A stretch of DNA of 64,000 nt from Betaproteobacteria bacterium (GTDB lineage: Bacteria > Bdellovibrionota_B > Oligoflexia > Silvanigrellales > Silvanigrellaceae), in assembly GCA_016868315.1 (NCBI GenBank), contig VGHE01000006.1, forward strand, positions 1 through 64,000, in the 5' to 3' direction. Below, one piece after another: positions 1-64,000 of this stretch (positions within the stretch are counted from its first letter, which is position 1; each line of letters starts with the position of its first letter). Below the pieces are notes generated by a model. That model was not told the origin of the DNA and searched no databases. It saw only the letters and a program-made list of their open reading frames with translations. Both the position numbers and the translations under genes were made by a program.

Positions 1-136
1 CGGCATAAACGCGATTTTCCATGCTGTTGAGTTGCTGAAAACGACCTGTCGACCGGAGTCCGGTAGACTCGGCGGCCGACAGTATCAGCTCTGCATCAAG
101 CGCAGCAAAATGATCGGTAGGCTGTGGATTGTTCAC
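1..136 (-). CDS. srkA: SrkA/YihE-like protein kinase, N-terminal fragment
   Basis: This is the first 45 codons of a gene that runs off the left edge. It starts with GTG, and that GTG overlaps the TGA of the upstream lipoprotein gene (GTGA, bases 133-136), so the two are probably translationally coupled. The visible end of the fragment reads QQLNSMENRVYA. This matches the N-terminal LNSYENRVY motif of the stress-response Ser/Thr kinase SrkA (YihE), a cytoplasmic aminoglycoside-phosphotransferase-fold kinase. The catalytic core lies outside the window, so the call rests on this motif and its distance from the start. Confidence 0.6.
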   Translation of the reverse strand, partial: MNNPQPTDHFAALDAELILSAAESTGLRSTGRFQQLNSMENRVYA

Positions 137-1347
137 TGCGTGCAGGTTTTTGAGTAGGTCACACTGCGGCACTCGATTGGCATGTCAGCCTCACCATTTG
201 GAAGACCGTAACCGGATCGCAAACAGTATACGTTTTTGCATGTATCTTGCTTCTCAGCTGCCGTCTTACCTTGAAGAAGTTGGTCTGCCTTGATGTTCGC
301 ATTGTTTGCAGCTGTCGCGGCAGCCTGACCGCTGGTCGTTACAGAGCCGGTTGTCTTGCCCGAATCAAGGTATTCGTTAATCTTGCTCAGAGAACTCTCG
401 AGTGCTGAAACTGCCTTTTCAAGTGGTGTAGCAATACTTGTCGGAAGGTTCGAGCCCCGAATTACCGAAGAAATGATACTGAATTGTGCTGTAGCTAATT
501 TAAAAACGTCACCTTTAAGAGTTGCAGAGACGGTCGTCAGAGTTTGCGTGGCGTTGTTGAGTGTAGCCAAAGCTGCTGCTGAACCACCTGCACCCGCATT
601 TAGGGTCGACAATTTGTCCGAAGCATCCTGTGCGTCTTTTTGAACATCAATTTGTCCATCACCATTGCTGTCGAGAACTGAATTGTAGAGTGTTGCGAAC
701 TGATCAATGGCCAAAGTAAGCGCCGCAATACTCACATTGGCATTGCTGACAGCCACGCCCTCATTGCACTTATCCACCTGCATCAAATCTACCGCACTGG
801 GTGATTTTGCACGCAGGTCAGAGAGCGTTTGCTGAGAAAGCAACGTACAGAGAGTCAGAAATGCATCTTGAAACACCTGAAAATCCGGGAAGAGCTGTCG
901 CAGCTTGTTGATGTCTGTCAGAGCGGCACGCTGTCTTTTGATGTCTTCTGTCTTTGTCTTCGACAACCCGGCTCCGCTAGTGAGTTTGTTGAGGTCACTG
1001 TTCGTGCTCCCACCACCCGAGGTATTGCCGGCAGTCAGTGACTTAAGCAGATTCAAGGGTGTCACACCGATGGAAGCATTAAGCGCAAACGCAAGGCGCA
1101 CGCGCGCTTCCTGGTTGCTTGTATCCTTCGCAACAACTTTATTCAGATGCTCAATTGCTTCGGAGTATTTGCCCGTATCGTAGGCTGCTTGTGCTTTCAG
1201 CATGAGAGCCGACGGTGTTTCATCGCGCTCCTTGGACGACAGAGCACCACATGCAGAAAGAGCAAACAGTGTTCCAGCGACCACGGCACAAGATACAGAT
1301 GCCCAGATGCGTGTTTTGATCTCAAAATTCGACCGAACCAATTTCAT
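133..1347 (-). CDS. TPR-containing lipoprotein of unknown function
   Basis: 404 aa. The N-terminus is a lipoprotein signal: charged residues, a hydrophobic core and an LSAC lipobox with Cys at about residue 33. Residues about 45-90 look like a tetratricopeptide repeat (ALMLKAQAAYDTGKYSEAIE, then an NQEARVRLAFAL helix). The rest is Ala/Ser/Thr-rich and probably helical, with a DSNGDGQID stretch near residue 230 that resembles a calcium-binding loop. AGGTGAT precedes the ATG. The stop overlaps the GTG of the SrkA-like gene. Many Gram-negative envelope assembly factors are TPR lipoproteins, but nothing here identifies the partner. Confidence 0.75.
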   Translation of the reverse strand: MKLVRSNFEIKTRIWASVSCAVVAGTLFALSACGALSSKERDETPSALMLKAQAAYDTGKYSEAIEHLNKVVAKDTSNQEARVRLAFALNASIGVTPLNLLKSLTAGNTSGGGSTNSDLNKLTSGAGLSKTKTEDIKRQRAALTDINKLRQLFPDFQVFQDAFLTLCTLLSQQTLSDLRAKSPSAVDLMQVDKCNEGVAVSNANVSIAALTLAIDQFATLYNSVLDSNGDGQIDVQKDAQDASDKLSTLNAGAGGSAAALATLNNATQTLTTVSATLKGDVFKLATAQFSIISSVIRGSNLPTSIATPLEKAVSALESSLSKINEYLDSGKTTGSVTTSGQAAATAANNANIKADQLLQGKTAAEKQDTCKNVYCLRSGYGLPNGEADMPIECRSVTYSKTCTQ

Positions 1348-1502
1348 ACATCACCTCAAGCACAAACCAACCGCGGATGTTGAACGCTCTCAAATGGTAA
1401 CGGATGGTAAGGCTCTCTCCCAAGCGCCAAATTTGCCGCACCCGCGCTGCTTATAGATAAAGGGAGCGCTGGCGGGTTCATGCGGCACTGCTATGGGCAG
1501 GC

Positions 1503-3569
1503 TCAGACCAAGCCCATGATTTTGTCTTGCAGGTTTTTTGGCACCGGTTCGTAGTGCGAAAATTGCATTGTGCTGCTTGCGCGTCCCTGGGAAAGGCTAC
1601 GTATGTCGGTTTCGTATCCAAACAGCTCAGCCAAAGGAATTTCAGCTTGCACCACCTGAAGGTGCCCACGTGAATCGAGACCCAGCACTCGGCCGCGACG
1701 CCCGTTCACATCAGATACTATTGTTCCGCTCGATTCAGGTGGAACAACAATTTCCACCTTCATGAAGGGCTCCATCATAACAGGCGACGCTTTTTCAAGT
1801 GCCGCGCGCACTGCATTCGAAGCAGCAACCTTGTAACACACATCGTCGGTGAGCTGCGGATCAAAGGAGAAGTCAGTGACCTCAACTCTCAAATTGACCA
1901 GCGGATAACCACACAGCGGTCCACTGCTCACTGCACCATCGAGGCTTTCCTTAAGGGCGGCGTAAACGTTGGCTGGGATATTGTTCTTTTTAACAATCTC
2001 GATACCCGGCACACCGCGCACGTCACTCGAAAGAACTTTAAGTGCAACCCAGGCGCTGAAATTCTTGTTCTGAACTGCACGGCTGAATTCCTCACGTGCA
2101 GCGGCTGATTTCAGGATGGACTCGCGATAACTCACCTGTGGCTTACCAATGTTCGCCTGCACTTTAAACTCGCGCAGCAAGCGATCGGCAATAATCTGCA
2201 AGTGCAATTCACCCATTCCGGAAATGAGCACCTGACCGGTTTCCTCAGATGTACTGACTCGCAGTGAGGGATCTTCGGTCGCCAGACGAGCGAGACTTTG
2301 ATTGAGTTTATCCAGGTCAGCAGTCGATTTGGGCTCAACCGCAAGAGAAATAACCGGCTCAGGGAATTTCATGGCCTCGTAGGCAATGGGTGCCTCAATG
2401 TCGGCAAGGGTATCACCCGTGACGGCAAATTTCAGACCCACCAGACCAACAATCTCCCCTGCAGAAGCCTCGTTTATTTCGGAACGATCGTTTGCATGCA
2501 TCATCAAGATTTTTGTCACGCGTTCCTTTTTCTGTTTGAGCACGTTCTGAACAGCATCGCCCACTTTCAATTTGCCACTGTAGATACGCGCAAAAGAAAG
2601 CGTGCCGACAAAAGGGTCGGTCATGATTTTGAAAACAATCGCAGAGAACGGAGCATCAGCACTGTGGGGACGCTTGCCTTCCTTAACGATTCCATCGACA
2701 GCAACACCCTCAGCCTCCGGGATGTCCAAGGGTGAAGGAAGGTAGTCGACAATGGCATCGAGAAGCGGCTGAATCCCCTTGTTCTTGAAAGCAGTGCCAA
2801 CAAAAACAGGAACCAAATCCAAGCCAATGACAGCCTTGCGCAGCGCGCCTTTAATCATTTCAGGGCTAACATCAGCATCACTCAGAACAGCTTCGGCGAG
2901 AGTGTCGTCGTAATCGGCCAAAGCCTCAACGAGCTCTTGCCGATAGAGCGCAGCATCATCGGCCATGTTGGCTGGAATGGCTTTTTGCTCAAACGGCGAA
3001 TCTTTGTCGTCGCCTTTCCACACCCAGGCCACCTGCGAAACCAAGTCCACAACACCCGAAAATGCACTTTCAGAGCCAATCGGAAGCTGAGCCAAAACAA
3101 CTTTGGCGTTGAGCTTGCTGCGCATAGATTCCAAACACATCTCGACGTCTGCGCCGACCTTGTCCATCTTGTTCAAAAAAGCAATGCGCGGAACATGATA
3201 ACGCTCGGCCTGGCGCCACACTGTTTCGGACTGTGGCTCGACTCCATTGGCTGCATCAAAAACTGCAACCGCTCCATCGAGAACGCGCAATGAACGTTCC
3301 ACTTCAATGGTGAAGTCCACGTGCCCGGGAGTGTCGATCAGGTTAATGCGGGTGTCTTTCCACGACACCGTGGTTGCTGCGGAGGTAATCGTGATGCCCC
3401 GCTCTTGTTCCTGAACCATCCAGTCCATGGTGGCTGTGCCTTCATGAACTTCGCCGAGCTTATGACTCTTTCCGGTGTAGTAGAGCAGTCGCTCAGATGT
3501 TGTGGTTTTACCGGCATCGATGTGCGCCATGATACCAATGTTACGAAAACGGCTGAGGTCGTGGCTCAT
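1503..3569 (-). CDS. fusA: Elongation factor G
   Basis: 688 aa, full length for bacterial EF-G. The GTPase that translocates tRNA and mRNA on the ribosome. The P-loop [24 protein letters not shown] and NKMDK (G1, G3, G4) are intact, and the later domains run in the usual order to the C-terminus. The gene follows rpsG, as in classical str operons, but a strong terminator sits between them, and a perfect inverted repeat (3608-3623) lies in the fusA leader. It may therefore have its own promoter or depend on read-through. No tuf gene follows; a lipoprotein gene comes next. Confidence 0.97.
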
Positions 3570-3607
3570 GAGGAAGTTCTCTCTTCTGGTACAAGGCTTT
3601 GTTGAAG

Positions 3608-3623
3608 CCCGGCATGTGCCGGG
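3608..3623. repeat. Perfect inverted repeat in the fusA leader
   Basis: Arms CCCGGCA and TGCCGGG with a 2-base centre, about 40-55 bases upstream of the fusA ATG. There is no T-tract on the minus strand, so it is not a simple terminator. It could be an mRNA hairpin or a protein-binding site. Confidence 0.5.
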
Positions 3624-3650
3624 GTTGTATCAGACTCGAACGATGCGGGC

Positions 3651-3684
3651 AAAAAAAAACAGCGCCCGGTACGAGGCGCTGTTT
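3651..3684 (-). terminator. Intrinsic terminator after rpsG
   Basis: Read on the minus strand, stem ACAGCGCC / GGCGCTGT (extendable by two A-T pairs) with an 8-base loop is followed directly by a run of T. It starts about 24 bases after the rpsG stop and lies upstream of fusA, so it separates rpsL-rpsG from fusA. Confidence 0.85.
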
Positions 3685-3707
3685 GCTTGAATGCGACGAA
3701 TTGCAGA

Positions 3708-4193
<486 letters not shown>

Positions 4194-4349
4194 TCAAGAG
4201 TCTTCAGTTGCTCTTTTTCTTTTCAGAAAGAGAGTTCCTTACATCAGCTGGCAGACCGAAACTGAAAAACATCTGCCCACTGTCTCATGCAACGCAGCTT
4301 CCTAACGTGGGAGGCTGGTTGCTTGAAGCAACACACCAATAAAGGAGTG

Positions 4350-4763
4350 TTACTTCTTGCCCTTCTTTGCTGGTTCGGCGACTGCTGCGCCTCCCTTGGG
4401 CTTCTTGGCTCCGTACTTGGAGCGTGACTGGCGGCGCTTGGCAACACCGGCGGTGTCCAATGAACCGCGAACGATGTGGTAACGCACACCGGGAAGGTCT
4501 TTCACACGACCGCCACGAACGAGCACAACGGAGTGCTCTTGGAGGTTGTGGCCTTCGCCAGGAATATAGGAAATGACTTCAAAACCAGAAGTCAGACGAA
4601 CCTTTGCAACCTTACGGATAGCGGAGTTCGGTTTCTTTGGAGTGGTTGTGTACACGCGAGTGCACACGCCACGACGCTGCGGGCATTCCACCATTGCTGG
4701 TGATTTACTACGGTAGATCTTGGGATGACGTCCCTTCTCTACGAGTTGGTTAATGGTTGGCAT
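4350..4763 (-). CDS. rpsL: 30S ribosomal protein S12
   Basis: 137 aa. S12 sits at the decoding centre. The two conserved loops associated with streptomycin response are visible, [16 protein letters not shown] and [11 protein letters not shown], each with its usual lysine. The C-terminus is Lys/Ala-rich ([16 protein letters not shown]), slightly longer than in E. coli. A good sigma70-type promoter lies about 65-90 bases upstream. A short palindrome (4318-4332) lies just after the stop, in the rpsL-rpsG gap. Confidence 0.97.
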
Positions 4764-4825
4764 CGCACACCTTTCTTAGTTGTATGCAAGAAACGCTTGG
4801 TAGTACCGCATTCAAGCAGGGGCGC

Positions 4826-4854
4826 ACCCTAGCGACAAAGGCAGGGGAGGTCAA
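4826..4854 (-). promoter_or_regulatory. Sigma70-type promoter for rpsL-rpsG
   Basis: On the minus strand, -35 TTGACC (4849-4854), a 17-base spacer and -10 TAGGGT (4826-4831). Transcription would start near 4819, giving a leader of about 55 bases. The -35 is 5/6 to consensus; the -10 is weaker. Confidence 0.6.
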
Positions 4855-4949
4855 GCCTCGAATCTGGGGGGATTGCTGAGGAAAGAGGGGGGCGGCAGCC
4901 TAAGCAGAGACCCCTCAAAAACCATTAACCTAAAAATATAATTATGATT

Positions 4950-6341
4950 TCAGTTTGGAGGCGTTGCCCCAGCCTGGAGAAGCGCCTTCTCTACATTCAG
5001 ACGCCCACCACTTTGAACCTTGCCCTCATAGGCCGGAGCACGGTCGACGCTGCTCAGGAGGAGCTCCTTCAGGCCAACTGCACTCAGCCCAGGGCGATAG
5101 GCCTTGAGTAAGGCGGCGGCACCAGCGACTGCAGGACAGGCCATAGATGTGCCGCTCATGATGCCATAGCGGCTCAATGGAAGGGTGCTGTGGATAACAT
5201 CACCGGGGGCAGCGAGGTGCACTGTGCGCAATCCAAAATTGCTAAAATCAGCGAGCTGCTCGTTGCTATCGGAGGCAGCTACCGCGACGACATTCGGAAG
5301 GTCGTATGCGGCTGGGTACATGGGAACAGTGTCATTGTCGGCTCCATCGTTCCCGGCTGCTGCAACAAACAAAACGTTTTTAGCAGCCGCTGCAGCAATA
5401 GCTTCTTGGAGCGCCAACGAAAATTCATCGCCGCCCCAGCTATTTGAAAGAATGTGTGCACCTGCATCCACGGCATAGTTGATAGAACGAATGGCATCTT
5501 CGGTGGTACCACTTCCATACCGTGAGAGAAATTTAATGGGCATGATACTCACGCGTGGCGCAACGCCCGAAACGCCAACGCCATTGCCTCCTGTGGCACC
5601 GAGGGTTCCTGACGTGTGAGTTCCATGGCCGTTATCATCCCACGGGCGATTGTCTTTGTTGTAGAAATCCCAACCCATCACATCGTCGACAAAACCATTC
5701 CCATCGTTGTCTTTATTGTCGTTGGGAATTTCACGCGGATTCCTCCATATGTTGTTGATTAAATCTTCATGATTGTAATCCACACCGGAATCAATGTCGG
5801 CAACCACAACCTGAACATCACCCCGGGAAATGTTCCAAGCAGCCGGCGCACCGATTTTCGCAAGTCCCCACACCTTTCCATTTTGAGGATCGCGGCGTGG
5901 CCGACGCGGCAGGCTGGGCGGATTTTCTGGTGGTGGATTCGTGTTATCAGAATCATCACCCTTCCCGCCCCCACGAAGAGACGAAACAGCGCGCCAAATA
6001 AGGTTAGGCTCTGCGTGAAGAACTCCGCTATCGAACCCAAGTGATTCAAGCCTTGCAGCATCGAATTCACCACTGGTGTCGACAATCTTGAACCAAAATC
6101 CAGCGTCCGTTTTGAGCAAAGGCTGAGGAACAACGAGCAAACTGCGTTCGGCTGCGAAAGAGAACAGAATCGACGGTGATTTAACCTTAACGAGAAACTC
6201 TCCCGAAAGAGCACTTCCGCCCCTCACGCTCTCGTTTTCGAGCTCGGTGCGAGCACTTGCCTGGAGAAAAAGGGAACTCATCCCTGTGACCAGAAAGAGC
6301 ACCTGCGACCAGCGTCGTACCGAAGGGTAAATAAAAAACAT
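4950..6341 (-). CDS. Secreted subtilisin-like serine protease (S8), copy 1
   Basis: 463 aa. Signal peptide at residues 1-30, then a propeptide-like region with SGEFLVKV. The S8 domain starts around residue 155. The catalytic triad is visible: Asp in ADIDSGVDYNHEDL, His in NGHGTHTSGT, Ser in SGTSMACP. A DNDGNGFVDD loop probably binds calcium. It is a paralogue of the next gene upstream (97-base gap) with the same layout. AAGGAG precedes the ATG, but the start codon lies in one arm of a perfect 9-bp hairpin. Probably an exported protease; the substrate is unknown. Confidence 0.9.
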   Translation of the reverse strand: MFFIYPSVRRWSQVLFLVTGMSSLFLQASARTELENESVRGGSALSGEFLVKVKSPSILFSFAAERSLLVVPQPLLKTDAGFWFKIVDTSGEFDAARLESLGFDSGVLHAEPNLIWRAVSSLRGGGKGDDSDNTNPPPENPPSLPRRPRRDPQNGKVWGLAKIGAPAAWNISRGDVQVVVADIDSGVDYNHEDLINNIWRNPREIPNDNKDNDGNGFVDDVMGWDFYNKDNRPWDDNGHGTHTSGTLGATGGNGVGVSGVAPRVSIMPIKFLSRYGSGTTEDAIRSINYAVDAGAHILSNSWGGDEFSLALQEAIAAAAAKNVLFVAAAGNDGADNDTVPMYPAAYDLPNVVAVAASDSNEQLADFSNFGLRTVHLAAPGDVIHSTLPLSRYGIMSGTSMACPAVAGAAALLKAYRPGLSAVGLKELLLSSVDRAPAYEGKVQSGGRLNVEKALLQAGATPPN

Positions 6342-6368
6342 CGGAGTCTCCTTATGGACACTCCGATG
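6339..6368 (-). promoter_or_regulatory. Hairpin enclosing the start codon of protease copy 1
   Basis: Perfect 9-base arms CATCGGAGT and ACTCCGATG flank a 12-base loop. On the mRNA the second arm ends with the AUG, so the start codon is paired, while the AAGGAG Shine-Dalgarno sequence is in the loop. This is the arrangement expected for translational repression or thermosensing. The structure is seen; the function is inferred. Confidence 0.6.
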
Positions 6369-6438
6369 ATTCTAGAAAGGCTTATGAGGTGTGTGTGCGG
6401 AAGGATTGCCCACCCCCAAAAGAGATGTCGGTGGGAAA

Positions 6439-7863
6439 TCAGTTCCCAGAGTTGGGCTCGCCGAACATTGAACGCGAGATTGCAAATGCCTTCGAGATCT
6501 TCAAGCGACCACCGGTGCTGACTTTGCCGGTCAGGCTTGGCAACTGCTCAACGGAGTCCATAAGAACCGCCTTAAGCTCCTTAGCCGTCATCTTAGGATA
6601 GGCAGCCTTCAACAGCACTGCTGCTCCTGTGACGTGCGGTGTAGCCATCGATGTTCCGCTCAAGCTTGCGTACTTATCGCCTGGGGTTGTGCTGAGGATC
6701 TTCACGCCAGGGGCTGCCAAATGCACAGCCTTCGCCCCAAAACAGCTGAACGAAGCAAGCTTGTCGGCCGAGTCGGTTGCTGCAACTGTGAGGACGTTTG
6801 GAAGCTGATAGCTTGCCGGGTAGGTTGGCTTGCTGTCGTTATCCGTGCCTGAGTTACCAGCAGCAGCAACAAAGAGAATTCCTTTGTCGTTCGCACGCGA
6901 GATAGCATCGAACATTGCTTGGGAGTAGGCACCACCGCCCCAGCTGTTGGACATGATTTGAGCGCCATTGTCGGTCGCATATTCAATCGCCTTAATTGCG
7001 TCTTCAAGCGTACCGGAACCTTGTGAACCGCCAAGAAAGCGGAGAGCCATGATGCTTGCCTGCTGAGCCACACCGGAAATGCCGGTGCCGTTCCCGCCCG
7101 TTGCAGCGATAGTACCGGTCGTGTGTGTACCGTGAGAATTGTCGTCGAAGGGACGAGCATCTTTATCACGGAAGTCCCAACCAACAACGTCATCAATGAA
7201 GCCGTTTGCATCATTGTCGATGCCATCGCCAACCACTTCACCAGGGTTACGCCACATGTTGTTGATGAGATCTTGGTGGTTGTAGTCAACGCCCGTATCA
7301 ATATCTGCCACAAGAACCTTCGAGCTCCCTGCGCTGACTTGCCACGCTTGTTGCGCGCCGATCTTGCTCAACCCGTAAAGGTTCGAGAGCTGTGGATCTG
7401 CAACTGGGGGATTGGGAAGCGCAGGAATTTCTTTGTAATCGGGACCACCCTTACCATTGCGGCCAGGCGCTGGAAGGTTTTTCTCGTTGAGGGATGTCGT
7501 GTGGTAGATGTAGTTAGGCTCGGCGTAAATGACGTCGGCGCTTTCGCGTGCGGAGAGGATTGCTTCGCGCAACTTGTAGTCATCAGACAGGTTGATTTTG
7601 TACCAAGTACCTGACTTCGCATTCAGAACGGGAACTTTGCGAGAGACTGCACCGACGCTCTCATACTGATTGCCAAGGAGACGCTCGAGGGCGTCGCTTG
7701 AACGAACCTTAACGAGATATTCGCCGCGCACATAGGGAAAACCGTCTTCAGTGAGTGCAATGTTTTTGGGAGTTCGGCTACCCTGCGCCTGGCTCAAAAG
7801 AGCAACGGAGGACAGTGCCACAACAGCTAAGACGGATGCGCAAGACCGTACAGAGAATTTCAT
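6439..7863 (-). CDS. Secreted subtilisin-like serine protease (S8), copy 2
   Basis: 474 aa. I use the ATG at 7863, which follows GGGAG and opens a clear signal peptide (MKFSVRSCASVLAVVALSS, cleavage after SQAQG). The longer frame adds 26 residues without signal character. A propeptide-like region (YVRGEYLVKV) leads into the S8 domain with Asp in ADIDTGVDYNHQDL, His in DNSHGTHTTGT and Ser in SGTSMATPHV. A DNDANGFIDD loop matches copy 1. It is closely similar to the neighbouring copy throughout, so tandem duplication is likely. Confidence 0.92.
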   Translation of the reverse strand: MKFSVRSCASVLAVVALSSVALLSQAQGSRTPKNIALTEDGFPYVRGEYLVKVRSSDALERLLGNQYESVGAVSRKVPVLNAKSGTWYKINLSDDYKLREAILSARESADVIYAEPNYIYHTTSLNEKNLPAPGRNGKGGPDYKEIPALPNPPVADPQLSNLYGLSKIGAQQAWQVSAGSSKVLVADIDTGVDYNHQDLINNMWRNPGEVVGDGIDNDANGFIDDVVGWDFRDKDARPFDDNSHGTHTTGTIAATGGNGTGISGVAQQASIMALRFLGGSQGSGTLEDAIKAIEYATDNGAQIMSNSWGGGAYSQAMFDAISRANDKGILFVAAAGNSGTDNDSKPTYPASYQLPNVLTVAATDSADKLASFSCFGAKAVHLAAPGVKILSTTPGDKYASLSGTSMATPHVTGAAVLLKAAYPKMTAKELKAVLMDSVEQLPSLTGKVSTGGRLKISKAFAISRSMFGEPNSGN

Positions 7864-8263
7864 ACCGACTCCCTTCGAATAGAACACATACGACCAGAAC
7901 GCGCATTCCCTGTCGCGCCCTTCGCGAAAACCCGGGCACAATCCGTGTGCAGGTTATCGCAAGCCATTGCTTTTCCGTATGTGAATGAAACGGAGTCTAG
8001 GTGGCAATGGCCAGCTAGTCAAATGACTCGGAAGCTTTTTATCGGGCAACAGTTTCGCACCCCAGTAAAACCTCAAAAAACAAAACAATTTTATCAATTG
8101 ATTTGAAAAAAAACCAAAAGCTTCTGAGGCAGAGATTGCTGCGCAAAAAAATCGCAGTTTGAAAACTCTGCAGCGAAAAAACGCAGTTTGCCCGGCAAAC
8201 ACATCACTCAAGAGAACAGAGCGGCTGGCTTAATCTCCAAAAGTAGCCAAGGAGGACTCTGCC
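7864..8263. other. Divergent intergenic region between protease copy 2 and fliK
   Basis: About 400 bases without a gene. It holds the protease promoter (7994-8022), an A/T-rich stretch around 8060-8115, two copies of GCAGTTTG (near 8153 and 8182), and a GTTTGCC-C-GGCAAAC inverted repeat near 8185-8199, about 65 bases before fliK. I could not find a convincing sigma54 or sigma28 flagellar promoter. Confidence 0.6.
7994..8022 (-). promoter_or_regulatory. Sigma70-type promoter for protease copy 2
   Basis: On the minus strand, -35 TTGACT (8017-8022), 17-base spacer, -10 TAGACT (7994-7999). It would give a leader of about 125 bases. The -35 overlaps a small inverted repeat, AGTCA-AA-TGACT, which could be an operator. 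Confidence 0.55.
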
Positions 8264-10249
8264 ATGATCAATTCATCCCGTCTCACTCAAGCGACAAACC
8301 TCAACAGCACCCGCCCTTCCCAGGATGAGGCGAAAGGTGTTGAGCGTGGATTCGGAAAAATGGATGAAGAGCTCGCCCCCGCAGATGGACTTCTTGCGGG
8401 CGGAATGTTCGCCCCCAATGCCGCACTTGGCAAAACAAGCCCTTTCAACGAGCTGCTGCAGTTGTCGAAGCTTGACCCCAAGAAGGACGTTGTTGCCAAC
8501 AAGCCCGAGCAAAAAGCATCAGCCGATAACAAGGACAACAAACGCAACGACACCAGCGAGCGCAAAAGCAAGACTGAAGGCAGCTCTTCCAAAAAAACAG
8601 CTAAAGAGAGCAAAGCTAAAAGCAGCCAAGGCCAGAAGCAAAACAACGATGAACAGCTTGCACTCGCACAGCTGCTTACACCTCAGCAAATCGGTGCTCT
8701 CGATCCACTCAAGAACAAGACTCAAGTTGCTCTGAACGGCAACGAGAAGCTCAACACAACCAAGCTTCAGCAAGTGAGCACAATCCAAAACGATCCAAAA
8801 AACCTGCAAGATGTGATGCAGAACCTTGACCAGAAGATTGAAAATATCAGTCAGCTGAATAGCAACCTGCAAACACAATCATCGAGCAAACCCAAAGACG
8901 AACTCATGGAATTGGCTTCTAAGTTCGACGACGTCAAATTCGAATTCAACCCCAATGCAACTCAGTCAGGTCAGCTGAACAAGGCAGGCAACGGCCAGAT
9001 GCTCCAGGAAATGCAAAATAAGGAAATGTTGCAAAAGCTTGCAGAGCAAGAGTGGGCTCAAAATGACCTCGCCTTGAGAGATTTGGTCAGCCAACATGCG
9101 GTGCAGGAAGCAGCCATGGAGCAAATCAGCCTCGACCGACTCGATTCGATGAGCCGCCTGAAGGAATCCCAACTTGATCGCCTACAGATGCAAAGCCTCG
9201 AGAATGCTGCCTTTGAAAAGCAGCCGCAGCTCCAGGAAATTAATTCAGCCAAGCAACCTCAATGGCAGTCATACAAAGAGTTCTCTCCCGATGAACTCGC
9301 GATGCTCGATGCACTCGCAGGCGCAAAGCCTGAAACCGGAGCAGCATTGGGTGCACGTAGTGACAGCACGGGCGTGAGCTCCGCAATCAGTTCCCGACTG
9401 ATGGGCGGTGAGAGCAGCGCTCCCGTTGGCAAAGCGATCACTCAAGACGCAGTTACAAATCTACAGTCACTTGCTGGTCTTGCCTCAGGGAGCTCGCAAG
9501 GCAACTCTTCTGGCAACAGCAGCAGCAACAACTCCTCTATGTCAGGCAATACATCGCGCGGTGAAACCACAGCTGTAGGCGGCGTTTCCGGACAGAAAGC
9601 AGATGCCACCAAGGGAAGTGACCTGTTGAATGCAGCTGAGGAAAAGAAAGAAGCCCGCACACGGGAGTCTGAGCGTACCCGAGAAATGGCACGCGCCGCA
9701 TCACTTCGTGCTCAAAGCATAGCAGCTGAACTGGCGGTTAAAGGTGGCGGAACAGCCGTGGTACAGATCAAAGATAGCCAATTGGGTGTTGTTGAACTGA
9801 GAATCAACATGTCCGATGACAACCGACTCAAAGTTGAACTGGTTGCGAACTCCGAGCGAATCAAGCAAGAGCTGGAAAAGCAATCTGAAGAGCTGAAAAC
9901 AGGTCTCGAGAAGCACAAACTTGTACTTGAGGGAGTGAGCTTTGCGACGGATGCCAAACTGGGAGAGTCAGGATTCCAGAACTCAAGTCAGAGTGACAGC
10001 CGCAACCAGCAATCCCAACAGCAACAACAACAACATCAGCCGCAGCAAGGATTCAATTCCTTCTCACAGAACCAATCCTCAGCGGGTCAGCAGGGCTTCG
10101 GGCAGGAGAGATTTTTCCAGTCTCCCAACATGCCGTTGAACAACGCAGCACCAGTGAGTGGAGCTGCAAAGAAGAACTACACCGGCAAAAATGATTCTCA
10201 GACAAATATACAACGCAATGCAAACGGCTCACTCAAGGTGACAGCGTAA
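8264..10249 (+). CDS. fliK: Flagellar hook-length control protein FliK
   Basis: 661 aa. FliK is the secreted ruler that sets hook length and switches the export apparatus to filament substrates. The C-terminal Flg_hook domain is at about residues 490-565, with the pattern of weak strands and helices starting at GGGTAVVQIKDSQLGVVELR. The long N-terminal part is low complexity: K/D/S-rich around residues 75-130, Gln-rich in the middle, Ser/Gly/Asn-rich at about 410-440. A Gln-run tail follows the domain. GGAGGA lies 7 bases before the ATG. First of the fliK-flgD-flgE block. Confidence 0.85.
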   Translation: MINSSRLTQATNLNSTRPSQDEAKGVERGFGKMDEELAPADGLLAGGMFAPNAALGKTSPFNELLQLSKLDPKKDVVANKPEQKASADNKDNKRNDTSERKSKTEGSSSKKTAKESKAKSSQGQKQNNDEQLALAQLLTPQQIGALDPLKNKTQVALNGNEKLNTTKLQQVSTIQNDPKNLQDVMQNLDQKIENISQLNSNLQTQSSSKPKDELMELASKFDDVKFEFNPNATQSGQLNKAGNGQMLQEMQNKEMLQKLAEQEWAQNDLALRDLVSQHAVQEAAMEQISLDRLDSMSRLKESQLDRLQMQSLENAAFEKQPQLQEINSAKQPQWQSYKEFSPDELAMLDALAGAKPETGAALGARSDSTGVSSAISSRLMGGESSAPVGKAITQDAVTNLQSLAGLASGSSQGNSSGNSSSNNSSMSGNTSRGETTAVGGVSGQKADATKGSDLLNAAEEKKEARTRESERTREMARAASLRAQSIAAELAVKGGGTAVVQIKDSQLGVVELRINMSDDNRLKVELVANSERIKQELEKQSEELKTGLEKHKLVLEGVSFATDAKLGESGFQNSSQSDSRNQQSQQQQQQHQPQQGFNSFSQNQSSAGQQGFGQERFFQSPNMPLNNAAPVSGAAKKNYTGKNDSQTNIQRNANGSLKVTA

Positions 10250-10299
10250 TTCAGTCAGTATCTGAATTGAGTGTCTCTTAGACGGGGGAAGGTACGACA

Positions 10300-11610
10300 A
10301 TGCTCAGTGTGTCAAGCAAAGCTGGCCCATTTGTTGCGCCACAGACTGATAACAACCCGGCTTTTGCAGAAGCTGAAAAGGCTCGCAATGGCGGCAAAGA
10401 GTCGTTCAATTTCGACAAAGTCATTGGCGAGTCCAACGCACTTGCAGCCGAGCAATTAGAGAAAGATAAACAGGCCATAGGTGAAAATGGCGAGCTGAGA
10501 GTCGGAGAGAGCAAGAGCGACAAAGAGTTTCGCGAAATGCTTGAACGCGTCAGCGGAAAAAAGCAAGAAGCCGCAAAAAACAAGCTCAACAAAGATGACT
10601 ACCTGAACCTGATGGTCACGCAGTTGAAATATCAAGACCCAACAAAGCCACTTGAAAATCATGAGATGGCAACTCAGCTTGCTCAGTTCAACACAGTCGA
10701 ACAGCTGATGGGCGTCAACAAGACTCTCGAGGCAATGCAAAACCAAAGTGCGCAAGCCAATATCGACAAGCTCACTCCTTACCTGGGACGGCTGGTTGAT
10801 GTCAGTGGCGCCAAGATACGCGTGGGTGATGACATGAAGGTCACTCAAGGTGCTGTTGAGCTCGCTGCAAAAGCGGGAACCATCAGTGTTCAGATCAAAG
10901 ACTCATCGGGCAACATCGTAAGAACGCTAGGCTTGGGTGAGAAGAACGCTGGCCGCCATTCTATTGAGTGGGATGGTAAGGCCGACACTGGCAAAGAAGT
11001 GAAACCGGGCGATTACACATTCGAAGTTCAAGCATCTGCGCAAGACGGCAAGCAAATGCAAGTGAAGACCTCGTTCACGGCAAAAGTAGATGCCATCACT
11101 GACCTGGCTAATGGCGGCCGACTCGATACCGCGAGCGGAAAAGTTGAAGCAAAAGACATTCTCGCCATCAGACCTGACGCCACCGCAGCACAAGTAGCAC
11201 CAGCAGCCGTAGCACCGAGAGCGGCAGCAGTACCTGGAGCGGCAGCAGTACCTGGAGCGGCAGCAGTACCTGGAGCGGCAGCAGTACCTGGAGCGGCAGC
11301 AGTACCTGGAGCGGCAGCAGTACCTGGAGCGGCAGCAGTAGCTGGAGCGGCAGCAGTACCTGGAGCGGCGGTAAAGCGCGAGCGTCCCCGCCCAGAAGCC
11401 AAATCACAACCTGAGAAACCGGCAGGAGCCAGCAGTAGCGCTGCTCGCGCCGAGAGATCTGAGGTCAAGAAAACAGATGCCCAATCTGCTGATGTGAAAG
11501 CTGCCGAGGGCAAATCGGCAGAGACCAAGGCACCAACTGTGAAAGCACCTGAAGCTAAGACAAGCGAAACAAAACAAACCGCTTCCAATGACGCCAGGAA
11601 GGCTTCTTGA
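10300..11610 (+). CDS. flgD: Flagellar hook-capping protein FlgD with repetitive C-terminal tail
   Basis: 436 aa, almost twice the length of E. coli FlgD (about 230). FlgD caps the growing hook. Residues about 95-145 carry the conserved N-terminal segment (KDDYLNLMVTQLKYQDPTKP, then MATQLAQFNTVEQL). Residues about 165-270 match the FlgD Ig/tudor part (GTISVQIKDSSGNIVRTL, then WDGK and the GDYTFEV strand). An N-terminal extension of about 90 residues precedes. The tail consists of eight AAAVPG-type hexapeptides followed by a Lys/Ala/Glu-rich stretch of imperfect KAPE-like repeats. A GGGGGAAGG sequence precedes the ATG. Confidence 0.9.
   Translation: MLSVSSKAGPFVAPQTDNNPAFAEAEKARNGGKESFNFDKVIGESNALAAEQLEKDKQAIGENGELRVGESKSDKEFREMLERVSGKKQEAAKNKLNKDDYLNLMVTQLKYQDPTKPLENHEMATQLAQFNTVEQLMGVNKTLEAMQNQSAQANIDKLTPYLGRLVDVSGAKIRVGDDMKVTQGAVELAAKAGTISVQIKDSSGNIVRTLGLGEKNAGRHSIEWDGKADTGKEVKPGDYTFEVQASAQDGKQMQVKTSFTAKVDAITDLANGGRLDTASGKVEAKDILAIRPDATAAQVAPAAVAPRAAAVPGAAAVPGAAAVPGAAAVPGAAAVPGAAAVPGAAAVAGAAAVPGAAVKRERPRPEAKSQPEKPAGASSSAARAERSEVKKTDAQSADVKAAEGKSAETKAPTVKAPEAKTSETKQTASNDARKAS
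11221..11364 (+). repeat. 18-bp tandem repeat, 8 copies, inside flgD
   Basis: Unit GCGGCAGCAGTACCTGGA. Copies 1-6 and 8 are identical; copy 7 has one substitution giving AAAVAG. The unit is a multiple of three, so changes in copy number keep the frame. The near-identity suggests recent expansion. Confidence 0.95.
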
Positions 11611-11641
11611 AGTTTCATTCGTTTGATGGAGGAATGACTTA

Positions 11642-13009
11642 ATGGCAATTCACTATGCGCTGTTTAGTGGTGTGTCCGGACTCTCGGTCAATACCGACTC
11701 CATGGGTGTGATTTCCAACAACATCGCCAACTCAAATACGCGTGCGTTCAAGTCAGACCGCGCCGAATTTGAAGACCTTCTCGCGGTGAACCTCAACGAA
11801 TTCTCTCAGCTCGGTCGTGGTGCTCGTTTGCGCAGTATCACCACGAACTTTACTCAGGGTGCTCTTTCGCACACCGGCGGTATCACCGATATGGCGATTC
11901 AGGGTGAAGGTTTCTTCGTTATGCGTACAGGCGCATCTGACGGCGGCGACTCCGGTGGTCTCACCTACACGCGCCAAGGAACATTCCGATTCGACCGCGA
12001 TGGCTACATTTCCGACGTCCATGGCAAGAAGCTACAGGGCTTCCTCACAGGTGCAGACGGAAAACTCGAAACGCGTATGCAGGACATGCAGGTCAGTACA
12101 ACGTCTATTGCACCAATTCCCACAACCAGAGTGGCAATGAACGTCAACCTTGACTTGCGCGAGCCCGTTCTTATTGAAGAGTTCGATCCACGCAAGCCCA
12201 ACGAAACTTCAAACTATGCTTCGACTGTGACTATTTACGATAACTTCGGTCAGTCTCATCAGGCCACCATTTACTTCGCAAAAGACAAGAACGAGACCAA
12301 CAGTTGGAACTGGTACGCAACCATCGACGGCGCTGAAATTAAAGGCGCTCCTCCTTACGATGAGCTTGGTCGTCCACTGCCTGCTGTTATTGGTAAGGGA
12401 AAAATCACGTACGATGAAACCGGTAAACCGGTGATGCCGTTCCGTACCAAGGAAGGAAAACCGAGCTTCATTGACGTTATGGAGCAATCTGACGCTCACG
12501 AAATTCAGTTTGCCAACGGCTCCGCTCCGCAAAAGATTCAGTTCAACTTTGGTCCTGTTGAAGATGAAAACGGTCGTATGGGTAAAACCACCTCGACCAG
12601 TTTGGCTGCTCGCTCTTCGACCCTGTATCACTCTCAGAATGGTTCCGAGGCCGGATACTTGAAGTCGCTTAAAGTTGACCAGGAAGGAAACCTGCGCGCG
12701 GTGTATACCAACGGCCTTGAACGCCGTCTTGGTGCTATCGCTATGGCGACCTTCCCCAGCCCTGGGGGCTTGCAGAAAACAGGTCAGAACTGTTACGGCC
12801 AAACCTACCGGTCGGGTGAACCGAGCGTGGGTGTGCCACAAACAGGTACGCGTGGTTCCGTTTACTCTGCATCTCTTGAGGAGTCCAACGTAGACCTTGC
12901 AAGCCAGTTCGTGGACATGATCACCACACAGCGCGGTTTCCAGGCAAACTCGAAAACAATTACAACCTCCGACAGCATGCTCGAGGAAATTATCGGTCTG
13001 AAACGATAA
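11642..13009 (+). CDS. flgE: Flagellar hook protein FlgE
   Basis: 455 aa. FlgE polymerises into the flagellar hook. The N-terminal rod/hook motif is clear (ALFSGVSGLSVNTDSMGVISNNIANSNTRAFK), as is the C-terminal coiled part (EESNVDLASQFVDMITTQRGFQANSKTITTSDSMLEEIIGLKR). The central D1/D2 domains lie between. GGAGG precedes the ATG. The gene is 31 bases after flgD and is followed after 13 bases by a desaturase-like gene. Confidence 0.95.
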   Translation: MAIHYALFSGVSGLSVNTDSMGVISNNIANSNTRAFKSDRAEFEDLLAVNLNEFSQLGRGARLRSITTNFTQGALSHTGGITDMAIQGEGFFVMRTGASDGGDSGGLTYTRQGTFRFDRDGYISDVHGKKLQGFLTGADGKLETRMQDMQVSTTSIAPIPTTRVAMNVNLDLREPVLIEEFDPRKPNETSNYASTVTIYDNFGQSHQATIYFAKDKNETNSWNWYATIDGAEIKGAPPYDELGRPLPAVIGKGKITYDETGKPVMPFRTKEGKPSFIDVMEQSDAHEIQFANGSAPQKIQFNFGPVEDENGRMGKTTSTSLAARSSTLYHSQNGSEAGYLKSLKVDQEGNLRAVYTNGLERRLGAIAMATFPSPGGLQKTGQNCYGQTYRSGEPSVGVPQTGTRGSVYSASLEESNVDLASQFVDMITTQRGFQANSKTITTSDSMLEEIIGLKR

Positions 13010-13022
13010 TGAAAGGATATGA

Positions 13023-13958
13023 GTGAATTCAATTCGCTCTGAATTGAACTCTCTTGTCATTAGCGAATTCAGGTCACGGAAGGCTTCTTCCGCTGGCCTT
13101 TTCTCTGTTTTGTGGAATATTTTTCTCGCTGCACTTTGCGCATTGCTTTGCGAACAACTTGTTCTTATTTTTCCTGAGAGCGCTCTTGTTCTTCGTTCAC
13201 TCGCAGTAATTTTCATTGGAACACGCTGGCGTGCACTAGGAAACATGATGCATGAATGCGCACATGGTATTTTTGTTGAAAAAGCACTTGATAACACATT
13301 CTTTGGATATCTTATTTCGGCTATCGAATTGAGCGATTTTCAAGAGTATGTGAAGCAACATGTTAGCCATCATGCGTACTTGGGTCATCCCGAGCGCGAT
13401 TTAGATTACAAATCAAGGCGGATTTTTCTCGATTCAAGACGCCCATATTTTCTTCAGATCAGCCGTATCCTCTGCCTGTGTGCAGCTCTTGTCCCCCTCT
13501 GGCTGCAAACATTTCGGCCTGTCGCGTGGTCACGCTCTTGTCCACGGTGGTGTAATAACCTCCGCGCCGTATTGCTCGGAGTTCTCCTGTTTGCTCTGCT
13601 TATCCCGGCTACACAACTTTACATCGCACTCTACTTAGTATTGCCCTACATAACGACTTATCAGTGGATGAAAATCTTCTCGGATTCCGCCGACCATTTG
13701 TTTTTATATGGCAAGGAAGATCTTCTTGAGCGAAGTAGAAATCATCTTCTTCCAAGCGCATTTTTGAATTGGCTGCTGTTTCCCAGAAACGATGCCTATC
13801 ATCTTCTGCATCACCTGTTTCCGTCACTGCCCACGCATCATTATCCGCGCGCACATTCTATTCTTCTGCAACATCCCTGGTACAGGAATCGGAAGCATCA
13901 TTTTATTGGATGGGATGTTTCGTCGCCCCTTCCCGAAGTTGCCTCAGGGCCAAAGTAA
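13023..13958 (+). CDS. Membrane fatty-acid desaturase/hydroxylase-like protein
   Basis: 311 aa from a GTG start preceded by AAAGGA. Three histidine clusters typical of membrane di-iron desaturases are present: HECAH (about residue 78), HVSHH (about 114) and HLLHH (about 261), plus a late HH pair. Several hydrophobic segments lie between them. Family members desaturate or hydroxylate acyl chains or carotenoids; the substrate cannot be read here. It follows flgE by 13 bases with no terminator, an unusual partner for flagellar genes. Its base use looks more T-rich than flgE. It ends 15 bases inside the convergent gene. Confidence 0.75.
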   Translation: MNSIRSELNSLVISEFRSRKASSAGLFSVLWNIFLAALCALLCEQLVLIFPESALVLRSLAVIFIGTRWRALGNMMHECAHGIFVEKALDNTFFGYLISAIELSDFQEYVKQHVSHHAYLGHPERDLDYKSRRIFLDSRRPYFLQISRILCLCAALVPLWLQTFRPVAWSRSCPRWCNNLRAVLLGVLLFALLIPATQLYIALYLVLPYITTYQWMKIFSDSADHLFLYGKEDLLERSRNHLLPSAFLNWLLFPRNDAYHLLHHLFPSLPTHHYPRAHSILLQHPWYRNRKHHFIGWDVSSPLPEVASGPK

Positions 13959-14309
13959 ATAATCGCTGCCAATAGGATCACGCCGTCGTTCACGGATTTC
14001 CTCGGCGAACTCAACACCGGATTCGCCACCGGGCGCACCTTGCACGTCACTGTAGGGTAAAAATGTGCGCTTCCCATCGCTTTTCTCAACCCAAAGAGTG
14101 TTGGGTTGGCGCTTGCTGACGCCCACTATGCGAACTTCCTCGCCCGAGTCCCAATTTTCACTGCGCTTTTGAGTGATGGTCACCATGTCATCGGGCATCA
14201 TGTCGTGCAAACGTGGCGGGGGTACGCGGCGAATAACCTTCACTTCGCCATCGGAAGTGCGATAGCGAACGTTGTACGGTGTGCGATCTTGCGACACGCG
14301 CTGAGCCAT
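13944..14309 (-). CDS. Conserved-looking small protein of unknown function
   Basis: 121 aa, highly charged, with no signal peptide or membrane segment. The middle (VRIVGVSKRQPNTLWVEKSDG) reads like a small beta-barrel fold. Pro-rich RRVPPPR lies near residue 28. I do not recognise a family. The ATG is immediately preceded by the T-run of an intrinsic terminator; the only SD-like sequence, GGACGGGG, is one arm of that hairpin. The 3' end overlaps the desaturase gene by 15 bases. Confidence 0.6.
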   Translation of the reverse strand: MAQRVSQDRTPYNVRYRTSDGEVKVIRRVPPPRLHDMMPDDMVTITQKRSENWDSGEEVRIVGVSKRQPNTLWVEKSDGKRTFLPYSDVQGAPGGESGVEFAEEIRERRRDPIGSDYLLWP

Positions 14310-14335
14310 AAAAAAACCCCGTCCTTAAGACGAGG
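14310..14335 (-). terminator. Intrinsic terminator abutting a start codon
   Basis: On the minus strand, stem CCTCGTC / GACGGGG (one G-T pair), 5-base loop, then seven T running directly into the ATG at 14309. It is placed to terminate the 104-aa gene upstream. Because it overlaps the presumed ribosome-binding site of the next gene, it could also control translation or act as an attenuator. Confidence 0.75.
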
Positions 14336-14371
14336 TATCGGGCAAAAAATGCCGGAACTTGAGTGGCTTAC

Positions 14372-14686
14372 TCAGATGATTTCACGACCTGCAATGATTC
14401 CAGCGGTGCGGCTGGAACACCCACAGGTGCGGTTGCCTGCCGATTCAAACGGAGCACCGCACGCGATGCAACGCCGAACTTTGATGACGATAGCCGACAA
14501 CCCTGCCAAACGACGGGCAATATTCTTCTGCTCGATATCCTTTACGACACTTGGCGGAAGGGTTTTGATCTTGAGTCCGTCGGAGGTCGTAATTCCACCC
14601 GCATCGAGCGAGGTTGTTGAATCGCCTCCCGCAGCACCTGCTGAAGTTGTGTCGGCTGAAAGAATTGAAGATTTTCCTCTAATCAT
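14372..14686 (-). CDS. Small zinc-ribbon-like protein
   Basis: 104 aa from the ATG at 14686, preceded by GAGGGAG. The upstream in-frame extension looks non-coding. The N-terminus is Ser/Thr/Gly/Ala-rich, then a helical stretch, then a C-terminal CxxC...CxC cluster (RCIACGAPFES then TCGCSSR), typical of small zinc ribbons. Function unknown. It is followed by the terminator at 14310-14335. Confidence 0.55.
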   Translation of the reverse strand: MIRGKSSILSADTTSAGAAGGDSTTSLDAGGITTSDGLKIKTLPPSVVKDIEQKNIARRLAGLSAIVIKVRRCIACGAPFESAGNRTCGCSSRTAGIIAGREII

Positions 14687-14967
14687 ATGTCTCCCTCGCT
14701 CTTTGAGACGCCCAGTAATGGCGACACGTCCTGCTCTTGCAAAATGCGTGCCGTGCTGGGACTCATCCTTGAAAATTTGCCCTTTTGAACAATTCGCCTG
14801 CCAACCCGATGGCTTACGCTCTGAAAAGGTGTCAATCCGGTGCACAAGGTGTAGTCTGGAGTATCGACATGCTGTTCTTTTGCTATACAGGCCATCCAAC
14901 TCTTGGGCACTTGTGTAGTGATACCTGAGCGGGAGTGGCAAATCATTGATCAGAGTCATTAGAGCCG
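14687..14967. other. Divergent intergenic region
   Basis: 281 bases between the zinc-ribbon gene and the orphan lipoprotein gene. A minus-strand TTGACA occurs near 14837-14842 but no matching -10 is at the right distance. I see no convincing ORF or hairpin. Confidence 0.4.
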
Positions 14968-16929
14968 ATGACAGTGAACACACATAAACCTGGCCAACGA
15001 GCCCGAAAAATCCTTATTATTGGAGCCTTGAGCGCCGTTGCTCTGAACGGGTGCAAAACATGGTTTTGGGCAGATGAGGCCGACACAGCCGACCCTCAAG
15101 CAAACTTCCCAGGCGATTGGCGTGAGCAGGTTTCCCGTTCGAATTTATTGAGCTTGACCGCCGATGACTACGAAGGTCTCAGTTCACGCGGCTCGCCGGC
15201 ACAATGGCATCCGCTGTTGCTGCCCCTGCGTCCGAGTCTCATTTTGAGTGATCGTGATTTTGTGCTCGGAACAACGAACACAATAGGAACCATTGATGCT
15301 CAGATTCCGGAAGCGGGTCTCTGCCACCTCATGCCAAATTCTGCAGTGATCAATTCACAGCCTGCAAAAGGCCTCAACGAATCACAAACAAAAAACGAAA
15401 TCTCGTTCACGCTTCTCGATGCGCGCGGGCAGCCACAAGAAAATGCTTCAGGACAACTCTTTTTTATCCACGAACAAAGCACACGTGCCGTGCGCGCTAT
15501 TGGGTTTTTCGATGAGAAAGGCAAAGCAAACTGCCCGCTCACCACGGGTCGCTGGTATATTTCGACGGGATTTGGCGAAGCACGCACGCACAAAATTTTC
15601 TCTGTTCAATCAGGAAAAACAACTTCCGTTGAGATTCGTCATCATATCCGCGCGCGCCTGACATTGCGCCCGGGCAAAGACACCGGCTTGCAATATGGCG
15701 ATCTGCTTCGCATCGGAAGAATCACAGCACTCCAGCCCGCAACCCAACGTGAAGAATTATTGCCCGAGGTTCCCATTCAGATTCAGGATGATCTGTTCAG
15801 GGCGGTGCTTACCCCTTCTGAAAACGCTGGGGTACGCGAGTATCTTTTTACATCGTTGATTCTCCAGCGCCGCGAGATTTCAATCCAACTTGAACCCGGC
15901 GAGTATGCCATCGGCCTGTGGCGCAATGGCGAAATGTATCGCTGCACGAGCCGGCTCCTTGTGAGCTCGAACGAAAGTGCACTGCTTGCCTGCGATCCGA
16001 ACATGGAGAGTTCGCGCATCTCTGAGCAAAATCGAATTTATGCAGAACCATCCGGCAGCGGCGCTTCAACCCTAAAGAGCATTGCCTTCGATGGAAGTTT
16101 TTTTCCTTCAAGGCTCATCGTTCAGACTCCCTTTCGGGCGTGGCTGGCTAAAAACGGTATCACGCGACTGATGCGCGCTGGGCCTGCGGTCGACGACAGA
16201 GAACAACAACGACAATTCCTTCTGCAACCTCTGCTTCAGGATTTTTCTGCAAAAAAACTTCAGCAGCCCGAGGGGCCCTTCATTGCTGACTTCAAAATCA
16301 ATCAACGCCTCAACGTCGAGGACAATCTTGGGCGCGCAAGCTTTGCTCGACTTTTGATTGCACAGTCGGGCATGAATGTAGATGCCATGCTCAACCGAGT
16401 CTTCCAAAGTAAAGCACTGAATCAAGTGATTCCCATGTCAGGGATCACTGAGCGTGGACTGTTGGAGGGTGTCGTGCCCCTCACATTCCGAACAATTCTG
16501 AAATCACCGGAAGGTCGAACATTCCGCACTGAAACTGCCGACGCAATGGTGACTAACGGTGCCCAAATAGAATGGATAGAGCCGCTTCCCGCAACAGTCG
16601 GGTCGCCCCTGACCCTCGGGCCACAACAGCATCTCAGGTTGCGGCTACTGATTCCGCCTGAGGACACCACCGAAAACTTTGGAATGTTTGTCAACGGTGA
16701 TCGATACAAGCAGTGGTCTGTTGGGCGCGACGCCGACCGAAGCAAATACAGAACCATTGAAATCGAAGAAAAGGTGACACTGCAGGGCGATTTCATGGTG
16801 AGTTTTGCCGCCTGGGGGCAAAACTATCTTCCTGAATTTATGTATGGCATCAGACAATTGCCTGCATTTTCATTTACCCGAATCTATTGTGTTGACGTTA
16901 ATGAGAATGGCATCTGCGACAAACAATAA
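14968..16929 (+). CDS. Large orphan lipoprotein
   Basis: 653 aa. Lipoprotein signal with an LNGC lipobox (Cys at about residue 29). The body alternates strand-like segments without a recognisable enzyme motif; residues about 140-330 resemble carboxypeptidase-regulatory or Ig-like beta-sandwich repeats (for example SFTLLDARGQPQENASGQLF). The last residues, DVNENGICDKQ, resemble a calcium-binding EF-hand-like loop. No strong ribosome-binding site is visible. deoC starts 14 bases later, so it may share a transcript with deoC-deoA, though a functional link is unclear. Confidence 0.7.
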   Translation: MTVNTHKPGQRARKILIIGALSAVALNGCKTWFWADEADTADPQANFPGDWREQVSRSNLLSLTADDYEGLSSRGSPAQWHPLLLPLRPSLILSDRDFVLGTTNTIGTIDAQIPEAGLCHLMPNSAVINSQPAKGLNESQTKNEISFTLLDARGQPQENASGQLFFIHEQSTRAVRAIGFFDEKGKANCPLTTGRWYISTGFGEARTHKIFSVQSGKTTSVEIRHHIRARLTLRPGKDTGLQYGDLLRIGRITALQPATQREELLPEVPIQIQDDLFRAVLTPSENAGVREYLFTSLILQRREISIQLEPGEYAIGLWRNGEMYRCTSRLLVSSNESALLACDPNMESSRISEQNRIYAEPSGSGASTLKSIAFDGSFFPSRLIVQTPFRAWLAKNGITRLMRAGPAVDDREQQRQFLLQPLLQDFSAKKLQQPEGPFIADFKINQRLNVEDNLGRASFARLLIAQSGMNVDAMLNRVFQSKALNQVIPMSGITERGLLEGVVPLTFRTILKSPEGRTFRTETADAMVTNGAQIEWIEPLPATVGSPLTLGPQQHLRLRLLIPPEDTTENFGMFVNGDRYKQWSVGRDADRSKYRTIEIEEKVTLQGDFMVSFAAWGQNYLPEFMYGIRQLPAFSFTRIYCVDVNENGICDKQ

Positions 16930-16943
16930 AGTGAGACGTTGAC

Positions 16944-17723
16944 ATGCAGACAACACACCCCAGCCTTGAAAAAGATTTTTCTGCGCAACAACAACTCCTG
17001 TCCAACCCTTCCGACAGAGTGGCGCTCGCGGCGCTCATCGACCATACCCTGTTGAAAATGGATGCTCAGGAATCCCACTTGAGTCTTCTGCTAGAAGAAG
17101 CTTACCAGAACCGTTTCCGAGCTATTTGTGTTTCGGGAAGTGCTCTTGAATTTCTCCAACCCAAAATCTCTGCCCTGCAAGCGCAGGGCTCTGGCCTTCA
17201 GCTGTGCACGGTGATTGGTTTTCCTCATGGCAATAACTGCACTGCTGGCAAGGTTTCAGAAGTTGCTGCAGCGCTCGAACAAGGCGCGGGCGAATTCGAC
17301 TACGTTCAGAATGTCAGTTGGGTCAAGGATGGTCACTGGGGCAGGCTCACAGGTGAGGCTGAGAAAATTGTGCGCGCTGCTCAGGGAAAACTTGTGAAGG
17401 TTATCCTGGAAACTTCTCTGCTCTCAGAGGAGGAAATCTTTCACTCTGCGCAGGCTGCGGCACAAGGTGGCGTTCATGTGCTGAAGACTTCAACAGGATT
17501 CGGAGCACGCGGTGCCAGCCAAGCCGACATGGAAATTCTCTCACACGTACAAGCCGAGCACGAAAAGAAACACGGGCTGCGGTTGGGAATTAAGGCGAGT
17601 GGAGGGATACGTTCACTCACCGATGCACTCACCATGATTCAGCTCGGCGCGACGCGTTTGGGCACAAGCGCAGGAGTCATTCTGGTCAATGGCCTCAATG
17701 CTCCGCACACAGGTTCGTATTAA
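16944..17723 (+). CDS. deoC: Deoxyribose-phosphate aldolase
   Basis: 259 aa. A cytoplasmic class I aldolase that cleaves 2-deoxyribose 5-phosphate to glyceraldehyde 3-phosphate and acetaldehyde. LIDHTLLK near the start, the Schiff-base lysine motif VLKTSTGF and the second lysine in GIKASGGI are all present. It has about 30 more N-terminal residues than the shortest DeoC proteins, as many proteobacterial forms do. It precedes deoA by 25 bases; together they degrade pyrimidine deoxynucleosides. Confidence 0.95.
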   Translation: MQTTHPSLEKDFSAQQQLLSNPSDRVALAALIDHTLLKMDAQESHLSLLLEEAYQNRFRAICVSGSALEFLQPKISALQAQGSGLQLCTVIGFPHGNNCTAGKVSEVAAALEQGAGEFDYVQNVSWVKDGHWGRLTGEAEKIVRAAQGKLVKVILETSLLSEEEIFHSAQAAAQGGVHVLKTSTGFGARGASQADMEILSHVQAEHEKKHGLRLGIKASGGIRSLTDALTMIQLGATRLGTSAGVILVNGLNAPHTGSY

Positions 17724-17748
17724 AAATAATTAAAGAAGGGCTCTGCAT

Positions 17749-19095
17749 ATGTTCTTGCCACAGGAAATTATTCGTAAAAAACGAGACAAGCAGACACTCA
17801 CTCGCGAAGAAATTCATTTCTTCGTCCAGTCCTTCGCTACAGGGGTGATTCCCGATTACCAAATGGCAGCTTTGGCGATGGCCGTTGTTCTCAATGGCAT
17901 GAACGATGAAGAAACAGCTTCGCTTCTCACAGCCATGATAAACAGCGGTGAAAGAATGGACTGGACACCCCTACGTAAGCAGGGCATTCCTTGCGTAGAC
18001 AAACACTCCACAGGCGGTGTGGGCGACAAAACATCTCTTATCATTCTTCCTTTGCTTGTTGCCGATGGCCTGGCTGTACCCATGGTTGCTGGTCGGGGAT
18101 TGGGTCACACAGGTGGAACGGTCGACAAGCTCGAAGCCATTCCTGGCTTCATGGCACAACCCAATAGCGAGCAATTTCGGAGTTGGATTATTGCGCGTCG
18201 CGGAGCTTTTGGCGCTCAAACTGACAGCTTCGTTCCGGCCGACAAAAAACTCTATGCACTGCGTGATGTCACCGCTACCGTAGAAAGCATTTCGCTCATC
18301 ACTGCGAGCATCATGTCGAAAAAGCTCGCCGAAGATCTCGACGCTCTGATTCTCGACGTCAAATTCGGTTCGGGAGCTTTCCTACAGTCCTACGGCTCGG
18401 CGCGAGAACTTGCGCAGTCACTTGTGAATGCTGGCAAGATGGCAGGCTGCAGGGTTGAAGCAGCTCTCACCAACATGGACGAGCCTCTCGGGCGCACGGC
18501 AGGGCATGCCTGTGAGGTTGTTGAGTGTCTCGACATTCTGCAGGGTGCAGGGGCTCAAGACACACGTGAATTGAGTCTGCAGTTGGCTGCCCGTGCTGCT
18601 GTTCTGGGACACCAGGACACATCAATCGGTGCGCATGAAAAAGCATACACACGCATGAAAAAGCATCTTGAAAGTGGTCGCGCATACGATGTCTTTCTTA
18701 AAATCGCTGAACAACAAGGAGCACATCTCTCAGCACTCGAGCGCAGCAACAAAGAGTGGATTGAAAGTGGTACGATCGATGTCCCTGTGCTGGCTGACAT
18801 CCAAGACACACAGCGGGTGGAGAGCATCAATACTCGTGCTCTTGGACTGCTGCTGATTGAAATGGGTGCTGGGCGCAAGAAAAAAGAAGATGCCATCGAC
18901 CATAAGGTCGGATTGGTGAACATGAAGAAGGTGGGTGAGACAGTTACAAAAGGCGAGCCTCTTTGCCTTCTGAGGCTGCGCAAGCACGACACCCACGCCG
19001 ACAAACTCCAGCTCGACGCAGCTGCAGCATTTCTTCTCACAGACCCTAAAAAGCAGGTCAGCGCAAAACCACTGGTGGCCGACTGGATCAAATGA
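17749..19095 (+). CDS. deoA: Thymidine/pyrimidine-nucleoside phosphorylase
   Basis: 448 aa. Phosphorolysis of thymidine (or uridine) to base and (deoxy)ribose 1-phosphate. The family signature DKHSTGGVGDKTSLI and the following AGRGLGHTGGTVDKLEAIPGF are intact, as is the KKLAEDLDALILDVKFGSGAF block. DeoA and the broader-specificity Pdp are hard to separate by eye, so the exact substrate is uncertain. It is in tandem with deoC. The stop overlaps the end of hutI on the other strand by 8 bases. Confidence 0.93.
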   Translation: MFLPQEIIRKKRDKQTLTREEIHFFVQSFATGVIPDYQMAALAMAVVLNGMNDEETASLLTAMINSGERMDWTPLRKQGIPCVDKHSTGGVGDKTSLIILPLLVADGLAVPMVAGRGLGHTGGTVDKLEAIPGFMAQPNSEQFRSWIIARRGAFGAQTDSFVPADKKLYALRDVTATVESISLITASIMSKKLAEDLDALILDVKFGSGAFLQSYGSARELAQSLVNAGKMAGCRVEAALTNMDEPLGRTAGHACEVVECLDILQGAGAQDTRELSLQLAARAAVLGHQDTSIGAHEKAYTRMKKHLESGRAYDVFLKIAEQQGAHLSALERSNKEWIESGTIDVPVLADIQDTQRVESINTRALGLLLIEMGAGRKKKEDAIDHKVGLVNMKKVGETVTKGEPLCLLRLRKHDTHADKLQLDAAAAFLLTDPKKQVSAKPLVADWIK

Positions 19096-20431
19096 TCACG
19101 GTCTTGAGATGATCGCCAAGGGGTGTTGCGAAGAAATCTTCCGGACAATTTCCCTCAAACATGATCATCTGAGCAGGAAGCCCCACCCGCAGAACGCCAT
19201 GGCTTGCTTCCACACCCATCGCTCTTGCTGCATGCCGTGTCACTCCTGTAAGCACCTCGGACATTGCAAATCCGCCCTTCACGAGGGCTAGGAAAGCGGC
19301 AAACCAAAGAGAGTTCATAGGTGCACTTCCGGGATTAAAATCAGATGCTATGGCTGCACGGACTCCAGCCGAGCGCAGCTTACGACCTTCAACATAAGCA
19401 ATGTTTGAGAAGAAACTTGTGAGTGGTAGCACCACGGGCATCACTCCCAAGGTCTGTAGCTTGAGGAGGTCAGAATCGGTTGCGTATTGGAGATGATCAA
19501 CACTCAGCACTCGACCACGATTGCGGGCGCGCGCGTGGGTTTGTTCCATTTTCTGAGAAAGAGCAATTGCAACCTCACAGCCACCGCTGCGGGAGAATTC
19601 ATCTGCGTGGAGGTGCACATCCATTCCGTGTTGGAGTGCTGCCGACAACCAACGATCGGCCTGTTCACGGGTGAAGTAATTGCGCTCGAGAAATACATCC
19701 ACAGAAATGGGTTTGACTCGATCAAGTTCAGCATATTTTTTCGCTAGCGAAGAGAACTGAGGGAGTGCATCGATCAGTGCCTGCATGTAATTGTCGAGCC
19801 CATGTTGTTCTGGAGAAGCTGCATGCGGGCCAAGAACAGTGGGAGCCATAGCAGGAAGAAAGTTTGCTACCTTCTCCTCTTTATGAGCTTCATAAAGACA
19901 TTCGAGCAGCCTCAGCTCCTGCTCAACATTGAGCCCATATCCGGTTTTCGCTTCCCAAGCGACAACTCCACGTGCAAGCGCCTGGCGTGCCCTTGCGATG
20001 TATGAGGCTCTCAGTTCTGCGGTCGACGCAGCACGCGTTGCGCGCATGCTCACAACAATACCGCCACCGCGGGCGGTCACTTCCTCGTAAGAAAGTCCCT
20101 GAGCCTTTAAAACCGTTTCCGTAGCGCGCGAACCCGCAAATACGGGGTGCGTGTGTGCATCAATCAAGCCCGGCATGACCACACAACCACGCCCTTGAAT
20201 GACCCGTGCACCCGTTTGATTCGCCGCGGCATTGGGAGCAATGGCTTTCACAATGCCATTTTCAATCACAACATCGCATTCTTTCTGCGCACCCAGCACC
20301 ACAGCAGACGTACTCTCAACCTCATCCAGGTTGTCGCAGTCCATTGTCAGCACCAACGCATTTCGAATTACAATGCGCTCATGCTCCTTCACTGAGATAA
20401 TTTCCGCACCGGCAGAAAGTGGGTTTGTCAT
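19088..20431 (-). CDS. hutI: Imidazolonepropionase
   Basis: 447 aa, slightly longer than usual (about 405-420). Amidohydrolase that opens 4-imidazolone-5-propionate to N-formimino-glutamate, the third step of histidine degradation. Metal-site motifs are visible: DAHTHPVFAGSR, HLHADEF and SDFNPGSAP. It lies 27 bases after hutU in the same direction. hutH is not in the window, so histidine ammonia-lyase must be elsewhere or absent. Confidence 0.95.
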   Translation of the reverse strand: MTNPLSAGAEIISVKEHERIVIRNALVLTMDCDNLDEVESTSAVVLGAQKECDVVIENGIVKAIAPNAAANQTGARVIQGRGCVVMPGLIDAHTHPVFAGSRATETVLKAQGLSYEEVTARGGGIVVSMRATRAASTAELRASYIARARQALARGVVAWEAKTGYGLNVEQELRLLECLYEAHKEEKVANFLPAMAPTVLGPHAASPEQHGLDNYMQALIDALPQFSSLAKKYAELDRVKPISVDVFLERNYFTREQADRWLSAALQHGMDVHLHADEFSRSGGCEVAIALSQKMEQTHARARNRGRVLSVDHLQYATDSDLLKLQTLGVMPVVLPLTSFFSNIAYVEGRKLRSAGVRAAIASDFNPGSAPMNSLWFAAFLALVKGGFAMSEVLTGVTRHAARAMGVEASHGVLRVGLPAQMIMFEGNCPEDFFATPLGDHLKTVII

Positions 20432-20458
20432 GAGGCTCTCTCCCTTCGTGAAGTCTTT

Positions 20459-22162
20459 TCACTTGTAGCGTGGATAGAACCGCGGCTGAGAGGGTGTCAC
20501 AGTCCCTGAACTCATGCGCTCATCTGCAATCTTTCTCGAGATGTCGTAACCCGCATCTGCATGCCGGAATACACCCATAGCAGGATCAAAACTCAAAACC
20601 CGCTCCAGCCGTTGCGCAGCCTGAGCTGTACCATCGGCCACAACCACCATTCCCGAATGCAAGGAATACCCCATGCCGACACCGCCGCCGTGATGGAAGC
20701 TCACCCAGGTTGCACCGCTTGCGATATTTCCAAATGCGTTCAGCAGAGCCCAATCGGCAACAGCATCGGTGCCATCCTTCATGGCTTCGGTCTCACGATT
20801 CGGCGAGGCGACACTGCCACAATCAAGGTGATCGCGACCAATCACAATTGGACAACTGAGCTCGCCCGTCTTCACCATTTCATTCAACTTCAAGCCGGCG
20901 CGTGCGCGTTCGCCATAGTTCAACCATAGAATGCGTGCGGGCAATCCCTGAATCGACACACGTTTGGGTGCATGCTCCAGCCAACGCTGAACTCCCGCAT
21001 TGCTCGCAAACATTTCACGCAAAACCATGTCAGCTTTTTCGAGATCACGTGGGTCACCCGACAAGCACGCAAAACGAAACGGACCACGGCCTTCGCAAAA
21101 CAGAGGCCGGATGTATTCGGGAACAAACCCAGGAATGTCGAATGCATTCTGCACACCCATTTCTTGAGCCATGGCACGAATGTTGTTGCCATAGTCGAAG
21201 GTGGGAATACCGCGTTTTTTGAGCTCGAGTAAGGCGCGAACGTGCACTGCGATGCTCGCCAGAGCGTCTTGGCGAACCTTTTGCGGATTGGATTTCCTCT
21301 CTGCGCTGACCCGCTCCATCGAATAGCCCACGGGAACATATCCATACAACGGATCGTGCGCCGAGGTTTGGTCTGTGACCAACGCAGGTGTAAAATCGGG
21401 ACGCTTGATGAGCTCAGGAAGAATTTCCGCTGCATTGCCGATGACTGCAATGCTTTTCGCACGACCCGCCTGCATATGCTCATGCAGCGATTTCATGGCC
21501 GCATCAACGTTGTCATGAATTTCATCGAGATAGCGGGTGCGCGCGCGCATTTCAGCACGGGAACGATCAACTTCTATGCCGAGGAAGCACGCCCCCGTAA
21601 GAACTGCAGCCAACGGTTGAGCGCCGCCCATGCCACCGAGTCCGCTCGAGAAGACAAACTTGCCGCGACTCTGACCCGCATAGTGCTGACGAAAAGCTTC
21701 ATAGAAAGTTTCGTATGTGCCCTGAACAATCCCTTGTGAGCCAATATAAATCCAACTCCCGGCCGTCATCTGGCCGTACATCATCAGTCCCTGTTTCTCG
21801 AGATGATCGAAATGCTCCCAGTTCGCCCAACGGCCGACAAGATTGCTGTTAGCAAGAAGTACTCTTGGGGAGTCGGCATGAGTCTTGATTCTTGCGACAG
21901 CCGCTCCACTTTGAACCAACAATGTTTCGTCGTTTTCGAGCTCCTGCAGCGCCGCCGTAATGCGTTCAAAATCAGCCGGACTCCGCGCGGCTTTCCCTCG
22001 TCCACCGTAGACAACGAGATCCTCAGGGCGCTCCGCCACTTCCGCATCGAGGTTGTTGAGCAGCATGCGCAGAGCAGCCTCCTGCAACCAGCCTTTGGTG
22101 TGAAGCTTGCTGCCGGTCGGAGCTGGCGCTCCGGGTTTGAAAGTCTTCAGGAGTGAGGCCAT
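20459..22162 (-). CDS. hutU: Urocanate hydratase
   Basis: 567 aa from the ATG at 22162 (AAGGAT upstream); the longer frame runs antisense through the neighbouring methyltransferase gene and is spurious. Converts urocanate to 4-imidazolone-5-propionate using tightly bound NAD+. The NAD-binding glycine-rich segment ([15 protein letters not shown]) and the urocanase signature region ([20 protein letters not shown]) are present. A small GTGGC-ACAAA-GCCAC inverted repeat (22192-22206) lies in the leader. Forms a hutUI operon. Confidence 0.95.
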
Positions 22163-22258
22163 ACGAGGAATCCTTCTTGCTTGCGGCTGCGGTGGCTTTG
22201 TGCCACAACCCACCGATTCTGTGTTCGGACAAAATGACAAAAAACTTGGAGTTTTGCA

Positions 22259-23128
22259 GTGAACCCTAACCCGCAAAACGGGAAATGGTCTGGTCCCGAC
22301 GATAACTCGCGAACTTTGCGAACAGATTATTTTATTCCTGCAGACCTGCAAGTGGACTTCGGCAAAGTAAAAGAAGTTCTTTCCGCTGCAATCACCGATG
22401 AACGCCTTCAACGCTTTGCCACGGTGGCAGGCGCCCGTACCCGAGCGGTGATGCCGGTCTTCGAGAGCACCCACCACTGCCATAACATCAGCGCTGTCCT
22501 CCGAACTGCGGATGCCTTTGGATTTCAGGATGTTAGTTTCGTCTATCACCAACCCGACATGAAGTTTCGCTTGAGCGATAGCGTGGAGAGGGGGTCGAGC
22601 ACGTGGCTGTCCGCACGCCGGACAAATTCAATTGCAGCCTGTGCCAACGCACTGCGGCAGGCCGGCTATATGATTTTTCTGGTATCCCTTCCCTCGTTTG
22701 CGCGCACTTCGATTTATTACAAGGGTGAGCTTCCCAGCTTTTCAGCCCAGGAGATTGGCAACGAAACCTTTTTGAAGGTTATCGGTCAAAAGCGAATTGC
22801 ACTTGTTTCTGGAAACGAAAAATTTGGGCTGTCCGAGAACTGGGCTGAATTTGCGGACGGCTATCTCCACGTCGACATGAGTGGCTTCGTTGAATCTTTG
22901 AATGTTTCCGTTTGCGCCGGAATTCTACTGCATGCTTTGCGCACCCAGTGGCTTCCCAGAACCATCTCCCATGCACTCTCTGCAGAACAACAGGCTCTTT
23001 TGGTTGAGCATTGGGTGGCACGCTCATGTCAGAATGCGCGTGCCATCGTTGAACGCGAGAGTGCAATGCTGCTTCCCTGGTTCGATTTCGTCCGGGGCGG
23101 GAAATTCTATTCCCCTTTTGATCTCTGA
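22259..23128 (+). CDS. SpoU/TrmH-family RNA 2'-O-methyltransferase
   Basis: 289 aa from a GTG start with GGAG 7 bases upstream. SPOUT motifs are in order: motif 1 [13 protein letters not shown] (about residue 78), motif 2 [12 protein letters not shown] (about 180), motif 3 [20 protein letters not shown] (about 210). The closest recognised types are TrmH (tRNA Gm18) and related rRNA methylases. A C-terminal extension of about 60 residues follows the knot, as in TrmH. The target nucleotide cannot be read from sequence. Divergent from hutU. Confidence 0.85.
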
Positions 23129-23134
23129 AAAGAT

Positions 23135-24028
23135 TTATTGTTTCTTGCGCGGATAAAAGAACGAAACTCCGGAGCTCACGGAACATTTTGTTTGCAGCGT
23201 CTGGCAACCATCAGAGCAGAGTCTCGTTTCAGGGGGATATGCCGCGTTGCGGCTGGTGACGATTTCAATGTGACCATGAGTTGCATTGAATCCACAGATG
23301 CTTCGGTTCCAAACCACAATTGTCCCAACAGGAAGACAAGCCCAACTCTGCGGTCGCAACCGCACAAAGCGATCGGCCACGCTGCTGTTCTCTACTTGAA
23401 TAAAATCGGCAGCCGATTCCACAGGAACACCTGCCGCTTTCCAAGCACCGGGTCCTTTGGGCATCAAGCCCACATTCTCAAGAGCCATGCCAGCATACTC
23501 ATAACAACGCCCCGTAAATCGACCTATGTTCAGTCGATTGATCTCTTGAGCCAGTTGTTTGCCGCGCTCATAGTCGAGTTCAACGGGAAACCCGCAGGGG
23601 TCTGAAGTATTGCCACCGGGAGAAGCTGTCTGTTGCCAATGCTCTGCAAACAGGTAACCTCGCTCGAGCGCACAGCCTGGAATTTTCATCTGCAATTCCA
23701 CGCTCCAATGTTTGTCGACAGAGGCGCCCGGGGGCGTTTTTAAAACCACTTGGGTACCATCGAAAATCTCACATTTCTCGCTCAACCCGAGTTTCGCAGA
23801 ATCTGCAATCCGCGCCTTCAAGAATGTCTTTTGCCGCGCCGAGTAAACCTGGTCGGGTGAAAACTGACCAAAGGGATTTGCACTGGGAACGGGAGCTGCC
23901 GGCTTCTCAAGCTTGGTGCCCTTGCGAATTGGTGCGCTGGGTGGGTTCTGACATGCGGCGACAAACACCAACAGACCGAGCCACTTGCCCAGTTTGTCAG
24001 GAAATTGCAGATTCATTGAACGCAGCAT
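23135..24028 (-). CDS. Lipoprotein with CHAP/NlpC-P60-like amidase features
   Basis: 297 aa from the ATG at 24028, preceded by GTGAGG; a longer in-frame start exists at 24064. Lipobox VAAC at about residue 26. The C-terminal half has GRCYEYAGMALENVGL, followed about 60 residues later by GTIVVWNRS and THGHIEIVTS. A Cys at a helix start and a downstream HGHIEIV strand are the arrangement of CHAP/NlpC-P60 papain-like amidases, which cut peptidoglycan peptides. It has many other cysteines. This is a motif-level assignment; it could be a related fold without that activity. Confidence 0.6.
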   Translation of the reverse strand: MLRSMNLQFPDKLGKWLGLLVFVAACQNPPSAPIRKGTKLEKPAAPVPSANPFGQFSPDQVYSARQKTFLKARIADSAKLGLSEKCEIFDGTQVVLKTPPGASVDKHWSVELQMKIPGCALERGYLFAEHWQQTASPGGNTSDPCGFPVELDYERGKQLAQEINRLNIGRFTGRCYEYAGMALENVGLMPKGPGAWKAAGVPVESAADFIQVENSSVADRFVRLRPQSWACLPVGTIVVWNRSICGFNATHGHIEIVTSRNAAYPPETRLCSDGCQTLQTKCSVSSGVSFFYPRKKQ

Positions 24029-24124
24029 GGTTTGCCTCACGGTCTCTGGAAGATGTTTCGGCATCCTCTTTTGCTCAACGCCGGCAAACCTTGCCGAACA
24101 TCAACCCAATGGCGAAAGACAAGC

Positions 24125-25147
24125 ATGTTCCAACAACAACTGCGCTATTTGAAGCTGGAATCAGAGCTCCTCAAAGGCTTTCCGCTGGTAAACGCTACTG
24201 AGCGCGTTTTGCCGGTACTGCTTCCACCCGATTACACACCCGCAAAACGCTACCCCACCATCTGGATGCTCGATGGATACCTGGGCACAGGCCGCAGTCT
24301 GATGTCGGAGAGCGGATTCCTGGGCGAATCACTCGGAGCGCAATTGCACCGCCTTCAAAAGAACGATGTGCTGCCTGAATGTATATTCGTTTTCCCCGAC
24401 CCCACCACCCGCTTCGGGGGCAGCCAATTCATCGATTCAACTGTTTGTGGTGCGTTCATGCGCCATCTGATTGAAGAACTGATTCCACTCGTTGACGCCG
24501 AGCTTCCAACCCTTGCTCATGCCGATGCACGCGTTATCTGTGGTCACTCAAGTGGTGGCTATGGAGCGCTCATGACGAGCATGCTCAAGCCTGGACACTT
24601 TTCCTATTGCATCGCCTCAGCCGCAGACAGCGCCTTCGACCTCAGTATGACTCAATCTTTTCCCATGGCAGCGACGAAATTTAAAAAGTACGGCAGCCCT
24701 GAGGCATTCCTGAAATATTTTTTTGCACAGCCGCGCCCAGAAAAATGTTCAAAGGAAGACTTTCACGCTTTGATGACCATAGCCATGGCAACCTGCTACA
24801 GCCCAAACCCACAGCGCCCAGGCATTTGGTGCGATCTTCCCTTCACCATTGAAAACTGCGAACTGATTCCTGAAGTTTGGCAAAAATGGCTGGAACGCGA
24901 TCCGAGCAGAATTGTGAATGGGCACGCAGCCGCGCTTAAAAAACTCAAATGGCTGCACCTTGACTGTGGTTCAGAAGATGAATTTGGAGCTCAATTCGGC
25001 CACCGCAGAATGGCACAAACACTGAATGACATGGGGATTGAACACCACATTACAGAATTCGCCGGAGGGCACAGTGGAACGTCGGCGCGTTGGGAGTTCC
25101 GTTTCACAGAACTTTCACCCTTCCTGCGGAGTTTTTCTGCGCGCTGA
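24125..25147 (+). CDS. Esterase D / antigen-85-type alpha/beta hydrolase
   Basis: 340 aa using the ATG at 24125; a longer frame adds 31 residues overlapping the divergent gene. The nucleophile elbow GHSSGGYGA lies near residue 140, after a PTIWMLDGY strand and a DPTTRFGGSQF loop, and a late His in FAGGHSGT probably completes the triad. This is the PF00756 esterase pattern. No signal peptide, so probably cytoplasmic. The 3' end overlaps the rhomboid gene on the other strand by 44 bases. Confidence 0.75.
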   Translation: MFQQQLRYLKLESELLKGFPLVNATERVLPVLLPPDYTPAKRYPTIWMLDGYLGTGRSLMSESGFLGESLGAQLHRLQKNDVLPECIFVFPDPTTRFGGSQFIDSTVCGAFMRHLIEELIPLVDAELPTLAHADARVICGHSSGGYGALMTSMLKPGHFSYCIASAADSAFDLSMTQSFPMAATKFKKYGSPEAFLKYFFAQPRPEKCSKEDFHALMTIAMATCYSPNPQRPGIWCDLPFTIENCELIPEVWQKWLERDPSRIVNGHAAALKKLKWLHLDCGSEDEFGAQFGHRRMAQTLNDMGIEHHITEFAGGHSGTSARWEFRFTELSPFLRSFSAR

Positions 25148-25874
25148 CTCGCTCAGGCTGCAATTTACCCCACCCAAAATAGCCCGCGATAAATCCAAAA
25201 ATGCCACCGAGTATATGGACTCGGTCGGCAACATTCGCCTCGAGGCTGAGTGGAAAAAATAGAACGAGAATAAAGCCCATTGCACGAAGAATACGTTTGC
25301 GGATTGAAAATCGAGAGTCGTTTTTAATATACAGAGCACTCCACATTCCTGCCATTGCAAAAACGGTTCCTGAAATCCCCACTAGAAGACTTTGAGGATG
25401 GTAAGTCATAATAGCCAGGAAATTCGCGGCTGAACCAAGAAGAATGGGAACGACCGGAAACGCAAGAGAGCCGAAATAACCCCACAATAACCAACCCAAA
25501 CCAACATATGGTAAAAGATTATTGAGCAGATGTTTTGCATCTGCATGCTCAAAAAGTGCAGAAAAAATCCGCCAGAATTCCAGCTGACTAAAAACTAAAT
25601 TTTGACTCACAGCCAAACTCGGAATCCAGCCCTGCCAAACGGAAATAGACAATAAAGCAACCGTGCCGGCTGAGACCAGTATTGGAACAAGACTCTGCAA
25701 GGGCAGAGCGCGAAAGAAGATTTTCTGTTGAGCATCGGGAGCAATTACGGCTGCAGGACCGGGCTCCCAGCGTTCCTCGACCGTGTAGGCAAACAGCGCT
25801 TGATAGGTGCGACCGTTGAGCACCAAACCGTATCGTTCAGAGCCCAACTCCTCCTCAGGAGACGGCGCGTCCAT
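25104..25874 (-). CDS. Rhomboid-family intramembrane serine protease
   Basis: 256 aa from the second of two adjacent ATGs (25874), with GGAG 6 bases upstream; it overlaps the end of the pilT-like gene by 20 bases. About six hydrophobic segments. HLLNNLLPYVGLG (HxxxN-type loop), the catalytic GISGTVFAMAG (GxSG) and the His of VHILGGIFGFIAGY are in the expected order. Rhomboids cleave transmembrane segments of substrate proteins. A cytoplasmic N-terminal domain of about 75 residues precedes the membrane part. Coupling to the pilT-like gene may hint at a pilus or surface substrate. Confidence 0.85.
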   Translation of the reverse strand: MDAPSPEEELGSERYGLVLNGRTYQALFAYTVEERWEPGPAAVIAPDAQQKIFFRALPLQSLVPILVSAGTVALLSISVWQGWIPSLAVSQNLVFSQLEFWRIFSALFEHADAKHLLNNLLPYVGLGWLLWGYFGSLAFPVVPILLGSAANFLAIMTYHPQSLLVGISGTVFAMAGMWSALYIKNDSRFSIRKRILRAMGFILVLFFPLSLEANVADRVHILGGIFGFIAGYFGWGKLQPERVSAQKNSAGRVKVL

Positions 25875-27363
25875 CATCCACTCCGTTAAAGCGCAAAGCA
25901 AAGTCTTCACGGTTGGTCGCATTGCGAAGCGCTTCGTCGTATTCGATGACACCTGCACGGACAAGTTGAATTAAATGTTGATCAAAACTCTGCATACCAC
26001 TGTGCCCGCCCTGAATGATGAAATCACGAACCAGCGAGGGATGCCCTCCCTTGGCGAGCTTCTCGCGGATCGTAGCAGTGTTGATCATGACTTCCTGAGC
26101 AGCAACTCGTCCGGGCCGATCTTTGCGTTTGACAAGTCTCTGGCTCACTACTCCGCGCAGGCAATCGGAAAGCTGCGCACGAATGATTCCCTCTTTGTCT
26201 TTACCAACCATTCCAAGGATCCGAAAGATCGTATCTGCAGCGTCATTGGTGTGCAGCGTGCTCAGGACAAGATGTCCGGTCTCGGCAGCCTGAAGAGCTA
26301 CTTCGATGGTTTCAGAGTCGCGCAGCTCACCCACGAGAATCACATCAGGTGCCTGCCGCAGAGCACTTTTAAGCGCCTCTGCATAGGAACGCGTGTCCAC
26401 TCCCAACTCCCTTTGATTAAACATCGAACGCTTATCGGAGTGAACAAATTCAATAGGGTCTTCAATTGTGATGATATGAGATGTGCGTGTGCTGTTGATA
26501 TAGTCGAGCATTGCAGCAAGAGTTGTTGACTTGCCTGAACCTGTTGCTCCGGTCACCAGAATCAACCCACGTTTTTGATCGGCAAGTTGGCGCACGCTTT
26601 TACCCATGTCCAGTTTTTCAAACGATGGAATCTCCATGGGGACAAGACGAGCAACGAGGCTGAGATCACCACGCTGGTGAAAAAAGTTGATACGCACTCG
26701 TCCGGCGCGCTGGCTCTGGAAACTCATATCAACATCTTGCATCGCGCCAAGCTTCTTCATGTAGTTCTCATTGAGCAATGCTTGCACGATACCTGCGAAA
26801 AATTCAGCATCGAGGCGTGGCCCATTGCGGCTCGGAAAAAGTTCACCATTCCAGCGGAACATAGGCACTTGACCTTGCTTCAAGAGAACATCGCTGGCTC
26901 CACCCTTCAGCGCACTTGCCAAAAGAATTTCAAACAGATCAAGTGCATCGCGCTTGCCTTCAGGCTTTGGCTGCTCCACAGCCGCGGGAATGTCGTGTGC
27001 CAACGGCTCAGGGCGGCGCGCTTCAACGGGCGCAGCTTGAGCGGGTACTGCAGGTGTGTCGACGTTCTTTAGGAGCTTGGAAGCGGTTGCGAGATTGGCT
27101 GGGAACTCGTCATCGGGCATTTCGGGAACGATTGTTTGTGGGGGTGCGGGATCCAGTTCACGCACCGGCTGTGCAAGCTTCGCTCCAACAGAGTCAGGCG
27201 AAGCAACTTTCTCGTCCAGCTCGAGATTCGCCCCCAAGCTCACCGTCAGCAGGGGTGACTCCGCACCGCCCGGCAGCTTCTTCGAGGACTCCTTGCCCTT
27301 CTCCCGTGGGCGTTCGTCGAACATCAGTTCCTCTTCGGTGTTGCTTAGCTCGATGCCAGCCAT
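25855..27363 (-). CDS. pilT: PilT-family type IV pilus retraction ATPase with N-terminal extension
   Basis: 502 aa from the ATG at 27363 (GAGGAG upstream). The ATPase core of about 350 residues shows Walker A TGATGSGKST, the Asp box ITIEDPIEFVH, Walker B PDVILVGELRD and the His box STLHTNDA. PilT hexamers power pilus retraction; PilU is the close alternative. Unlike classical PilT it has a Pro/Glu/Ala-rich extension of about 140 residues, probably disordered. Divergent from an HD-GYP gene with a 112-base gap. Confidence 0.85.
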   Translation of the reverse strand: MAGIELSNTEEELMFDERPREKGKESSKKLPGGAESPLLTVSLGANLELDEKVASPDSVGAKLAQPVRELDPAPPQTIVPEMPDDEFPANLATASKLLKNVDTPAVPAQAAPVEARRPEPLAHDIPAAVEQPKPEGKRDALDLFEILLASALKGGASDVLLKQGQVPMFRWNGELFPSRNGPRLDAEFFAGIVQALLNENYMKKLGAMQDVDMSFQSQRAGRVRINFFHQRGDLSLVARLVPMEIPSFEKLDMGKSVRQLADQKRGLILVTGATGSGKSTTLAAMLDYINSTRTSHIITIEDPIEFVHSDKRSMFNQRELGVDTRSYAEALKSALRQAPDVILVGELRDSETIEVALQAAETGHLVLSTLHTNDAADTIFRILGMVGKDKEGIIRAQLSDCLRGVVSQRLVKRKDRPGRVAAQEVMINTATIREKLAKGGHPSLVRDFIIQGGHSGMQSFDQHLIQLVRAGVIEYDEALRNATNREDFALRFNGVDDGRAVS

Positions 27364-27475
27364 TTGGCGCTCCTCTTCAACCGGTGAATGTTCGGACGAT
27401 TTTCGACTTTCTGAAGGGGAATTAATTATTTTTTGAACCTGCCGATAACTCCTGGGATTTAGAGGAGAGTGAGTC

Positions 27476-28513
27476 ATGGCCAATTCAGCAAGCCCGTTTG
27501 GGCTCCGTGAAGAAGATTTGATCGCCATACCGGTCGAAAGCCTCAAGGCCAATACGCCTATCAATTTTGACCTCTATGCCTCGGTTGGAGGCTCCGACCC
27601 TAGGCGAGCAAACGACATTGTGCTGTTCGCAAGTGCACCCTCGAACTGGCACAGCGCGGAGCCATCGATGCTGAAAAAGTGCGGAATTGCCCACTTTTTT
27701 ATTCGCCCAGACGACCAAAAACGCTACCGATCTTATCTTGCATTCAACACTGCATCACGGACTGTTGACCGCAATGGCACTCCAGAATTTCGCATTTCAC
27801 AGATTCAAGACATTGGCTCCCATCTTATGGAAGTCTGCTTTCACACGGGCATGGACAATCTCGTTCTGGACAGGTTGCAAACAGTCGCCAACGACATTGT
27901 CACGTGTCTGGAAGATGATCCGCGTGCCGTTCTGCACATCCAGAACCTGGTTGACCACGACATGTATACCTATTTCCATTCCACAGGTGTGGGAATTCTC
28001 TCTGTTGCGATCGCCAAAGCGATGGGCGAGAACAACGCTGATGTTTTGCGTTGCTTTGCCTTGGGTGGTTTGCTGCATGATATTGGCAAACGCGAAACGC
28101 CCTTACATGTTTTGAACAAGAGCGGACCGCTTCTCGATACCGAATGGGACATGATGAAGAAGCATCCGGAAGATGGCTTCAATGCTGTGAAGAGTCTCGA
28201 TGTACCCGAGATGGTGCGCGACATCATTCTGTACCACCACGAGAAACGCGACGGCACGGGTTATCCTTTCCGATTGAGTGCAGACAAAATCCCACTTCCA
28301 GCACAGCTCGTGAGCATTGCAGATATATTCAACGCTCTAACCACCACACGGAGCTATCATCGCAAGAGAACGCGCTTCGAAGCTCTCATGCTGATGAAGC
28401 AAGACATGCTTGGCAAAATTTGGGTCGACGCATTCAAAGGGCTCATCACCGCACTGACCGAAGGTGAAGCAGCAGCCGACGATAAGGAAATCCGCTCAAT
28501 CACTCTCGGGTGA
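27476..28513 (+). CDS. HD-GYP domain protein, probable c-di-GMP phosphodiesterase
   Basis: 345 aa. Residues 1-130 form an N-terminal domain like those preceding HD-GYP units in other proteins (DUF3391-like, tentative). The HD-GYP domain follows: FHSTGV, GGLLHDIGK (HD), KKHPEDG, YHHEKRDGTGYP (GYP) and a DIFNALT motif. The metal-binding residues look intact, so hydrolysis of c-di-GMP is likely. Its position opposite a pilT-like gene suggests a role in surface motility. A strong terminator follows its stop. Confidence 0.85.
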   Translation: MANSASPFGLREEDLIAIPVESLKANTPINFDLYASVGGSDPRRANDIVLFASAPSNWHSAEPSMLKKCGIAHFFIRPDDQKRYRSYLAFNTASRTVDRNGTPEFRISQIQDIGSHLMEVCFHTGMDNLVLDRLQTVANDIVTCLEDDPRAVLHIQNLVDHDMYTYFHSTGVGILSVAIAKAMGENNADVLRCFALGGLLHDIGKRETPLHVLNKSGPLLDTEWDMMKKHPEDGFNAVKSLDVPEMVRDIILYHHEKRDGTGYPFRLSADKIPLPAQLVSIADIFNALTTTRSYHRKRTRFEALMLMKQDMLGKIWVDAFKGLITALTEGEAAADDKEIRSITLG

Positions 28514-28804
28514 TGACTTTGGATTTCCAGAGAGCAGAGTGTCGACCGGTGTGTCGACACTCTTTTTTTTGTTGCACTCGGCACAACATGGAACAACATT
28601 TCCAGGTGATGTTGTTCCACCCCGTGCAATCGGAACGATGTGATCCAGGGTGAGTTCTTTGAAGGCGAACTTCTGGCCACAGTAGTGACACAAACCATTG
28701 GCTGTTTTCTGCTGCCACCAACGACTCTTCTTCGCTTCGCGCACTTTGCTGCGCTCGCGGCGGATGTGCTCTTCGTCTGCAAAAAGATAGGAGTTTAGTT
28801 CCAT
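28496..28804 (-). CDS. HNH endonuclease family protein
   Basis: 102 aa. Zinc knuckle and HNH motif: CHYCGQ (about residue 39), LTLDHIVPIARGG, NVVPCCAECNKKKS. The N-terminal 35 residues are basic. Such small HNH proteins nick or cut DNA, but targets vary widely. There is no adjacent methylase, so it does not look like a restriction system. It lies 15 bases after the SDR gene. No good ribosome-binding site is visible. Its C-terminal codons contain, on the opposite strand, the terminator of the HD-GYP gene; the stop overlaps that gene by 18 bases. Confidence 0.8.
   Translation of the reverse strand: MELNSYLFADEEHIRRERSKVREAKKSRWWQQKTANGLCHYCGQKFAFKELTLDHIVPIARGGTTSPGNVVPCCAECNKKKSVDTPVDTLLSGNPKSSPESD
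28536..28570 (+). terminator. Strong intrinsic terminator of the HD-GYP gene, inside the HNH gene
   Basis: Perfect 11-bp stem AGAGTGTCGAC / GTCGACACTCT with a 6-base loop and eight T. It lies 22 bases after the HD-GYP stop and is encoded within the convergent HNH gene, where the T-run corresponds to its lysine codons. Confidence 0.9.
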
Positions 28805-28819
28805 GGTCGGCGGCCGAGT

Positions 28820-29590
28820 TCAGGGCTTGGTGAGCAGAGCAACAATGTTCATGCCCAACTTGTCGGGCAAAACCCGAGACGCAGCCGCGAGAGCCTTGTT
28901 TGATGCTCCCAGAACGATGCGTGCTTCCCCCCGGCCAATCCCTTCAAGAGCCTGCGCAACAGCCTCGGGTGATTTCATCATTCCGAATTTGAGTTTGTCT
29001 GCATTGCCAGCAACCTCGAAAAATTCGGTTTCCGTGGGTCCAGGGCAAACGGCACAGGCACGCACACCCGAACCGCGGAGCTCATATGCGAGAGCCTCAG
29101 TGAAGTCGCGTACAAACTTTTTCGATGCTGCATAGACTGCAAAATTGGGAATGGGGATAAACGACGCCGTAGAGGCTATGTTTACAATTGTGCCGAAGCC
29201 ATTCTTTTTAAACGCAGGAACCGCGTAGTAGGTGAGCTCCACGAGCGCCTTGATGTTGAGCTCGATTTGACCGAGTTGCAGTTCCATGGGGATCTCGGTG
29301 AATCGGCCGATTTTGCCATAGCCTGCATTGTTAATGAGAAGATCGACGCCCGTACTTTCAATGACCGTGCGCAAGCGGCTTCGCTCAGAGGGATTCTCCA
29401 AGTCACAGGAAATGCACTCTGCCATAACGCCCATTTTGCGAATTTCGAGCGAGAGTTCCTTTAGCTTGTCTTCCCGCCGCGCCACGAGCACAACATCGGT
29501 GCCCTGGCGTGCGATTTGAAGCGCAAACTCGCGACCAAGTCCTGCCGATGCTCCCGTAATAAGAGCTCGCTTATGATTTGCAAAAGTCAT
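28820..29590 (-). CDS. Short-chain dehydrogenase/reductase (SDR)
   Basis: 256 aa. Classical SDR: cofactor motif TGASAGLG near residue 13, NNAGYG, catalytic Ser in IASTAS, and YAASK, then the CPGPTETEF loop. The arginines after the first strand (VARRED) suggest NADP(H). The region resembles DltE/YqjQ-type SDRs acting on lipid or keto substrates, but the substrate is not predictable. In tandem with the HNH gene. Confidence 0.9.
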   Translation of the reverse strand: MTFANHKRALITGASAGLGREFALQIARQGTDVVLVARREDKLKELSLEIRKMGVMAECISCDLENPSERSRLRTVIESTGVDLLINNAGYGKIGRFTEIPMELQLGQIELNIKALVELTYYAVPAFKKNGFGTIVNIASTASFIPIPNFAVYAASKKFVRDFTEALAYELRGSGVRACAVCPGPTETEFFEVAGNADKLKFGMMKSPEAVAQALEGIGRGEARIVLGASNKALAAASRVLPDKLGMNIVALLTKP

Positions 29591-29674
29591 TGTGGCCTCC
29601 CCCCCTCACCAGCCATCGGAATGCGATGGTCCTATTGTTCGCTGACATTCTTGCAGGGTTCAAGGAAAGGAGCC

Positions 29675-29700
29675 AAAAAAAAGGCAGCCCGAAGGCCGCC
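29675..29700 (-). terminator. Intrinsic terminator of the Ala-rich barrel gene
   Basis: On the minus strand, GGCGGCC-TTCG-GGCTGCC (one G-T pair, UUCG tetraloop) followed by eight T, about 45 bases after the stop at 29745. Confidence 0.9.
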
Positions 29701-29744
29701 CACCACAGAATCCTGTGAAGCCGCTCCCTCCTGGAGCAGGTGCA

Positions 29745-31346
29745 TCAGAACTTGTAGAACAATTTCAAAGTAACAACATTTGCGTCGAATGCGTTTTCGA
29801 CGCCACGGCCGCGCGCAGCAAGAACGTGATCGTAATCGAGCTGCACAGGCAACTTGAGCTTCAAGCCATCGAAGCTCACGCCGAGCTGGGCGCTGCGGGC
29901 AACGGAACCAGCGGATTCATCATCGCCGAGTTTGACCTTAGAATCGTTGTTCCAGCTGTAGCGTGCGTTGAGCATCAGGAAATCAATTGATGGAATCCAG
30001 GTACCAGGCGCGAGCATGAGCTTGGAGTAGCCTACCTGACGTGCGCCCTTGCGCTCGAGGTCTTTCTCTTCACCCTTGTCAGCTTCAGCGGCAGTCCAGG
30101 CCTTGCCCTTGGAGAGCATGATTTCGGTTTGGTTCTCCAGCTGCAGCTGAACTCCGTTGATCACTTCGTAGTCAGCGTTCAAACGAACTGCACCGTCAAG
30201 CGTACCGCGGCCGACAGGAACTTCATCCTTCTTGGTGGCTTCAGCGTAGTTGCTTGAATTCAGACGCACACCAGCGGCAATCGAAGTGTACAAAGGCACG
30301 CCATCGAACCAAGGCTCTTTGACTGTGGACAGAGCGTACTTCGCACCGATTTCGATGTCGCCGAGACCCTTCTGGAACTTGGTGTCTTCGACTGTTTTCT
30401 TTGCATCTTCGTAGGCGCCTGCAATGCGGGTCTCAGCGATTGCAGAGCGGAGCTTGTTGTCAATAAAATCCTTGACGTTCGCCCCAGCAGGAATCTTCAC
30501 GCCTGCCATCAGAATTGGCAATTGAGCAGCTAAAGGATTAGCGTTTGCGATCAGAGTAGCGACTGCCTGAAGGTCGATATCTCGAGGAGCATTTATATTT
30601 GCAGCATAAGCTTGGCTTAGTTCGCCCGCTTGATTGCCTGCCACAACGCTCTTTACAGTTGCAGCTGCTGCTGTTGTTATTGTTCCAAACTGCGCCTCGA
30701 AGCCAGGGCGAACCAGAGTTGAAACAAATTTCTCCTTGTCAGAAATCTCAGCCTTGCCGCTCAGACGGTATGGGATGAGCAACTGAGCAGAAATCTTGTC
30801 GGTGATGCCGTATTCGAAGACAGCAGTTGCGATGTTCGCGCTGATCTTAAAGCCATTCTCAACCTTATTACCTGCACCATCGTAGCCCTTTTCAGATTTC
30901 GCGCCGGCATAGACTGCGCGGAAACGAAGAACGCTTTCGGGAAGAACAGCGGACTCTGGAATAATGAGCGACTTGATTGTGCCTGCAAGCTCAGCGGAAT
31001 CTTTTGGTTGAGCTGCCATTGCATCTTTCACAGCTTCCTTGGCTTCAGTTGCAGCAGGAGCTGCTGGAGCTGCTGGAGCTGCTGGAGCTGCTGGAGCTGC
31101 AGAAGCGGCCTTTTGCTCTTCAACCTTCTTCACAGCAGAAGCTGCTGCATCTTGAGCAGCTACCTTCGCATCCGTTGCTTGGGTCTTTGCACCGGCTTTA
31201 ACTTCCGAGGCCTTTGCTTTGGCATCAGCTGCAGTCGCAGCTGCACCGGCTTTGATTTTAGAAGCAGCGGCTTTGGCATCAGCGCCATAAGCAACTGCGG
31301 CATTGGCAGCGACCATTGTTGCAACGACTTGGAAAACAGTTCTCAT
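29745..31346 (-). CDS. Outer-membrane beta-barrel protein with Ala-rich periplasmic segment
   Basis: 533 aa from the ATG at 31346, which follows a perfect AAGGAG. Signal peptide at residues 1-21 (cleavage near AYG-AD). Residues about 22-80 are an Ala/Lys-rich helix with repeating AxxAKAxA spacing, then an (AAP)n linker, then strand-rich sequence with alternating aromatic residues to a terminal Phe, typical of an outer-membrane barrel. The last part resembles transporter-like barrels of the PF13557 type (tentative). The helix plus Pro-Ala linker could bind or span peptidoglycan. Function unknown. Confidence 0.75.
   Translation of the reverse strand: MRTVFQVVATMVAANAAVAYGADAKAAASKIKAGAAATAADAKAKASEVKAGAKTQATDAKVAAQDAAASAVKKVEEQKAASAAPAAPAAPAAPAAPAATEAKEAVKDAMAAQPKDSAELAGTIKSLIIPESAVLPESVLRFRAVYAGAKSEKGYDGAGNKVENGFKISANIATAVFEYGITDKISAQLLIPYRLSGKAEISDKEKFVSTLVRPGFEAQFGTITTAAAATVKSVVAGNQAGELSQAYAANINAPRDIDLQAVATLIANANPLAAQLPILMAGVKIPAGANVKDFIDNKLRSAIAETRIAGAYEDAKKTVEDTKFQKGLGDIEIGAKYALSTVKEPWFDGVPLYTSIAAGVRLNSSNYAEATKKDEVPVGRGTLDGAVRLNADYEVINGVQLQLENQTEIMLSKGKAWTAAEADKGEEKDLERKGARQVGYSKLMLAPGTWIPSIDFLMLNARYSWNNDSKVKLGDDESAGSVARSAQLGVSFDGLKLKLPVQLDYDHVLAARGRGVENAFDANVVTLKLFYKF
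31057..31101 (-). repeat. 9-bp tandem repeat, 5 copies, in the barrel gene
   Basis: Plus-strand unit GGAGCTGCT, the last copy ending GCA. It encodes the AAP repeats of the linker. The frame is kept if copy number changes. Confidence 0.9.
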
Positions 31347-31403
31347 GACAACTCCTTTGATAAAAACCAAAAAACAGTATCTTAAGGGACGCTTTTAGAA
31401 GCT

Positions 31404-31452
31404 ATCATAGGATCAGTGCGTGTCAATTTTACAACACACGGCAAAATGACAC
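31404..31452 (-). promoter_or_regulatory. Possible promoter and inverted repeat upstream of the barrel gene
   Basis: On the minus strand a perfect TTGACA (31421-31426) and a good TATGAT (31404-31409) occur, but only 11 bases apart, so they may belong to different promoters. Near-perfect inverted arms GTGTCAATTTT and AAAATGACAC (31420-31452) surround this site and could be an operator. Confidence 0.35.
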
Positions 31453-31611
31453 CGGTTTCATTCTTCGGTTCGAGAGCTGAATTTAAGACAGAATTTTGTA
31501 TACTCTCATGCAGCACAACATCATTCCAAATCAGACTAAACTGGTTGTGTTCAGCAAGAGCCGCTTCGGACGAAAAGTAGACTGCGCCACTCTCTTGAAA
31601 ACGGAGAATCA

Positions 31612-33618
31612 ATGCTCACGAGAAAAATGAAGTTGCCAGCCGCACTGTCGATTCTGCAATGCATTGCCTTGTCGGGCTGCAAACAAAACAAGCCCACCAG
31701 TGAAACCCAACAGACAGCCGGTGACACTCAAAATGTTCGGTGTGATGTGATTGTCGTGGGTGGCACAACCGCCGCATTCTCCGCTGCAATCACGGCTGCC
31801 GACAATCTTCAGCCCGGTGAAGTGGCCTGCCTGACCGAGCCTACGGATTGGCTTGGGGGACAGCTCACAAGCAGTGGTGTTCCAGCAGTAGATTATGCGC
31901 ACCACGACATTGAAGTTCCCGGCATTGGCAAAGTTAAGACCTCTGACGCTAGCCGTCATATGGCTTCTCAAAACAAATTCTTCGGCGAATGGATGAAGCA
32001 GCTAGGGCCTGTGAAAAACGAAAAGCTCGACTTCCCACAACCACCAACATGCTGGGTTTCCGTGCGCTGCTTCCCACCCACCAGCCTTCTTGGAACCATC
32101 AATGCATTGGCAGCAACCTACGAAGCTTCCGGACGCCTCAAGGTTTTCCGTAACACCGTTGTTAAATCTGTGCGCACGGAAAATGAACGGATAACCTCAG
32201 TCACGGTTATTCAACGCAGCAACATTGGCACTCCGCCAACTCGCCTCTCTGAACAGGTGGAAGACTGGTACAGCACAAAGGATTCATCAGACTTTAAGAA
32301 GAAGGTCATCACCCTTGCCGCACCACAGAAATCTGCTTCCAACGGGCAAAAGTATTTCCCGGTTGTCATTGATGCGACCGAATGGGGTGAAGTTTTGGTG
32401 TTGAGCGGATCCTCGTATCTGCAAGGAATGGAGCGCAATGAAAACGCCCCCGTTGGGCAGGGAGCACAAGAAACTTGCGGCCAGGCGATTGTTTATCCCA
32501 TGACCCTTCGCATGAACGAAACACCTGTGCCCGATTCGGCTTTGGCACGCGGACGCTGGAGCAAAGATTTTCAACCTAAAATTGAAGCCTACAAACAATC
32601 TCTTGTGAAGCGTGGACTCCTCGACGCAGGAAAGTCTCTTTACAGCATTGCAACAAGCAACCGTGCGTTCACCTTTGACGAGGTCTGGAGCTACCGTCGT
32701 TTGGTCGTTGGACCCGTTGAGCGCACAAGCGAAAAAGTCTATGGGTTCTTCCCCTCGGCACAGATAGGCGACATCACCAACCAGAACTGGGAGCTCGGCA
32801 ACGACTACCCCTACCGCTATCTGTTTCTTCCCATCGGTGAGGCGCGCAGCCAGGCTCGTTCTGGAAACTGGCGAGGTGGAATTGATGTTAAGGCGCTCGA
32901 TGAAGCTGAGCTTCAAGCGTGGGGCTGGGTTGATCATCTCCGCAAGAATGCAACTGTGACCTGGAACGGCCAGAAGCGCGATATTGGCCAGCACATCGTG
33001 CTTTCAGAAGCGCTGGGAACTCCCTATGGCTTGAGCAAGGTTCCTTACATCCGCGATACTCGCCGGAGCGTTGGATACGGCAGTGACGGCTCGCCGTTCG
33101 TCTACAAATACGGCGAAATGTTCACGGGCGTTGAGTTCCCAGATTCTGTTGGTATTGGCGCGTATGTGGCAGACAGGCACCCGAGCCGCAATCCAAACTT
33201 TAATGGCGAGCGTTGCTTCTCGAGCAACTATCCAGAGGGCTTCACTGCATACCCCAGGCCATTCACCTTGCCGATGCGGGCGCACACGAACTCCACGATA
33301 CCGAATCTCCTCGTGGCTGGAAAAACGATGGCACAAACCTTCCACGTTAATTCGGCAACACGCCTACACCCAATCGAATTCGTTTCGGGCACAGGCGCAG
33401 GTGCATTGGCAAGTTTCATGGCGCAGTCGCAGGTCACCTCGCACTTTGTTATGAAAAGCGAAAAGCATGTGGCTCTGGTTCAGGGGAGAATCAAAAAGTA
33501 TCAGCCACTGGTTTGGAGCAAGGAAGTGCTTGCAAGCTCCGTTGCAAAGCCACCTTTAATTCCTGGCCAGAACAACAAGAGCGACAAGGCTGAGAACGAA
33601 ACCAAGGCAAAAGAATAA
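31612..33618 (+). CDS. FAD-dependent oxidoreductase lipoprotein
   Basis: 668 aa. Lipobox LSGC (Cys 23) after a short signal, with GGAG before the ATG. The Rossmann dinucleotide motif VIVVGGTTAAFSAAITAA starts near residue 45, followed by TDWLGGQLTSSG. A C-terminal FAD-contact segment (LLVAGKTMAQTF ... RLHPIEFVSGTGAG) completes the FAD_oxidored (PF12831) pattern. Anchoring to a membrane as a lipoprotein is unusual for this fold, since FAD loading would normally need Tat export or periplasmic insertion; no twin-arginine is visible. Substrate unknown. Confidence 0.75.
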   Translation: MLTRKMKLPAALSILQCIALSGCKQNKPTSETQQTAGDTQNVRCDVIVVGGTTAAFSAAITAADNLQPGEVACLTEPTDWLGGQLTSSGVPAVDYAHHDIEVPGIGKVKTSDASRHMASQNKFFGEWMKQLGPVKNEKLDFPQPPTCWVSVRCFPPTSLLGTINALAATYEASGRLKVFRNTVVKSVRTENERITSVTVIQRSNIGTPPTRLSEQVEDWYSTKDSSDFKKKVITLAAPQKSASNGQKYFPVVIDATEWGEVLVLSGSSYLQGMERNENAPVGQGAQETCGQAIVYPMTLRMNETPVPDSALARGRWSKDFQPKIEAYKQSLVKRGLLDAGKSLYSIATSNRAFTFDEVWSYRRLVVGPVERTSEKVYGFFPSAQIGDITNQNWELGNDYPYRYLFLPIGEARSQARSGNWRGGIDVKALDEAELQAWGWVDHLRKNATVTWNGQKRDIGQHIVLSEALGTPYGLSKVPYIRDTRRSVGYGSDGSPFVYKYGEMFTGVEFPDSVGIGAYVADRHPSRNPNFNGERCFSSNYPEGFTAYPRPFTLPMRAHTNSTIPNLLVAGKTMAQTFHVNSATRLHPIEFVSGTGAGALASFMAQSQVTSHFVMKSEKHVALVQGRIKKYQPLVWSKEVLASSVAKPPLIPGQNNKSDKAENETKAKE

Positions 33619-33622
33619 ATTC

Positions 33623-34267
33623 TCAAGGTGCGCCGCCATCGGCGCCATGCGCCATCTGCACGCCCAAGCGCAGTTTATATGACTTGGGTGCTGCAGATCG
33701 GAGAGTCTTGAAATCGGCGATAGCCAGCGAATTGATTTTATCTCTTAAACAGGTTGCCATAGCTGGCTCGCGCTCAGCACCGTCGAGCAGTCCGCTGACT
33801 GTAAAGCCGGGTTTGTTGACATCAACCTTCACATCAAACCGGAACGAAAGCCCAGAAGCCGAGCCCTGAAGTTGCGCTCTGCAGGCCTGCAAGTGTGGAG
33901 CAAGCGCCTGAGATGCGCGCGAAACCAAATCAAGCCCACCCCATCCAAAGACATCTTTCATCTGTGCACCGGAATTCTCCTCAAGTGCATCCATGAAGGT
34001 CACAAATCCCATGGCCTCGCCACCAGCGAGGCTCACAGCGCGCAGCGCAGGTGCGTCTGAGAGGAAGGGCTGAGTAAAAAAAGGTGTGAAAAAGCCGGTT
34101 AGGAACACCAATGCAGAAATGAAAAACACCGAACTTTCAGCATTGACAGGTTGCCTGCTTGAAACTGAGGCAAGGCCAGTGAACTCACGGGGCAGTAGGC
34201 ACAGCTGAGTCTCGTCGAGAGCTGCCTTATCGCGAACCGAGCTGCTGTTTTCAAAATCGCAGTGCAT
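33623..34267 (-). CDS. Single-pass membrane protein with AgmX/TonB-like C-terminal domain
   Basis: 214 aa. One transmembrane segment at about residues 45-65, small N-terminal cytoplasmic part, periplasmic remainder. The last 100 residues have the spacing seen in AgmX/PglI-type C-terminal domains (Cys in HLQACRAQL, strand FRFDVKVDV, Cys in MATCLRDKIN, final strand YKLRLGV). These resemble TonB-like domains and are common in former deltaproteobacteria. Function is not established. It converges on the FAD gene with a 4-base gap. Confidence 0.6.
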   Translation of the reverse strand: MHCDFENSSSVRDKAALDETQLCLLPREFTGLASVSSRQPVNAESSVFFISALVFLTGFFTPFFTQPFLSDAPALRAVSLAGGEAMGFVTFMDALEENSGAQMKDVFGWGGLDLVSRASQALAPHLQACRAQLQGSASGLSFRFDVKVDVNKPGFTVSGLLDGAEREPAMATCLRDKINSLAIADFKTLRSAAPKSYKLRLGVQMAHGADGGAP

Positions 34268-34308
34268 TTTTCTTCCCCGGACGAATAAACGTTTCGTTTC
34301 TTCGCGAG

Positions 34309-34334
34309 AAAAAAGCCCAGAGCTTAATTAGCTC
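34309..34334 (-). terminator. Probable terminator of the tldD-tldE-xth-PBP operon
   Basis: On the minus strand, GAGCT-AATTA-AGCTC overlapping the PBP stop codon, then TGGGC and six T. The stem is short and the T-run is offset by five bases, so efficiency is uncertain. Confidence 0.5.
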
Positions 34335-37300
34335 AGTTCACTGGATCCTCGCTGTTGAACGTATCGTCGATCTTGAACTTCGGAATAGGGAAATCTGGTG
34401 TCAGATTTTCCTTGGCCGGGGTCGGCTGCGGCGCGGGCTCTGCATTTTTTGCCAGGTCGCCAGGTGCAACAGCTTCAGGCTGAACGATGTTCGGAGGTTG
34501 TCCTTCTTTTTTGGCATCGACCGCACCCGGTGCAGAAGCAGGCGGCGCGTCGGCCACGGGAACCTGCGCAGGATGTGTCGCTTCTTTGACGCGCGGGCTG
34601 AAGGGGACAACGCGCCGAATGGGTGAGAACACACCATCGCTCACCTTTCCGCGGAGTGCGAGGCGCACAACGGCATTACCGCTGGCAGCATAGTCATCGA
34701 TGACCGAATTCAAGTCGGCACGCGACTCGTCTGTTCCATCGGTTTCGTCGCTCGTGGTGGTCGCACCATGCACGGGCACCGTGATCCGCTGTGCGTCGTC
34801 TCCATAGTCGAAGGGTACTTCACTCATTTTCTTTTCAAGCATGGGCTGCCAAACGATTTTCTCGGCATACCCTCTCTCGCGAATCAACGTCTGAGCGATT
34901 TCAATCCAGGCTGGCAAAGCACCCGTACCACCCGCCACTTTGAAGCCACGACGCCGCATCGGCTCGTTGGTGTCGTATCCAACGTATGCAGCAATTGTGT
35001 AGGTGTGTTCTGGAGTCAGGGATTTCGCTCCCTTGTCTTCGGGGTAAGGAAGAAAGCCAACATAGGTTGCATTGACGTAATCATTTGTTGTTCCCGTTTT
35101 ACCGAAGCTCGGAATACGCAGCGCAGCTTTCTCGAGCAGGGCATCTTCCTCTGGATTTTTGGAGCGCAAAACGACCGTACGGTTTGCTGCACGCGCTGTA
35201 CCGTTGGTAACCGTTCCGCGCAAAACACTGAGAATTGGGGCCGAATAGAATTCATCAAAAAGCTGGTGCTCCTGTGCCTCGGCCTCCCAGAGCAGGTTGC
35301 CTTGCTCATCCTCAATCCGCTTGATGAGCAGCAGTTGGTTTTCCTGATCCGTATTGAAGAATCTGTAGGTTTTGCCCTCGAGAAGGCTCTGATAGGCCAG
35401 AGCTAACTCTGCAAGCGTCACCACGTTCGCACCCAGCGGAAACGAGGGAACCCATTGAACATCGCTCTCGATTCCCATCTGCCTAGTCATCTTCTGCGCA
35501 TAAATCATTCCCAGAGAGTACCTAAAATCTGCGTGCCAGAAGAGTTTCTCAAGCGATGAGGAATCAGCAATGGTTTTGTATTTTCTCTCGACTTGCTCCT
35601 TGAGCTCAGCCACAACGCTCAGTGGCAAAAGACCATCGAGGAGAAGATTTTCTTCAGAGAGAAGCGCCGGGTTTGATTCAACAACCCTGAGCACCTCTTC
35701 GGGCTGCAGTGTTTTGAACGTCGGATTTTGCAACTGTGGCGATACAATTCCCATGTTGAAGGGCTCAGCTGACATCCACACCAGCTTTCCTTCAACTGCT
35801 TGAAAAGGAGCAAGCGTGGCAAGATCTTCGCGGCTCAGGAGAGCCTTTGACTGCACTAAATTCTTCACCCGATCGATGCTTGCAAGTGCCTGCTCACGCA
35901 TCCGTTCCCAACGGAGATAGTTGTTCCGCAGCACATGCAAACGAACCTGCTTCTCCTTTTCAGGCATCGCGCGAGGCCGTGCTGCCGCAACTCGAGCGAG
36001 CTCATCATCAAAGTCCATTCCATAGTTCATCGACTTGACGATGAAACGCATCTTGCGATCTTGCGAAACAGTAATGTCGTCGAGCAGCTCGCTGCGGACA
36101 ACATTGAATGTTCCCGCACGCAGGAAGGGCTCGCTGAAACGCGCGTTGTACTTGGACGCAAGCCGCTGTGCCAACGCCTCTTCATTTTCACCGGGTGCAG
36201 CAAGCTCAAGAGTCACCAGGAGTTCTTTGAACTGCGAAAACGTAAGGCGGTCGAGCATGTGTGCCAGCAACCAAACACTCGCCAAGTTTTCCGACTTTGC
36301 ACCAGCACCAGCAAAAGTTGTTTCTAGTGTATCGGGAGAGTGGTCGGGGCGGGGATAATAGAATTGTCCCTGCCAGGTATAAACGTTGCGTGTGTTGAGC
36401 AAGGGCTCGAGAATGTGCCAACCCAGTTGGAGGGCAGGATAGTAAGTCAGAGTCTTGAACGTACTTCCGGGCTGGCGTTTGGCAAAAACAGCGCGGTTGT
36501 ATTCGTGCGGCGCATAGCCTCCCACCATGGCCACAATTTGCCCTTTGTCGAGAACAATGGCTCCACCCTGAATACGTGGCTGCCGCTCAATATCGCATAC
36601 CAGGCGTCCATCCGGACGAATTTCACGCACACTTGTGAGAACGAACGTCCCTACGCTCAGCTGGTTCAGCAATGCGAGTTTGGACTTTTCAACACCGCGG
36701 TAAAGCGATTGGTCAGTAATCTTGGCAACGCGCTCAATAGCATCAGAGGGCACAAAACACTCGGGGATACCGAAGCTCACGGTCGCTGATTCCTTGCCCT
36801 TTTCCTTCGACAGTTGAATAATTTTTCCAACGTAAAAGGCATGCAGCTCTGGGCGCTGAATGGCCATAAATTGCGACGAATTAGCCTTTTCAAAACCTGA
36901 GAGAATCATTTCGAGGCGGCTTAGGTTCTGGCGCACACCATAAAGAGCTCCCCTTTGCACCGCTTCATCGAGCGTCGTAGTGATACGAAGCCCCATGGAT
37001 CCCACTTCATCGGCTGTCTCTGCGCCAACGGCTGCAAGCACCTCTTTGCGACTCAACTGACGTTGAACGAGCTCTGTGATGAAGATTTCATTGAACTGAA
37101 ATTTTCCTTGGCGAAATGGAACATCCTCACGTGCAGCAGCATCAAACTCGGCCTTGTTGATGAACTTGGTGTCGAGCATGCGACGCAACACATAATTCTT
37201 ACGCACCTTAGCATCAGCCTTGGCGCGCTCTTGTGCAGGAACGGCGCGCTTGGTGAATGGATTGTACCTTTCAGGTCCCTTTACGCTTCCCGCAATAAAT

Positions 37301-37902
37301 GCAGCCTCTGTGAGAGTCAGCTCATGAATGTCTTTGTCGAAGTAGTATTTGGCCGCAACACCTGAACCACGACCGTTGCCAGTCACATGAAACTGGTTCA
37401 AATAAAACTCGAGAATTTCGTCTTTGCTAAATTTACGTTCCATCTTGAACGCATTGATGGCCTCATCGAATTTCGCTCTCAAGTTGGTGACAGGACGCCC
37501 GTACAGGTTTTTCACTGTCTGCTGAGTGATGGTTGAGGCTCCCTCACGCTTGCCCATAATGATATTGCGGAATGCGGCGCGCGCTGTGCTCACGAAGTTC
37601 ACACCGCGATGTTTGTAGAATTCATCGTCCTCAGCGGCAATCACAGCTTGCTGCAGATTCTTGGGGATGTCTTTTAGGCGAATGTACTGCCGGTGCTCGG
37701 AGCCAAAAAGACTTCCCAGCTGGGTGGTTCCATCGCTGTAATAGAGCATCGATTCTTTTGAGAGGATCTCGAGAATCTTTTCTCTCTTGAGGTGATCATA
37801 GTTGCCCGTGAAGACCTCAAGAAAAGCCATTCCACCCAAGGCTGCGGGAGGAACCACCACACAACAGGCCAAAGCCACAAGGCCAACAACCAACTTGTTC
37901 AT
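34333..37902 (-). CDS. mrcA: Class A penicillin-binding protein (PBP1A-like), enlarged
   Basis: 1189 aa from the ATG at 37902, which overlaps the xth stop (ATGA); E. coli PBP1A is about 850. N-terminal membrane anchor at residues 1-30. Glycosyltransferase GT51 motifs: EDDEFYKHRG (about 91-100) and GASTITQQ (about 121-128). Transpeptidase motifs: SxxK in QPGSTFKT (Ser about 480), SEN (about 537), KTG in FGKTGTTND (about 935). The SxN-to-KTG distance is about 400 residues against roughly 200 or less in familiar class A PBPs, so a large charged, helical insertion lies inside the transpeptidase domain. The C-terminal tail is Pro/Ala-rich. Confidence 0.9.
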   Translation of the reverse strand: MNKLVVGLVALACCVVVPPAALGGMAFLEVFTGNYDHLKREKILEILSKESMLYYSDGTTQLGSLFGSEHRQYIRLKDIPKNLQQAVIAAEDDEFYKHRGVNFVSTARAAFRNIIMGKREGASTITQQTVKNLYGRPVTNLRAKFDEAINAFKMERKFSKDEILEFYLNQFHVTGNGRGSGVAAKYYFDKDIHELTLTEAAFIAGSVKGPERYNPFTKRAVPAQERAKADAKVRKNYVLRRMLDTKFINKAEFDAAAREDVPFRQGKFQFNEIFITELVQRQLSRKEVLAAVGAETADEVGSMGLRITTTLDEAVQRGALYGVRQNLSRLEMILSGFEKANSSQFMAIQRPELHAFYVGKIIQLSKEKGKESATVSFGIPECFVPSDAIERVAKITDQSLYRGVEKSKLALLNQLSVGTFVLTSVREIRPDGRLVCDIERQPRIQGGAIVLDKGQIVAMVGGYAPHEYNRAVFAKRQPGSTFKTLTYYPALQLGWHILEPLLNTRNVYTWQGQFYYPRPDHSPDTLETTFAGAGAKSENLASVWLLAHMLDRLTFSQFKELLVTLELAAPGENEEALAQRLASKYNARFSEPFLRAGTFNVVRSELLDDITVSQDRKMRFIVKSMNYGMDFDDELARVAAARPRAMPEKEKQVRLHVLRNNYLRWERMREQALASIDRVKNLVQSKALLSREDLATLAPFQAVEGKLVWMSAEPFNMGIVSPQLQNPTFKTLQPEEVLRVVESNPALLSEENLLLDGLLPLSVVAELKEQVERKYKTIADSSSLEKLFWHADFRYSLGMIYAQKMTRQMGIESDVQWVPSFPLGANVVTLAELALAYQSLLEGKTYRFFNTDQENQLLLIKRIEDEQGNLLWEAEAQEHQLFDEFYSAPILSVLRGTVTNGTARAANRTVVLRSKNPEEDALLEKAALRIPSFGKTGTTNDYVNATYVGFLPYPEDKGAKSLTPEHTYTIAAYVGYDTNEPMRRRGFKVAGGTGALPAWIEIAQTLIRERGYAEKIVWQPMLEKKMSEVPFDYGDDAQRITVPVHGATTTSDETDGTDESRADLNSVIDDYAASGNAVVRLALRGKVSDGVFSPIRRVVPFSPRVKEATHPAQVPVADAPPASAPGAVDAKKEGQPPNIVQPEAVAPGDLAKNAEPAPQPTPAKENLTPDFPIPKFKIDDTFNSEDPVN

Positions 37903-38687
37903 TTGAGATTCAGCTCCAATGAAACGGGACAATGATCAGAACCCAGAACGGACGGAAAAATCCGTGCCGTTACAACTCTGTCGACCAGCCCCGGCGTAAT
38001 GAAATGATAATCGAGACGCCACCCGATATTCCGTTCGCGGATGCCAGGGCGTTGACTCCACCAGGTGTAGTGACCCCCCCCTTTTTCAAACAACCGAAAG
38101 GTGTCCACGTAGCCTGCTTCAATAAAGCGTGTCATCCAGTCACGCTCCTCGGGCAAATAACCCGCATTTTTTTCATTTTGCTTGGGGTTGGCCAGGTCGA
38201 GCGGGGTGTGGGCGATGTTAAAGTCTCCACCCAGGACAACCTCTCGCCCGAGCGAACGCTGGCGGTTGAGGAATTCCAGAACAAGATTGCAATAATCCAA
38301 CTTGTACGGGAGGCGCAGTGTATCACGCTGCGAATTAGGGAAGTAAGCCGATGCAATCAGAATATTTTCGTGCACAATCCCCAGAAATCGCCCTTCAGAA
38401 TCAAACTGAGGGTCACCAAGTCCCACAATAACATTCTCGGCAGCCACGGCGACTTTCGAATAGATACCAACACCGCTGTAGCCCTTTTTCGCAGCACTGT
38501 GCCAGTATGATTTGTAGCCGAACGGCTCAAGCCACTCCGGATTCAAATCAGCATCGGCGCAACGCACTTCTTGCATCAAAAGAATATCGGGCTGCTCCTT
38601 CTGGAGCCAATCGAGAAACCCGTTCCGTACTGCAGCCCGAATTCCATTCAAATTCCATGAGTAAATCTTTAAACGCTTCAACGTCAT
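37899..38687 (-). CDS. xth: Exodeoxyribonuclease III / AP endonuclease
   Basis: 262 aa. Mg-dependent repair nuclease that cuts abasic sites and degrades 3' ends. Motifs WNLNGIRA, LMQEVR, LGGDFNIAHTPLDL, WRLDYHF and LGSDHCPV are all present. Both ends overlap neighbours by ATGA (38684-38687 with tldE, 37899-37902 with the PBP gene), so its translation is coupled to unrelated envelope and peptide-processing genes. Confidence 0.95.
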   Translation of the reverse strand: MTLKRLKIYSWNLNGIRAAVRNGFLDWLQKEQPDILLMQEVRCADADLNPEWLEPFGYKSYWHSAAKKGYSGVGIYSKVAVAAENVIVGLGDPQFDSEGRFLGIVHENILIASAYFPNSQRDTLRLPYKLDYCNLVLEFLNRQRSLGREVVLGGDFNIAHTPLDLANPKQNEKNAGYLPEERDWMTRFIEAGYVDTFRLFEKGGGHYTWWSQRPGIRERNIGWRLDYHFITPGLVDRVVTARIFPSVLGSDHCPVSLELNLK

Positions 38688-40093
38688 TCTTCCTCAAAAT
38701 TTTGAGCCAATTCCTTGCTGACACAGCTGAGCACTTCCGTATACAGGCTCGGGGTCCAAGAATTGAAGTGTCTTTCCAGAGGCCCAGCTTTCGTGCTCGC
38801 ATGCTTCAAAGCTTCGAAAAAATTCCCGCGCAGAGTTAAACTCGTAGAGTACTCTACGCGTCCATTGACAATCACCTTAGCTCCGTCTGCGTCGAGTGCG
38901 AATTGCCCTGTGAGCGGATCAACCGACATGCCGGTTAGGTTTTGGATTTGGATATAAGACAATTGACCAAGCTCTGGTAGCTGCGGCTTTTCAACGCGAA
39001 AAAACAAATTCGTATAGGAGGTCGATGTGGCACTGTCAGCATGACCTGTCAGCCGGAATCGCCCTTGCCATTCTGGAAACTCACTCTCAACCTCGGCCAG
39101 CAGTGCGGAGGTCATCAGCGGATTCACAAGCGTACCCGACTTCATGATTTTGACTGGTTTTGTGGGTGTTCCTTCGTAGTCAAAGACAGTTGAAAAAGGT
39201 GACATTTCGAGGTGAGGATTGTCTTCAATGGTCAATCCAGGAATCAGATTCGTGTCGAGATGGGCGAATTCCCAAGCGCCGGTTTTGTCGAGTAAGGCTC
39301 GGGTTTCCAGGTTTGGAATCACCAGCTGGTCGAAGAGGTCTCCAGCGGCCTTGTGTGTCAAGAGAACAGGAAGCTGGAGCCCCGGATCGAGAGGCCTGAC
39401 CGCAGTGCGGACAATATTCTTTGAAGCCTCGTCGACGATCTCCTTGAGTTCCTTTGCTGAAGGCAAAGAACCAAACAAATCAGAATGCGATTCACTTGAA
39501 TCCTCAAGCGAGAAGGCAACCATCACCGAGCACGCGGCTGAATGTTCCTTCGCCACATTGCCGGCCGAATCACAATACCTACGGTGACTCAGGGAAATCG
39601 AGACGCTCACTTCTCGGTTCATGAGACGGGGATGCTCGACAAGTGCAGCATACCCATCGGTTTGTTCCAACAATTGCGTGGTCATGCTTCCGGCATTGCC
39701 CTCCGCAAAACACTGCAAGAGTTCATGTGATGCAGGCGAAAGTTGAGGATAAGTATCCTGCTTTTTGAACTGAATTCGATGACGCAGTTCCACCGCCTGA
39801 GCCAAAGCAAATTCCAGCTGACGGACAAAAAGCTGAATCGAAAGCGCCTCGAGGCTGAAACCAACACCTCTACGATTTGGAAGCACCAGCGAAACATCTA
39901 GGTGAAATGGTCGATTTTCCTGCAGAGGGGCTTTGGTATGGCGCATCCCATTGAAAAGTGTTGCTGCATAGACTCGCCGATGGGTTGCTGTGCAAACATA
40001 TCCTTCAATTGTACCCGAACGCTGACACGCGTCGAGATGACCCTGAACTTCCTTTGTGAAGGCCTCAATTGCGGAATCGGTGATGTCGGTCAT
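38684..40093 (-). CDS. tldE: TldE/PmbA-family protein
   Basis: 469 aa. Non-metal subunit of the TldD/TldE protease that trims peptides such as microcin B17 precursor and CcdA in E. coli. The C-terminal part has the family pattern (LTGMSVDPLTGQFALDADGAKVIVNGRVEYSTS, then LRGNFFEALKH). It is coupled by ATGA to the TldD-containing fusion upstream and to xth downstream. It lacks the HExxxH site, as expected for TldE. Confidence 0.85.
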   Translation of the reverse strand: MTDITDSAIEAFTKEVQGHLDACQRSGTIEGYVCTATHRRVYAATLFNGMRHTKAPLQENRPFHLDVSLVLPNRRGVGFSLEALSIQLFVRQLEFALAQAVELRHRIQFKKQDTYPQLSPASHELLQCFAEGNAGSMTTQLLEQTDGYAALVEHPRLMNREVSVSISLSHRRYCDSAGNVAKEHSAACSVMVAFSLEDSSESHSDLFGSLPSAKELKEIVDEASKNIVRTAVRPLDPGLQLPVLLTHKAAGDLFDQLVIPNLETRALLDKTGAWEFAHLDTNLIPGLTIEDNPHLEMSPFSTVFDYEGTPTKPVKIMKSGTLVNPLMTSALLAEVESEFPEWQGRFRLTGHADSATSTSYTNLFFRVEKPQLPELGQLSYIQIQNLTGMSVDPLTGQFALDADGAKVIVNGRVEYSTSLTLRGNFFEALKHASTKAGPLERHFNSWTPSLYTEVLSCVSKELAQNFEEE

Positions 40094-42720
40094 TCCTCAC
40101 CTCCTGGACTGTCGCCCGTACCAATGACACGCACTTTGGGATGCGGCCTGAAAACCATGAATGCGGGTCCACCATCGGAAGTCAAAACCCCCTGGCCATC
40201 TTTACCGCAGGTACCAATGCTTCGGCACAGGGTCGGCCCGAAGGCATCGACAGCCGAGCGGAAACATTCAGTGGCGATTCCAGTAAAATTAGCCTCGCGC
40301 ATCCGCACAGGCTGCTCGCCCTTTTTTAACAACAAAACACGCGCAACATCGGCACGAAATTCGAGATTGGAGCAACTTGCTGTGCCGCCTTTCCAGCCAC
40401 TGAGCAGCAAAACTCCCTTCTCACCCTCGAGATAACCATGTTTCTCAAGCGCTGCCTGGATAAGCTCAGAGGGAAGATCATCCCAATGATCTGGAGCAGC
40501 TGATTCAGCCAGAGGCTTGGTCTTTGTGGGGCAAACCCAAATGCTCGTCATGCGGTTCAGGGATGGATACTGCAAAGATTGAAGCCTTGCAGAACCATCT
40601 GGATTCCGACCCGCAACAAGCGCCGTGTGACGCGTATGAATGGAGTCAACAAGCTTGCCGCTCTGCACGATCAACTTCCGCTGTGGCAGAACTCCCTCAC
40701 AGTCGACGGGCAAATAGCCACAGTTGTCGAGTGAACCATCGACCAGAATATCCATCCACTCCGGACCGACTTCGAGGTCTTTCATGTGTCCATTCTCACC
40801 GAAGCCCGATGCGCCAATTTGAATGAGGTCTCCCTCTGCAGCATGACCAATGGCCTCGTGCAAAATCAGACCGAGGAGATCGGCATCGACGGCAAGATAA
40901 TCGTATTCGGGCTCCTCGGGGACAAGCGATGCAGCAAGAAGATCAAGAGACTGCTGCATAACCTTATTGAAATGCTGAGCAAGCTCATCCTGCAATGGCT
41001 CGGGTTCCGGAAATGTATTTTTAAGATGACGAGCATAGGCAACACGCTTCTCTTGACCTTCAGCACAGGTTGAATTGGTCGCAATACGACAAACCTGACC
41101 AACAAAAGTTTGCTGCGCTGCATCGAGAAAATATTGCCATCGATATTCGGTCGACATATTTAGGCGGCTTTTCAGTGAATGAATGCGCTCATCATGGGGT
41201 GCACCATGAAACTTCTGAATAAGCTCACTGATGGTTTGAAAACGTTTCGCAAAGCTCACGCTCTGCCAAGGGTTTTGCCCACAATGAGCGATGACCTGAT
41301 CGCGCGAGGCAAGAATACACTCGTGTAAATTCTGTGGATCCCGCTGAGCCACCTGTCGCCAAGCCGCATCGAGCGCAGCAACCATACAATCTACGGGGAA
41401 CACTCCCGACGTGACCGTGCCGGTCATAAGACCCGTGCCACCGGAAACAATCGCACGCACATGAAATGAGCTCGATGCGGAGACTTCGGGAGGCCCCTCA
41501 TCGCGTCCGTTGGAGAGCGCCCGCGAAGCAGCTTCACGCGTTCCCAATAGAATTGCCACATCTTCAACAAAGGCCTGCGGGTGACTCGTCAAGAACTGTG
41601 CGATTGCTGTTTCCACGGAACGCGCCCAAACCTTCGCTGGATGGGAAGAGAACCCTCCCTCGAATCCCAGTGCAAAAGTCGGTGAAAAGCTCTCAGGAAG
41701 AACTGGTGCTGCTAAATTTTTATCGCCCCGACACGACACTGTTGCTGTCTCGAGCAGGTGATTCCGATAGGTCGCGAGCAGTTCACTTGTGAGTTCTTCA
41801 CTGCACGCAGCAACAACATTTCCGGCACGGAAACGTGTTTTACCTGTGCGGCCATGGAGATTCGTGAACACTGCTCCAGGTGTTTCATCGAAGAGAACCT
41901 GGAGTGCAGCTACATCGTAGGGTGCTACGACAGGATCAAGCATTGCATCGATTCCACCGCGGAGAATTCGTGTGTATCCAAATGCGTCGCTATGACTGCG
42001 GCACTCATTTGATTTCTCCTGAAGAACTTCCAGGAACGAATCGATTCCACGCCAAGCAAAGGTATTTACTGTCGAATAAGAAACAACTGCATCGCTCAGT
42101 TTTTTTGTTTGGCGCGCAGTACACTTCTTCCAAGTCTGCTGATGCAAGTCTGCGTTGTTCGGAAGTGTGATTCTACCCCAACGTGCTCCGTGGCCACGAC
42201 TGGCAATGAAAATTTCGTTCAGGGCTGGGAAAGCAACAACCCCAAGAACAGGGCATCCTTTGTGCACCAGCGCCAGCAGTGTTGACCACGTCGGCACTTG
42301 AGACAGAAAGTTGATTGTGCCATCGATTGGATCGAGCATCCAATACGTGTCTTGATCGAGATTCACTCTCTCCGGTGGACGCTCTTGCAAAGTTTTTTCA
42401 AAGTGGTTGAGACCCGGCAATCCCTGCAAAGCACCGCTCATGCCTGTTACGTTTTCTGGAGCGAGGTCGGAAAGTCGACCGAGGCTACCAAACTCCTCAC
42501 CAACAAACCCCCATTCGGGTGTGAGTTGCGAGAGACGTTTGCGAGCCTCCTTTTCGAGCTCCCGATCGGCTTCGGAGACGAGACTTTTGTCGGGCTTTTT
42601 CTCAGGCTGGAGTGTCTTTTGGTAATAGGACATTCCAAGCGTCGCCAGAGCACTCGCCACGGAAAGTGCATGCTGCTCGAGTGTGCACAGTTGCTCAGCC
42701 GTCAGACTCTGTGAGTTCAT
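40090..42720 (-). CDS. Fusion of inositol-monophosphatase-like phosphatase and TldD metalloprotease
   Basis: 876 aa in one uninterrupted frame with GGAGGA before the ATG. Residues about 10-320 are an IMPase/HisN-like phosphatase: VGEEFG (metal Glu), WMLDPIDGTINF (metal Asp), GGIDAMLDPVVAPYDVAA (late Asp). Residues about 340-876 are TldD: zinc motif HEAIGHAAEGD (His621, Glu622, His626), HTRHTALVAGRNPDGSAR, and C-terminal GTCGKDGQGV, which matches the conserved Cys region of TldD. The HisN-like part may dephosphorylate a small molecule or peptide handled by TldD/E. I know no described IMPase-TldD fusion. First gene of a four-gene ATGA-linked operon. Confidence 0.85.
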   Translation of the reverse strand: MNSQSLTAEQLCTLEQHALSVASALATLGMSYYQKTLQPEKKPDKSLVSEADRELEKEARKRLSQLTPEWGFVGEEFGSLGRLSDLAPENVTGMSGALQGLPGLNHFEKTLQERPPERVNLDQDTYWMLDPIDGTINFLSQVPTWSTLLALVHKGCPVLGVVAFPALNEIFIASRGHGARWGRITLPNNADLHQQTWKKCTARQTKKLSDAVVSYSTVNTFAWRGIDSFLEVLQEKSNECRSHSDAFGYTRILRGGIDAMLDPVVAPYDVAALQVLFDETPGAVFTNLHGRTGKTRFRAGNVVAACSEELTSELLATYRNHLLETATVSCRGDKNLAAPVLPESFSPTFALGFEGGFSSHPAKVWARSVETAIAQFLTSHPQAFVEDVAILLGTREAASRALSNGRDEGPPEVSASSSFHVRAIVSGGTGLMTGTVTSGVFPVDCMVAALDAAWRQVAQRDPQNLHECILASRDQVIAHCGQNPWQSVSFAKRFQTISELIQKFHGAPHDERIHSLKSRLNMSTEYRWQYFLDAAQQTFVGQVCRIATNSTCAEGQEKRVAYARHLKNTFPEPEPLQDELAQHFNKVMQQSLDLLAASLVPEEPEYDYLAVDADLLGLILHEAIGHAAEGDLIQIGASGFGENGHMKDLEVGPEWMDILVDGSLDNCGYLPVDCEGVLPQRKLIVQSGKLVDSIHTRHTALVAGRNPDGSARLQSLQYPSLNRMTSIWVCPTKTKPLAESAAPDHWDDLPSELIQAALEKHGYLEGEKGVLLLSGWKGGTASCSNLEFRADVARVLLLKKGEQPVRMREANFTGIATECFRSAVDAFGPTLCRSIGTCGKDGQGVLTSDGGPAFMVFRPHPKVRVIGTGDSPGGEE

Positions 42721-42872
42721 GACTCCTCCATCGGAAAATTGACAACCAAGTCAGAAATGCAAGCCAGGGCGCATCTTACCGTCCTTATGTCACTTTGGAC
42801 ATGTGTGCATCATAGAGATTTCAGGGTAGACTCCAGGTGCTGCGACAAGGACGACTGCCGGGAGATATTGCC

Positions 42873-44072
42873 TTGAAACTGCGCATGTATGGTGCAACTG
42901 ACAAAGGACTGGTTCGTGCACAGAACCAAGATGCCTACTCATGTGATGCAAGTACCGGAGTCGTGGTTCTTTCAGACGGAATGGGTGGCCATGCCGCAGG
43001 AGAAATTGCGAGCAACATGGTGGTCGAATGTCTCGTGGAAGCTATGAGTTCCACTGACCCGACCTCAACAGCCGACGACATCCCAACGCGCATGGACACA
43101 GCTATTCAAGAAGTGAACAAAAAGCTTTTGTCGCGCAGCCAAGAGGAGCCCTCATGCCGTGGTATGGGTGCAACGGTCAATGTGCTGCACTTCACAGGTG
43201 GTTTCGTAACGATAGGACATGTTGGTGATTCGCGCACTTATCTTGTACGCGCCTTCAAATCGCCGGATGACAAACCCCGCTATGGCAGCTGGCAGCTAAC
43301 AATCGACCACAACCTCGGAACGTTTGTTGACCGTGGAATTCTCAATCTACGCGAGGCATCGGCCGACGAACCGATGTCTAGCCGAGAACGCTCGAAACTC
43401 ACGCGTGGCATGGGTGTGATGGTTGATCCCAAACCTGATGTTTATACCAAGCAGCTGTGTGAAGGAGATGTCTTCCTCACCTGTAGCGACGGACTGCATG
43501 GCTTTGTGAGCGATCGGGATGTTGTCAGAACCCTTGTCGCAGGTCCGATTCACGAAGCTCCACAACGGTTGATTGAAATTGCAAAGGCGGCCGGTGCACC
43601 CGACAACGTTACAGTTGTGCTGTCGATTGTGAGCAATCTCGAAGAGCCATTACGGGAATTCTCGGGACCTATCCTCGAATCGCGCCCCTACCTCGTTCGT
43701 CATCCTCACGGTGAAATTCAAGGCCCAATGACGGCCAGCGACATCATTCAGTTTTGGCTTAAGCGGGAGCTACCCGGTGAAACAGAGCTAGCCTCCGGTT
43801 TCGGAGACTGGGTTCTTCTGCGCAACAAAGACCAAGTCACAACCACTTATCCTGAATTCAAGCAAGACGCCTATATCAAGCACATCTATTACGAAACGAG
43901 TGTCGACCTTGTTTCTAAAACCGAGCCCAAAGATACCCTAGAAGATGCTCCGCCTCCCCAGAATCTTCGCCGCGCGCTCATGTGGACAGCGCTCGTTATG
44001 GTCGCTTTCACCATCGCCCTGAGTCTTTTGATTCTTCCAGAGCTCCCCAACGCGCTCTTGCCAGCCTACTGA
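42873..44072 (+). CDS. PP2C-type Ser/Thr phosphatase with GYF2-like domain and C-terminal membrane anchor
   Basis: 399 aa using a TTG at 42873 with GGGAG 8 bases upstream; GTG at 42837 or ATG at 42885 are alternatives in frame. The PP2C domain (residues about 1-235) has YGATDKGLVRAQNQD, VLSDGMGGHAAGE, IGHVGDSRTYL, CSDGLHGFV and GAPDNVTVVL with metal Asp residues intact. Residues about 265-320 (YLVRHPHGEIQGPMTASDI) resemble GYF_2 domains. A hydrophobic segment near the end anchors it, catalytic part in the cytoplasm. No Ser/Thr kinase is adjacent. Confidence 0.85.
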   Translation: MKLRMYGATDKGLVRAQNQDAYSCDASTGVVVLSDGMGGHAAGEIASNMVVECLVEAMSSTDPTSTADDIPTRMDTAIQEVNKKLLSRSQEEPSCRGMGATVNVLHFTGGFVTIGHVGDSRTYLVRAFKSPDDKPRYGSWQLTIDHNLGTFVDRGILNLREASADEPMSSRERSKLTRGMGVMVDPKPDVYTKQLCEGDVFLTCSDGLHGFVSDRDVVRTLVAGPIHEAPQRLIEIAKAAGAPDNVTVVLSIVSNLEEPLREFSGPILESRPYLVRHPHGEIQGPMTASDIIQFWLKRELPGETELASGFGDWVLLRNKDQVTTTYPEFKQDAYIKHIYYETSVDLVSKTEPKDTLEDAPPPQNLRRALMWTALVMVAFTIALSLLILPELPNALLPAY

Positions 44073-44146
44073 CACGCGGCATTGCACAACCTTAGCCACC
44101 CTCATGAAAAGGCCGAAACCGGCATGAGAAGAGGGGGATCTGCGAC

Positions 44147-45583
44147 TTGCAGAAAACAGCAAAATTAATGAATTTCTTGGTACTCATTCTGGTTCTTTTG
44201 GAACCGGCCAAGATCTTTGCTGGGCAAAATTTTTCTAACCGCTCTTCATCTTCGCCCTGGTCACCCGGAAATTCTGGCCTAGACCGCCTCACTCTCTCGC
44301 TCGTCGACAGACTCCCGACCGATACAGAGAGAGAGTTTGTGCGCGCTCACGGAGCACGCGGGTCGTTTGAACTGGCCAATCAGCTCGTTGGGAGCCGCGA
44401 ATTCTTCGACCGCCTCAGTCTTTACTGGCAATCGCAGTTGACGCAGACACCCGCTTGGCTCTGGGAAAACAAGTCGGGAAGCCGAGCTGCGTTTGAATCT
44501 GCTCTGCAAGGCATTCAATCGAGCAACAAAATCGTTTGGTACGTTCAGCCGCCCGGACACCCGAGTCAACACAGCTGCACAGGACTTTGGACTCTTCTCG
44601 ACGAAAAACAGGCACCACTCATCTGCGGCTGCGACGAACTCGTCGACGCTCTGCCTGCATGGGACAGCTCCTCTTCGATGCGAGTCTGCCCGATTGTGAA
44701 AAGTGAGGAGAACTGCGGCGCATCGCTACAGAACTGTGTTCCTGCAGATGCCCGAATCCAACCAAAAAATCCTTATCTTGCGACCGACTCAAACTCAGCG
44801 GGAGGGCGTGCCATCACACGACTTCTCTCTGACCTTTCGCTGTCTCAGGGGCGTTCACTGGCTGCCGCAGTTTTAGCGCGTCGCAAATGGGGTGAAATGG
44901 CTCTCGTTGAGGCGCACGGTGTGCAATCGCGCAGCAGTATCGAGCTCCTGCGAAAGTGGTCGCAGATCAGCGCTTCGGAAACTCTCAAAGGAATCCACTG
45001 GGCATTGAACCTCGACCAGCCAAGTCGTCCACTCAAAGAGCTTCTGGTTCATGCTCCTACACCCCAGACAAGGCGTTACAATCGCCTGATTGGAGAATCC
45101 CCAGCCGAGGAACTTCTTCTCACCACCGGACTCGATGCGCGCAACCACTTCCGGCCGTTGCGTAGCACGGCTTTAGGGGAGAAGGTCTGGCAGTGGAACA
45201 CACAGCTGCTTTTAACATGCCAAATTCCGCATCTTGCACCGCAGCAGTTCACCCTTCCACTGCCGCATCCGAACATAGCAAAAGAGGGTTCGTATTTCTG
45301 TTCGAGCTGTCACATCTCGCTCGACAAAATCCAACAAGTGCAGCGTATCAAGAAAAACACGACAGGCACTGTGCATGCACTTGTTCCTGCACCAGACCAA
45401 AACACCCTGAGATTGTGTGCAGTTGATCATGCGCTGCAGTTTCTCTTGGGATGGCGCCCCACAGGAAGTTCTGTTGCTGCTTTTAGGCGCATCGGAATCA
45501 ATTCATATCAACAGAGCGGTGAAAGTCTAGCTGCTGTCATTCGTGACCTCTCACTTGAAATTGCAAGGAGAGATGCGGAATGA
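44147..45583 (+). CDS. Secreted protein with a CxxCH haem-binding motif
   Basis: 478 aa from a TTG preceded by GAGGGGG; an ATG seven codons later lacks a ribosome-binding site. Signal peptide to about residue 26 (KIFAG). CSSCH at about residue 383 is a c-type haem attachment motif. Sequence near the start (VDRLPTDTEREFV ... SREFFDRLSLYWQ) and end (LQFLLGWRPT ... ESLAAVIRDLSLE) recalls DUF1549/DUF1585-type domains that often accompany cytochromes, tentatively. Coupled by ATGA to the lipoprotein gene downstream. Confidence 0.6.
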   Translation: MQKTAKLMNFLVLILVLLEPAKIFAGQNFSNRSSSSPWSPGNSGLDRLTLSLVDRLPTDTEREFVRAHGARGSFELANQLVGSREFFDRLSLYWQSQLTQTPAWLWENKSGSRAAFESALQGIQSSNKIVWYVQPPGHPSQHSCTGLWTLLDEKQAPLICGCDELVDALPAWDSSSSMRVCPIVKSEENCGASLQNCVPADARIQPKNPYLATDSNSAGGRAITRLLSDLSLSQGRSLAAAVLARRKWGEMALVEAHGVQSRSSIELLRKWSQISASETLKGIHWALNLDQPSRPLKELLVHAPTPQTRRYNRLIGESPAEELLLTTGLDARNHFRPLRSTALGEKVWQWNTQLLLTCQIPHLAPQQFTLPLPHPNIAKEGSYFCSSCHISLDKIQQVQRIKKNTTGTVHALVPAPDQNTLRLCAVDHALQFLLGWRPTGSSVAAFRRIGINSYQQSGESLAAVIRDLSLEIARRDAE

Positions 45584-46500
45584 AACTTCAGGAGATTTTT
45601 ACTGAATGGAACACCCGAAAGGCTGTTGTTGTTGGACTCGTATCGTTACCGTGCGCCATTGCAATCGCAATTTCGGCCTGCATGAACAACAAGGCAGGAG
45701 CAAAAACTCTTCTTTCAACTGACCAAAGTCCCAAAGGCCTCATGCTCTCGGCTCAACAGAGCCCTGGTCATCTCAATAAGCAACACAGCGCCATGGGTGA
45801 GTGGAGCGCTTTTTCAATTTATCACCCCTACTCACAGATCAATGAAGAAAGCCTTTTCCAGAGCTTCAAAAAAGGGAAAGACGGTATCACAGAGGGTCAA
45901 GAATCAATTCAAACAGAAAACGAAAAATCTGAAAGTGCATTCCTGTTGAGCGGGCAAGCTTTGGTTCCGATTTTTCGGGCAACTTTTGGTGATCAAATTC
46001 GAAATGGAAGCGATGTCGAAAGAGATCCCTGGTTCACAACACATCCCTCGGCTTTGTTCACCCCTGAACAAATGAAAGCCCTCTGTGGGAATGACCTCAG
46101 CGATCTTGGAGACGGTAACTTTGAAATCTGCTGGAAACCGAAACTAACAGATCAGTATCTCAGCGCACTCACCGACTTTGCCACCGATGCATGTCCACAG
46201 CTTGTTGCGAAGGAATTTCGCAGCAACTTACTTCATTTGAATAAGCTCGTGCGCACAAGAGATTTTCGCGAGCAGAACCTTAAAAACTTTGCCACAAACT
46301 TTCTGAAAATTCCTGCCGATGAAATCAGCGAGACCTGGCTTGCCACCATGACATCTCAGGCAACAGACGCGCTCAAGGCGAATTTGGAAGACGAGAGTAC
46401 AGAACAAAACAGCAATCAGCGTGCCGAACTTTCAACACCTGACCTTTACACGCTCTCCTGCCAGTCGATCATTCTCTCACGAGAATTTTACTCGCGCTGA
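45580..46500 (+). CDS. Partner lipoprotein of unknown function
   Basis: 306 aa. An N-terminal hydrophobic segment ends in ISAC (Cys 34), a plausible lipobox. The body is polar and helical without known motifs; cysteines in MKALCGND, FEICWK and TDACPQL could pair. Its ATG overlaps the stop of the CxxCH gene, so the two products probably act together at the envelope. The end overlaps the convergent DUF2063-like gene by 13 bases. Confidence 0.6.
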   Translation: MKLQEIFTEWNTRKAVVVGLVSLPCAIAIAISACMNNKAGAKTLLSTDQSPKGLMLSAQQSPGHLNKQHSAMGEWSAFSIYHPYSQINEESLFQSFKKGKDGITEGQESIQTENEKSESAFLLSGQALVPIFRATFGDQIRNGSDVERDPWFTTHPSALFTPEQMKALCGNDLSDLGDGNFEICWKPKLTDQYLSALTDFATDACPQLVAKEFRSNLLHLNKLVRTRDFREQNLKNFATNFLKIPADEISETWLATMTSQATDALKANLEDESTEQNSNQRAELSTPDLYTLSCQSIILSREFYSR

Positions 46501-47156
46501 TTTCCAAGCCATTGTTGCAGTTCAGCCATTTGAACACGCTCGAATTCGAGCGACAGTTGATCTTTTCGGAAGACCACAAAAGCATCGGCATCACCGCCAA
46601 TCTCTTGCATTTTTCCAGACTGCGCGCTTTGCCACAGATCAAAAACCGACCAGGCACCAGGAGACTCAACAAACGCAGCCTGCTTATGCTCCAAAAGCGT
46701 TACGAACGAAAACTTGCGTTCGCGGATGAGCTCGCCAAAGTCAGATCGCCACGGTGCTGTGCGCACCTTCCAGCAGGCCAGTCCGCAACGCATAAGTGTC
46801 TCGAGCTGTGCAACATGCAGGTGAGAGCGCTTGGCTGCGAGTATGTTAATCAGCTGCTCTGCATGCGCGATAGGACTTTCAAAGCAACCCGGATGATTCT
46901 CGAGAAAATCAAGAACAAGACGCGCCAGCTCACGCGCACCCAACCATTGACCTGCCTGCGGAAAGAGGTTTTCAATCCAGAAAAGCACCTGGTGATATTG
47001 TGCGTGCTGATGATGGAGTCCGACGTGCGCAATCTGCTCCGGCGGTACCAAATGCAGTAGTCCATCTGCCCAATGTGATTTGCGTTCATCGCGGAGGCGG
47101 AACGACTCCATCAGCAAGTTTTCAAATGAGAAACGACTTTGGCTCGATTGTTCCAC
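46488..47156 (-). CDS. DUF2063-like partner protein of the MNIO homologue
   Basis: 222 aa from a GTG one base after the stop of the upstream gene, so translation is coupled. The C-terminal half fits the DUF2063/MbnC-BufC partner pattern: a helical region with CGLACWKVRTAPW, then PGAWSVFDLWQSA and strands ADAFVVFRKDQLSLEFERVQ ending in AELQQWLG. In described systems such partners recruit the peptide substrate to an MNIO enzyme. The similarity is weak by eye and supported mainly by the neighbour. Confidence 0.5.
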   Translation of the reverse strand: MEQSSQSRFSFENLLMESFRLRDERKSHWADGLLHLVPPEQIAHVGLHHQHAQYHQVLFWIENLFPQAGQWLGARELARLVLDFLENHPGCFESPIAHAEQLINILAAKRSHLHVAQLETLMRCGLACWKVRTAPWRSDFGELIRERKFSFVTLLEHKQAAFVESPGAWSVFDLWQSAQSGKMQEIGGDADAFVVFRKDQLSLEFERVQMAELQQWLGNQRE

Positions 47157-47157
47157 G

Positions 47158-48048
47158 TCAGACCTCGCTCAGTCGAATCAATGCACTCTGCCCGTTGATA
47201 ACCTCGGCTGCCAGGTCATGAGCAGGAATTAAAGGCTCAAACCACTTCAGGAAAACAGCACGGTGCTGGTTGGCAGGAAGTGCGTGCAACACATCTTCAA
47301 GCAGACCCCAGTGAGTCATGGAAAGACGGCCGCACTCTGCATCTACAACCCCTTGTGTTGAGAGTGCCATGGCACCAACCCGTACACTGGTGATAGACTC
47401 AAGAGGGAGCTTGCGCAGCTCCTGCTCGAATTCTTGTTCAGCATGGTATAGGCTGACATAAAAGGCGGGAACGTCGAGAATCATTTTGCAGCCCGTGGCA
47501 TCGACAAGCCGATTCCAGAACTCCACCTCAGACAACGCATCGAAAGAATACCGGAACATAGATGCAATGTTCACAAGCGATATTTCTCGCTTAGTATAGT
47601 GTTTGATCAGATTCACTCGTTCAATGACGTGATTCAAAATCTCTTTAGTTTTGGGTATGGGCAGTGGAGTCTGTAAACTCTGCCCACGGTGAGAGTTGAA
47701 ACCAACAGTAAAGGCTAACCAGCGCGGCGAGACTTCTTCAACGCATTCGAACAACCTCTTCAGTTCGCCCTCTGTATAATCTTTCTCGGCTCCCAAGTTC
47801 ATGAGACGCGACAGCAGACAAACATCAGTTCTCTGCGCGAACCTGCGTGCCCAAGCACGGTCAACGGAATCTGTCTGCTGAAGAAGGAGAGTGTCGAGCG
47901 AAACCTCAAACGCGGGCAGGTTGTCTGAGTGCGCAAAAGTCGAGTGAAAGTGAGGAAGCAGAGGCAAACCCCAACGCAGAGAGAGGGATTCGAAAGGCTT
48001 TCCCTGGAGGGTCCAGTCCATGCGCGCAGCAGCACCAAAATCACTCAT
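47158..48048 (-). CDS. Divergent MNIO (DUF692/MbnB-BufB)-like protein
   Basis: 296 aa from the ATG at 48048 (AGAGG upstream); the longer frame runs through the tRNA gene and is rejected. The layout matches DUF692 TIM barrels: SPRWLAF, LPIPKTKEILNHVIERV, LVNIASMF, SEVEFWNRLVDATGCKMILD, FYVSLYHAE, LPLESITSVRVGAM, and a late FLKWFEPLIP. Known members are multinuclear non-haem iron oxidases modifying Cys in RiPP precursors. Here several usual ligands appear replaced: LEN becomes LVN, DVNN becomes DVPA, IHLAGH becomes VRVGAM. It may be a pseudoenzyme or a new branch. No precursor peptide is evident nearby. Confidence 0.6.
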   Translation of the reverse strand: MSDFGAAARMDWTLQGKPFESLSLRWGLPLLPHFHSTFAHSDNLPAFEVSLDTLLLQQTDSVDRAWARRFAQRTDVCLLSRLMNLGAEKDYTEGELKRLFECVEEVSPRWLAFTVGFNSHRGQSLQTPLPIPKTKEILNHVIERVNLIKHYTKREISLVNIASMFRYSFDALSEVEFWNRLVDATGCKMILDVPAFYVSLYHAEQEFEQELRKLPLESITSVRVGAMALSTQGVVDAECGRLSMTHWGLLEDVLHALPANQHRAVFLKWFEPLIPAHDLAAEVINGQSALIRLSEV

Positions 48049-48072
48049 GACTGGCCTCTTGCTGTAATGTTG

Positions 48073-48159
48073 TGGTGCTCTCAGCCGGAATCGAACCGGC
48101 ACGGCCTTGCGGCCAACGGATTTTAAGTCCGTTGCGTCTACCAATTTCGCCATGAGAGC
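48073..48159 (-). tRNA. tRNA-Leu(UAA)
   Basis: 87 bases including an encoded CCA. Acceptor stem GCTCTCA / TGAGAGC, anticodon loop CTTAAAA with anticodon TAA, long variable arm (GCCGCAAGGC), T-loop GGTTCGATTCC. A class II tRNA as expected for leucine. Confidence 0.97.
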
Positions 48160-48180
48160 AAACGGTTTTGGGGACACTCT

Positions 48181-48209
48181 TCTATAGCCCAACCGAAACC
48201 GCAGCTCAA
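48181..48209 (-). promoter_or_regulatory. Sigma70-type promoter of tRNA-Leu
   Basis: On the minus strand, -35 TTGAGC (48204-48209), 17-base spacer, -10 TATAGA (48181-48186). Transcription would start about 15 bases before the mature tRNA. Confidence 0.75.
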
Positions 48210-48313
48210 GCGAGCCCCGAACTTCCCAGAGTTGGAGATTTTCGCAAAAATCGCTTATGAGGGCTTGAAATGTAGATGCGCCGCTTGCGCAGAAGCTTAT
48301 CTGAGGAGATTCC

Positions 48314-49129
48314 ATGAGCAGCACACAGGACATTCTGTCGCCCACTCAAGTCGCCGAACACATCCGAAAATCCTACAACGCCCAGCTTCTGGCTGGAAAA
48401 GTTGCACTTGTAACAGGAGGTTCACGCGGTATTGGGCGTTCTATCGCCATTGCCCTGGGTGCCTGCGGAGCACGTGTTGTGGTCAACTATGCAGGTAACG
48501 CTTCCGCCGCCCAGGAAACAGTTGCGGCAATTGAAGCCGTTGGTGGTCAGGCGCGGGCTGTGCAGTTCGACGTGTCCAACAGCACCCAAACCACAGAGGC
48601 CATCAAGGCACTTGAGAAGGAGTTTGGAGGCTTCGATGTTCTCGTCAACAACGCGGGCGTCTCGCGCGACAACCTCTTCATCAAAATGAAAGACGAAGAG
48701 TGGGATGCGAATATCAATACGAACCTGAAGGGCTCGTTCGTTTGCTCACGCGCTGTCACGATGGGCATGATGCGCAAACGTGCTGGAAAAATAATCAACA
48801 TTTCATCGGTCATTGGCTTAACTGGCAACGTTGGTCAAGCCGCTTATGCCGCCAGCAAGGCAGGTCTTCTCGGACTCACCAAGAGCCTCGCCAAGGAGCT
48901 GGCAAGCCGCAATATCCAGGTGAATGCCGTTTGCCCGGGCTACATCACGACCGACATGACATCCGCGCACGGCGAAAAACTCATCGAAAATGTGCTCAAA
49001 CAAATTCCCATGGAGCGCTTGGGTGATCCCATCGAAATTGCTCGCATGGTGGTCTTTCTTGCGAGCGACGCATCGAACTACGTTACCGGACAAACGTTCG
49101 CTGTCGACGGCGGTATGACCATGGTCTAA
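48314..49129 (+). CDS. fabG: 3-oxoacyl-ACP reductase family SDR
   Basis: 271 aa. SDR with [24 protein letters not shown] and YAASKAG, and the C-terminal [16 protein letters not shown] typical of FabG, which reduces 3-ketoacyl-ACP in fatty-acid synthesis. About 27 residues precede the usual start; GAGGAG before the ATG supports this longer N-terminus. It stands alone, not in a fab cluster, so it may be an accessory FabG. The last 47 bases overlap the matrixin gene. Confidence 0.85.
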
Positions 49130-49925
49130 TGACCAGCAGCCCCCAGAACAGTACCGGTGCAAGTCCCATGGCCAGAAGAAGTGCCCACGATGAATTGCCT
49201 CGAGCATTGTCATGGGCACTTTTATTTTGCAGAGCAAATCCTTTGTTTCTGACCGTTGCGAGTGCCAAGGTTCCGCAAGGTGCAAAAGTTTTTGTCCGCT
49301 CGCCGCTGCGAGGTGGATACAGGCTCAAAACTCCCGCCATGTCGTCTAGCCCTAATTGAATTAAGCCGCGCGGCTGCCAATATCCCATGATGGCTGATGG
49401 GTCGGAGTGATTGTGTCCGAGCCCAAGGCAGTGCCCCAGCTCATGAATCATCACAAAAATGAAAACAGGAATAGAGGTGATGTCCTCACCCACTTGAATA
49501 TCGCAATCACGGATACGGGTGGGATCCGATTCATCGCTGAGCGGGTATGCCAACCCACTTGCCACCGTATTTATTTTCCCAATCCCGATTGAAAACTGAT
49601 TATCGGTTTCGTCTATTTTGCCGCTACGCTCCTCCGAAATTTTGAGCTCAATGCCTAAACCTGGAATTTCGTTCCACACGGCCATGGAGCGCTCAACCAA
49701 CAGAGCAAAGTTTTGCGCGTCGGTGCTGTCTGCGTAAATGCCTTCTTCGAAGCTGTCTTTATCAACAAAACGCGGCGCTTCAGGAGTTAAGTAAAAGTAA
49801 AATTGACGTCCATCTTGAGGCTTCAGGCGAGGCTTGTGGGCACTCAAAAAAACATAGGCACTGGCTCCATGAAAGGTCAGAGTCGCCAGCAGTAAACATG
49901 TCGCTGAAAGAATCAGACGCAACAC
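49083..49925 (-). CDS. Matrixin-like zinc metalloprotease with C-terminal membrane segment
   Basis: 280 aa from a GTG. Signal peptide to about residue 23. The zinc site HELGHCLGLGHNH (HExxHxxGxxH) is followed by the Met-turn SAIMGY, the metzincin/matrixin pattern. A hydrophobic segment near residues 245-265 followed by basic residues predicts a membrane anchor with the protease outside the cytoplasm. It lies 28 bases after the outer-membrane protein gene and may be the last gene of the lipid/transport operon. Its end overlaps fabG by 47 bases. Confidence 0.85.
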   Translation of the reverse strand: MLRLILSATCLLLATLTFHGASAYVFLSAHKPRLKPQDGRQFYFYLTPEAPRFVDKDSFEEGIYADSTDAQNFALLVERSMAVWNEIPGLGIELKISEERSGKIDETDNQFSIGIGKINTVASGLAYPLSDESDPTRIRDCDIQVGEDITSIPVFIFVMIHELGHCLGLGHNHSDPSAIMGYWQPRGLIQLGLDDMAGVLSLYPPRSGERTKTFAPCGTLALATVRNKGFALQNKSAHDNARGNSSWALLLAMGLAPVLFWGLLVIRPWSYRRRQRTFVR

Positions 49926-49953
49926 GCCTCGTCGTCTCCAATCAAACTCTAAT

Positions 49954-51246
49954 TTAAAATTGATATTTCAATGAAGAGCTTATCAGGTTCTTGAACTGTC
50001 GACGCGACAAAGCATAGCCCTTTGACGTCTCAGCAAAGTAGACATCAGCTGCAATTTGCCACGACTCCAAGGCTCTGAAATTGACGCCTGAAGTCAGTAA
50101 ATTTTCCCCTGAAGCAAAAGATCCCAATGCACCAACATAGGCCTCCAGACGCCCGGAAAAAAAGGGCTTCTGTGCACGCCCCCCGAACAGCAGGTTTGAA
50201 CTGACAAACGCCGAACTCGCTGGAGCCGTCCAGCGCTCGCCCCAGAGTTGCCCGGAAATCAAAAAATCATCAAAAAGAGTCAGATCAGCAGTAAGATTGA
50301 GAACGAATTGATCGGAGGAAACCTCGCTCTTGAGGCCTTCCTCTGGAAGCGCTCGATTGATGTGCGCAGCGCCCTCACACCGGACAACCAAATCACCCAC
50401 CGTTTGCGTCGCAGTCAACCCGAGAGTGAACACACGTGGTTCGTACAACCGCGCTTCAACACCCTGAGCTGAAGCTAGAAATCGCAATTGCGGCACCCGT
50501 TCGAGATGCGATGCCAAATAGCCGTTGATGTCCCAGCCGCTCGTGAGAAGACCACCTGCCTTCAAGCCAAACTCAGGTTCACTTCCAAAGAGCAACGGCC
50601 GAGGCTTCCTCAGGATAACTCCTTGGGGAAGATCGGGAATGGGTGAGCGTTCCGGCTGAGGAATAATAACGACCTGAAATACCGTGCTCGCAGCGAGGTA
50701 CTGCAGACTCATTGCTGGCACTGCGAGCTTCTGCAGCTCATCGTCTGTGTAGAGTGGCTCAGTCAGATCTCTGGCATTGAGAACATCCACGCCGTCAAGG
50801 AAACCCGTGTCACCCCAGATGAACTTCTGCCAGCCTAAACTCACAGATGCAGATTGTCCGACCCATTGCAGCGCAGCCTTGTCGAACCTCAAATCATAGC
50901 GACTGCGGCTGCGTGCAAAGTTCGATTGTGTGTCTGCACGCAGCCGAGCATCAACACCAAGGCTCAATGCTCTCGAATCCCAAAGCTGCTGCTCTCCCTT
51001 CAAATTAAATGACGGACGCAGGTTCCACAGGACTCTGTCTTCGAGTGAACCTATGCTCGAGATCTCAACAGACCCACCCCAATTGCGCAGATCAGCCTGT
51101 GCCTCATAAAATGAGAAGTGACCTGAACAGATGAGCGCCAATGCACTCAAGCGCATTGGAAAACGCAATCGCAGGCGCAGGCTGGGAGTGTTGACGTCAG
51201 CCAAACAAGCTGATTCAACGCAGAGCGTTTTGATTGAAAAGAGCAT
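49954..51246 (-). CDS. Outer-membrane protein, DUF1302-like
   Basis: About 430 aa from the ATG at 51246, which has GAGAGAG upstream; a later in-frame ATG at 51156 opens a more compact signal peptide but lacks a ribosome-binding site. The sequence is rich in amphipathic strands with a FIWGDTGFLDGVDVLNARDLTEPL segment and ends in LKYQF, as in outer-membrane barrels. DUF1302-type barrels often sit next to LolA-like proteins, as here (32-base overlap with the gene upstream). Confidence 0.65.
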   Translation of the reverse strand: MLFSIKTLCVESACLADVNTPSLRLRLRFPMRLSALALICSGHFSFYEAQADLRNWGGSVEISSIGSLEDRVLWNLRPSFNLKGEQQLWDSRALSLGVDARLRADTQSNFARSRSRYDLRFDKAALQWVGQSASVSLGWQKFIWGDTGFLDGVDVLNARDLTEPLYTDDELQKLAVPAMSLQYLAASTVFQVVIIPQPERSPIPDLPQGVILRKPRPLLFGSEPEFGLKAGGLLTSGWDINGYLASHLERVPQLRFLASAQGVEARLYEPRVFTLGLTATQTVGDLVVRCEGAAHINRALPEEGLKSEVSSDQFVLNLTADLTLFDDFLISGQLWGERWTAPASSAFVSSNLLFGGRAQKPFFSGRLEAYVGALGSFASGENLLTSGVNFRALESWQIAADVYFAETSKGYALSRRQFKNLISSSLKYQF

Positions 51247-51973
51247 CAGATGACTCTCTCTCCTCAATATTCAAGATCCGCAGCACCGAGGAGTCCTCAG
51301 CATTTTTGGCATCCTCAATCCGAATCTCGGTGGGTCTGACCTCGCCAGCAATTCTCTTGAATTGGCCAAACTGACTGCGCTTCAGAACAAGACCAGACAA
51401 ACTTAGATACTCAGCTTTACTCGGACGAAAACTTCCCTTTTCAACCCACGCTCGAATCTTATCGTAAGTCAGACCCTTCTTGCGCGCACTCAGCACGAGC
51501 ACCCAAAAGCGTGCATCCTCTGATTCAACTGTTGCGGAATAGTCGCCCCACCAGCGCATTCGGCTCACATCCCCGTTCGATGCCTGACCACTGAGCTTTT
51601 GATTCAACGCCACGCGCACCGCCCGCTTCAGATTAGGGACGTAGGCCCACATCTCTTCGCCAATCATAACCATATTGCGACCTTTGTCGCGCACCGGAAG
51701 GAGCGTGTTTATGCGTGTTTTCTCGCGACCTTTGGTGAAGACCTCGAGCTTAACAACATCGTCACCCCCCTTCGAGTGAACCTCAACTTCCATGTAATAA
51801 GAATTCATTGGACAGCGCACCTCATCAGTGCGCTTGAGAATGTCGTCGGCCGAAATTGCTGCGCTGGACTTTGACTCTTTGAGTTGAGCTGTTGAAGCAC
51901 TGGCCTGACTCTCGAAAGCCTGAGGCGTTTGTAATCCAAACAGCACAGCAACAACCATCAATGCATTTCTCAC
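51215..51973 (-). CDS. LolA-like outer-membrane lipid/lipoprotein carrier
   Basis: 252 aa from a GTG with AAGGAG upstream. Signal peptide near residues 1-20. The fold-level pattern fits LolA-like sorting proteins (PF17131 type): ADDILKRTDEVRCP, KLEVFTKGREKTRI, then NMVMIGEEMWAYVPNLKRAVRV and the basic MRWWGDY segment. Such proteins shuttle hydrophobic cargo through the periplasm. It starts 11 bases after the DUF3419 gene, with its SD overlapping that stop codon. Confidence 0.75.
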   Translation of the reverse strand: MRNALMVVAVLFGLQTPQAFESQASASTAQLKESKSSAAISADDILKRTDEVRCPMNSYYMEVEVHSKGGDDVVKLEVFTKGREKTRINTLLPVRDKGRNMVMIGEEMWAYVPNLKRAVRVALNQKLSGQASNGDVSRMRWWGDYSATVESEDARFWVLVLSARKKGLTYDKIRAWVEKGSFRPSKAEYLSLSGLVLKRSQFGQFKRIAGEVRPTEIRIEDAKNAEDSSVLRILNIEERESSDALFNQNALR

Positions 51974-51984
51974 AACAGCTCTCC

Positions 51985-53079
51985 TTATGCCGACTGGCGC
52001 TTGAACACATCGGTTGTGTACATCTGTGTCTTTTCTGCAGCAAAAAACCTATCAAATTCAAAACTCAACTGCACATATCCACTGTCGTCAATACCCTTCA
52101 AAATGCGAAGATAATAACGGGCAACCACCAAAGCATCTTGAGACAAGCCTGGCATCATCCGCTGCAGAAAGTCATGTGCCGTTTTTTCATCAAAGTATGA
52201 TGGAACATCCGACAGCGAGACAAAATCAATCGGCACATCCCGATTTTGCTCGACAATATCAATGACACTCCCCAATTTGTATTCGATCTCGGCACTACGA
52301 ATCCCGGACTGAATGTCTTCGAAGACCTCAGGATGACACTCAATCGGATTACCTTCTGCGAAGCGAATCTCACCCAAGAATGTCAGCTGTAGGAAAAAAT
52401 TTTCTCGCGGCAGCCCCTGTGAGAAAATCCTGTCATAGGCTGCCCTATAAAAACCATAATGGCTCCCCGGAGTGTTTTTTGGAGGAAAACGTCCACGGTA
52501 CAATAGAGTGTTGAAGAACCTCGAATTTCCGATCAAAAAAACAAGAGCGTTCCAGCGCCAAGCAGGAAACTCCAGAGCCAGATACCTTCTAAACTCAAAT
52601 TCATCCGTGAAGGAAAACAACTGTTCTACGGAATCGCTTAAAGCGGCTCGACACATTTTCGAAATCTTTGAAAATGTTCGTTCCCACCGACCGCTGTACA
52701 ATACCGATTGATAGCCATTCGCAGAAAAAATTCCATTGAAGAGCTCACGGCATTCTGATGACATCTGCAATTGGTTGAACAGCTCTTTGCGCTCTTGTGG
52801 TGAAATACTGCGCGGCGGATATCCCCAAAAGGCGAGGAAGTCACCACGGTCAAAGTGACGCGCCGACTCGATGCGCAGCTCTGTTAGCAACAACTGCTCT
52901 CGCGACAGGTCTGCCACCGTGACCTTGTGCGGATGACGGGAAAACAAGGGCAGAACCCGCGCACCGCTGCCCGCAACACTGAGTACATGATTACAACCTG
53001 AGCGGAGCAAGTCACGCTCAAGTGCGGTGTCCTCATTAGCTAGAGTGTAGTTGAGTGTGTTGAAGTAGGTGTCACTCAT
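51985..53079 (-). CDS. DUF3419 / BtaA-like aminocarboxypropyl transferase
   Basis: 364 aa from the ATG at 53079, coupled to the upstream gene (ATGA). The start TYFNTLNYTLANEDTALE and the SAM-binding segment NHVLSVAGSGARVLPLF ... HKVTVADLSREQLLLTELR match DUF3419 proteins. BtaA uses SAM to attach a 3-amino-3-carboxypropyl group to diacylglycerol, the first step to betaine lipids. No BtaB N-methyltransferase is nearby, so the product may be a homoserine-type lipid or something else. Cytoplasmic or peripheral. Confidence 0.75.
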   Translation of the reverse strand: MSDTYFNTLNYTLANEDTALERDLLRSGCNHVLSVAGSGARVLPLFSRHPHKVTVADLSREQLLLTELRIESARHFDRGDFLAFWGYPPRSISPQERKELFNQLQMSSECRELFNGIFSANGYQSVLYSGRWERTFSKISKMCRAALSDSVEQLFSFTDEFEFRRYLALEFPAWRWNALVFLIGNSRFFNTLLYRGRFPPKNTPGSHYGFYRAAYDRIFSQGLPRENFFLQLTFLGEIRFAEGNPIECHPEVFEDIQSGIRSAEIEYKLGSVIDIVEQNRDVPIDFVSLSDVPSYFDEKTAHDFLQRMMPGLSQDALVVARYYLRILKGIDDSGYVQLSFEFDRFFAAEKTQMYTTDVFKRQSA

Positions 53080-55190
53080 ATGAGCTTCAACCTTCTTTTG
53101 GTAGACGAGGGTTGGGTGTGCCACTCGGCAAGATTCCTCTGAGCCAGCTGCCTACAAGACTCCACTTTCTCATCTGTAACCTCACCTTCATGATTGCGTA
53201 TACTCGAGAGCTTTGCACCGTGCTTCAAACCCAGCTGATAGATTTCCTTAACTCGCTCAAGCTGCAATTGCCGGGAGAGCGAGAACGTTTCGTAGCGGCC
53301 TTCCATGGTCAGCAGAACTGTTTCAGCGAGACAGGCATAGACACTGGGTTTGGGCAGTCCGATATCCACGTTCATACGCACTGGACCAGGCAAATCAATT
53401 TCACCACTCTCGATGAGCAGAACATCCGGACGACGCCGCGCCTCTTCAGGACGGATGTCCAATGGGCGTGAACAATCACAGATCACAGCGCCAGGCTTCA
53501 CCCGCATAATGTCTAAAACTTGGCCGCGCTGATTCGAGGTTGCTGTGACTATCAAGTCCGTATCTTCCAGCTCTTCGTTGGGATCTGTGCGCACATGCAC
53601 CACAGTGCGGGGTGACAATTGCTTGAGTTCATCACGGAGCTCAAGGAGCTTATCTGCACGGGGCGCAACGATAACTATTTCATTTGCAACCATCGAAAGC
53701 AGCTGTGCCGATACGCGACCAATACTTCCAGTGGCTCCCAAAACCATAACTTTCATTTTCAGCTGACCGTGCTGATCTTCGCTCTTCACGAATCCCATAC
53801 GCTGAACCATCATCCTTGCTGCCCAAAGAGTTGCCGCAGCTGAGTAGGAATTGCCTGTCGTAACCGGAATCGGTGATCTGCGTGCCACGGTGACACCCGA
53901 ATCACCAATCACCTTCGTGTAGGCGCCGAGTCCAATCATTAGAGCGCCACGGCGGTGTGCATCCTCTGCCGCTGCAACGAGCTGATCGTAGATAAAGTTT
54001 TCATCCATGCGAAGCATCGCACGTGGCGTTGCACACAAGGCATAGATGTCGCAGATGACTTCTTGTCCGGTCAGTTCACTACGAGCAAAGCTCAGCTCTC
54101 CATAGCGAAAGACGGGTATGCGTGCCATCGATGATTCGGCGAGTGAAACAATTTTTTTGGGTACGGTTCTAAGAAAAGAAAATCCAGGAGTGAGGGAAAG
54201 ATGTTTCACACTCAACGGATGAATGATGAATGCACAGCGGCGAGGTACGTGTGTGGACCCTTGCCAGCGTCTGGGTTCAATCCGCAGACCTTCAATCATT
54301 TCGAGTGCAAACTCGCCGATCTCCAATGAGCTCCGCTGACTTATGCGCACCTGATCCATAATTGCCGTGGTCAGGCCAAACGACCACATCTGTTCGGGTA
54401 TTCTGAGCGACGCTGCCTCAGGTGCAAACTCGATGATATGAGCAACTTTGAAGCGCTCGAGTTTTTCACGCTGCTGTTGTGTGAGAAAATCTGTGAACAC
54501 AACCTTGCCTTCAAAAACTTCTGGCTGCTCGATATCACCAAGCAAAGCTGAATAAGTGACGAACACGTCACAGCCAAAAATCCAGCGATTCATCCATTTA
54601 CTTGTGTGCCGTCGCATCCAGTCAGAAAAGATATGTTTTCCGACAATCACCCTGGATGCCAATAAGGTCGTTACCATCGAGAAGAATCTGTTTATCTGGA
54701 TTTTGCTGCGCAAGAGGCTCGGGACACCGAAAAGAAAAAGAGGATCTGCAGACTGAATTATAGCACCACCCTCAATGAAAGATTCAGCAAACGGTGTATA
54801 AAGCGCAGTGTGAAAAAGGACTTTTTTTCTTTTAAAGAAGTGCGGTTCTTCTCGTAAAAACTTTCGCAGCGTCCAGTTTCCAAAAAGTGTAATGAGGTCA
54901 ACCCCTGTATACACTGGAGTTCTGTCTGCAAAACGAATCAGATCTCTCGTGGGATGATGAAGAACTTCCCGGTTCCCAAAGACAGCCTTGTCGCGAACAC
55001 CACTCAGTACAAAAGCATCAACCTCACCGTCGAGTTCATGAAAGATGTGATGTGCTGCCGAGAAGTCCCAACCAATACGCATTTCCGTGATTTCAAAATC
55101 TATTCCACCCAGGCTGATACTTCCCACGACATCATTGCCTTGCTCGAGGAAGTTGAGCACAACAATCCGACGCAGTTTGTTGACTGTCAT
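53076..55190 (-). CDS. Acyl-ACP-reductase-like protein with extra N-terminal domain
   Basis: 704 aa. Residues about 325-640 follow the pattern of cyanobacterial long-chain acyl-ACP reductase: RCAFIIHPLSVKH, an internal Cys in YALCATPRAML aligning with the catalytic Cys, ALMIGLGAYTKVI, VTTGNSYSAAATLW, then Rossmann VMVLGATGSIGRVSAQLL. AAR makes fatty aldehyde from acyl-ACP. The N-terminal 300 residues are not recognised and could be a second enzyme. Overlaps ATGA with both neighbours, tying it to a lipid kinase and a BtaA-like enzyme. Confidence 0.7.
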   Translation of the reverse strand: MTVNKLRRIVVLNFLEQGNDVVGSISLGGIDFEITEMRIGWDFSAAHHIFHELDGEVDAFVLSGVRDKAVFGNREVLHHPTRDLIRFADRTPVYTGVDLITLFGNWTLRKFLREEPHFFKRKKVLFHTALYTPFAESFIEGGAIIQSADPLFLFGVPSLLRSKIQINRFFSMVTTLLASRVIVGKHIFSDWMRRHTSKWMNRWIFGCDVFVTYSALLGDIEQPEVFEGKVVFTDFLTQQQREKLERFKVAHIIEFAPEAASLRIPEQMWSFGLTTAIMDQVRISQRSSLEIGEFALEMIEGLRIEPRRWQGSTHVPRRCAFIIHPLSVKHLSLTPGFSFLRTVPKKIVSLAESSMARIPVFRYGELSFARSELTGQEVICDIYALCATPRAMLRMDENFIYDQLVAAAEDAHRRGALMIGLGAYTKVIGDSGVTVARRSPIPVTTGNSYSAAATLWAARMMVQRMGFVKSEDQHGQLKMKVMVLGATGSIGRVSAQLLSMVANEIVIVAPRADKLLELRDELKQLSPRTVVHVRTDPNEELEDTDLIVTATSNQRGQVLDIMRVKPGAVICDCSRPLDIRPEEARRRPDVLLIESGEIDLPGPVRMNVDIGLPKPSVYACLAETVLLTMEGRYETFSLSRQLQLERVKEIYQLGLKHGAKLSSIRNHEGEVTDEKVESCRQLAQRNLAEWHTQPSSTKRRLKLI

Positions 55191-56134
55191 GCGACTGAAC
55201 CTCCTGCAGTCAAAAGCGATAGAGCACCTTTGTGAACGCTGAAGCGCATCACGGAGTCCATCTCAAATGCCTCCCCATCGGCAAAGAAGAGTTGCTCGCG
55301 GCCGTCGGAAGCGCGTACGAGAAGAGATTCAGTTGTAAGACGCTCCGATAAGATGGGCTCCACCTCCATGCGCAATGCGGTCAGTGAACGCAGCAGATCA
55401 AAGGGGGTCTTTGCTTTCAAAAAAAGTATATCGAAACAACCGTCTGACGTGCTGGCATTGGGTGCTACCGTCAGGTTGCCACCCAGACGAGGCTGATTAC
55501 AGATAAAAACATTGCTGAAGAGCCCGGAGAATGAACCCTGCGGAGACTCAATCTCATAATGCCTCAGATAGGCTCTCCGCCCAATAATCGTGCCCGCTGC
55601 AAGAGCCGTGTAGATGTTGCTACCAGCGGCTTCGGCTGCCCTTTTAAACAAGGGTGAGAATTGCCTTGCCTTGTTGAAGTCGCGTGTCAGGAAGGCTCCG
55701 ACACCTAATCCGCCCACAGTCGTAAAATTAATTCCGTTACAACTGAGCACATCCACTTGTCGCAAGACGCGGCGGGTTAGAGCTGATTGGAGTGAAAGCA
55801 CGTCGGGTGTGTATCCCCAGTGGGATGCAAAATCATTCGCTGTACCGAGAGGAAGAACGACAACTGCATGCTGAGTTTCCATGAGAGCCTGCAACGCGCA
55901 TTGCAACGTTCCGTCGCCACCCGCAATAACGAGATCTTCATGCAAGGGGATGCTGCGAATAAGCTCGTGCATTTCGTTCGGCGACGCCGGAGCATGCAAG
56001 GTCACAGGCCAGCGTGGCAAACCGGCGCGCAGAGCCAGCGCAAGGCGATCCCTGTGCGCACGACCTGCAGCAGAGTTCATGATGACATGACACATCCGCG
56101 CCGACGCTGCCGCTTTTCGCTTGTCCACAGACAT
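55187..56134 (-). CDS. Diacylglycerol/sphingosine kinase-family lipid kinase
   Basis: 315 aa from the ATG at 56134 (an in-frame GTG lies four codons earlier). DAGK catalytic motif VIAGGDGTLQCALQALM, VLPLGTANDFA, and a conserved TTVGGLGVGAFLTRDFN; later DGCFDILF and FADGEAFE. Cytoplasmic enzymes of this family phosphorylate diacylglycerol or related lipids. First gene of the lipid operon, with a promoter-like sequence upstream at 56232-56260. Confidence 0.85.
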   Translation of the reverse strand: MSVDKRKAAASARMCHVIMNSAAGRAHRDRLALALRAGLPRWPVTLHAPASPNEMHELIRSIPLHEDLVIAGGDGTLQCALQALMETQHAVVVLPLGTANDFASHWGYTPDVLSLQSALTRRVLRQVDVLSCNGINFTTVGGLGVGAFLTRDFNKARQFSPLFKRAAEAAGSNIYTALAAGTIIGRRAYLRHYEIESPQGSFSGLFSNVFICNQPRLGGNLTVAPNASTSDGCFDILFLKAKTPFDLLRSLTALRMEVEPILSERLTTESLLVRASDGREQLFFADGEAFEMDSVMRFSVHKGALSLLTAGGSVA

Positions 56135-56231
56135 CCCTAACCCCACGCCCTACACTCTGAGGAACAACCTCAGTGCCGTTTCGGAAAAGCGGACTCTGAC
56201 TTGAGCTGAAGTGTAATTAAATTACTGCAAT

Positions 56232-56260
56232 AATTTAGTTATTTTTTAATTTTTTATCAA
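56232..56260 (-). promoter_or_regulatory. Sigma70-type promoter for the lipid operon
   Basis: On the minus strand, -35 TTGATA (56255-56260), 17-base spacer, -10 TAAATT (56232-56237) in a very A/T-rich stretch. The -35 overlaps the last codons of the rsmB-like gene. It gives a leader of about 90 bases. Confidence 0.5.
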
Positions 56261-57676
56261 CTGACTGGCTGTATCCAAAAACCCCAGCCTTGCTGCAAAC
56301 ATGGTATCTGAATCCTGAATTGGTGCGCCCAACAGAGTTTGAGTGGCGTGCTGCAATTGAAGTTGCGGAGCGTTCCGAGCAACAAAAGCATCTACGATGT
56401 CCTCATTCTCTTCAACGCACCAACTGCATGTTCCGTAAACCAACGCGCCACCCGGGCGAACTCGCCGAGCCGCCTGCGTTACCAACTTCAACTGCAGTTC
56501 GTGCAATCCTCGTCGAGCCTCGGAATCCGAAATACGCAGACGCGCGTCGGGGTTACGGCGCCAAGTTCCAGAGGACGAACACGGTGCATCAACCAGCACA
56601 GCATCGAATCCAGCCTGAAGGTGGACTTCCTTTCCAAATTTGGGGAGCTCATCACCATTCCAAACGAGAGTACGGACGTTGTGAAATCCGGCGCGCTGGC
56701 AGCGTCTCTTTGCCTCTTCCAGTTTGTGACTGCGGATGTCCGACGCATAAAGCGCCCCTTTGCCGCGCAACGCTGCAGCCAAAGCAACAGTCTTACCCCC
56801 ACCACCTGCACAGGCATCCCAAATCTTCTGACCAGGCTGTGCCCCAACCGATTGAGCAATCTGCTGGCTGGCACCATCCTGAACCTCAAACAGACCTGCT
56901 TTAAAGGAAGCGCATTGATAGACACCAAAATTTCCACTCACCAGAGCCGATTGCCCTTCTGCAATCCATTTAACTTCCAGGTCGTGTGACGCGAGATCTT
57001 GAACTACCTCGTTGCATCGCTCGGGATGATTCAGACGAATCCACAGCGGTGGACGGACGTTTTGCAACCTAAGAAATTCGAGCAATTGCTCTGCTGTCCA
57101 TGCACTCCGCGCAAGACGCTGATACAACGCAGGAGCCCATGCGGGAGGAATTCCATGAGCCAAAAGAATCAACGGCAGCTGATTCTCTATCGAACTCGAA
57201 TCAACCTTAATTCTTTCCACAAAGACACGCTCAAGTGCAGCTCGAAACTCCCCCTGCGGTGAAAACTCTTGCGCTGTTGAATCGGAATTCTGAAAAGCAC
57301 AGTCAACAACCTTTTCAGGAGAAAGCGCCTGTAGTGCTGCCCACAGGTCTTTCTCTGTGGAGATCTTTTCGGAGAAAGAATGGATTTGTTCCGTCTGCTT
57401 TTTTTCAGTTTGCCCGAAAAAGAATTGGGTACTCGAAAACCCTTTCTCCCTCGAAAGAAATTCTTCGAAGAGAAGAGTCGTGACCGCGCGTGCTGCTGCA
57501 AAAAACACGTCGCTGTAGAAGCGCCTGTCTTGGCTTCCAAAGCTCTTTTCGGCGCGCAACGCCTCGGCCAGCCATCGATCGAGTTGGCGCGGAGCAGGCG
57601 CTCCTACGTAGTCTTTCCAAAGCCGAGCTGCATGCTTGAGACGATTCACATCTCTTTGCGTTGCTTCCCGTCTCAA
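56246..57676 (-). CDS. rsmB: RsmB/NOP2-type rRNA m5C methyltransferase
   Basis: 476 aa. SAM-dependent cytosine-C5 RNA methylase. DACAGGGGKT (SAM site), VDAPCSSSGTWRRNPD (catalytic Cys region), and GALVYGTCSWCVEENE (second Cys) are in order near residues 285-425. The N-terminal 250 residues are helical, and the first part could be the NusB-like domain of RsmB. RsmB (16S C967) is the likeliest but not the only choice. The start overlaps the der stop by ATGA. Confidence 0.8.
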   Translation of the reverse strand: MRREATQRDVNRLKHAARLWKDYVGAPAPRQLDRWLAEALRAEKSFGSQDRRFYSDVFFAAARAVTTLLFEEFLSREKGFSSTQFFFGQTEKKQTEQIHSFSEKISTEKDLWAALQALSPEKVVDCAFQNSDSTAQEFSPQGEFRAALERVFVERIKVDSSSIENQLPLILLAHGIPPAWAPALYQRLARSAWTAEQLLEFLRLQNVRPPLWIRLNHPERCNEVVQDLASHDLEVKWIAEGQSALVSGNFGVYQCASFKAGLFEVQDGASQQIAQSVGAQPGQKIWDACAGGGGKTVALAAALRGKGALYASDIRSHKLEEAKRRCQRAGFHNVRTLVWNGDELPKFGKEVHLQAGFDAVLVDAPCSSSGTWRRNPDARLRISDSEARRGLHELQLKLVTQAARRVRPGGALVYGTCSWCVEENEDIVDAFVARNAPQLQLQHATQTLLGAPIQDSDTMFAARLGFLDTASQLIKN

Positions 57677-59160
57677 GTATCAACCTCATCATCGTAAACA
57701 ATTTCGGTCTCGTCGTACTCAAAGGTCTCCGTGCCATCGGCACGATCCTCATCCCACTCCAAGTCAAAACGTGCCTTTGGCATCTCCAGCAGATCTTCCT
57801 CGGGCTTCGATCCGTGCGCCTTGCGTGAACGCTCACGCAAAAACAGGCTGATGGGGATTTCCTTGAATCCAAAATGCTCCCGAAACTCGTTTTCGAGAAA
57901 GCGGCGATAGCTGAAATGCACATCTTTTGGATCGGAACAAAAAATAACAAACCTTGGGGGAGAAACGCCCACCTGAGTCATGTAGAAGAACTTAATGCGC
58001 CGTGAGCGGTTCTTGGTCAACGGTGGCGTGTGTTTCTCAAGAATCATGCGCAACGCTTTGTTGAGCTCGGAAGTGCTGATGCGCTTGCGACTCTGGTCAT
58101 ACATTTGAATGCAGGTCGGAAGAATCCTGCTTACACGCTGATTTTCTTCTGCACTTGTAAAAAGCGTTGGCGCATAGCGAATATAGCGCAGAGCCACGTG
58201 CAATTCTTCCTGATAACGATTGATGGTCGTTGATGTCTTATCTTGCACCAAATCCCACTTGTTCACGACAATAAGAATGGGCTTGCGCATTTCGAACGCA
58301 TATCCAGCAACGCGGGCATCGCCCTCTGTGGGTCCTTCGTCGGCATTGATAACGAGCACCGCCACATCGCATTCTTCAAGACAAGCCACCGAGCGCAGCG
58401 CAGAATATTTTTCGAGACGATCGGTCATGCGGCTTTTGCGGCGGATCCCGGCTGTGTCGAGAACTTTAAATTCTCGATTGAAGGCACGCACAGTGATATC
58501 GACGACGTCTCGCGTTGTTCCAGGTCGTGCATCGACGATGCTGCGCACTTCTCCTGCAAGCCGATTGAGAATCGATGACTTTCCGACGTTGGGTCTACCA
58601 ATGATCGCTAACTTAATTTGTTCTTCTGCCTCTTCAGGAAGCTGCGGCTTTGCCTTGATCATCTCAACGGCAGTTTCGAGCAGCTCTCCCACTCCGCGTG
58701 AGTGTTCCGCGCTGATAGCAAATAGATGTTCAACACCGAGCTTGCGGAAGTCCTCGGCGAGGTGGTCATCTTTAGGAAGGTCGCATTTGTTTGCAGCAAC
58801 GACGAAAAATTTGTCGGCTCGACGCAGCCTGCGGATCAGATCAGAGTCGACCGGATGGAGTCCCTCGCGCGCGTCGGTCACGAAGATAACAACGTCCGCT
58901 TCCTCAATGGCCAACTCCGCCTGCTCAACCAATTGCTTCTTAATATTGTCCTGCGAAGTTGGCTCAAATCCGCCTGTATCGCACAAATAAAAGGAAGTCC
59001 CGGAAAACTCGGCGCGCGAAAAGATGCGATCCCGAGTCACGCCTGGCTCGTCGTGAACCAGACTCTTTCGCTGCTTCACAATGCGGTTGAAAAGTGTGCT
59101 TTTGCCAACGTTGGGACGTCCCACAATGGCAATCAGGCGTGTGTATGTGCGAGCTGGCAT
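57673..59160 (-). CDS. der: Ribosome-assembly GTPase Der (EngA)
   Basis: 495 aa. Tandem G domains: GRPNVGKSTLFNRI with NKCD in the first, GRPNVGKSSILNRL with NKWD in the second, followed by a KH-like domain (PPRFVIFCSDPKDVHFSYRRF). Needed for 50S subunit maturation. An acidic C-terminal tail (ETEIVYDDEVDT) extends past the usual end. Confidence 0.97.
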   Translation of the reverse strand: MPARTYTRLIAIVGRPNVGKSTLFNRIVKQRKSLVHDEPGVTRDRIFSRAEFSGTSFYLCDTGGFEPTSQDNIKKQLVEQAELAIEEADVVIFVTDAREGLHPVDSDLIRRLRRADKFFVVAANKCDLPKDDHLAEDFRKLGVEHLFAISAEHSRGVGELLETAVEMIKAKPQLPEEAEEQIKLAIIGRPNVGKSSILNRLAGEVRSIVDARPGTTRDVVDITVRAFNREFKVLDTAGIRRKSRMTDRLEKYSALRSVACLEECDVAVLVINADEGPTEGDARVAGYAFEMRKPILIVVNKWDLVQDKTSTTINRYQEELHVALRYIRYAPTLFTSAEENQRVSRILPTCIQMYDQSRKRISTSELNKALRMILEKHTPPLTKNRSRRIKFFYMTQVGVSPPRFVIFCSDPKDVHFSYRRFLENEFREHFGFKEIPISLFLRERSRKAHGSKPEEDLLEMPKARFDLEWDEDRADGTETFEYDETEIVYDDEVDT

Positions 59161-59181
59161 TTATAACCTCAGAGGCAAGAA

Positions 59182-60267
59182 CTATTTTTCGGCTTTCGCC
59201 GCTTCCCCGGGCAGGGGTACTGCAGGAACCACGGGTAGCGCAGTTTTCCAGAGCTCGGCCAGATCCTGTTCAACCTCCTCGGGTTGACCATTCCACACAG
59301 CCGAGTGTGCACCTTTATTAAAGACCTTTACACGGAACACATTTTCCTTTGGCAGAGCCGCAACAACCTGACCAGAAACCTCAGGCTGGACAATATCATC
59401 GTTCACGGAGTTGTAGACGTAAGTTGGAACAGTCACATTCGCAGCAGCATCGACCGGACGACAGCTTTCAAAATCGGCACGTGCACGCTTGCCTGCAAGC
59501 CAAACACCCGCATTGATGAAGGCCTGGGGCACATTGGGTTTCTTCGGTGTATTGAGCGTAAGCTGTTCTACCGACGGAATAGGATTTTCGAGAACCAGCG
59601 CATAGATGCTGCGGCTGTTGTTCTGTGATTCTTCAGGCATCAATTTGCCGGCTGCGTTGAGCAAAGCCATACTGCCCATCGATGTTCCGTGCGCCAGAAT
59701 TCGGCGACCTGGGAACTGCTCTTTGAGCGCATTCACAACAGCAATCACATCGAACTGTTCACGACATCCATAGCTGGCTCCGAGATTATTGTGATGTGAG
59801 AGGCCATGGTTACTGAGGTCCATCGCTACAAGTTGAAAACCAAGTCGCTGCGCCATTTTGAAATAGCGCGTGCCATGCATGTGCGTTCCAGAAACGCCAT
59901 GGACGTGAAAAAAGATCGGCATAACGTCGAGTTTCTCACGCTGCTCGGGAGCGATATTGTCGTAGACTTTGTAATGGATCCTCTCACCGGTAGGATTATT
60001 TACATAGTAACTCTGACCCGGAAGGTTAAGTGATTCCTGGCAACTCAAATCCACGGGCTTTTTACCCGGGCCGCCATCGCGCAAATCGGCGTATGCCCAT
60101 TCGTTCATCCACTTCGTACACTCGATGGTCTCGACCTTCGTCCACTTTTCGCGGGGCTTGAACGGAAAAATCAGTAGGTCACTCAAATAGAACAAGGCTC
60201 CGACAACAACTGCCGTAATAAACGTAACGACTGCGGCGACAATAAGGGGGAGTCTCGAACGCATCAT
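59182..60267 (-). CDS. Membrane-anchored alpha/beta hydrolase
   Basis: 361 aa. N-terminal transmembrane segment (residues about 7-33). Nucleophile elbow AHGTSMGSMAL (GxSxG), FFHVHGVSGTHMHGTRYF oxyanion region, late His in FNKGAHSAVWNG and an acid in YVYNSVNDDIV complete the triad. Resembles BEM46-like serine hydrolases. Substrate unknown. Coupled by ATGA to the glycosyltransferase-like gene upstream, 21 bases before der. Confidence 0.8.
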   Translation of the reverse strand: MMRSRLPLIVAAVVTFITAVVVGALFYLSDLLIFPFKPREKWTKVETIECTKWMNEWAYADLRDGGPGKKPVDLSCQESLNLPGQSYYVNNPTGERIHYKVYDNIAPEQREKLDVMPIFFHVHGVSGTHMHGTRYFKMAQRLGFQLVAMDLSNHGLSHHNNLGASYGCREQFDVIAVVNALKEQFPGRRILAHGTSMGSMALLNAAGKLMPEESQNNSRSIYALVLENPIPSVEQLTLNTPKKPNVPQAFINAGVWLAGKRARADFESCRPVDAAANVTVPTYVYNSVNDDIVQPEVSGQVVAALPKENVFRVKVFNKGAHSAVWNGQPEEVEQDLAELWKTALPVVPAVPLPGEAAKAEK

Positions 60268-62414
60268 TCTTTCCTTTCTGCGGGAGTGACCGGGGCAACA
60301 CCGGGCGGGGGGTTGGAACTTTCAACAGCGATCTTAGCTATTTCAACTCTTTCACCACAAGCACAGGGTTCCGCCGCAGCAAAAGACCTGTTTGGTGCAC
60401 GATTCTCGAGATACAAAACCGAGACATCCCCTATCCCCTGTTCCAGAGGTGAGTGACGGAGTTCTCTCGGATAGGGGCGACTCGTCAAGAAATAATCTAA
60501 AATTTCATGCGTCCGAGGATTGGGTTGGGGAACCCACCAGTGTCTCAGAGGAACTCTATAGATATCAAAGGCCTGAAACTCGCGGCGGGCAAACTCCAGG
60601 TCGCCAACATCAAGAAAGAAGGCATCGAAAGCGGCCGCAGCCGAAGCATCGGCCGGCCGGATGAAGTCTGCCCCCTGAATGTCGTGGGCATACCAAGCAA
60701 TGGGCCAGGTCGAATCTCCGGACATCGTCACACGCGGAAATCGCCCAGAAACATTGTTCACGTTTACCCAACGCTGGCGAATCGCCTTTATCGCTGGAGT
60801 AGTCTGGGTGAACACCAGCCGCTCCATCGGATTCGCAGCCTCAGGAAAAGAGACGCGGACAGCCTTCCAAGCGCCGAACGCAAGCAGAAGAGCGGTCGAA
60901 ACCAGAGTAAGGCGCTGCGCCCGGGCGATGAAGCGCCCTTCTGCAGCAGCAACGGCACCCTTCATCTCAGAATCCAGAGGAGCATCAGTGAGAGTATTAT
61001 GGTTGAAAAAGTTCCTTGTGCCTGCCAGCAAGCGGCCAATCTCAAGACCTGCCAAAGCCACGAAGGGCATCAAAATGTAGATGAGCAACCATGGAACCTT
61101 CTCTCCGACGTAGGAGTAGATTCCGAGCATGCCGGTTACCCACCACCACAAAAACGCATCAAGAAAACGACGCAAGCGCGCATTAGCTAAAACGGCGAAC
61201 GCCCCCAACAGGGCGATTGAGAGCAACTGCATCAGGTGCCGTGAATGAGAAATATGCAACTTCTTGGCAATCCCAGAAACCACGCTGCTGGTCTTTTCGC
61301 TGGCCAGACCATTGAGGCAGGTCTCTGAAAAACTGCAGCTCTCAGGGGTGAAACCCAACCGAGGCAGAGCCACGGATGCAAGCAGCAGTGCAGAGAAAAT
61401 AAACACAACACGTGGAGTATTGAGGAGCGACAACGGGAAGCGCAAAGCCGCTCGAGCGGTGTTTTTTGCTGACAAGCTGACACTGCGCATCCATGCACAC
61501 ATCAATGCAGGAATGAGCGCGAACTCATAATTCAACAAAAGAGGAAAATGATAGTCGAACGGTCCATCAATACGTCGCTTTTGGTTTTGATCCCACCAAT
61601 ACAGCAAACTCTCACGATAGAGTCCATCAATCACTCCGTGCCAGGCACCCTTTGAATGACGGAAGAAGCTCGAATAAAAAACAACATAAATGAAAACAAA
61701 GACCGAGACACAATTCACTATAAGCGCAGCGCGATCTGACCAGGCTGTCAGTGGTCGATAACCCCCGCGTAGGTCGTTCAAGTCATCAAGTCCGCTGCGG
61801 CGCACGAGCCAAAGGACAGAAGCTATGCCCAAGAGCCAGACAAAGACATGCAAATAAGCATTCTCTTTGTTGCAGAATTGCATTGCTAGAAAGGCGGCTG
61901 CGACAACTGCTTGCCAAGGCTTGCCCCACCAATGATAGGCAAAGAAACTAGCAAGTGAAAGACCGATCCACAGTGAGTTGAAGGCATCTTCACGCAGGAA
62001 ACGTCCGAAGTACATGAACGTCGGACTTAGAAGTAAAAAGAGAGAAATAACCAGAGCTGTGCCGTTGCCGAGCGCTCGACGCCAAAACAAAGGCAACAAA
62101 ACAAGTAACACGTTGCAGGCCGCTGAGGGAAAACGAGCTGTGAAGTCATCGGAGCCGAAAATCGCCATGAAAGCGCCAACCAGGTAGTACAACACCGGGC
62201 CGTGCAAGAGCGCAGAATATTCGTGCGGATGCCCATCGGAGACGCGATGCGAATAATACGCATGCAAACTTTCATCATGGTGGTAGGGCTTGTCTGCAAG
62301 GAACAGGAAACGAGTCAGAACTGCAGCCAGTGCAATTAGGCCACAAACCAGAAACCAACCTTTGCCCTCAAGCAGTTTGTTCGTGATAGTCTTTCGAGTA
62401 TGTTCGCTGAACAT
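60264..62414 (-). CDS. Polytopic GT39-like membrane protein (TIGR03663 type)
   Basis: 716 aa with about 12 hydrophobic segments. The N-terminal loop PYHHDESLHAYYSHRVSDGH with acidic-His pattern, then HGPVLYYLVGAFMAIFGSDDFTARFPSA, is typical of dolichyl-phosphate-mannose-protein mannosyltransferase relatives (GT39/GT83), in particular the TIGR03663 group. Such enzymes move a sugar from a polyprenyl carrier to protein or lipid on the periplasmic side. Acceptor unknown. The stop overlaps the hydrolase start. Confidence 0.8.
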   Translation of the reverse strand: MFSEHTRKTITNKLLEGKGWFLVCGLIALAAVLTRFLFLADKPYHHDESLHAYYSHRVSDGHPHEYSALLHGPVLYYLVGAFMAIFGSDDFTARFPSAACNVLLVLLPLFWRRALGNGTALVISLFLLLSPTFMYFGRFLREDAFNSLWIGLSLASFFAYHWWGKPWQAVVAAAFLAMQFCNKENAYLHVFVWLLGIASVLWLVRRSGLDDLNDLRGGYRPLTAWSDRAALIVNCVSVFVFIYVVFYSSFFRHSKGAWHGVIDGLYRESLLYWWDQNQKRRIDGPFDYHFPLLLNYEFALIPALMCAWMRSVSLSAKNTARAALRFPLSLLNTPRVVFIFSALLLASVALPRLGFTPESCSFSETCLNGLASEKTSSVVSGIAKKLHISHSRHLMQLLSIALLGAFAVLANARLRRFLDAFLWWWVTGMLGIYSYVGEKVPWLLIYILMPFVALAGLEIGRLLAGTRNFFNHNTLTDAPLDSEMKGAVAAAEGRFIARAQRLTLVSTALLLAFGAWKAVRVSFPEAANPMERLVFTQTTPAIKAIRQRWVNVNNVSGRFPRVTMSGDSTWPIAWYAHDIQGADFIRPADASAAAAFDAFFLDVGDLEFARREFQAFDIYRVPLRHWWVPQPNPRTHEILDYFLTSRPYPRELRHSPLEQGIGDVSVLYLENRAPNRSFAAAEPCACGERVEIAKIAVESSNPPPGVAPVTPAERKE

Positions 62415-62466
62415 GAGCTAATTGTCCGTCCTATCAGTGCCCATCGGAGTAGCCAGATTGAGACAG

Positions 62467-63894
62467 ATGATACCACATAAGCTTCACCCGGCCGTCTCTC
62501 AGCATCCACGGATTTTGGCGGCCCGTGAAATCTGCGAAACCCTGCGCACAGCAGGCCGGCAGGCCTGGTGGGTTGGCGGATGCGTCCGAGATTTCCTACT
62601 GAATCCTGAAGAGCCGCCCAACGATATAGACATCTCAACCGACGCTTCCTTCGATGAAGTGCACAGACTTCTCCCCAAGACCATCGGCATCGGTAAAGCC
62701 TTCGGCGTCGGACTTGTGAGCCGAGGAGAATACGCATTCGAGGTGTCGACCTTCAGAAAAGAATCCGAGTACACCGACCGCCGTCACCCAAGTCTAGTTT
62801 CGCAAGGCACAATCGAAGAAGACAGCGCCCGGCGTGATTTCACTGTAAATGCACTTTACTTCGATCCAATCGACGAACTTATCGTCGACTTCCACAATGG
62901 ACTTTCGGATCTGAAACAACGGCAAATCCGCTGTGTCGGCGATGCCAAAATGCGTCTGCACGAGGATCCACTTCGGATCCTCAGGCTGCACCGCTTCTCG
63001 GCGAATCTCAATTTCTCGATCGAACCCGAGACCAAAGCTGCCGCCCATGCACTTACTGGTGAACTCATTCACATCAGCCTCGAGCGGGTTCTGCTCGAAA
63101 TCTCGAAAGTCAAAGCCGCGGCATTCGCTCGGTTTGCGCAAAGCACCCGCAATGCGCAATGGATTCTCCTGCAGTACAATTCGCCTGCTAGATCCTCGGC
63201 GACACCTGTTCCTGTTGCACTGCAGGAGTCACCTCATTCTTTCAATTTGCCCGTCGCGGCATTTCGGCACCCGGGAACTCTCTTCCTGCTGATGTGTCAC
63301 AGCAATTTTGGGCAGAGCGCCTTTGATTGGGTGAACATATTGAAAACCTGGCCGCTGTCTGCATCGGAACGCGCCCATGTTGAACTTGCTGTTCGTTTTG
63401 GGAGCGGCAAGTTTCGCGTTCCTCAATGCTCAGATCCACAAGCACAACTCAGCGCCTGGCAAGATTTTCTCGAACAGTGCCGGTGGCTGGTGCGCCAATC
63501 GAGAACCGAATTGCTCGATGCCTCTTGGCTTGTTGAAAATATCGCAGCCGATACCTTCAATCCAACCGACCTCGTGCACAGTTTTTGCAGAACGTGCAGC
63601 GCAGAATACACGCATCTGAGCCTTGCGCAGGCCATTGAAAACACGGTTGGCGAGAACTGCAAACCCGTTCGGGCAGAACTGAACCAGTGGGCAAAGGACA
63701 AACCTCAGGAAGCACTTGGATGGGCACGACTCATGACCGACATCGCCGCACTGCTGCAATACACAGGCTGCAGCACAGCGCAGCTTCCTGAATTTATACG
63801 TCACACGCATCAACAGCTGAATACGGAGACATGCGCACAGGCATTGCTCTGGGCAGCAAACCGCGCAAAGAAAAAACCACCCCGGAGCAACTGA
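62467..63894 (+). CDS. CCA-adding / poly(A) polymerase family nucleotidyltransferase
   Basis: 475 aa from the ATG at 62467; a TTG at 62458 with GGAG 8 bases upstream is a good alternative. Class II nucleotidyltransferase head: WWVGGCVRDFLL, NDIDISTDA (catalytic Asp pair), RRDFTVNALYFDP, then EDPLRILRLHRFSANL. The C-terminal half is divergent and I see no HD domain. CCA addition to tRNA and mRNA polyadenylation (PcnB) cannot be separated here. Its stop codon lies inside a minus-strand terminator. Confidence 0.85.
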   Translation: MIPHKLHPAVSQHPRILAAREICETLRTAGRQAWWVGGCVRDFLLNPEEPPNDIDISTDASFDEVHRLLPKTIGIGKAFGVGLVSRGEYAFEVSTFRKESEYTDRRHPSLVSQGTIEEDSARRDFTVNALYFDPIDELIVDFHNGLSDLKQRQIRCVGDAKMRLHEDPLRILRLHRFSANLNFSIEPETKAAAHALTGELIHISLERVLLEISKVKAAAFARFAQSTRNAQWILLQYNSPARSSATPVPVALQESPHSFNLPVAAFRHPGTLFLLMCHSNFGQSAFDWVNILKTWPLSASERAHVELAVRFGSGKFRVPQCSDPQAQLSAWQDFLEQCRWLVRQSRTELLDASWLVENIAADTFNPTDLVHSFCRTCSAEYTHLSLAQAIENTVGENCKPVRAELNQWAKDKPQEALGWARLMTDIAALLQYTGCSTAQLPEFIRHTHQQLNTETCAQALLWAANRAKKKPPRSN

Positions 63895-63912
63895 ACAGTT
63901 GTCACGGGGTGG
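63871..63912 (-). terminator. Terminator for a gene entering from the right edge
   Basis: On the minus strand, CCACCCCG ... CGGGGTGG enclosing a second stem CAACTG / CAGTTG, followed by six T. It lies within the last codons and stop of the nucleotidyltransferase gene on the other strand. Confidence 0.75.
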
Positions 63913-63939
63913 ATTCGAGTTTCAAGTCAGCACAGGTCG

Positions 63940-63999
63940 TCAGCGCCCAAGCGTATTCTTGAGTGCAGCGAAGGCTTGCGGAGTTGTGCTGCGTGTGTG
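63940..63999 (-). CDS. C-terminal end of an unidentified gene
   Basis: A minus-strand frame open from the right edge encodes 19 residues (HTRSTTPQAFAALKNTLGR) and stops at 63940-63942, about 28 bases before the terminator at 63871-63912. The terminator supports a gene ending here, but too little is visible to name it. Confidence 0.4.
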   Translation of the reverse strand, partial: HTRSTTPQAFAALKNTLGR

Positions 64000-64000
64000 A

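Follow-up and report, generated by a model that had tools for sequence, protein, structure and literature searches.

The MNIOs are a large family of iron enzymes whose known membership is growing quickly, and they are assumed to use a multi-iron site to act on peptides. In the TglH structure, nine residues are iron ligands (His71, His107, Glu151, Asp184, Asn187, His216, Asp229, His231 and Glu258), and single mutants of the Fe1/Fe2 ligands have abolished or crippled activity (PMC10880893). A change of one putative site-3 ligand likewise abolishes the activity of HvfB (PMC13419390). The partner protein of MNIO systems helps to recruit the precursor, which is thought to be recognized in part through its own Sec signal peptide (PMC12452194). 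The locus described here lies in the window, the whole 64,000-nucleotide stretch of DNA that was analyzed, and appears to encode a member of this family that has kept its fold and its partner gene while its iron site has been dismantled.

The MNIO-like gene, its partner and the surrounding locus

The gene for the putative MNIO (DUF692) pseudoenzyme occupies positions 47158..48048 of the minus strand and encodes 296 residues from an ATG at 48048, a start common to its orthologues. A sequence-only reading of this DNA had called the product MNIO (DUF692)-like, and this assignment holds: the profile search against PF05114 gives a significant match of 106.9 bits (E 1.3e-30, cut-off 25), and the predicted structure is nearest to MNIO crystal structures. 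The score against the MNIO_BufB model NF050167 is 101.8 bits, under the equivalog cut-off of 310, as is the 251 bits of the intact paralogue. The AlphaFold2 model, calculated from three sequences with no templates, is of moderate quality (pLDDT 58, pTM 0.65). Its top PDB matches are all MNIOs, namely 3bww (Z 19.5), TglH (19.4) and MbnB (18.3); the MNIO structures matched span Z scores of 17.6–19.5, and sugar isomerases come next, from 14.7. On the basis of this model the gene product is predicted to be a TIM barrel like MbnB and TglH.

Downstream lies a divergent PME/DUF2063-type MNIO partner gene at 46488..47156 (minus strand), which begins with GTG and encodes 222 residues. The two coding sequences are separated by the single base 47157, exactly as had been noted. 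The description of this partner as DUF2063-like stands in part. Its score against the Pfam DUF2063 model is 14.4 bits, below the cut-off of 27.2, and the Pfam evidence is thus sub-threshold; however, when 23 products of genes that immediately follow true MNIO genes are used to build a profile, it ranks above every unrelated open reading frame. In an hmmsearch of 752 open reading frames the degenerate partners score 14–24 bits (23 bits for the one encoded here) and unrelated ones 3.5 bits or less, and hhalign aligns the partner with the 23-partner profile over nearly its full length at a probability of 96.6%. These profile comparisons confirm, at the level of sequence, its relation to MNIO partners; it is homologous to the proteins encoded right after MNIO genes, in agreement with the PME-type 2 concept put forward by Antoine et al. 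(PMC12452194). Its secondary structure is predicted as a helical N-terminal part followed by a small alpha/beta C-terminal part, an order compatible with the helical N-terminal and RRE-type domains of PME partners; its model is weak (pLDDT 46) and has no fold match. Direct comparison of the degenerate and intact partner alignments did not reach significance, and the relation emerged with the deeper profile.

Upstream, a tRNA-Leu(UAA) gene (48073..48159), likewise on the minus strand, ends 24 nt ahead of the MNIO-like start codon and is found upstream in both orthologous loci as well; this arrangement suggests tRNA-mRNA co-transcription. On the opposite side, a convergent plus-strand gene at 45580..46500 encodes a 306-residue protein with an N-terminal hydrophobic, lipobox-like segment and overlaps the 3’ end of the partner gene. 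It is preceded on the plus strand by a gene at 44147..45583 for an exported-looking 478-residue protein, which starts like a signal peptide and has a single, conserved CxxCH motif. A Pfam/NCBIfam search with the products of 44147–46500 gave no match over the cut-off. Both neighbors are found only in the three pair-carrying genomes of the 15 searched, and it is possible, as a weak inference from synteny within one genus, that these two exported proteins are clients of the pair. As far as the contigs extend, the three genomes share an order of PP2C gene, two exported-protein genes, partner gene, MNIO-like gene, tRNA-Leu, SDR gene and matrixin-like gene; in one of them a tyrosyl-tRNA-synthetase-like open reading frame separates the tRNA from the MNIO-like gene. 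Elsewhere in the window, at 40090–42720 of the minus strand, an 876-residue fusion joins an inositol-monophosphatase domain (PF00459) to a TldD/PmbA metallopeptidase C-terminal domain (PF19289); a sister genome has a similar 893-residue open reading frame.

The earlier observation that no precursor gene adjoins the pair is also borne out. The 24 nt to tRNA-Leu upstream and the convergent overlap downstream leave no room for one, and the locus therefore does not have the makeup of a RiPP cluster such as that of a bufferin. No DUF2282 bufferin is present in the window’s genome. The missing linked precursor is not distinctive, since the intact paralogue of the genus likewise lacks a linked precursor that is conserved. 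This intact MNIO-partner pair is carried by all three genomes, unlinked to the degenerate pair (on contig C9 in G000), and its neighbors differ among them. In the window’s genome, LPMO_10-like and pentapeptide-repeat genes are located divergently upstream of the intact pair (L030, 4882–7691); the pentapeptide-repeat gene was rejected as a candidate precursor because it is not conserved beside the intact pair in the other two genomes.

Replacement of the iron ligands

Equivalents of the TglH ligands were assigned by sequence alignment to residues 79, 114, 159, 192, 195, 223, 236, 238 and 268, at which the MNIO-like protein reads L, T, V, D, A, R, D, E and K. The corresponding residues are L, S, V, D, A, R, D, E and K in one orthologue and F, A, V, D, A, R, D, E and K in the other. 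Seven of the nine ligands are therefore replaced in all three proteins (H→L, H→T, E→V, N→A, H→R, H→E and E→K in the window protein), leaving two Asp; the losses comprise four His, the two key Glu and the Asn. In the N-terminal half, L79 (47812..47814, like all that follow on the minus strand) stands for TglH His71 and is L, L or F in the orthologues, and T114 (47707..47709) stands for His107 and is T, S or A. V159 (47572..47574) aligns with the bridging ligand Glu151, and A195 (47464..47466) with Asn187, three residues after the retained ligand D192 (47473..47475; Asp184). R223 (47380..47382) takes the place of His216 and is Arg in all three orthologues, compared with His in all full-length canonical relatives. 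The second retained ligand, D236 (47341..47343; Asp229), is followed by E238 (47335..47337) for His231 and K268 (47245..47247) for Glu258. Five of the seven replacements (V, A, R, E and K) are fixed across the three orthologues.

The residues quoted in the sequence-only reading as departures from the family, LVN (V159 N160), DVPA (D192–A195) and VRVGAM (R223...M227), are correct, and the ligand loss it proposed is confirmed as clade-specific and stable across three species. The losses extend further than it had recognized: DTH has become DAE (H to E238), ILEND is now FLKWF (E to K268), and neither N-terminal His remains (L79 and T114).

The alignment covers the DUF692 proteins of 58 class genomes, which also make up the phylum set, together with plasmid copies. 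All nine ligands are kept in 65 of the 71 aligned proteins, and the site is dismantled only in the three orthologues; the remaining three exceptions are truncated or conservatively varied. Among the class proteins, 54 of 59 have all nine ligands, one is a truncated open reading frame and one has an Asn to His change, while 11 of 12 plasmid proteins (Pseudomonadota) have the full set and one reads HDEDHHDHE. Two very divergent DUF692 proteins (L087 and L128), with His for the Fe3-site Asn, possibly represent a subfamily whose third iron site differs.

In this alignment, none of the three orthologues retains the nine ligands expected of a functional MNIO enzyme. Canonical MNIO chemistry is very unlikely for the encoded protein, because five of the six Fe1/Fe2 ligands appear to be lost.

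Conservation and origin of the pair

The orthologous loci belong to two further MAGs of the genus, recorded as an uncultured Silvanigrella sp. and as an unclassified proteobacterium. Their MNIO-like proteins are 70% and 60% identical to the window protein and share its ligand loss. The pair is carried only by these three closely related genomes, all MAGs, and the pairing of the two genes is kept in each. A contig scan for relatives, which used N-terminal patterns only and thus says little about relatives without the tail, found the two orthologues; a scan of viral contigs found no relatives.

Several comparisons provide evidence that the pair is maintained. Between species the degenerate MNIO is 60–70% identical, compared with 55–59% for the intact MNIO of the same genomes, and its partner is 45–63% identical, compared with 36–46% for the intact one. 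Values of dN for the degenerate MNIO are 0.21–0.36, with dS saturated or incomputable. A conserved N-terminal tail (residues 1–26, MSDFGAAxRMDWTLxGxPFE..., 47971..48048 of the minus strand) lies upstream of the PF05114 match, which begins at residue 27, and 19 of its 26 residues are invariant in the three species. Residues 233–275, part of the former active-site end, are highly conserved. Around the old site 35 of 54 residues are invariant, as against 106 of 216 in the rest of the domain, a modest enrichment (p=0.047). Invariant positions include Asp192, Asp236, Glu238, Cys239 and His246, and two invariant motifs, DAECGRLSxTHWG and FLKWFEPL, are not found in canonical members.

The protein therefore combines loss of the motif with continued purifying selection, the pattern of a pseudoenzyme. 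The sequences seem to reflect selection that favored a different function and not loss of function, because of the whole pattern of intact frames, fixed replacements, kept pairing and an identity above that of the intact copy; the weight lies on that combination because invariant residues are only modestly enriched at the former site. Phylogenetic analysis of 59 DUF692 proteins unites the three orthologues in a single clade (100/100), which is set apart by a branch of 4.75 changes per site. This clade groups with the genus’s intact MNIO and a single further protein from the class (90/93), a placement made uncertain by the long branch. The simplest origin is probably a duplication of the MNIO-partner pair at or before the origin of the genus.

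Possible functions and comparison with known systems

It is moderately likely that the pair is a conserved complex of MNIO pseudoenzyme and partner that has been kept to bind a peptide or protein without oxidizing it. After duplication of an MNIO-partner pair, the iron site of one copy would have been dismantled and the TIM barrel and adjoining partner retained. Arg223, Glu238 and Lys268, with the kept Asp192 and Asp236, would then occupy the former iron place, probably as a metal-free, charge-paired pocket, and the complex may serve as a recognition or holding module for a peptide or protein. Homology, fold class, ligand loss, conservation and gene pairing were computed; from these we infer that the complex still forms and that it works by binding. 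Against the pseudoenzyme reading, Asp192, Asp236, Glu238, Cys239 and His246 could make a different site, the model is of moderate quality with ligand positions taken from alignment, and the evidence comes from three closely related MAGs, with the link to the neighbors being synteny in one genus.

An alternative, considered unlikely, is that K268, R223, D192, D236, E238, C239 and H246 form a new active site, metal-free or using another metal, that modifies or hydrolyzes a partner-delivered substrate. Conservation of the former iron face above average (residues 233–275), the two invariant motifs absent from canonical members, and the isomerases and epimerases that follow directly after MNIOs among the structural matches are consistent with such an enzyme; however, no known catalytic motif was recognized, and conservation is a property of binding pockets too. 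A barrel rebuilt with Lys, Arg, Cys and acidic residues could, with a similarly low probability, be either a new enzyme that modifies proteins under the guidance of its partner or a chaperone for exported proteins that descends from RiPP machinery. It is rather improbable that the pair instead regulates the intact MNIO pair, by forming mixed complexes or competing for precursor so as to tune the active enzyme. Both pairs are present in all three genomes, both MNIOs belong to a single subtree (support 90/93, with a long branch) and regulation of enzymes by pseudoenzymes is a known mode (PMC10211241), but the two loci are unlinked, their partners differ widely in sequence, giving no significant match when compared directly, and they have no known shared precursor.

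Two simpler explanations were rejected. That the protein is a normal MNIO with its ligands displaced by the alignment might be suspected from the conserved acidic, Cys and His residues near the site, but has very little probability: the retained VN, LD and D236 anchor the alignment around each ligand, five of the six Fe1/Fe2 positions hold non-ligating or basic residues, and two positions vary among the orthologues (L/F and T/S/A). Decay of a pseudogene pair, to which the long branch of 4.75 changes per site might point, is slightly less probable again, given that neither reading frame is broken in any of the three species, that dS is saturated and dN low, and that conservation exceeds that of the intact paralogues.

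A stably conserved family member without the iron site but with its partner kept offers a natural test of the barrel-partner complex minus that chemistry. It also indicates that a DUF692 annotation does not by itself imply an iron oxidase. No MNIO pseudoenzyme is described in the open-access papers covered by the search.

Comparison with the MNIO enzymes BufB, HvfB, MbnB and TglH reveals the same TIM-barrel fold, sequence family and partner gene directly after. Unlike these enzymes, the degenerate copy has lost seven of nine ligands, has a conserved N-terminal tail and no precursor gene, and carries new invariant motifs where they have DTHD and ILEND. Its partner occupies the same place after the MNIO gene as the PME partners (DUF2063, TglI and MbnC), is profile-collinear with them and has the same predicted order of secondary structure; however, it falls below the DUF2063 cut-off, is found only in this genus and is shorter (219–227 residues, compared with 271–299 for the intact partners of the genus). 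Pseudokinases and pseudophosphatases present a similar picture, with a conserved fold, a lost catalytic site and an active paralogue alongside.

Follow-up and report, generated by a model that had tools for sequence, protein, structure and literature searches.

A minus-strand operon of five genes in a Silvanigrella-like bacterium is, on balance, probably half of a conserved pathway that makes and exports an unusual amino-lipid or lipid-like metabolite. The operon lies in a window of 64,000 nucleotides, the whole stretch of DNA that was analysed, and an earlier note made from that sequence had described it as a lipid synthesis-and-transport operon. This description held in so far as conserved lipid-type enzymes are encoded together with periplasmic and outer-membrane proteins, but the system is larger than the operon, and a second block of genes lies on another contig. 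Judged by family, fold and active site, the encoded proteins include a thioester reductase, a lipid kinase, a SAM-dependent enzyme and a periplasmic carrier.

Operon layout and host genome

The host genome (3.24 Mb, 27 contigs) belongs to the Bdellovibrionota, a phylum rich in predatory and host-associated bacteria. All five open reading frames described in the earlier note were found on the minus strand, in the order kinase, AAR-like (acyl-ACP reductase), DUF3419, LolA-like and DUF1302-like. The features are as follows.

55187..56137, minus strand: lipid kinase (DAGK_cat and YegS_C), 316 aa, with GGDGT; Pfam PF00781 4.7e-18, PF19279 8.4e-8
53076..55190, minus strand: acyl-ACP (thioester) reductase of the AAR/PigE type, 704 aa; PigE model 2.5e-47, TIGR04058 1.8e-15
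51985..53079, minus strand: DUF3419 SAM-dependent enzyme, NED type, 364 aa; PF11899 7.9e-26
51215..51973, minus strand: LolA-like periplasmic lipid/lipoprotein carrier with a hydrophobic N-terminal leader, 252 aa; PF17131 1.1e-33
49954..51156 (probable start) or to 51246, minus strand: predicted DUF1302-like outer-membrane barrel protein; PF06980 8.4e-5
49083..49925, minus strand: matrixin-like metalloprotease with a C-terminal membrane anchor; Peptidase_M10 PF00413 1.3e-7

The kinase and AAR genes overlap by an exact ATGA at 55187-55190, and the AAR and DUF3419 genes by another at 53076-53079. Both overlaps were found again in the closest relative, an 'uncultured Silvanigrella sp.' MAG (L029), which has an AAR protein 81% identical to that of the operon and shares the whole operon arrangement and the matrixin gene. 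The gap of 11 bases between the DUF3419 and LolA-like genes was also exact, with TAAGGAG serving as both stop and Shine-Dalgarno sequence before the LolA-like gene. The 32-base overlap proposed for the LolA-like and DUF1302-like genes is present only if the latter uses its early start; the internal ATG at 51156 opens a signal-peptide-like leader (MRLSALALICSGHFSFYEAQA) and the L029 homologue begins 20 bases past the LolA stop. The DUF1302-like protein thus probably starts at this internal ATG. A scan for promoters and terminators returned no more sites than shuffled sequence did. The matrixin gene, considered earlier as a possible sixth member, was rejected as a local neighbour that is not conserved with the cluster, since L016/L029, a single genome from the same genus, was the only one of the examined loci to have it behind the operon.

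The family labels of the kinase and the carrier were borne out. The DAG-kinase-like label agrees with the DAGK_cat match and with the GGDGT nucleotide-binding motif, which was present in 54/54 cluster homologues, and the carrier scored 116.8 bits with LolA_like (PF17131; curated cut-off 30). The DUF1302 assignment was narrower, in that the operon's own protein scored 22.2 bits with PF06980, just under the cut-off of 23.2, but the L029 orthologue passed it (32 bits, 8.8e-8). By eye, the protein has an AQA/DL leader and a C-terminus ending in SSLKYQF; homologues end in QF or TY.

The reductase and the DUF3419 enzyme

Profile searches placed the 704-aa protein near AAR and the 364-aa protein in DUF3419, as the earlier note had expected. 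In the former, the reductase domain comprises residues about 313-694, with family-model matches spanning 321-693. Its best named match was the reductase part of PigE, followed by the cyanobacterial AAR model TIGR04058, whose equivalog cut-off was missed (57.1 vs 449.7 bits). In an AlphaFold2 model of the whole protein (mean pLDDT 89.7), the C-terminal half aligned with the AAR crystal structure 6jzu over 324 residues (Z 33.5, rmsd 2.9), and Cys620 aligned with Cys294 of AAR (6jzq), the residue that holds the acyl group. The catalytic Cys was invariant in 55 homologues, and PigE has a conserved Cys296 at the equivalent position (PMC8341465). The domain contains GATGSIG, and the GATGxIG Rossmann motif was found in 91/91 genes counted. 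Family and active site together make it a well supported prediction that the enzyme forms a fatty aldehyde by reducing an acyl thioester via Cys620.

The N-terminal domain of some 300 residues had been called unknown, and residues 1-312 indeed matched no family. When this domain was compared with the protein's own AAR domain by hhalign, two lobes aligned collinearly (56-256 with 67-282). The profile comparison of the first lobe scored 26.6, whereas 48 control profiles gave 19.9 or less; that of the second lobe scored 18.6, inside the range of the controls. Strands and helices of this domain follow each other in the model in a similar order to those of the AAR domain (judged by eye), and the N-terminal copy has neither the catalytic Cys nor the GATGxIG motif. 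A fold search gave no separate match for this domain among the matches listed, because matches to the AAR domain occupied the whole list. It is rather likely that residues 1-312 are a degenerate AAR-like duplication, which would make the protein a tandem AAR; the AAR placement therefore stood and the word 'unknown' probably did not.

The 364-aa protein matched DUF3419 at 91.6 bits (cut-off 28.2), and its model (pLDDT 92.3) shows the class I fold of SAM enzymes, into which helices are inserted. Domain and fold are shared with BtaA, the SAM:diacylglycerol 3-amino-3-carboxypropyltransferase, with which the protein had also been compared. That part of the label was not upheld. In the family alignment the protein shows the motif Y-x-x-x-N-E-D, whereas BtaA-type proteins show W-E-D there. 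In a tree of 39 proteins, which has long branches, the WED proteins (three from rhizobial plasmids and three from Bdellovibrionota) formed one group that was split from the NED group at 100/100. Two of the three rhizobial WED genes are directly followed by a SAM methyltransferase gene. One genome of the Bdellovibrionota (G031) holds both a WED and a NED copy, and therefore the two types are separate genes; a BtaB-like methyltransferase follows its WED copy, not its NED copy. No BtaB gene adjoins the operon, and one BtaB-like query, taken from G031, found nothing in the operon's genome. A sequence search of the DUF3419 protein against solved structures gave nothing useful.

These data bear on the betaine-lipid (DGTS) pathway, in which the DUF3419 protein would act as BtaA on DAG and the kinase would set the DAG supply. 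Membership in the DUF3419 family is what such a pathway would predict, but the separation from WED proteins, including the rhizobial ones beside a methyltransferase, the occurrence of both types in G031 and the result of the single BtaB-like query make it very unlikely, and we rejected it on clade and motif. By sequence, the operon's protein is not BtaA but a member of a separate NED clade. We infer that it is a 3-amino-3-carboxypropyltransferase, a type of enzyme whose known acceptors are diverse (PMC10491745). Automatic annotation would mistake proteins of this subfamily for enzymes of betaine-lipid synthesis.

Conservation of the cluster and its second block

Full-length AAR homologues were present in 12/58 genomes of Bdellovibrionota. 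When bacterial and archaeal genomes were scanned, 579 AAR relatives were confirmed, and the best 80 of them were kept for locus comparison. A kinase and/or SDR gene adjoins AAR in 49 of these best 80 loci; the other 31, mostly from Marinobacter, have AAR without either. The Marinobacter loci place AAR amid housekeeping genes (dihydrouridine synthase-like, aldolase-like) and are therefore uninformative about its partners, and the ribonucleotide reductase genes beside many clusters (families 13 and 18) were likewise set aside as housekeeping. Of the 49 loci with a kinase and/or SDR gene beside AAR, 30 clusters lie on at least 20 kb, and these contained the kinase (30/30), SDR (29/30), DUF3419 (29/30) and a PEP-synthase-like enzyme (28/30). 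The usual order in relatives is kinase–SDR–AAR–DUF3419, with ATGA overlaps. An SDR was not found in Silvanigrella-like genomes at E <= 1e-40. One genome (G047/L018), in an assembly 83% complete, has the kinase and AAR without DUF3419 and without the second block.

In relatives, the second block stands beside these four genes and comprises an AMP-ligase, a UbiA prenyltransferase, a PEP-synthase/PigC-like phosphotransferase and a GNAT or formyltransferase. In some relatives the AMP-ligase forms one protein with UbiA; a fusion with an alpha/beta hydrolase, reminiscent of OleB-OleC, also occurs. In the operon's genome the second block was located on another contig (C8, locus L155), which encodes an AMP-ligase–UbiA fusion, a PEP-synthase-like protein, a LolD/DevA-like ATPase and a LolC/E-like permease, together with divergent AurF-like oxygenase and GNAT genes. 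Two congeners (L156, L157) are arranged in the same way, one of them ending at a contig end. The PEP-synthase-like protein scored 860 bits with PRK06241.2 (cut-off 883) and fell below the cut-offs for PigC (328.9 of 1300 bits) and RedH (364.6 of 1350 bits). Among the catalytic residues, the PEP-utiliser His and ATP-grasp residues of the PEP-synthase-like enzyme are kept. In 56 Bdellovibrionota genomes, PEP-synthase-like and UbiA genes occurred together in 19/19, always with DUF3419; in one further genome (G008) the match to UbiA was only weak and partial. Both blocks were also present in Bacteriovorax sp. BSW11_IV, a strain-named assembly.

The export genes were linked to the cluster in a minority of loci only. 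Some Bdellovibrionota loci link a LolCDE-like ABC transporter, LolA and a barrel-like protein to the cluster, and LolA-like homologues adjoin such a transporter in five (L035, L042, L069, L087, L098). The transporter of the operon's genome sits on C8, apart from the LolA-like gene. A divergent cluster (G040, L165) also has LolA_like and an RND/MMPL-type exporter. In three Bacteriovoracaceae loci (L069, L087, L098), the genes for DUF3419, the barrel-like protein, LolA, ABC permease, ABC ATPase, GNAT and the PEP-synthase-like enzyme are contiguous, and the two Silvanigrella loci are therefore most simply halves of one system.

The association thus extends well beyond one genome, since dozens of genomes from several orders show it. 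If unrelated envelope and metabolic genes were instead merely co-transcribed in Silvanigrella, a chance or operational neighbourhood could look like the one seen there, with no SDR, the second block elsewhere and a matrixin gene close behind. Such an explanation is highly improbable given that order and co-occurrence are kept across those orders, with alternative arrangements.

Two of these arrangements bear on the chemistry of the pathway. A GNAT gene was present in 16/32 loci and a formyltransferase gene in 15/32, with none carrying both (Fisher p = 6e-8, uncorrected for ancestry). This mutual exclusion would be expected if both enzymes cap the same amine. In addition, nine genomes carry the core, i.e. 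DUF3419 together with the second block, but have no AAR, and AAR is therefore one of several alternative supply modules. In six of the nine, HMG-CoA reductase and an APH/EcKL-type kinase are fused in a protein of 800-930 aa, always encoded on a contig with core genes; the fusion was found in 0/10 genomes with AAR plus core (p = 0.003, uncorrected, with shared ancestry ignored as in all these co-occurrence tests and most genomes being MAGs). HMG-CoA reductase itself is not absent from AAR genomes, a housekeeping copy occurring in 55/56 genomes; only the 800-930-aa fusion is restricted. The AAR and the HMGR module each pair a thioester reductase and a kinase, which suggests that a phosphorylated alcohol may be what the core consumes.

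Proposed pathway and comparison with known systems

In the pathway that we propose, AAR would first reduce an acyl thioester (acyl-ACP) to a fatty aldehyde through Cys620. An SDR, whose gene most relatives have between those of the kinase and AAR, would turn the aldehyde into an alcohol; Silvanigrella-like genomes lack a match to this SDR family, so that there a different reductase would have to act or the aldehyde would have to be used directly. Phosphorylation by the DAG-kinase-like enzyme and by the PEP-synthase-like phosphotransferase would activate lipid intermediates, after which the AMP-ligase and UbiA-type membrane transferase, one fused protein in the operon's genome, may join an activated acid with an alkyl or prenyl chain. 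The NED-type DUF3419 enzyme would then supply the lipid with a 3-amino-3-carboxypropyl group taken from SAM, giving a head with an amine and a carboxylate, and GNAT, or formyltransferase in other species, would cap the amine. Finally, from their linkage, the LolCDE-like ABC transporter, LolA-like carrier and DUF1302-like barrel are predicted to bring the product to the outer membrane. A product with a homoserine-type head group and an aldehyde- or alcohol-derived chain, as had been suggested before, is a reasonable inference.

What is exported could be soluble or secreted, a metabolite rather than a membrane lipid. It is possible, although we consider it the less probable case, that the product of the cluster is a small molecule with a fatty tail that is secreted (a siderophore, signal or antibiotic) and that LolCDE, LolA and the barrel form its exporter. 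The AMP-ligase, PEP-synthase/PigC-like enzyme, P450, AurF-like N-oxygenase, formyltransferase and GNAT are typical natural-product tailoring enzymes, the matches to PigE and to PigC/RedH are reminiscent of prodiginine synthesis, and the distribution is patchy. However, the clusters scanned showed no PKS, NRPS or dedicated pigment genes, all large clusters keep the lipid kinase, and carriers of the LolA/LolCDE type transport lipidated cargo.

Returning to the amino-lipid pathway, the results point to a conserved, uncharacterised lipid or lipid-like product with a dedicated export route in Bdellovibrionota, whose chemistry is constrained by the alternative modules (formyl vs acyl cap; AAR vs HMGR supply). 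There is a fair chance that the lipid class is new. The fuller proposal is more tentative, namely a new class of outer-membrane lipid in this phylum with a fatty-alcohol or aldehyde chain, a SAM-derived homoserine-type head that is N-acylated or N-formylated, modular supply (AAR and kinase, or the HMGR-kinase fusion) and a Lol-like route to the outer membrane. In titles and abstracts of the open-licence literature mentioning DUF3419, no such enzyme combination with linked Lol-like export was found.

Each enzyme has relatives in known systems. The reductase shares its fold, GATGxIG NAD(P) motif and catalytic Cys with cyanobacterial AAR (PDB 6jzq/6jzu), but identity in the structural alignment is about 20%, the operon protein has an extra N-terminal 310 residues, and no aldehyde-deformylating oxygenase was among the neighbour genes scanned here. 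PigE/TamH, the thioester reductases of the prodigiosin and tambjamine pathways (PMC8341465, PMC9594044), are the best family match and have the conserved Cys; in contrast to them, the operon protein lacks a fused aminotransferase, has other neighbours and carries the added N-terminal domain. The PEP-synthase-like protein resembles PigC/RedH ligases and rifampin phosphotransferase in combining ATP-grasp and phospho-His domains, with matches along nearly the full length, but is well under their cut-offs, and the function of its closest model, PRK06241.2, is unproven. Resemblance to the OleBCD olefin/beta-lactone pathway comes from the fusion of abhydrolase and AMP-ligase (OleB-OleC) and weakly from the SDR (OleD); however, the Ole cut-offs were missed, no OleA thiolase was noticed in the clusters, and the SDR fits the fatty-acyl-reductase-type model PRK07201 better. 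The export genes recall lipoprotein transport by LolCDE-LolA-LolB, with a LolC/E-like permease (TIGR02212 1.1e-27), a LolD/DevA-like ATPase and a LolA_like carrier, but the carrier belongs to PF17131 rather than to canonical LolA, and the genes lie within a biosynthetic cluster with a DUF1302-like barrel. Thus every enzyme is of a known family and, as far as the open-licence literature covered here indicates, it is their combination and the linked Lol-like export that appear new.

AAR homologues and reductase fusions in other genomes

Full-length homologues of the 704-aa AAR protein, an acyl-ACP reductase with an extra N-terminal domain, were found in Marinobacter at loci L064, L071, L074-L079 and others, with an identity of about 37-39%. 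These loci had no kinase, SDR or DUF3419 gene nearby, and the AAR gene was often flanked by tRNA-dihydrouridine-synthase-like and fructose-bisphosphate-aldolase-like genes. Marinobacter produces wax esters, and the homologue could be an unrecognised source of fatty aldehyde in this genus. In a Blastocatellia (Acidobacteriota) contig (L045), AAR and SDR genes lay side by side without DUF3419, indicating that the AAR-SDR pair can exist outside the cluster.

Six loci (L158, L162, L163, L165, L167 and L168) carried a second HMG-CoA reductase of about 800-930 aa, fused to an APH/EcKL-type kinase. The genomes concerned had no AAR, and the fusion lay together with genes for DUF3419, UbiA and/or the PEP-synthase-like protein.

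An oxygenase gene in the second locus

L155:13425-14423, plus strand: AurF-like diiron oxygenase gene (PF11583, 9.8e-15)

This gene adjoins the GNAT gene at L155, the second-block locus of the window's genome, a hint that the pathway may include an oxidation step, either N-oxygenation or a different one.

Genes near the operon

49083-49925, minus strand: matrixin-like protease
46488-48345, minus strand: MbnB/TglH/ChrH-family (DUF692) gene (PF05114, 3.3e-30) and weak DUF2063-like partner
48073-48159: tRNA-Leu gene, inside the listed DUF692 ORF

The C-terminus of the protease, a hydrophobic segment and then arginines, resembles a sorting or anchor signal, and the protein weakly matched a myxosortase-dependent metalloprotease model.

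The listed start of the DUF692 ORF crosses the tRNA-Leu gene, and thus the real start lies downstream of it. The DUF692 gene is followed by its DUF2063-like partner, and the pair is kept in a near relative of the same genus (L016/L029). Such a pairing is known from RiPP clusters of the bufferin/methanobactin type.
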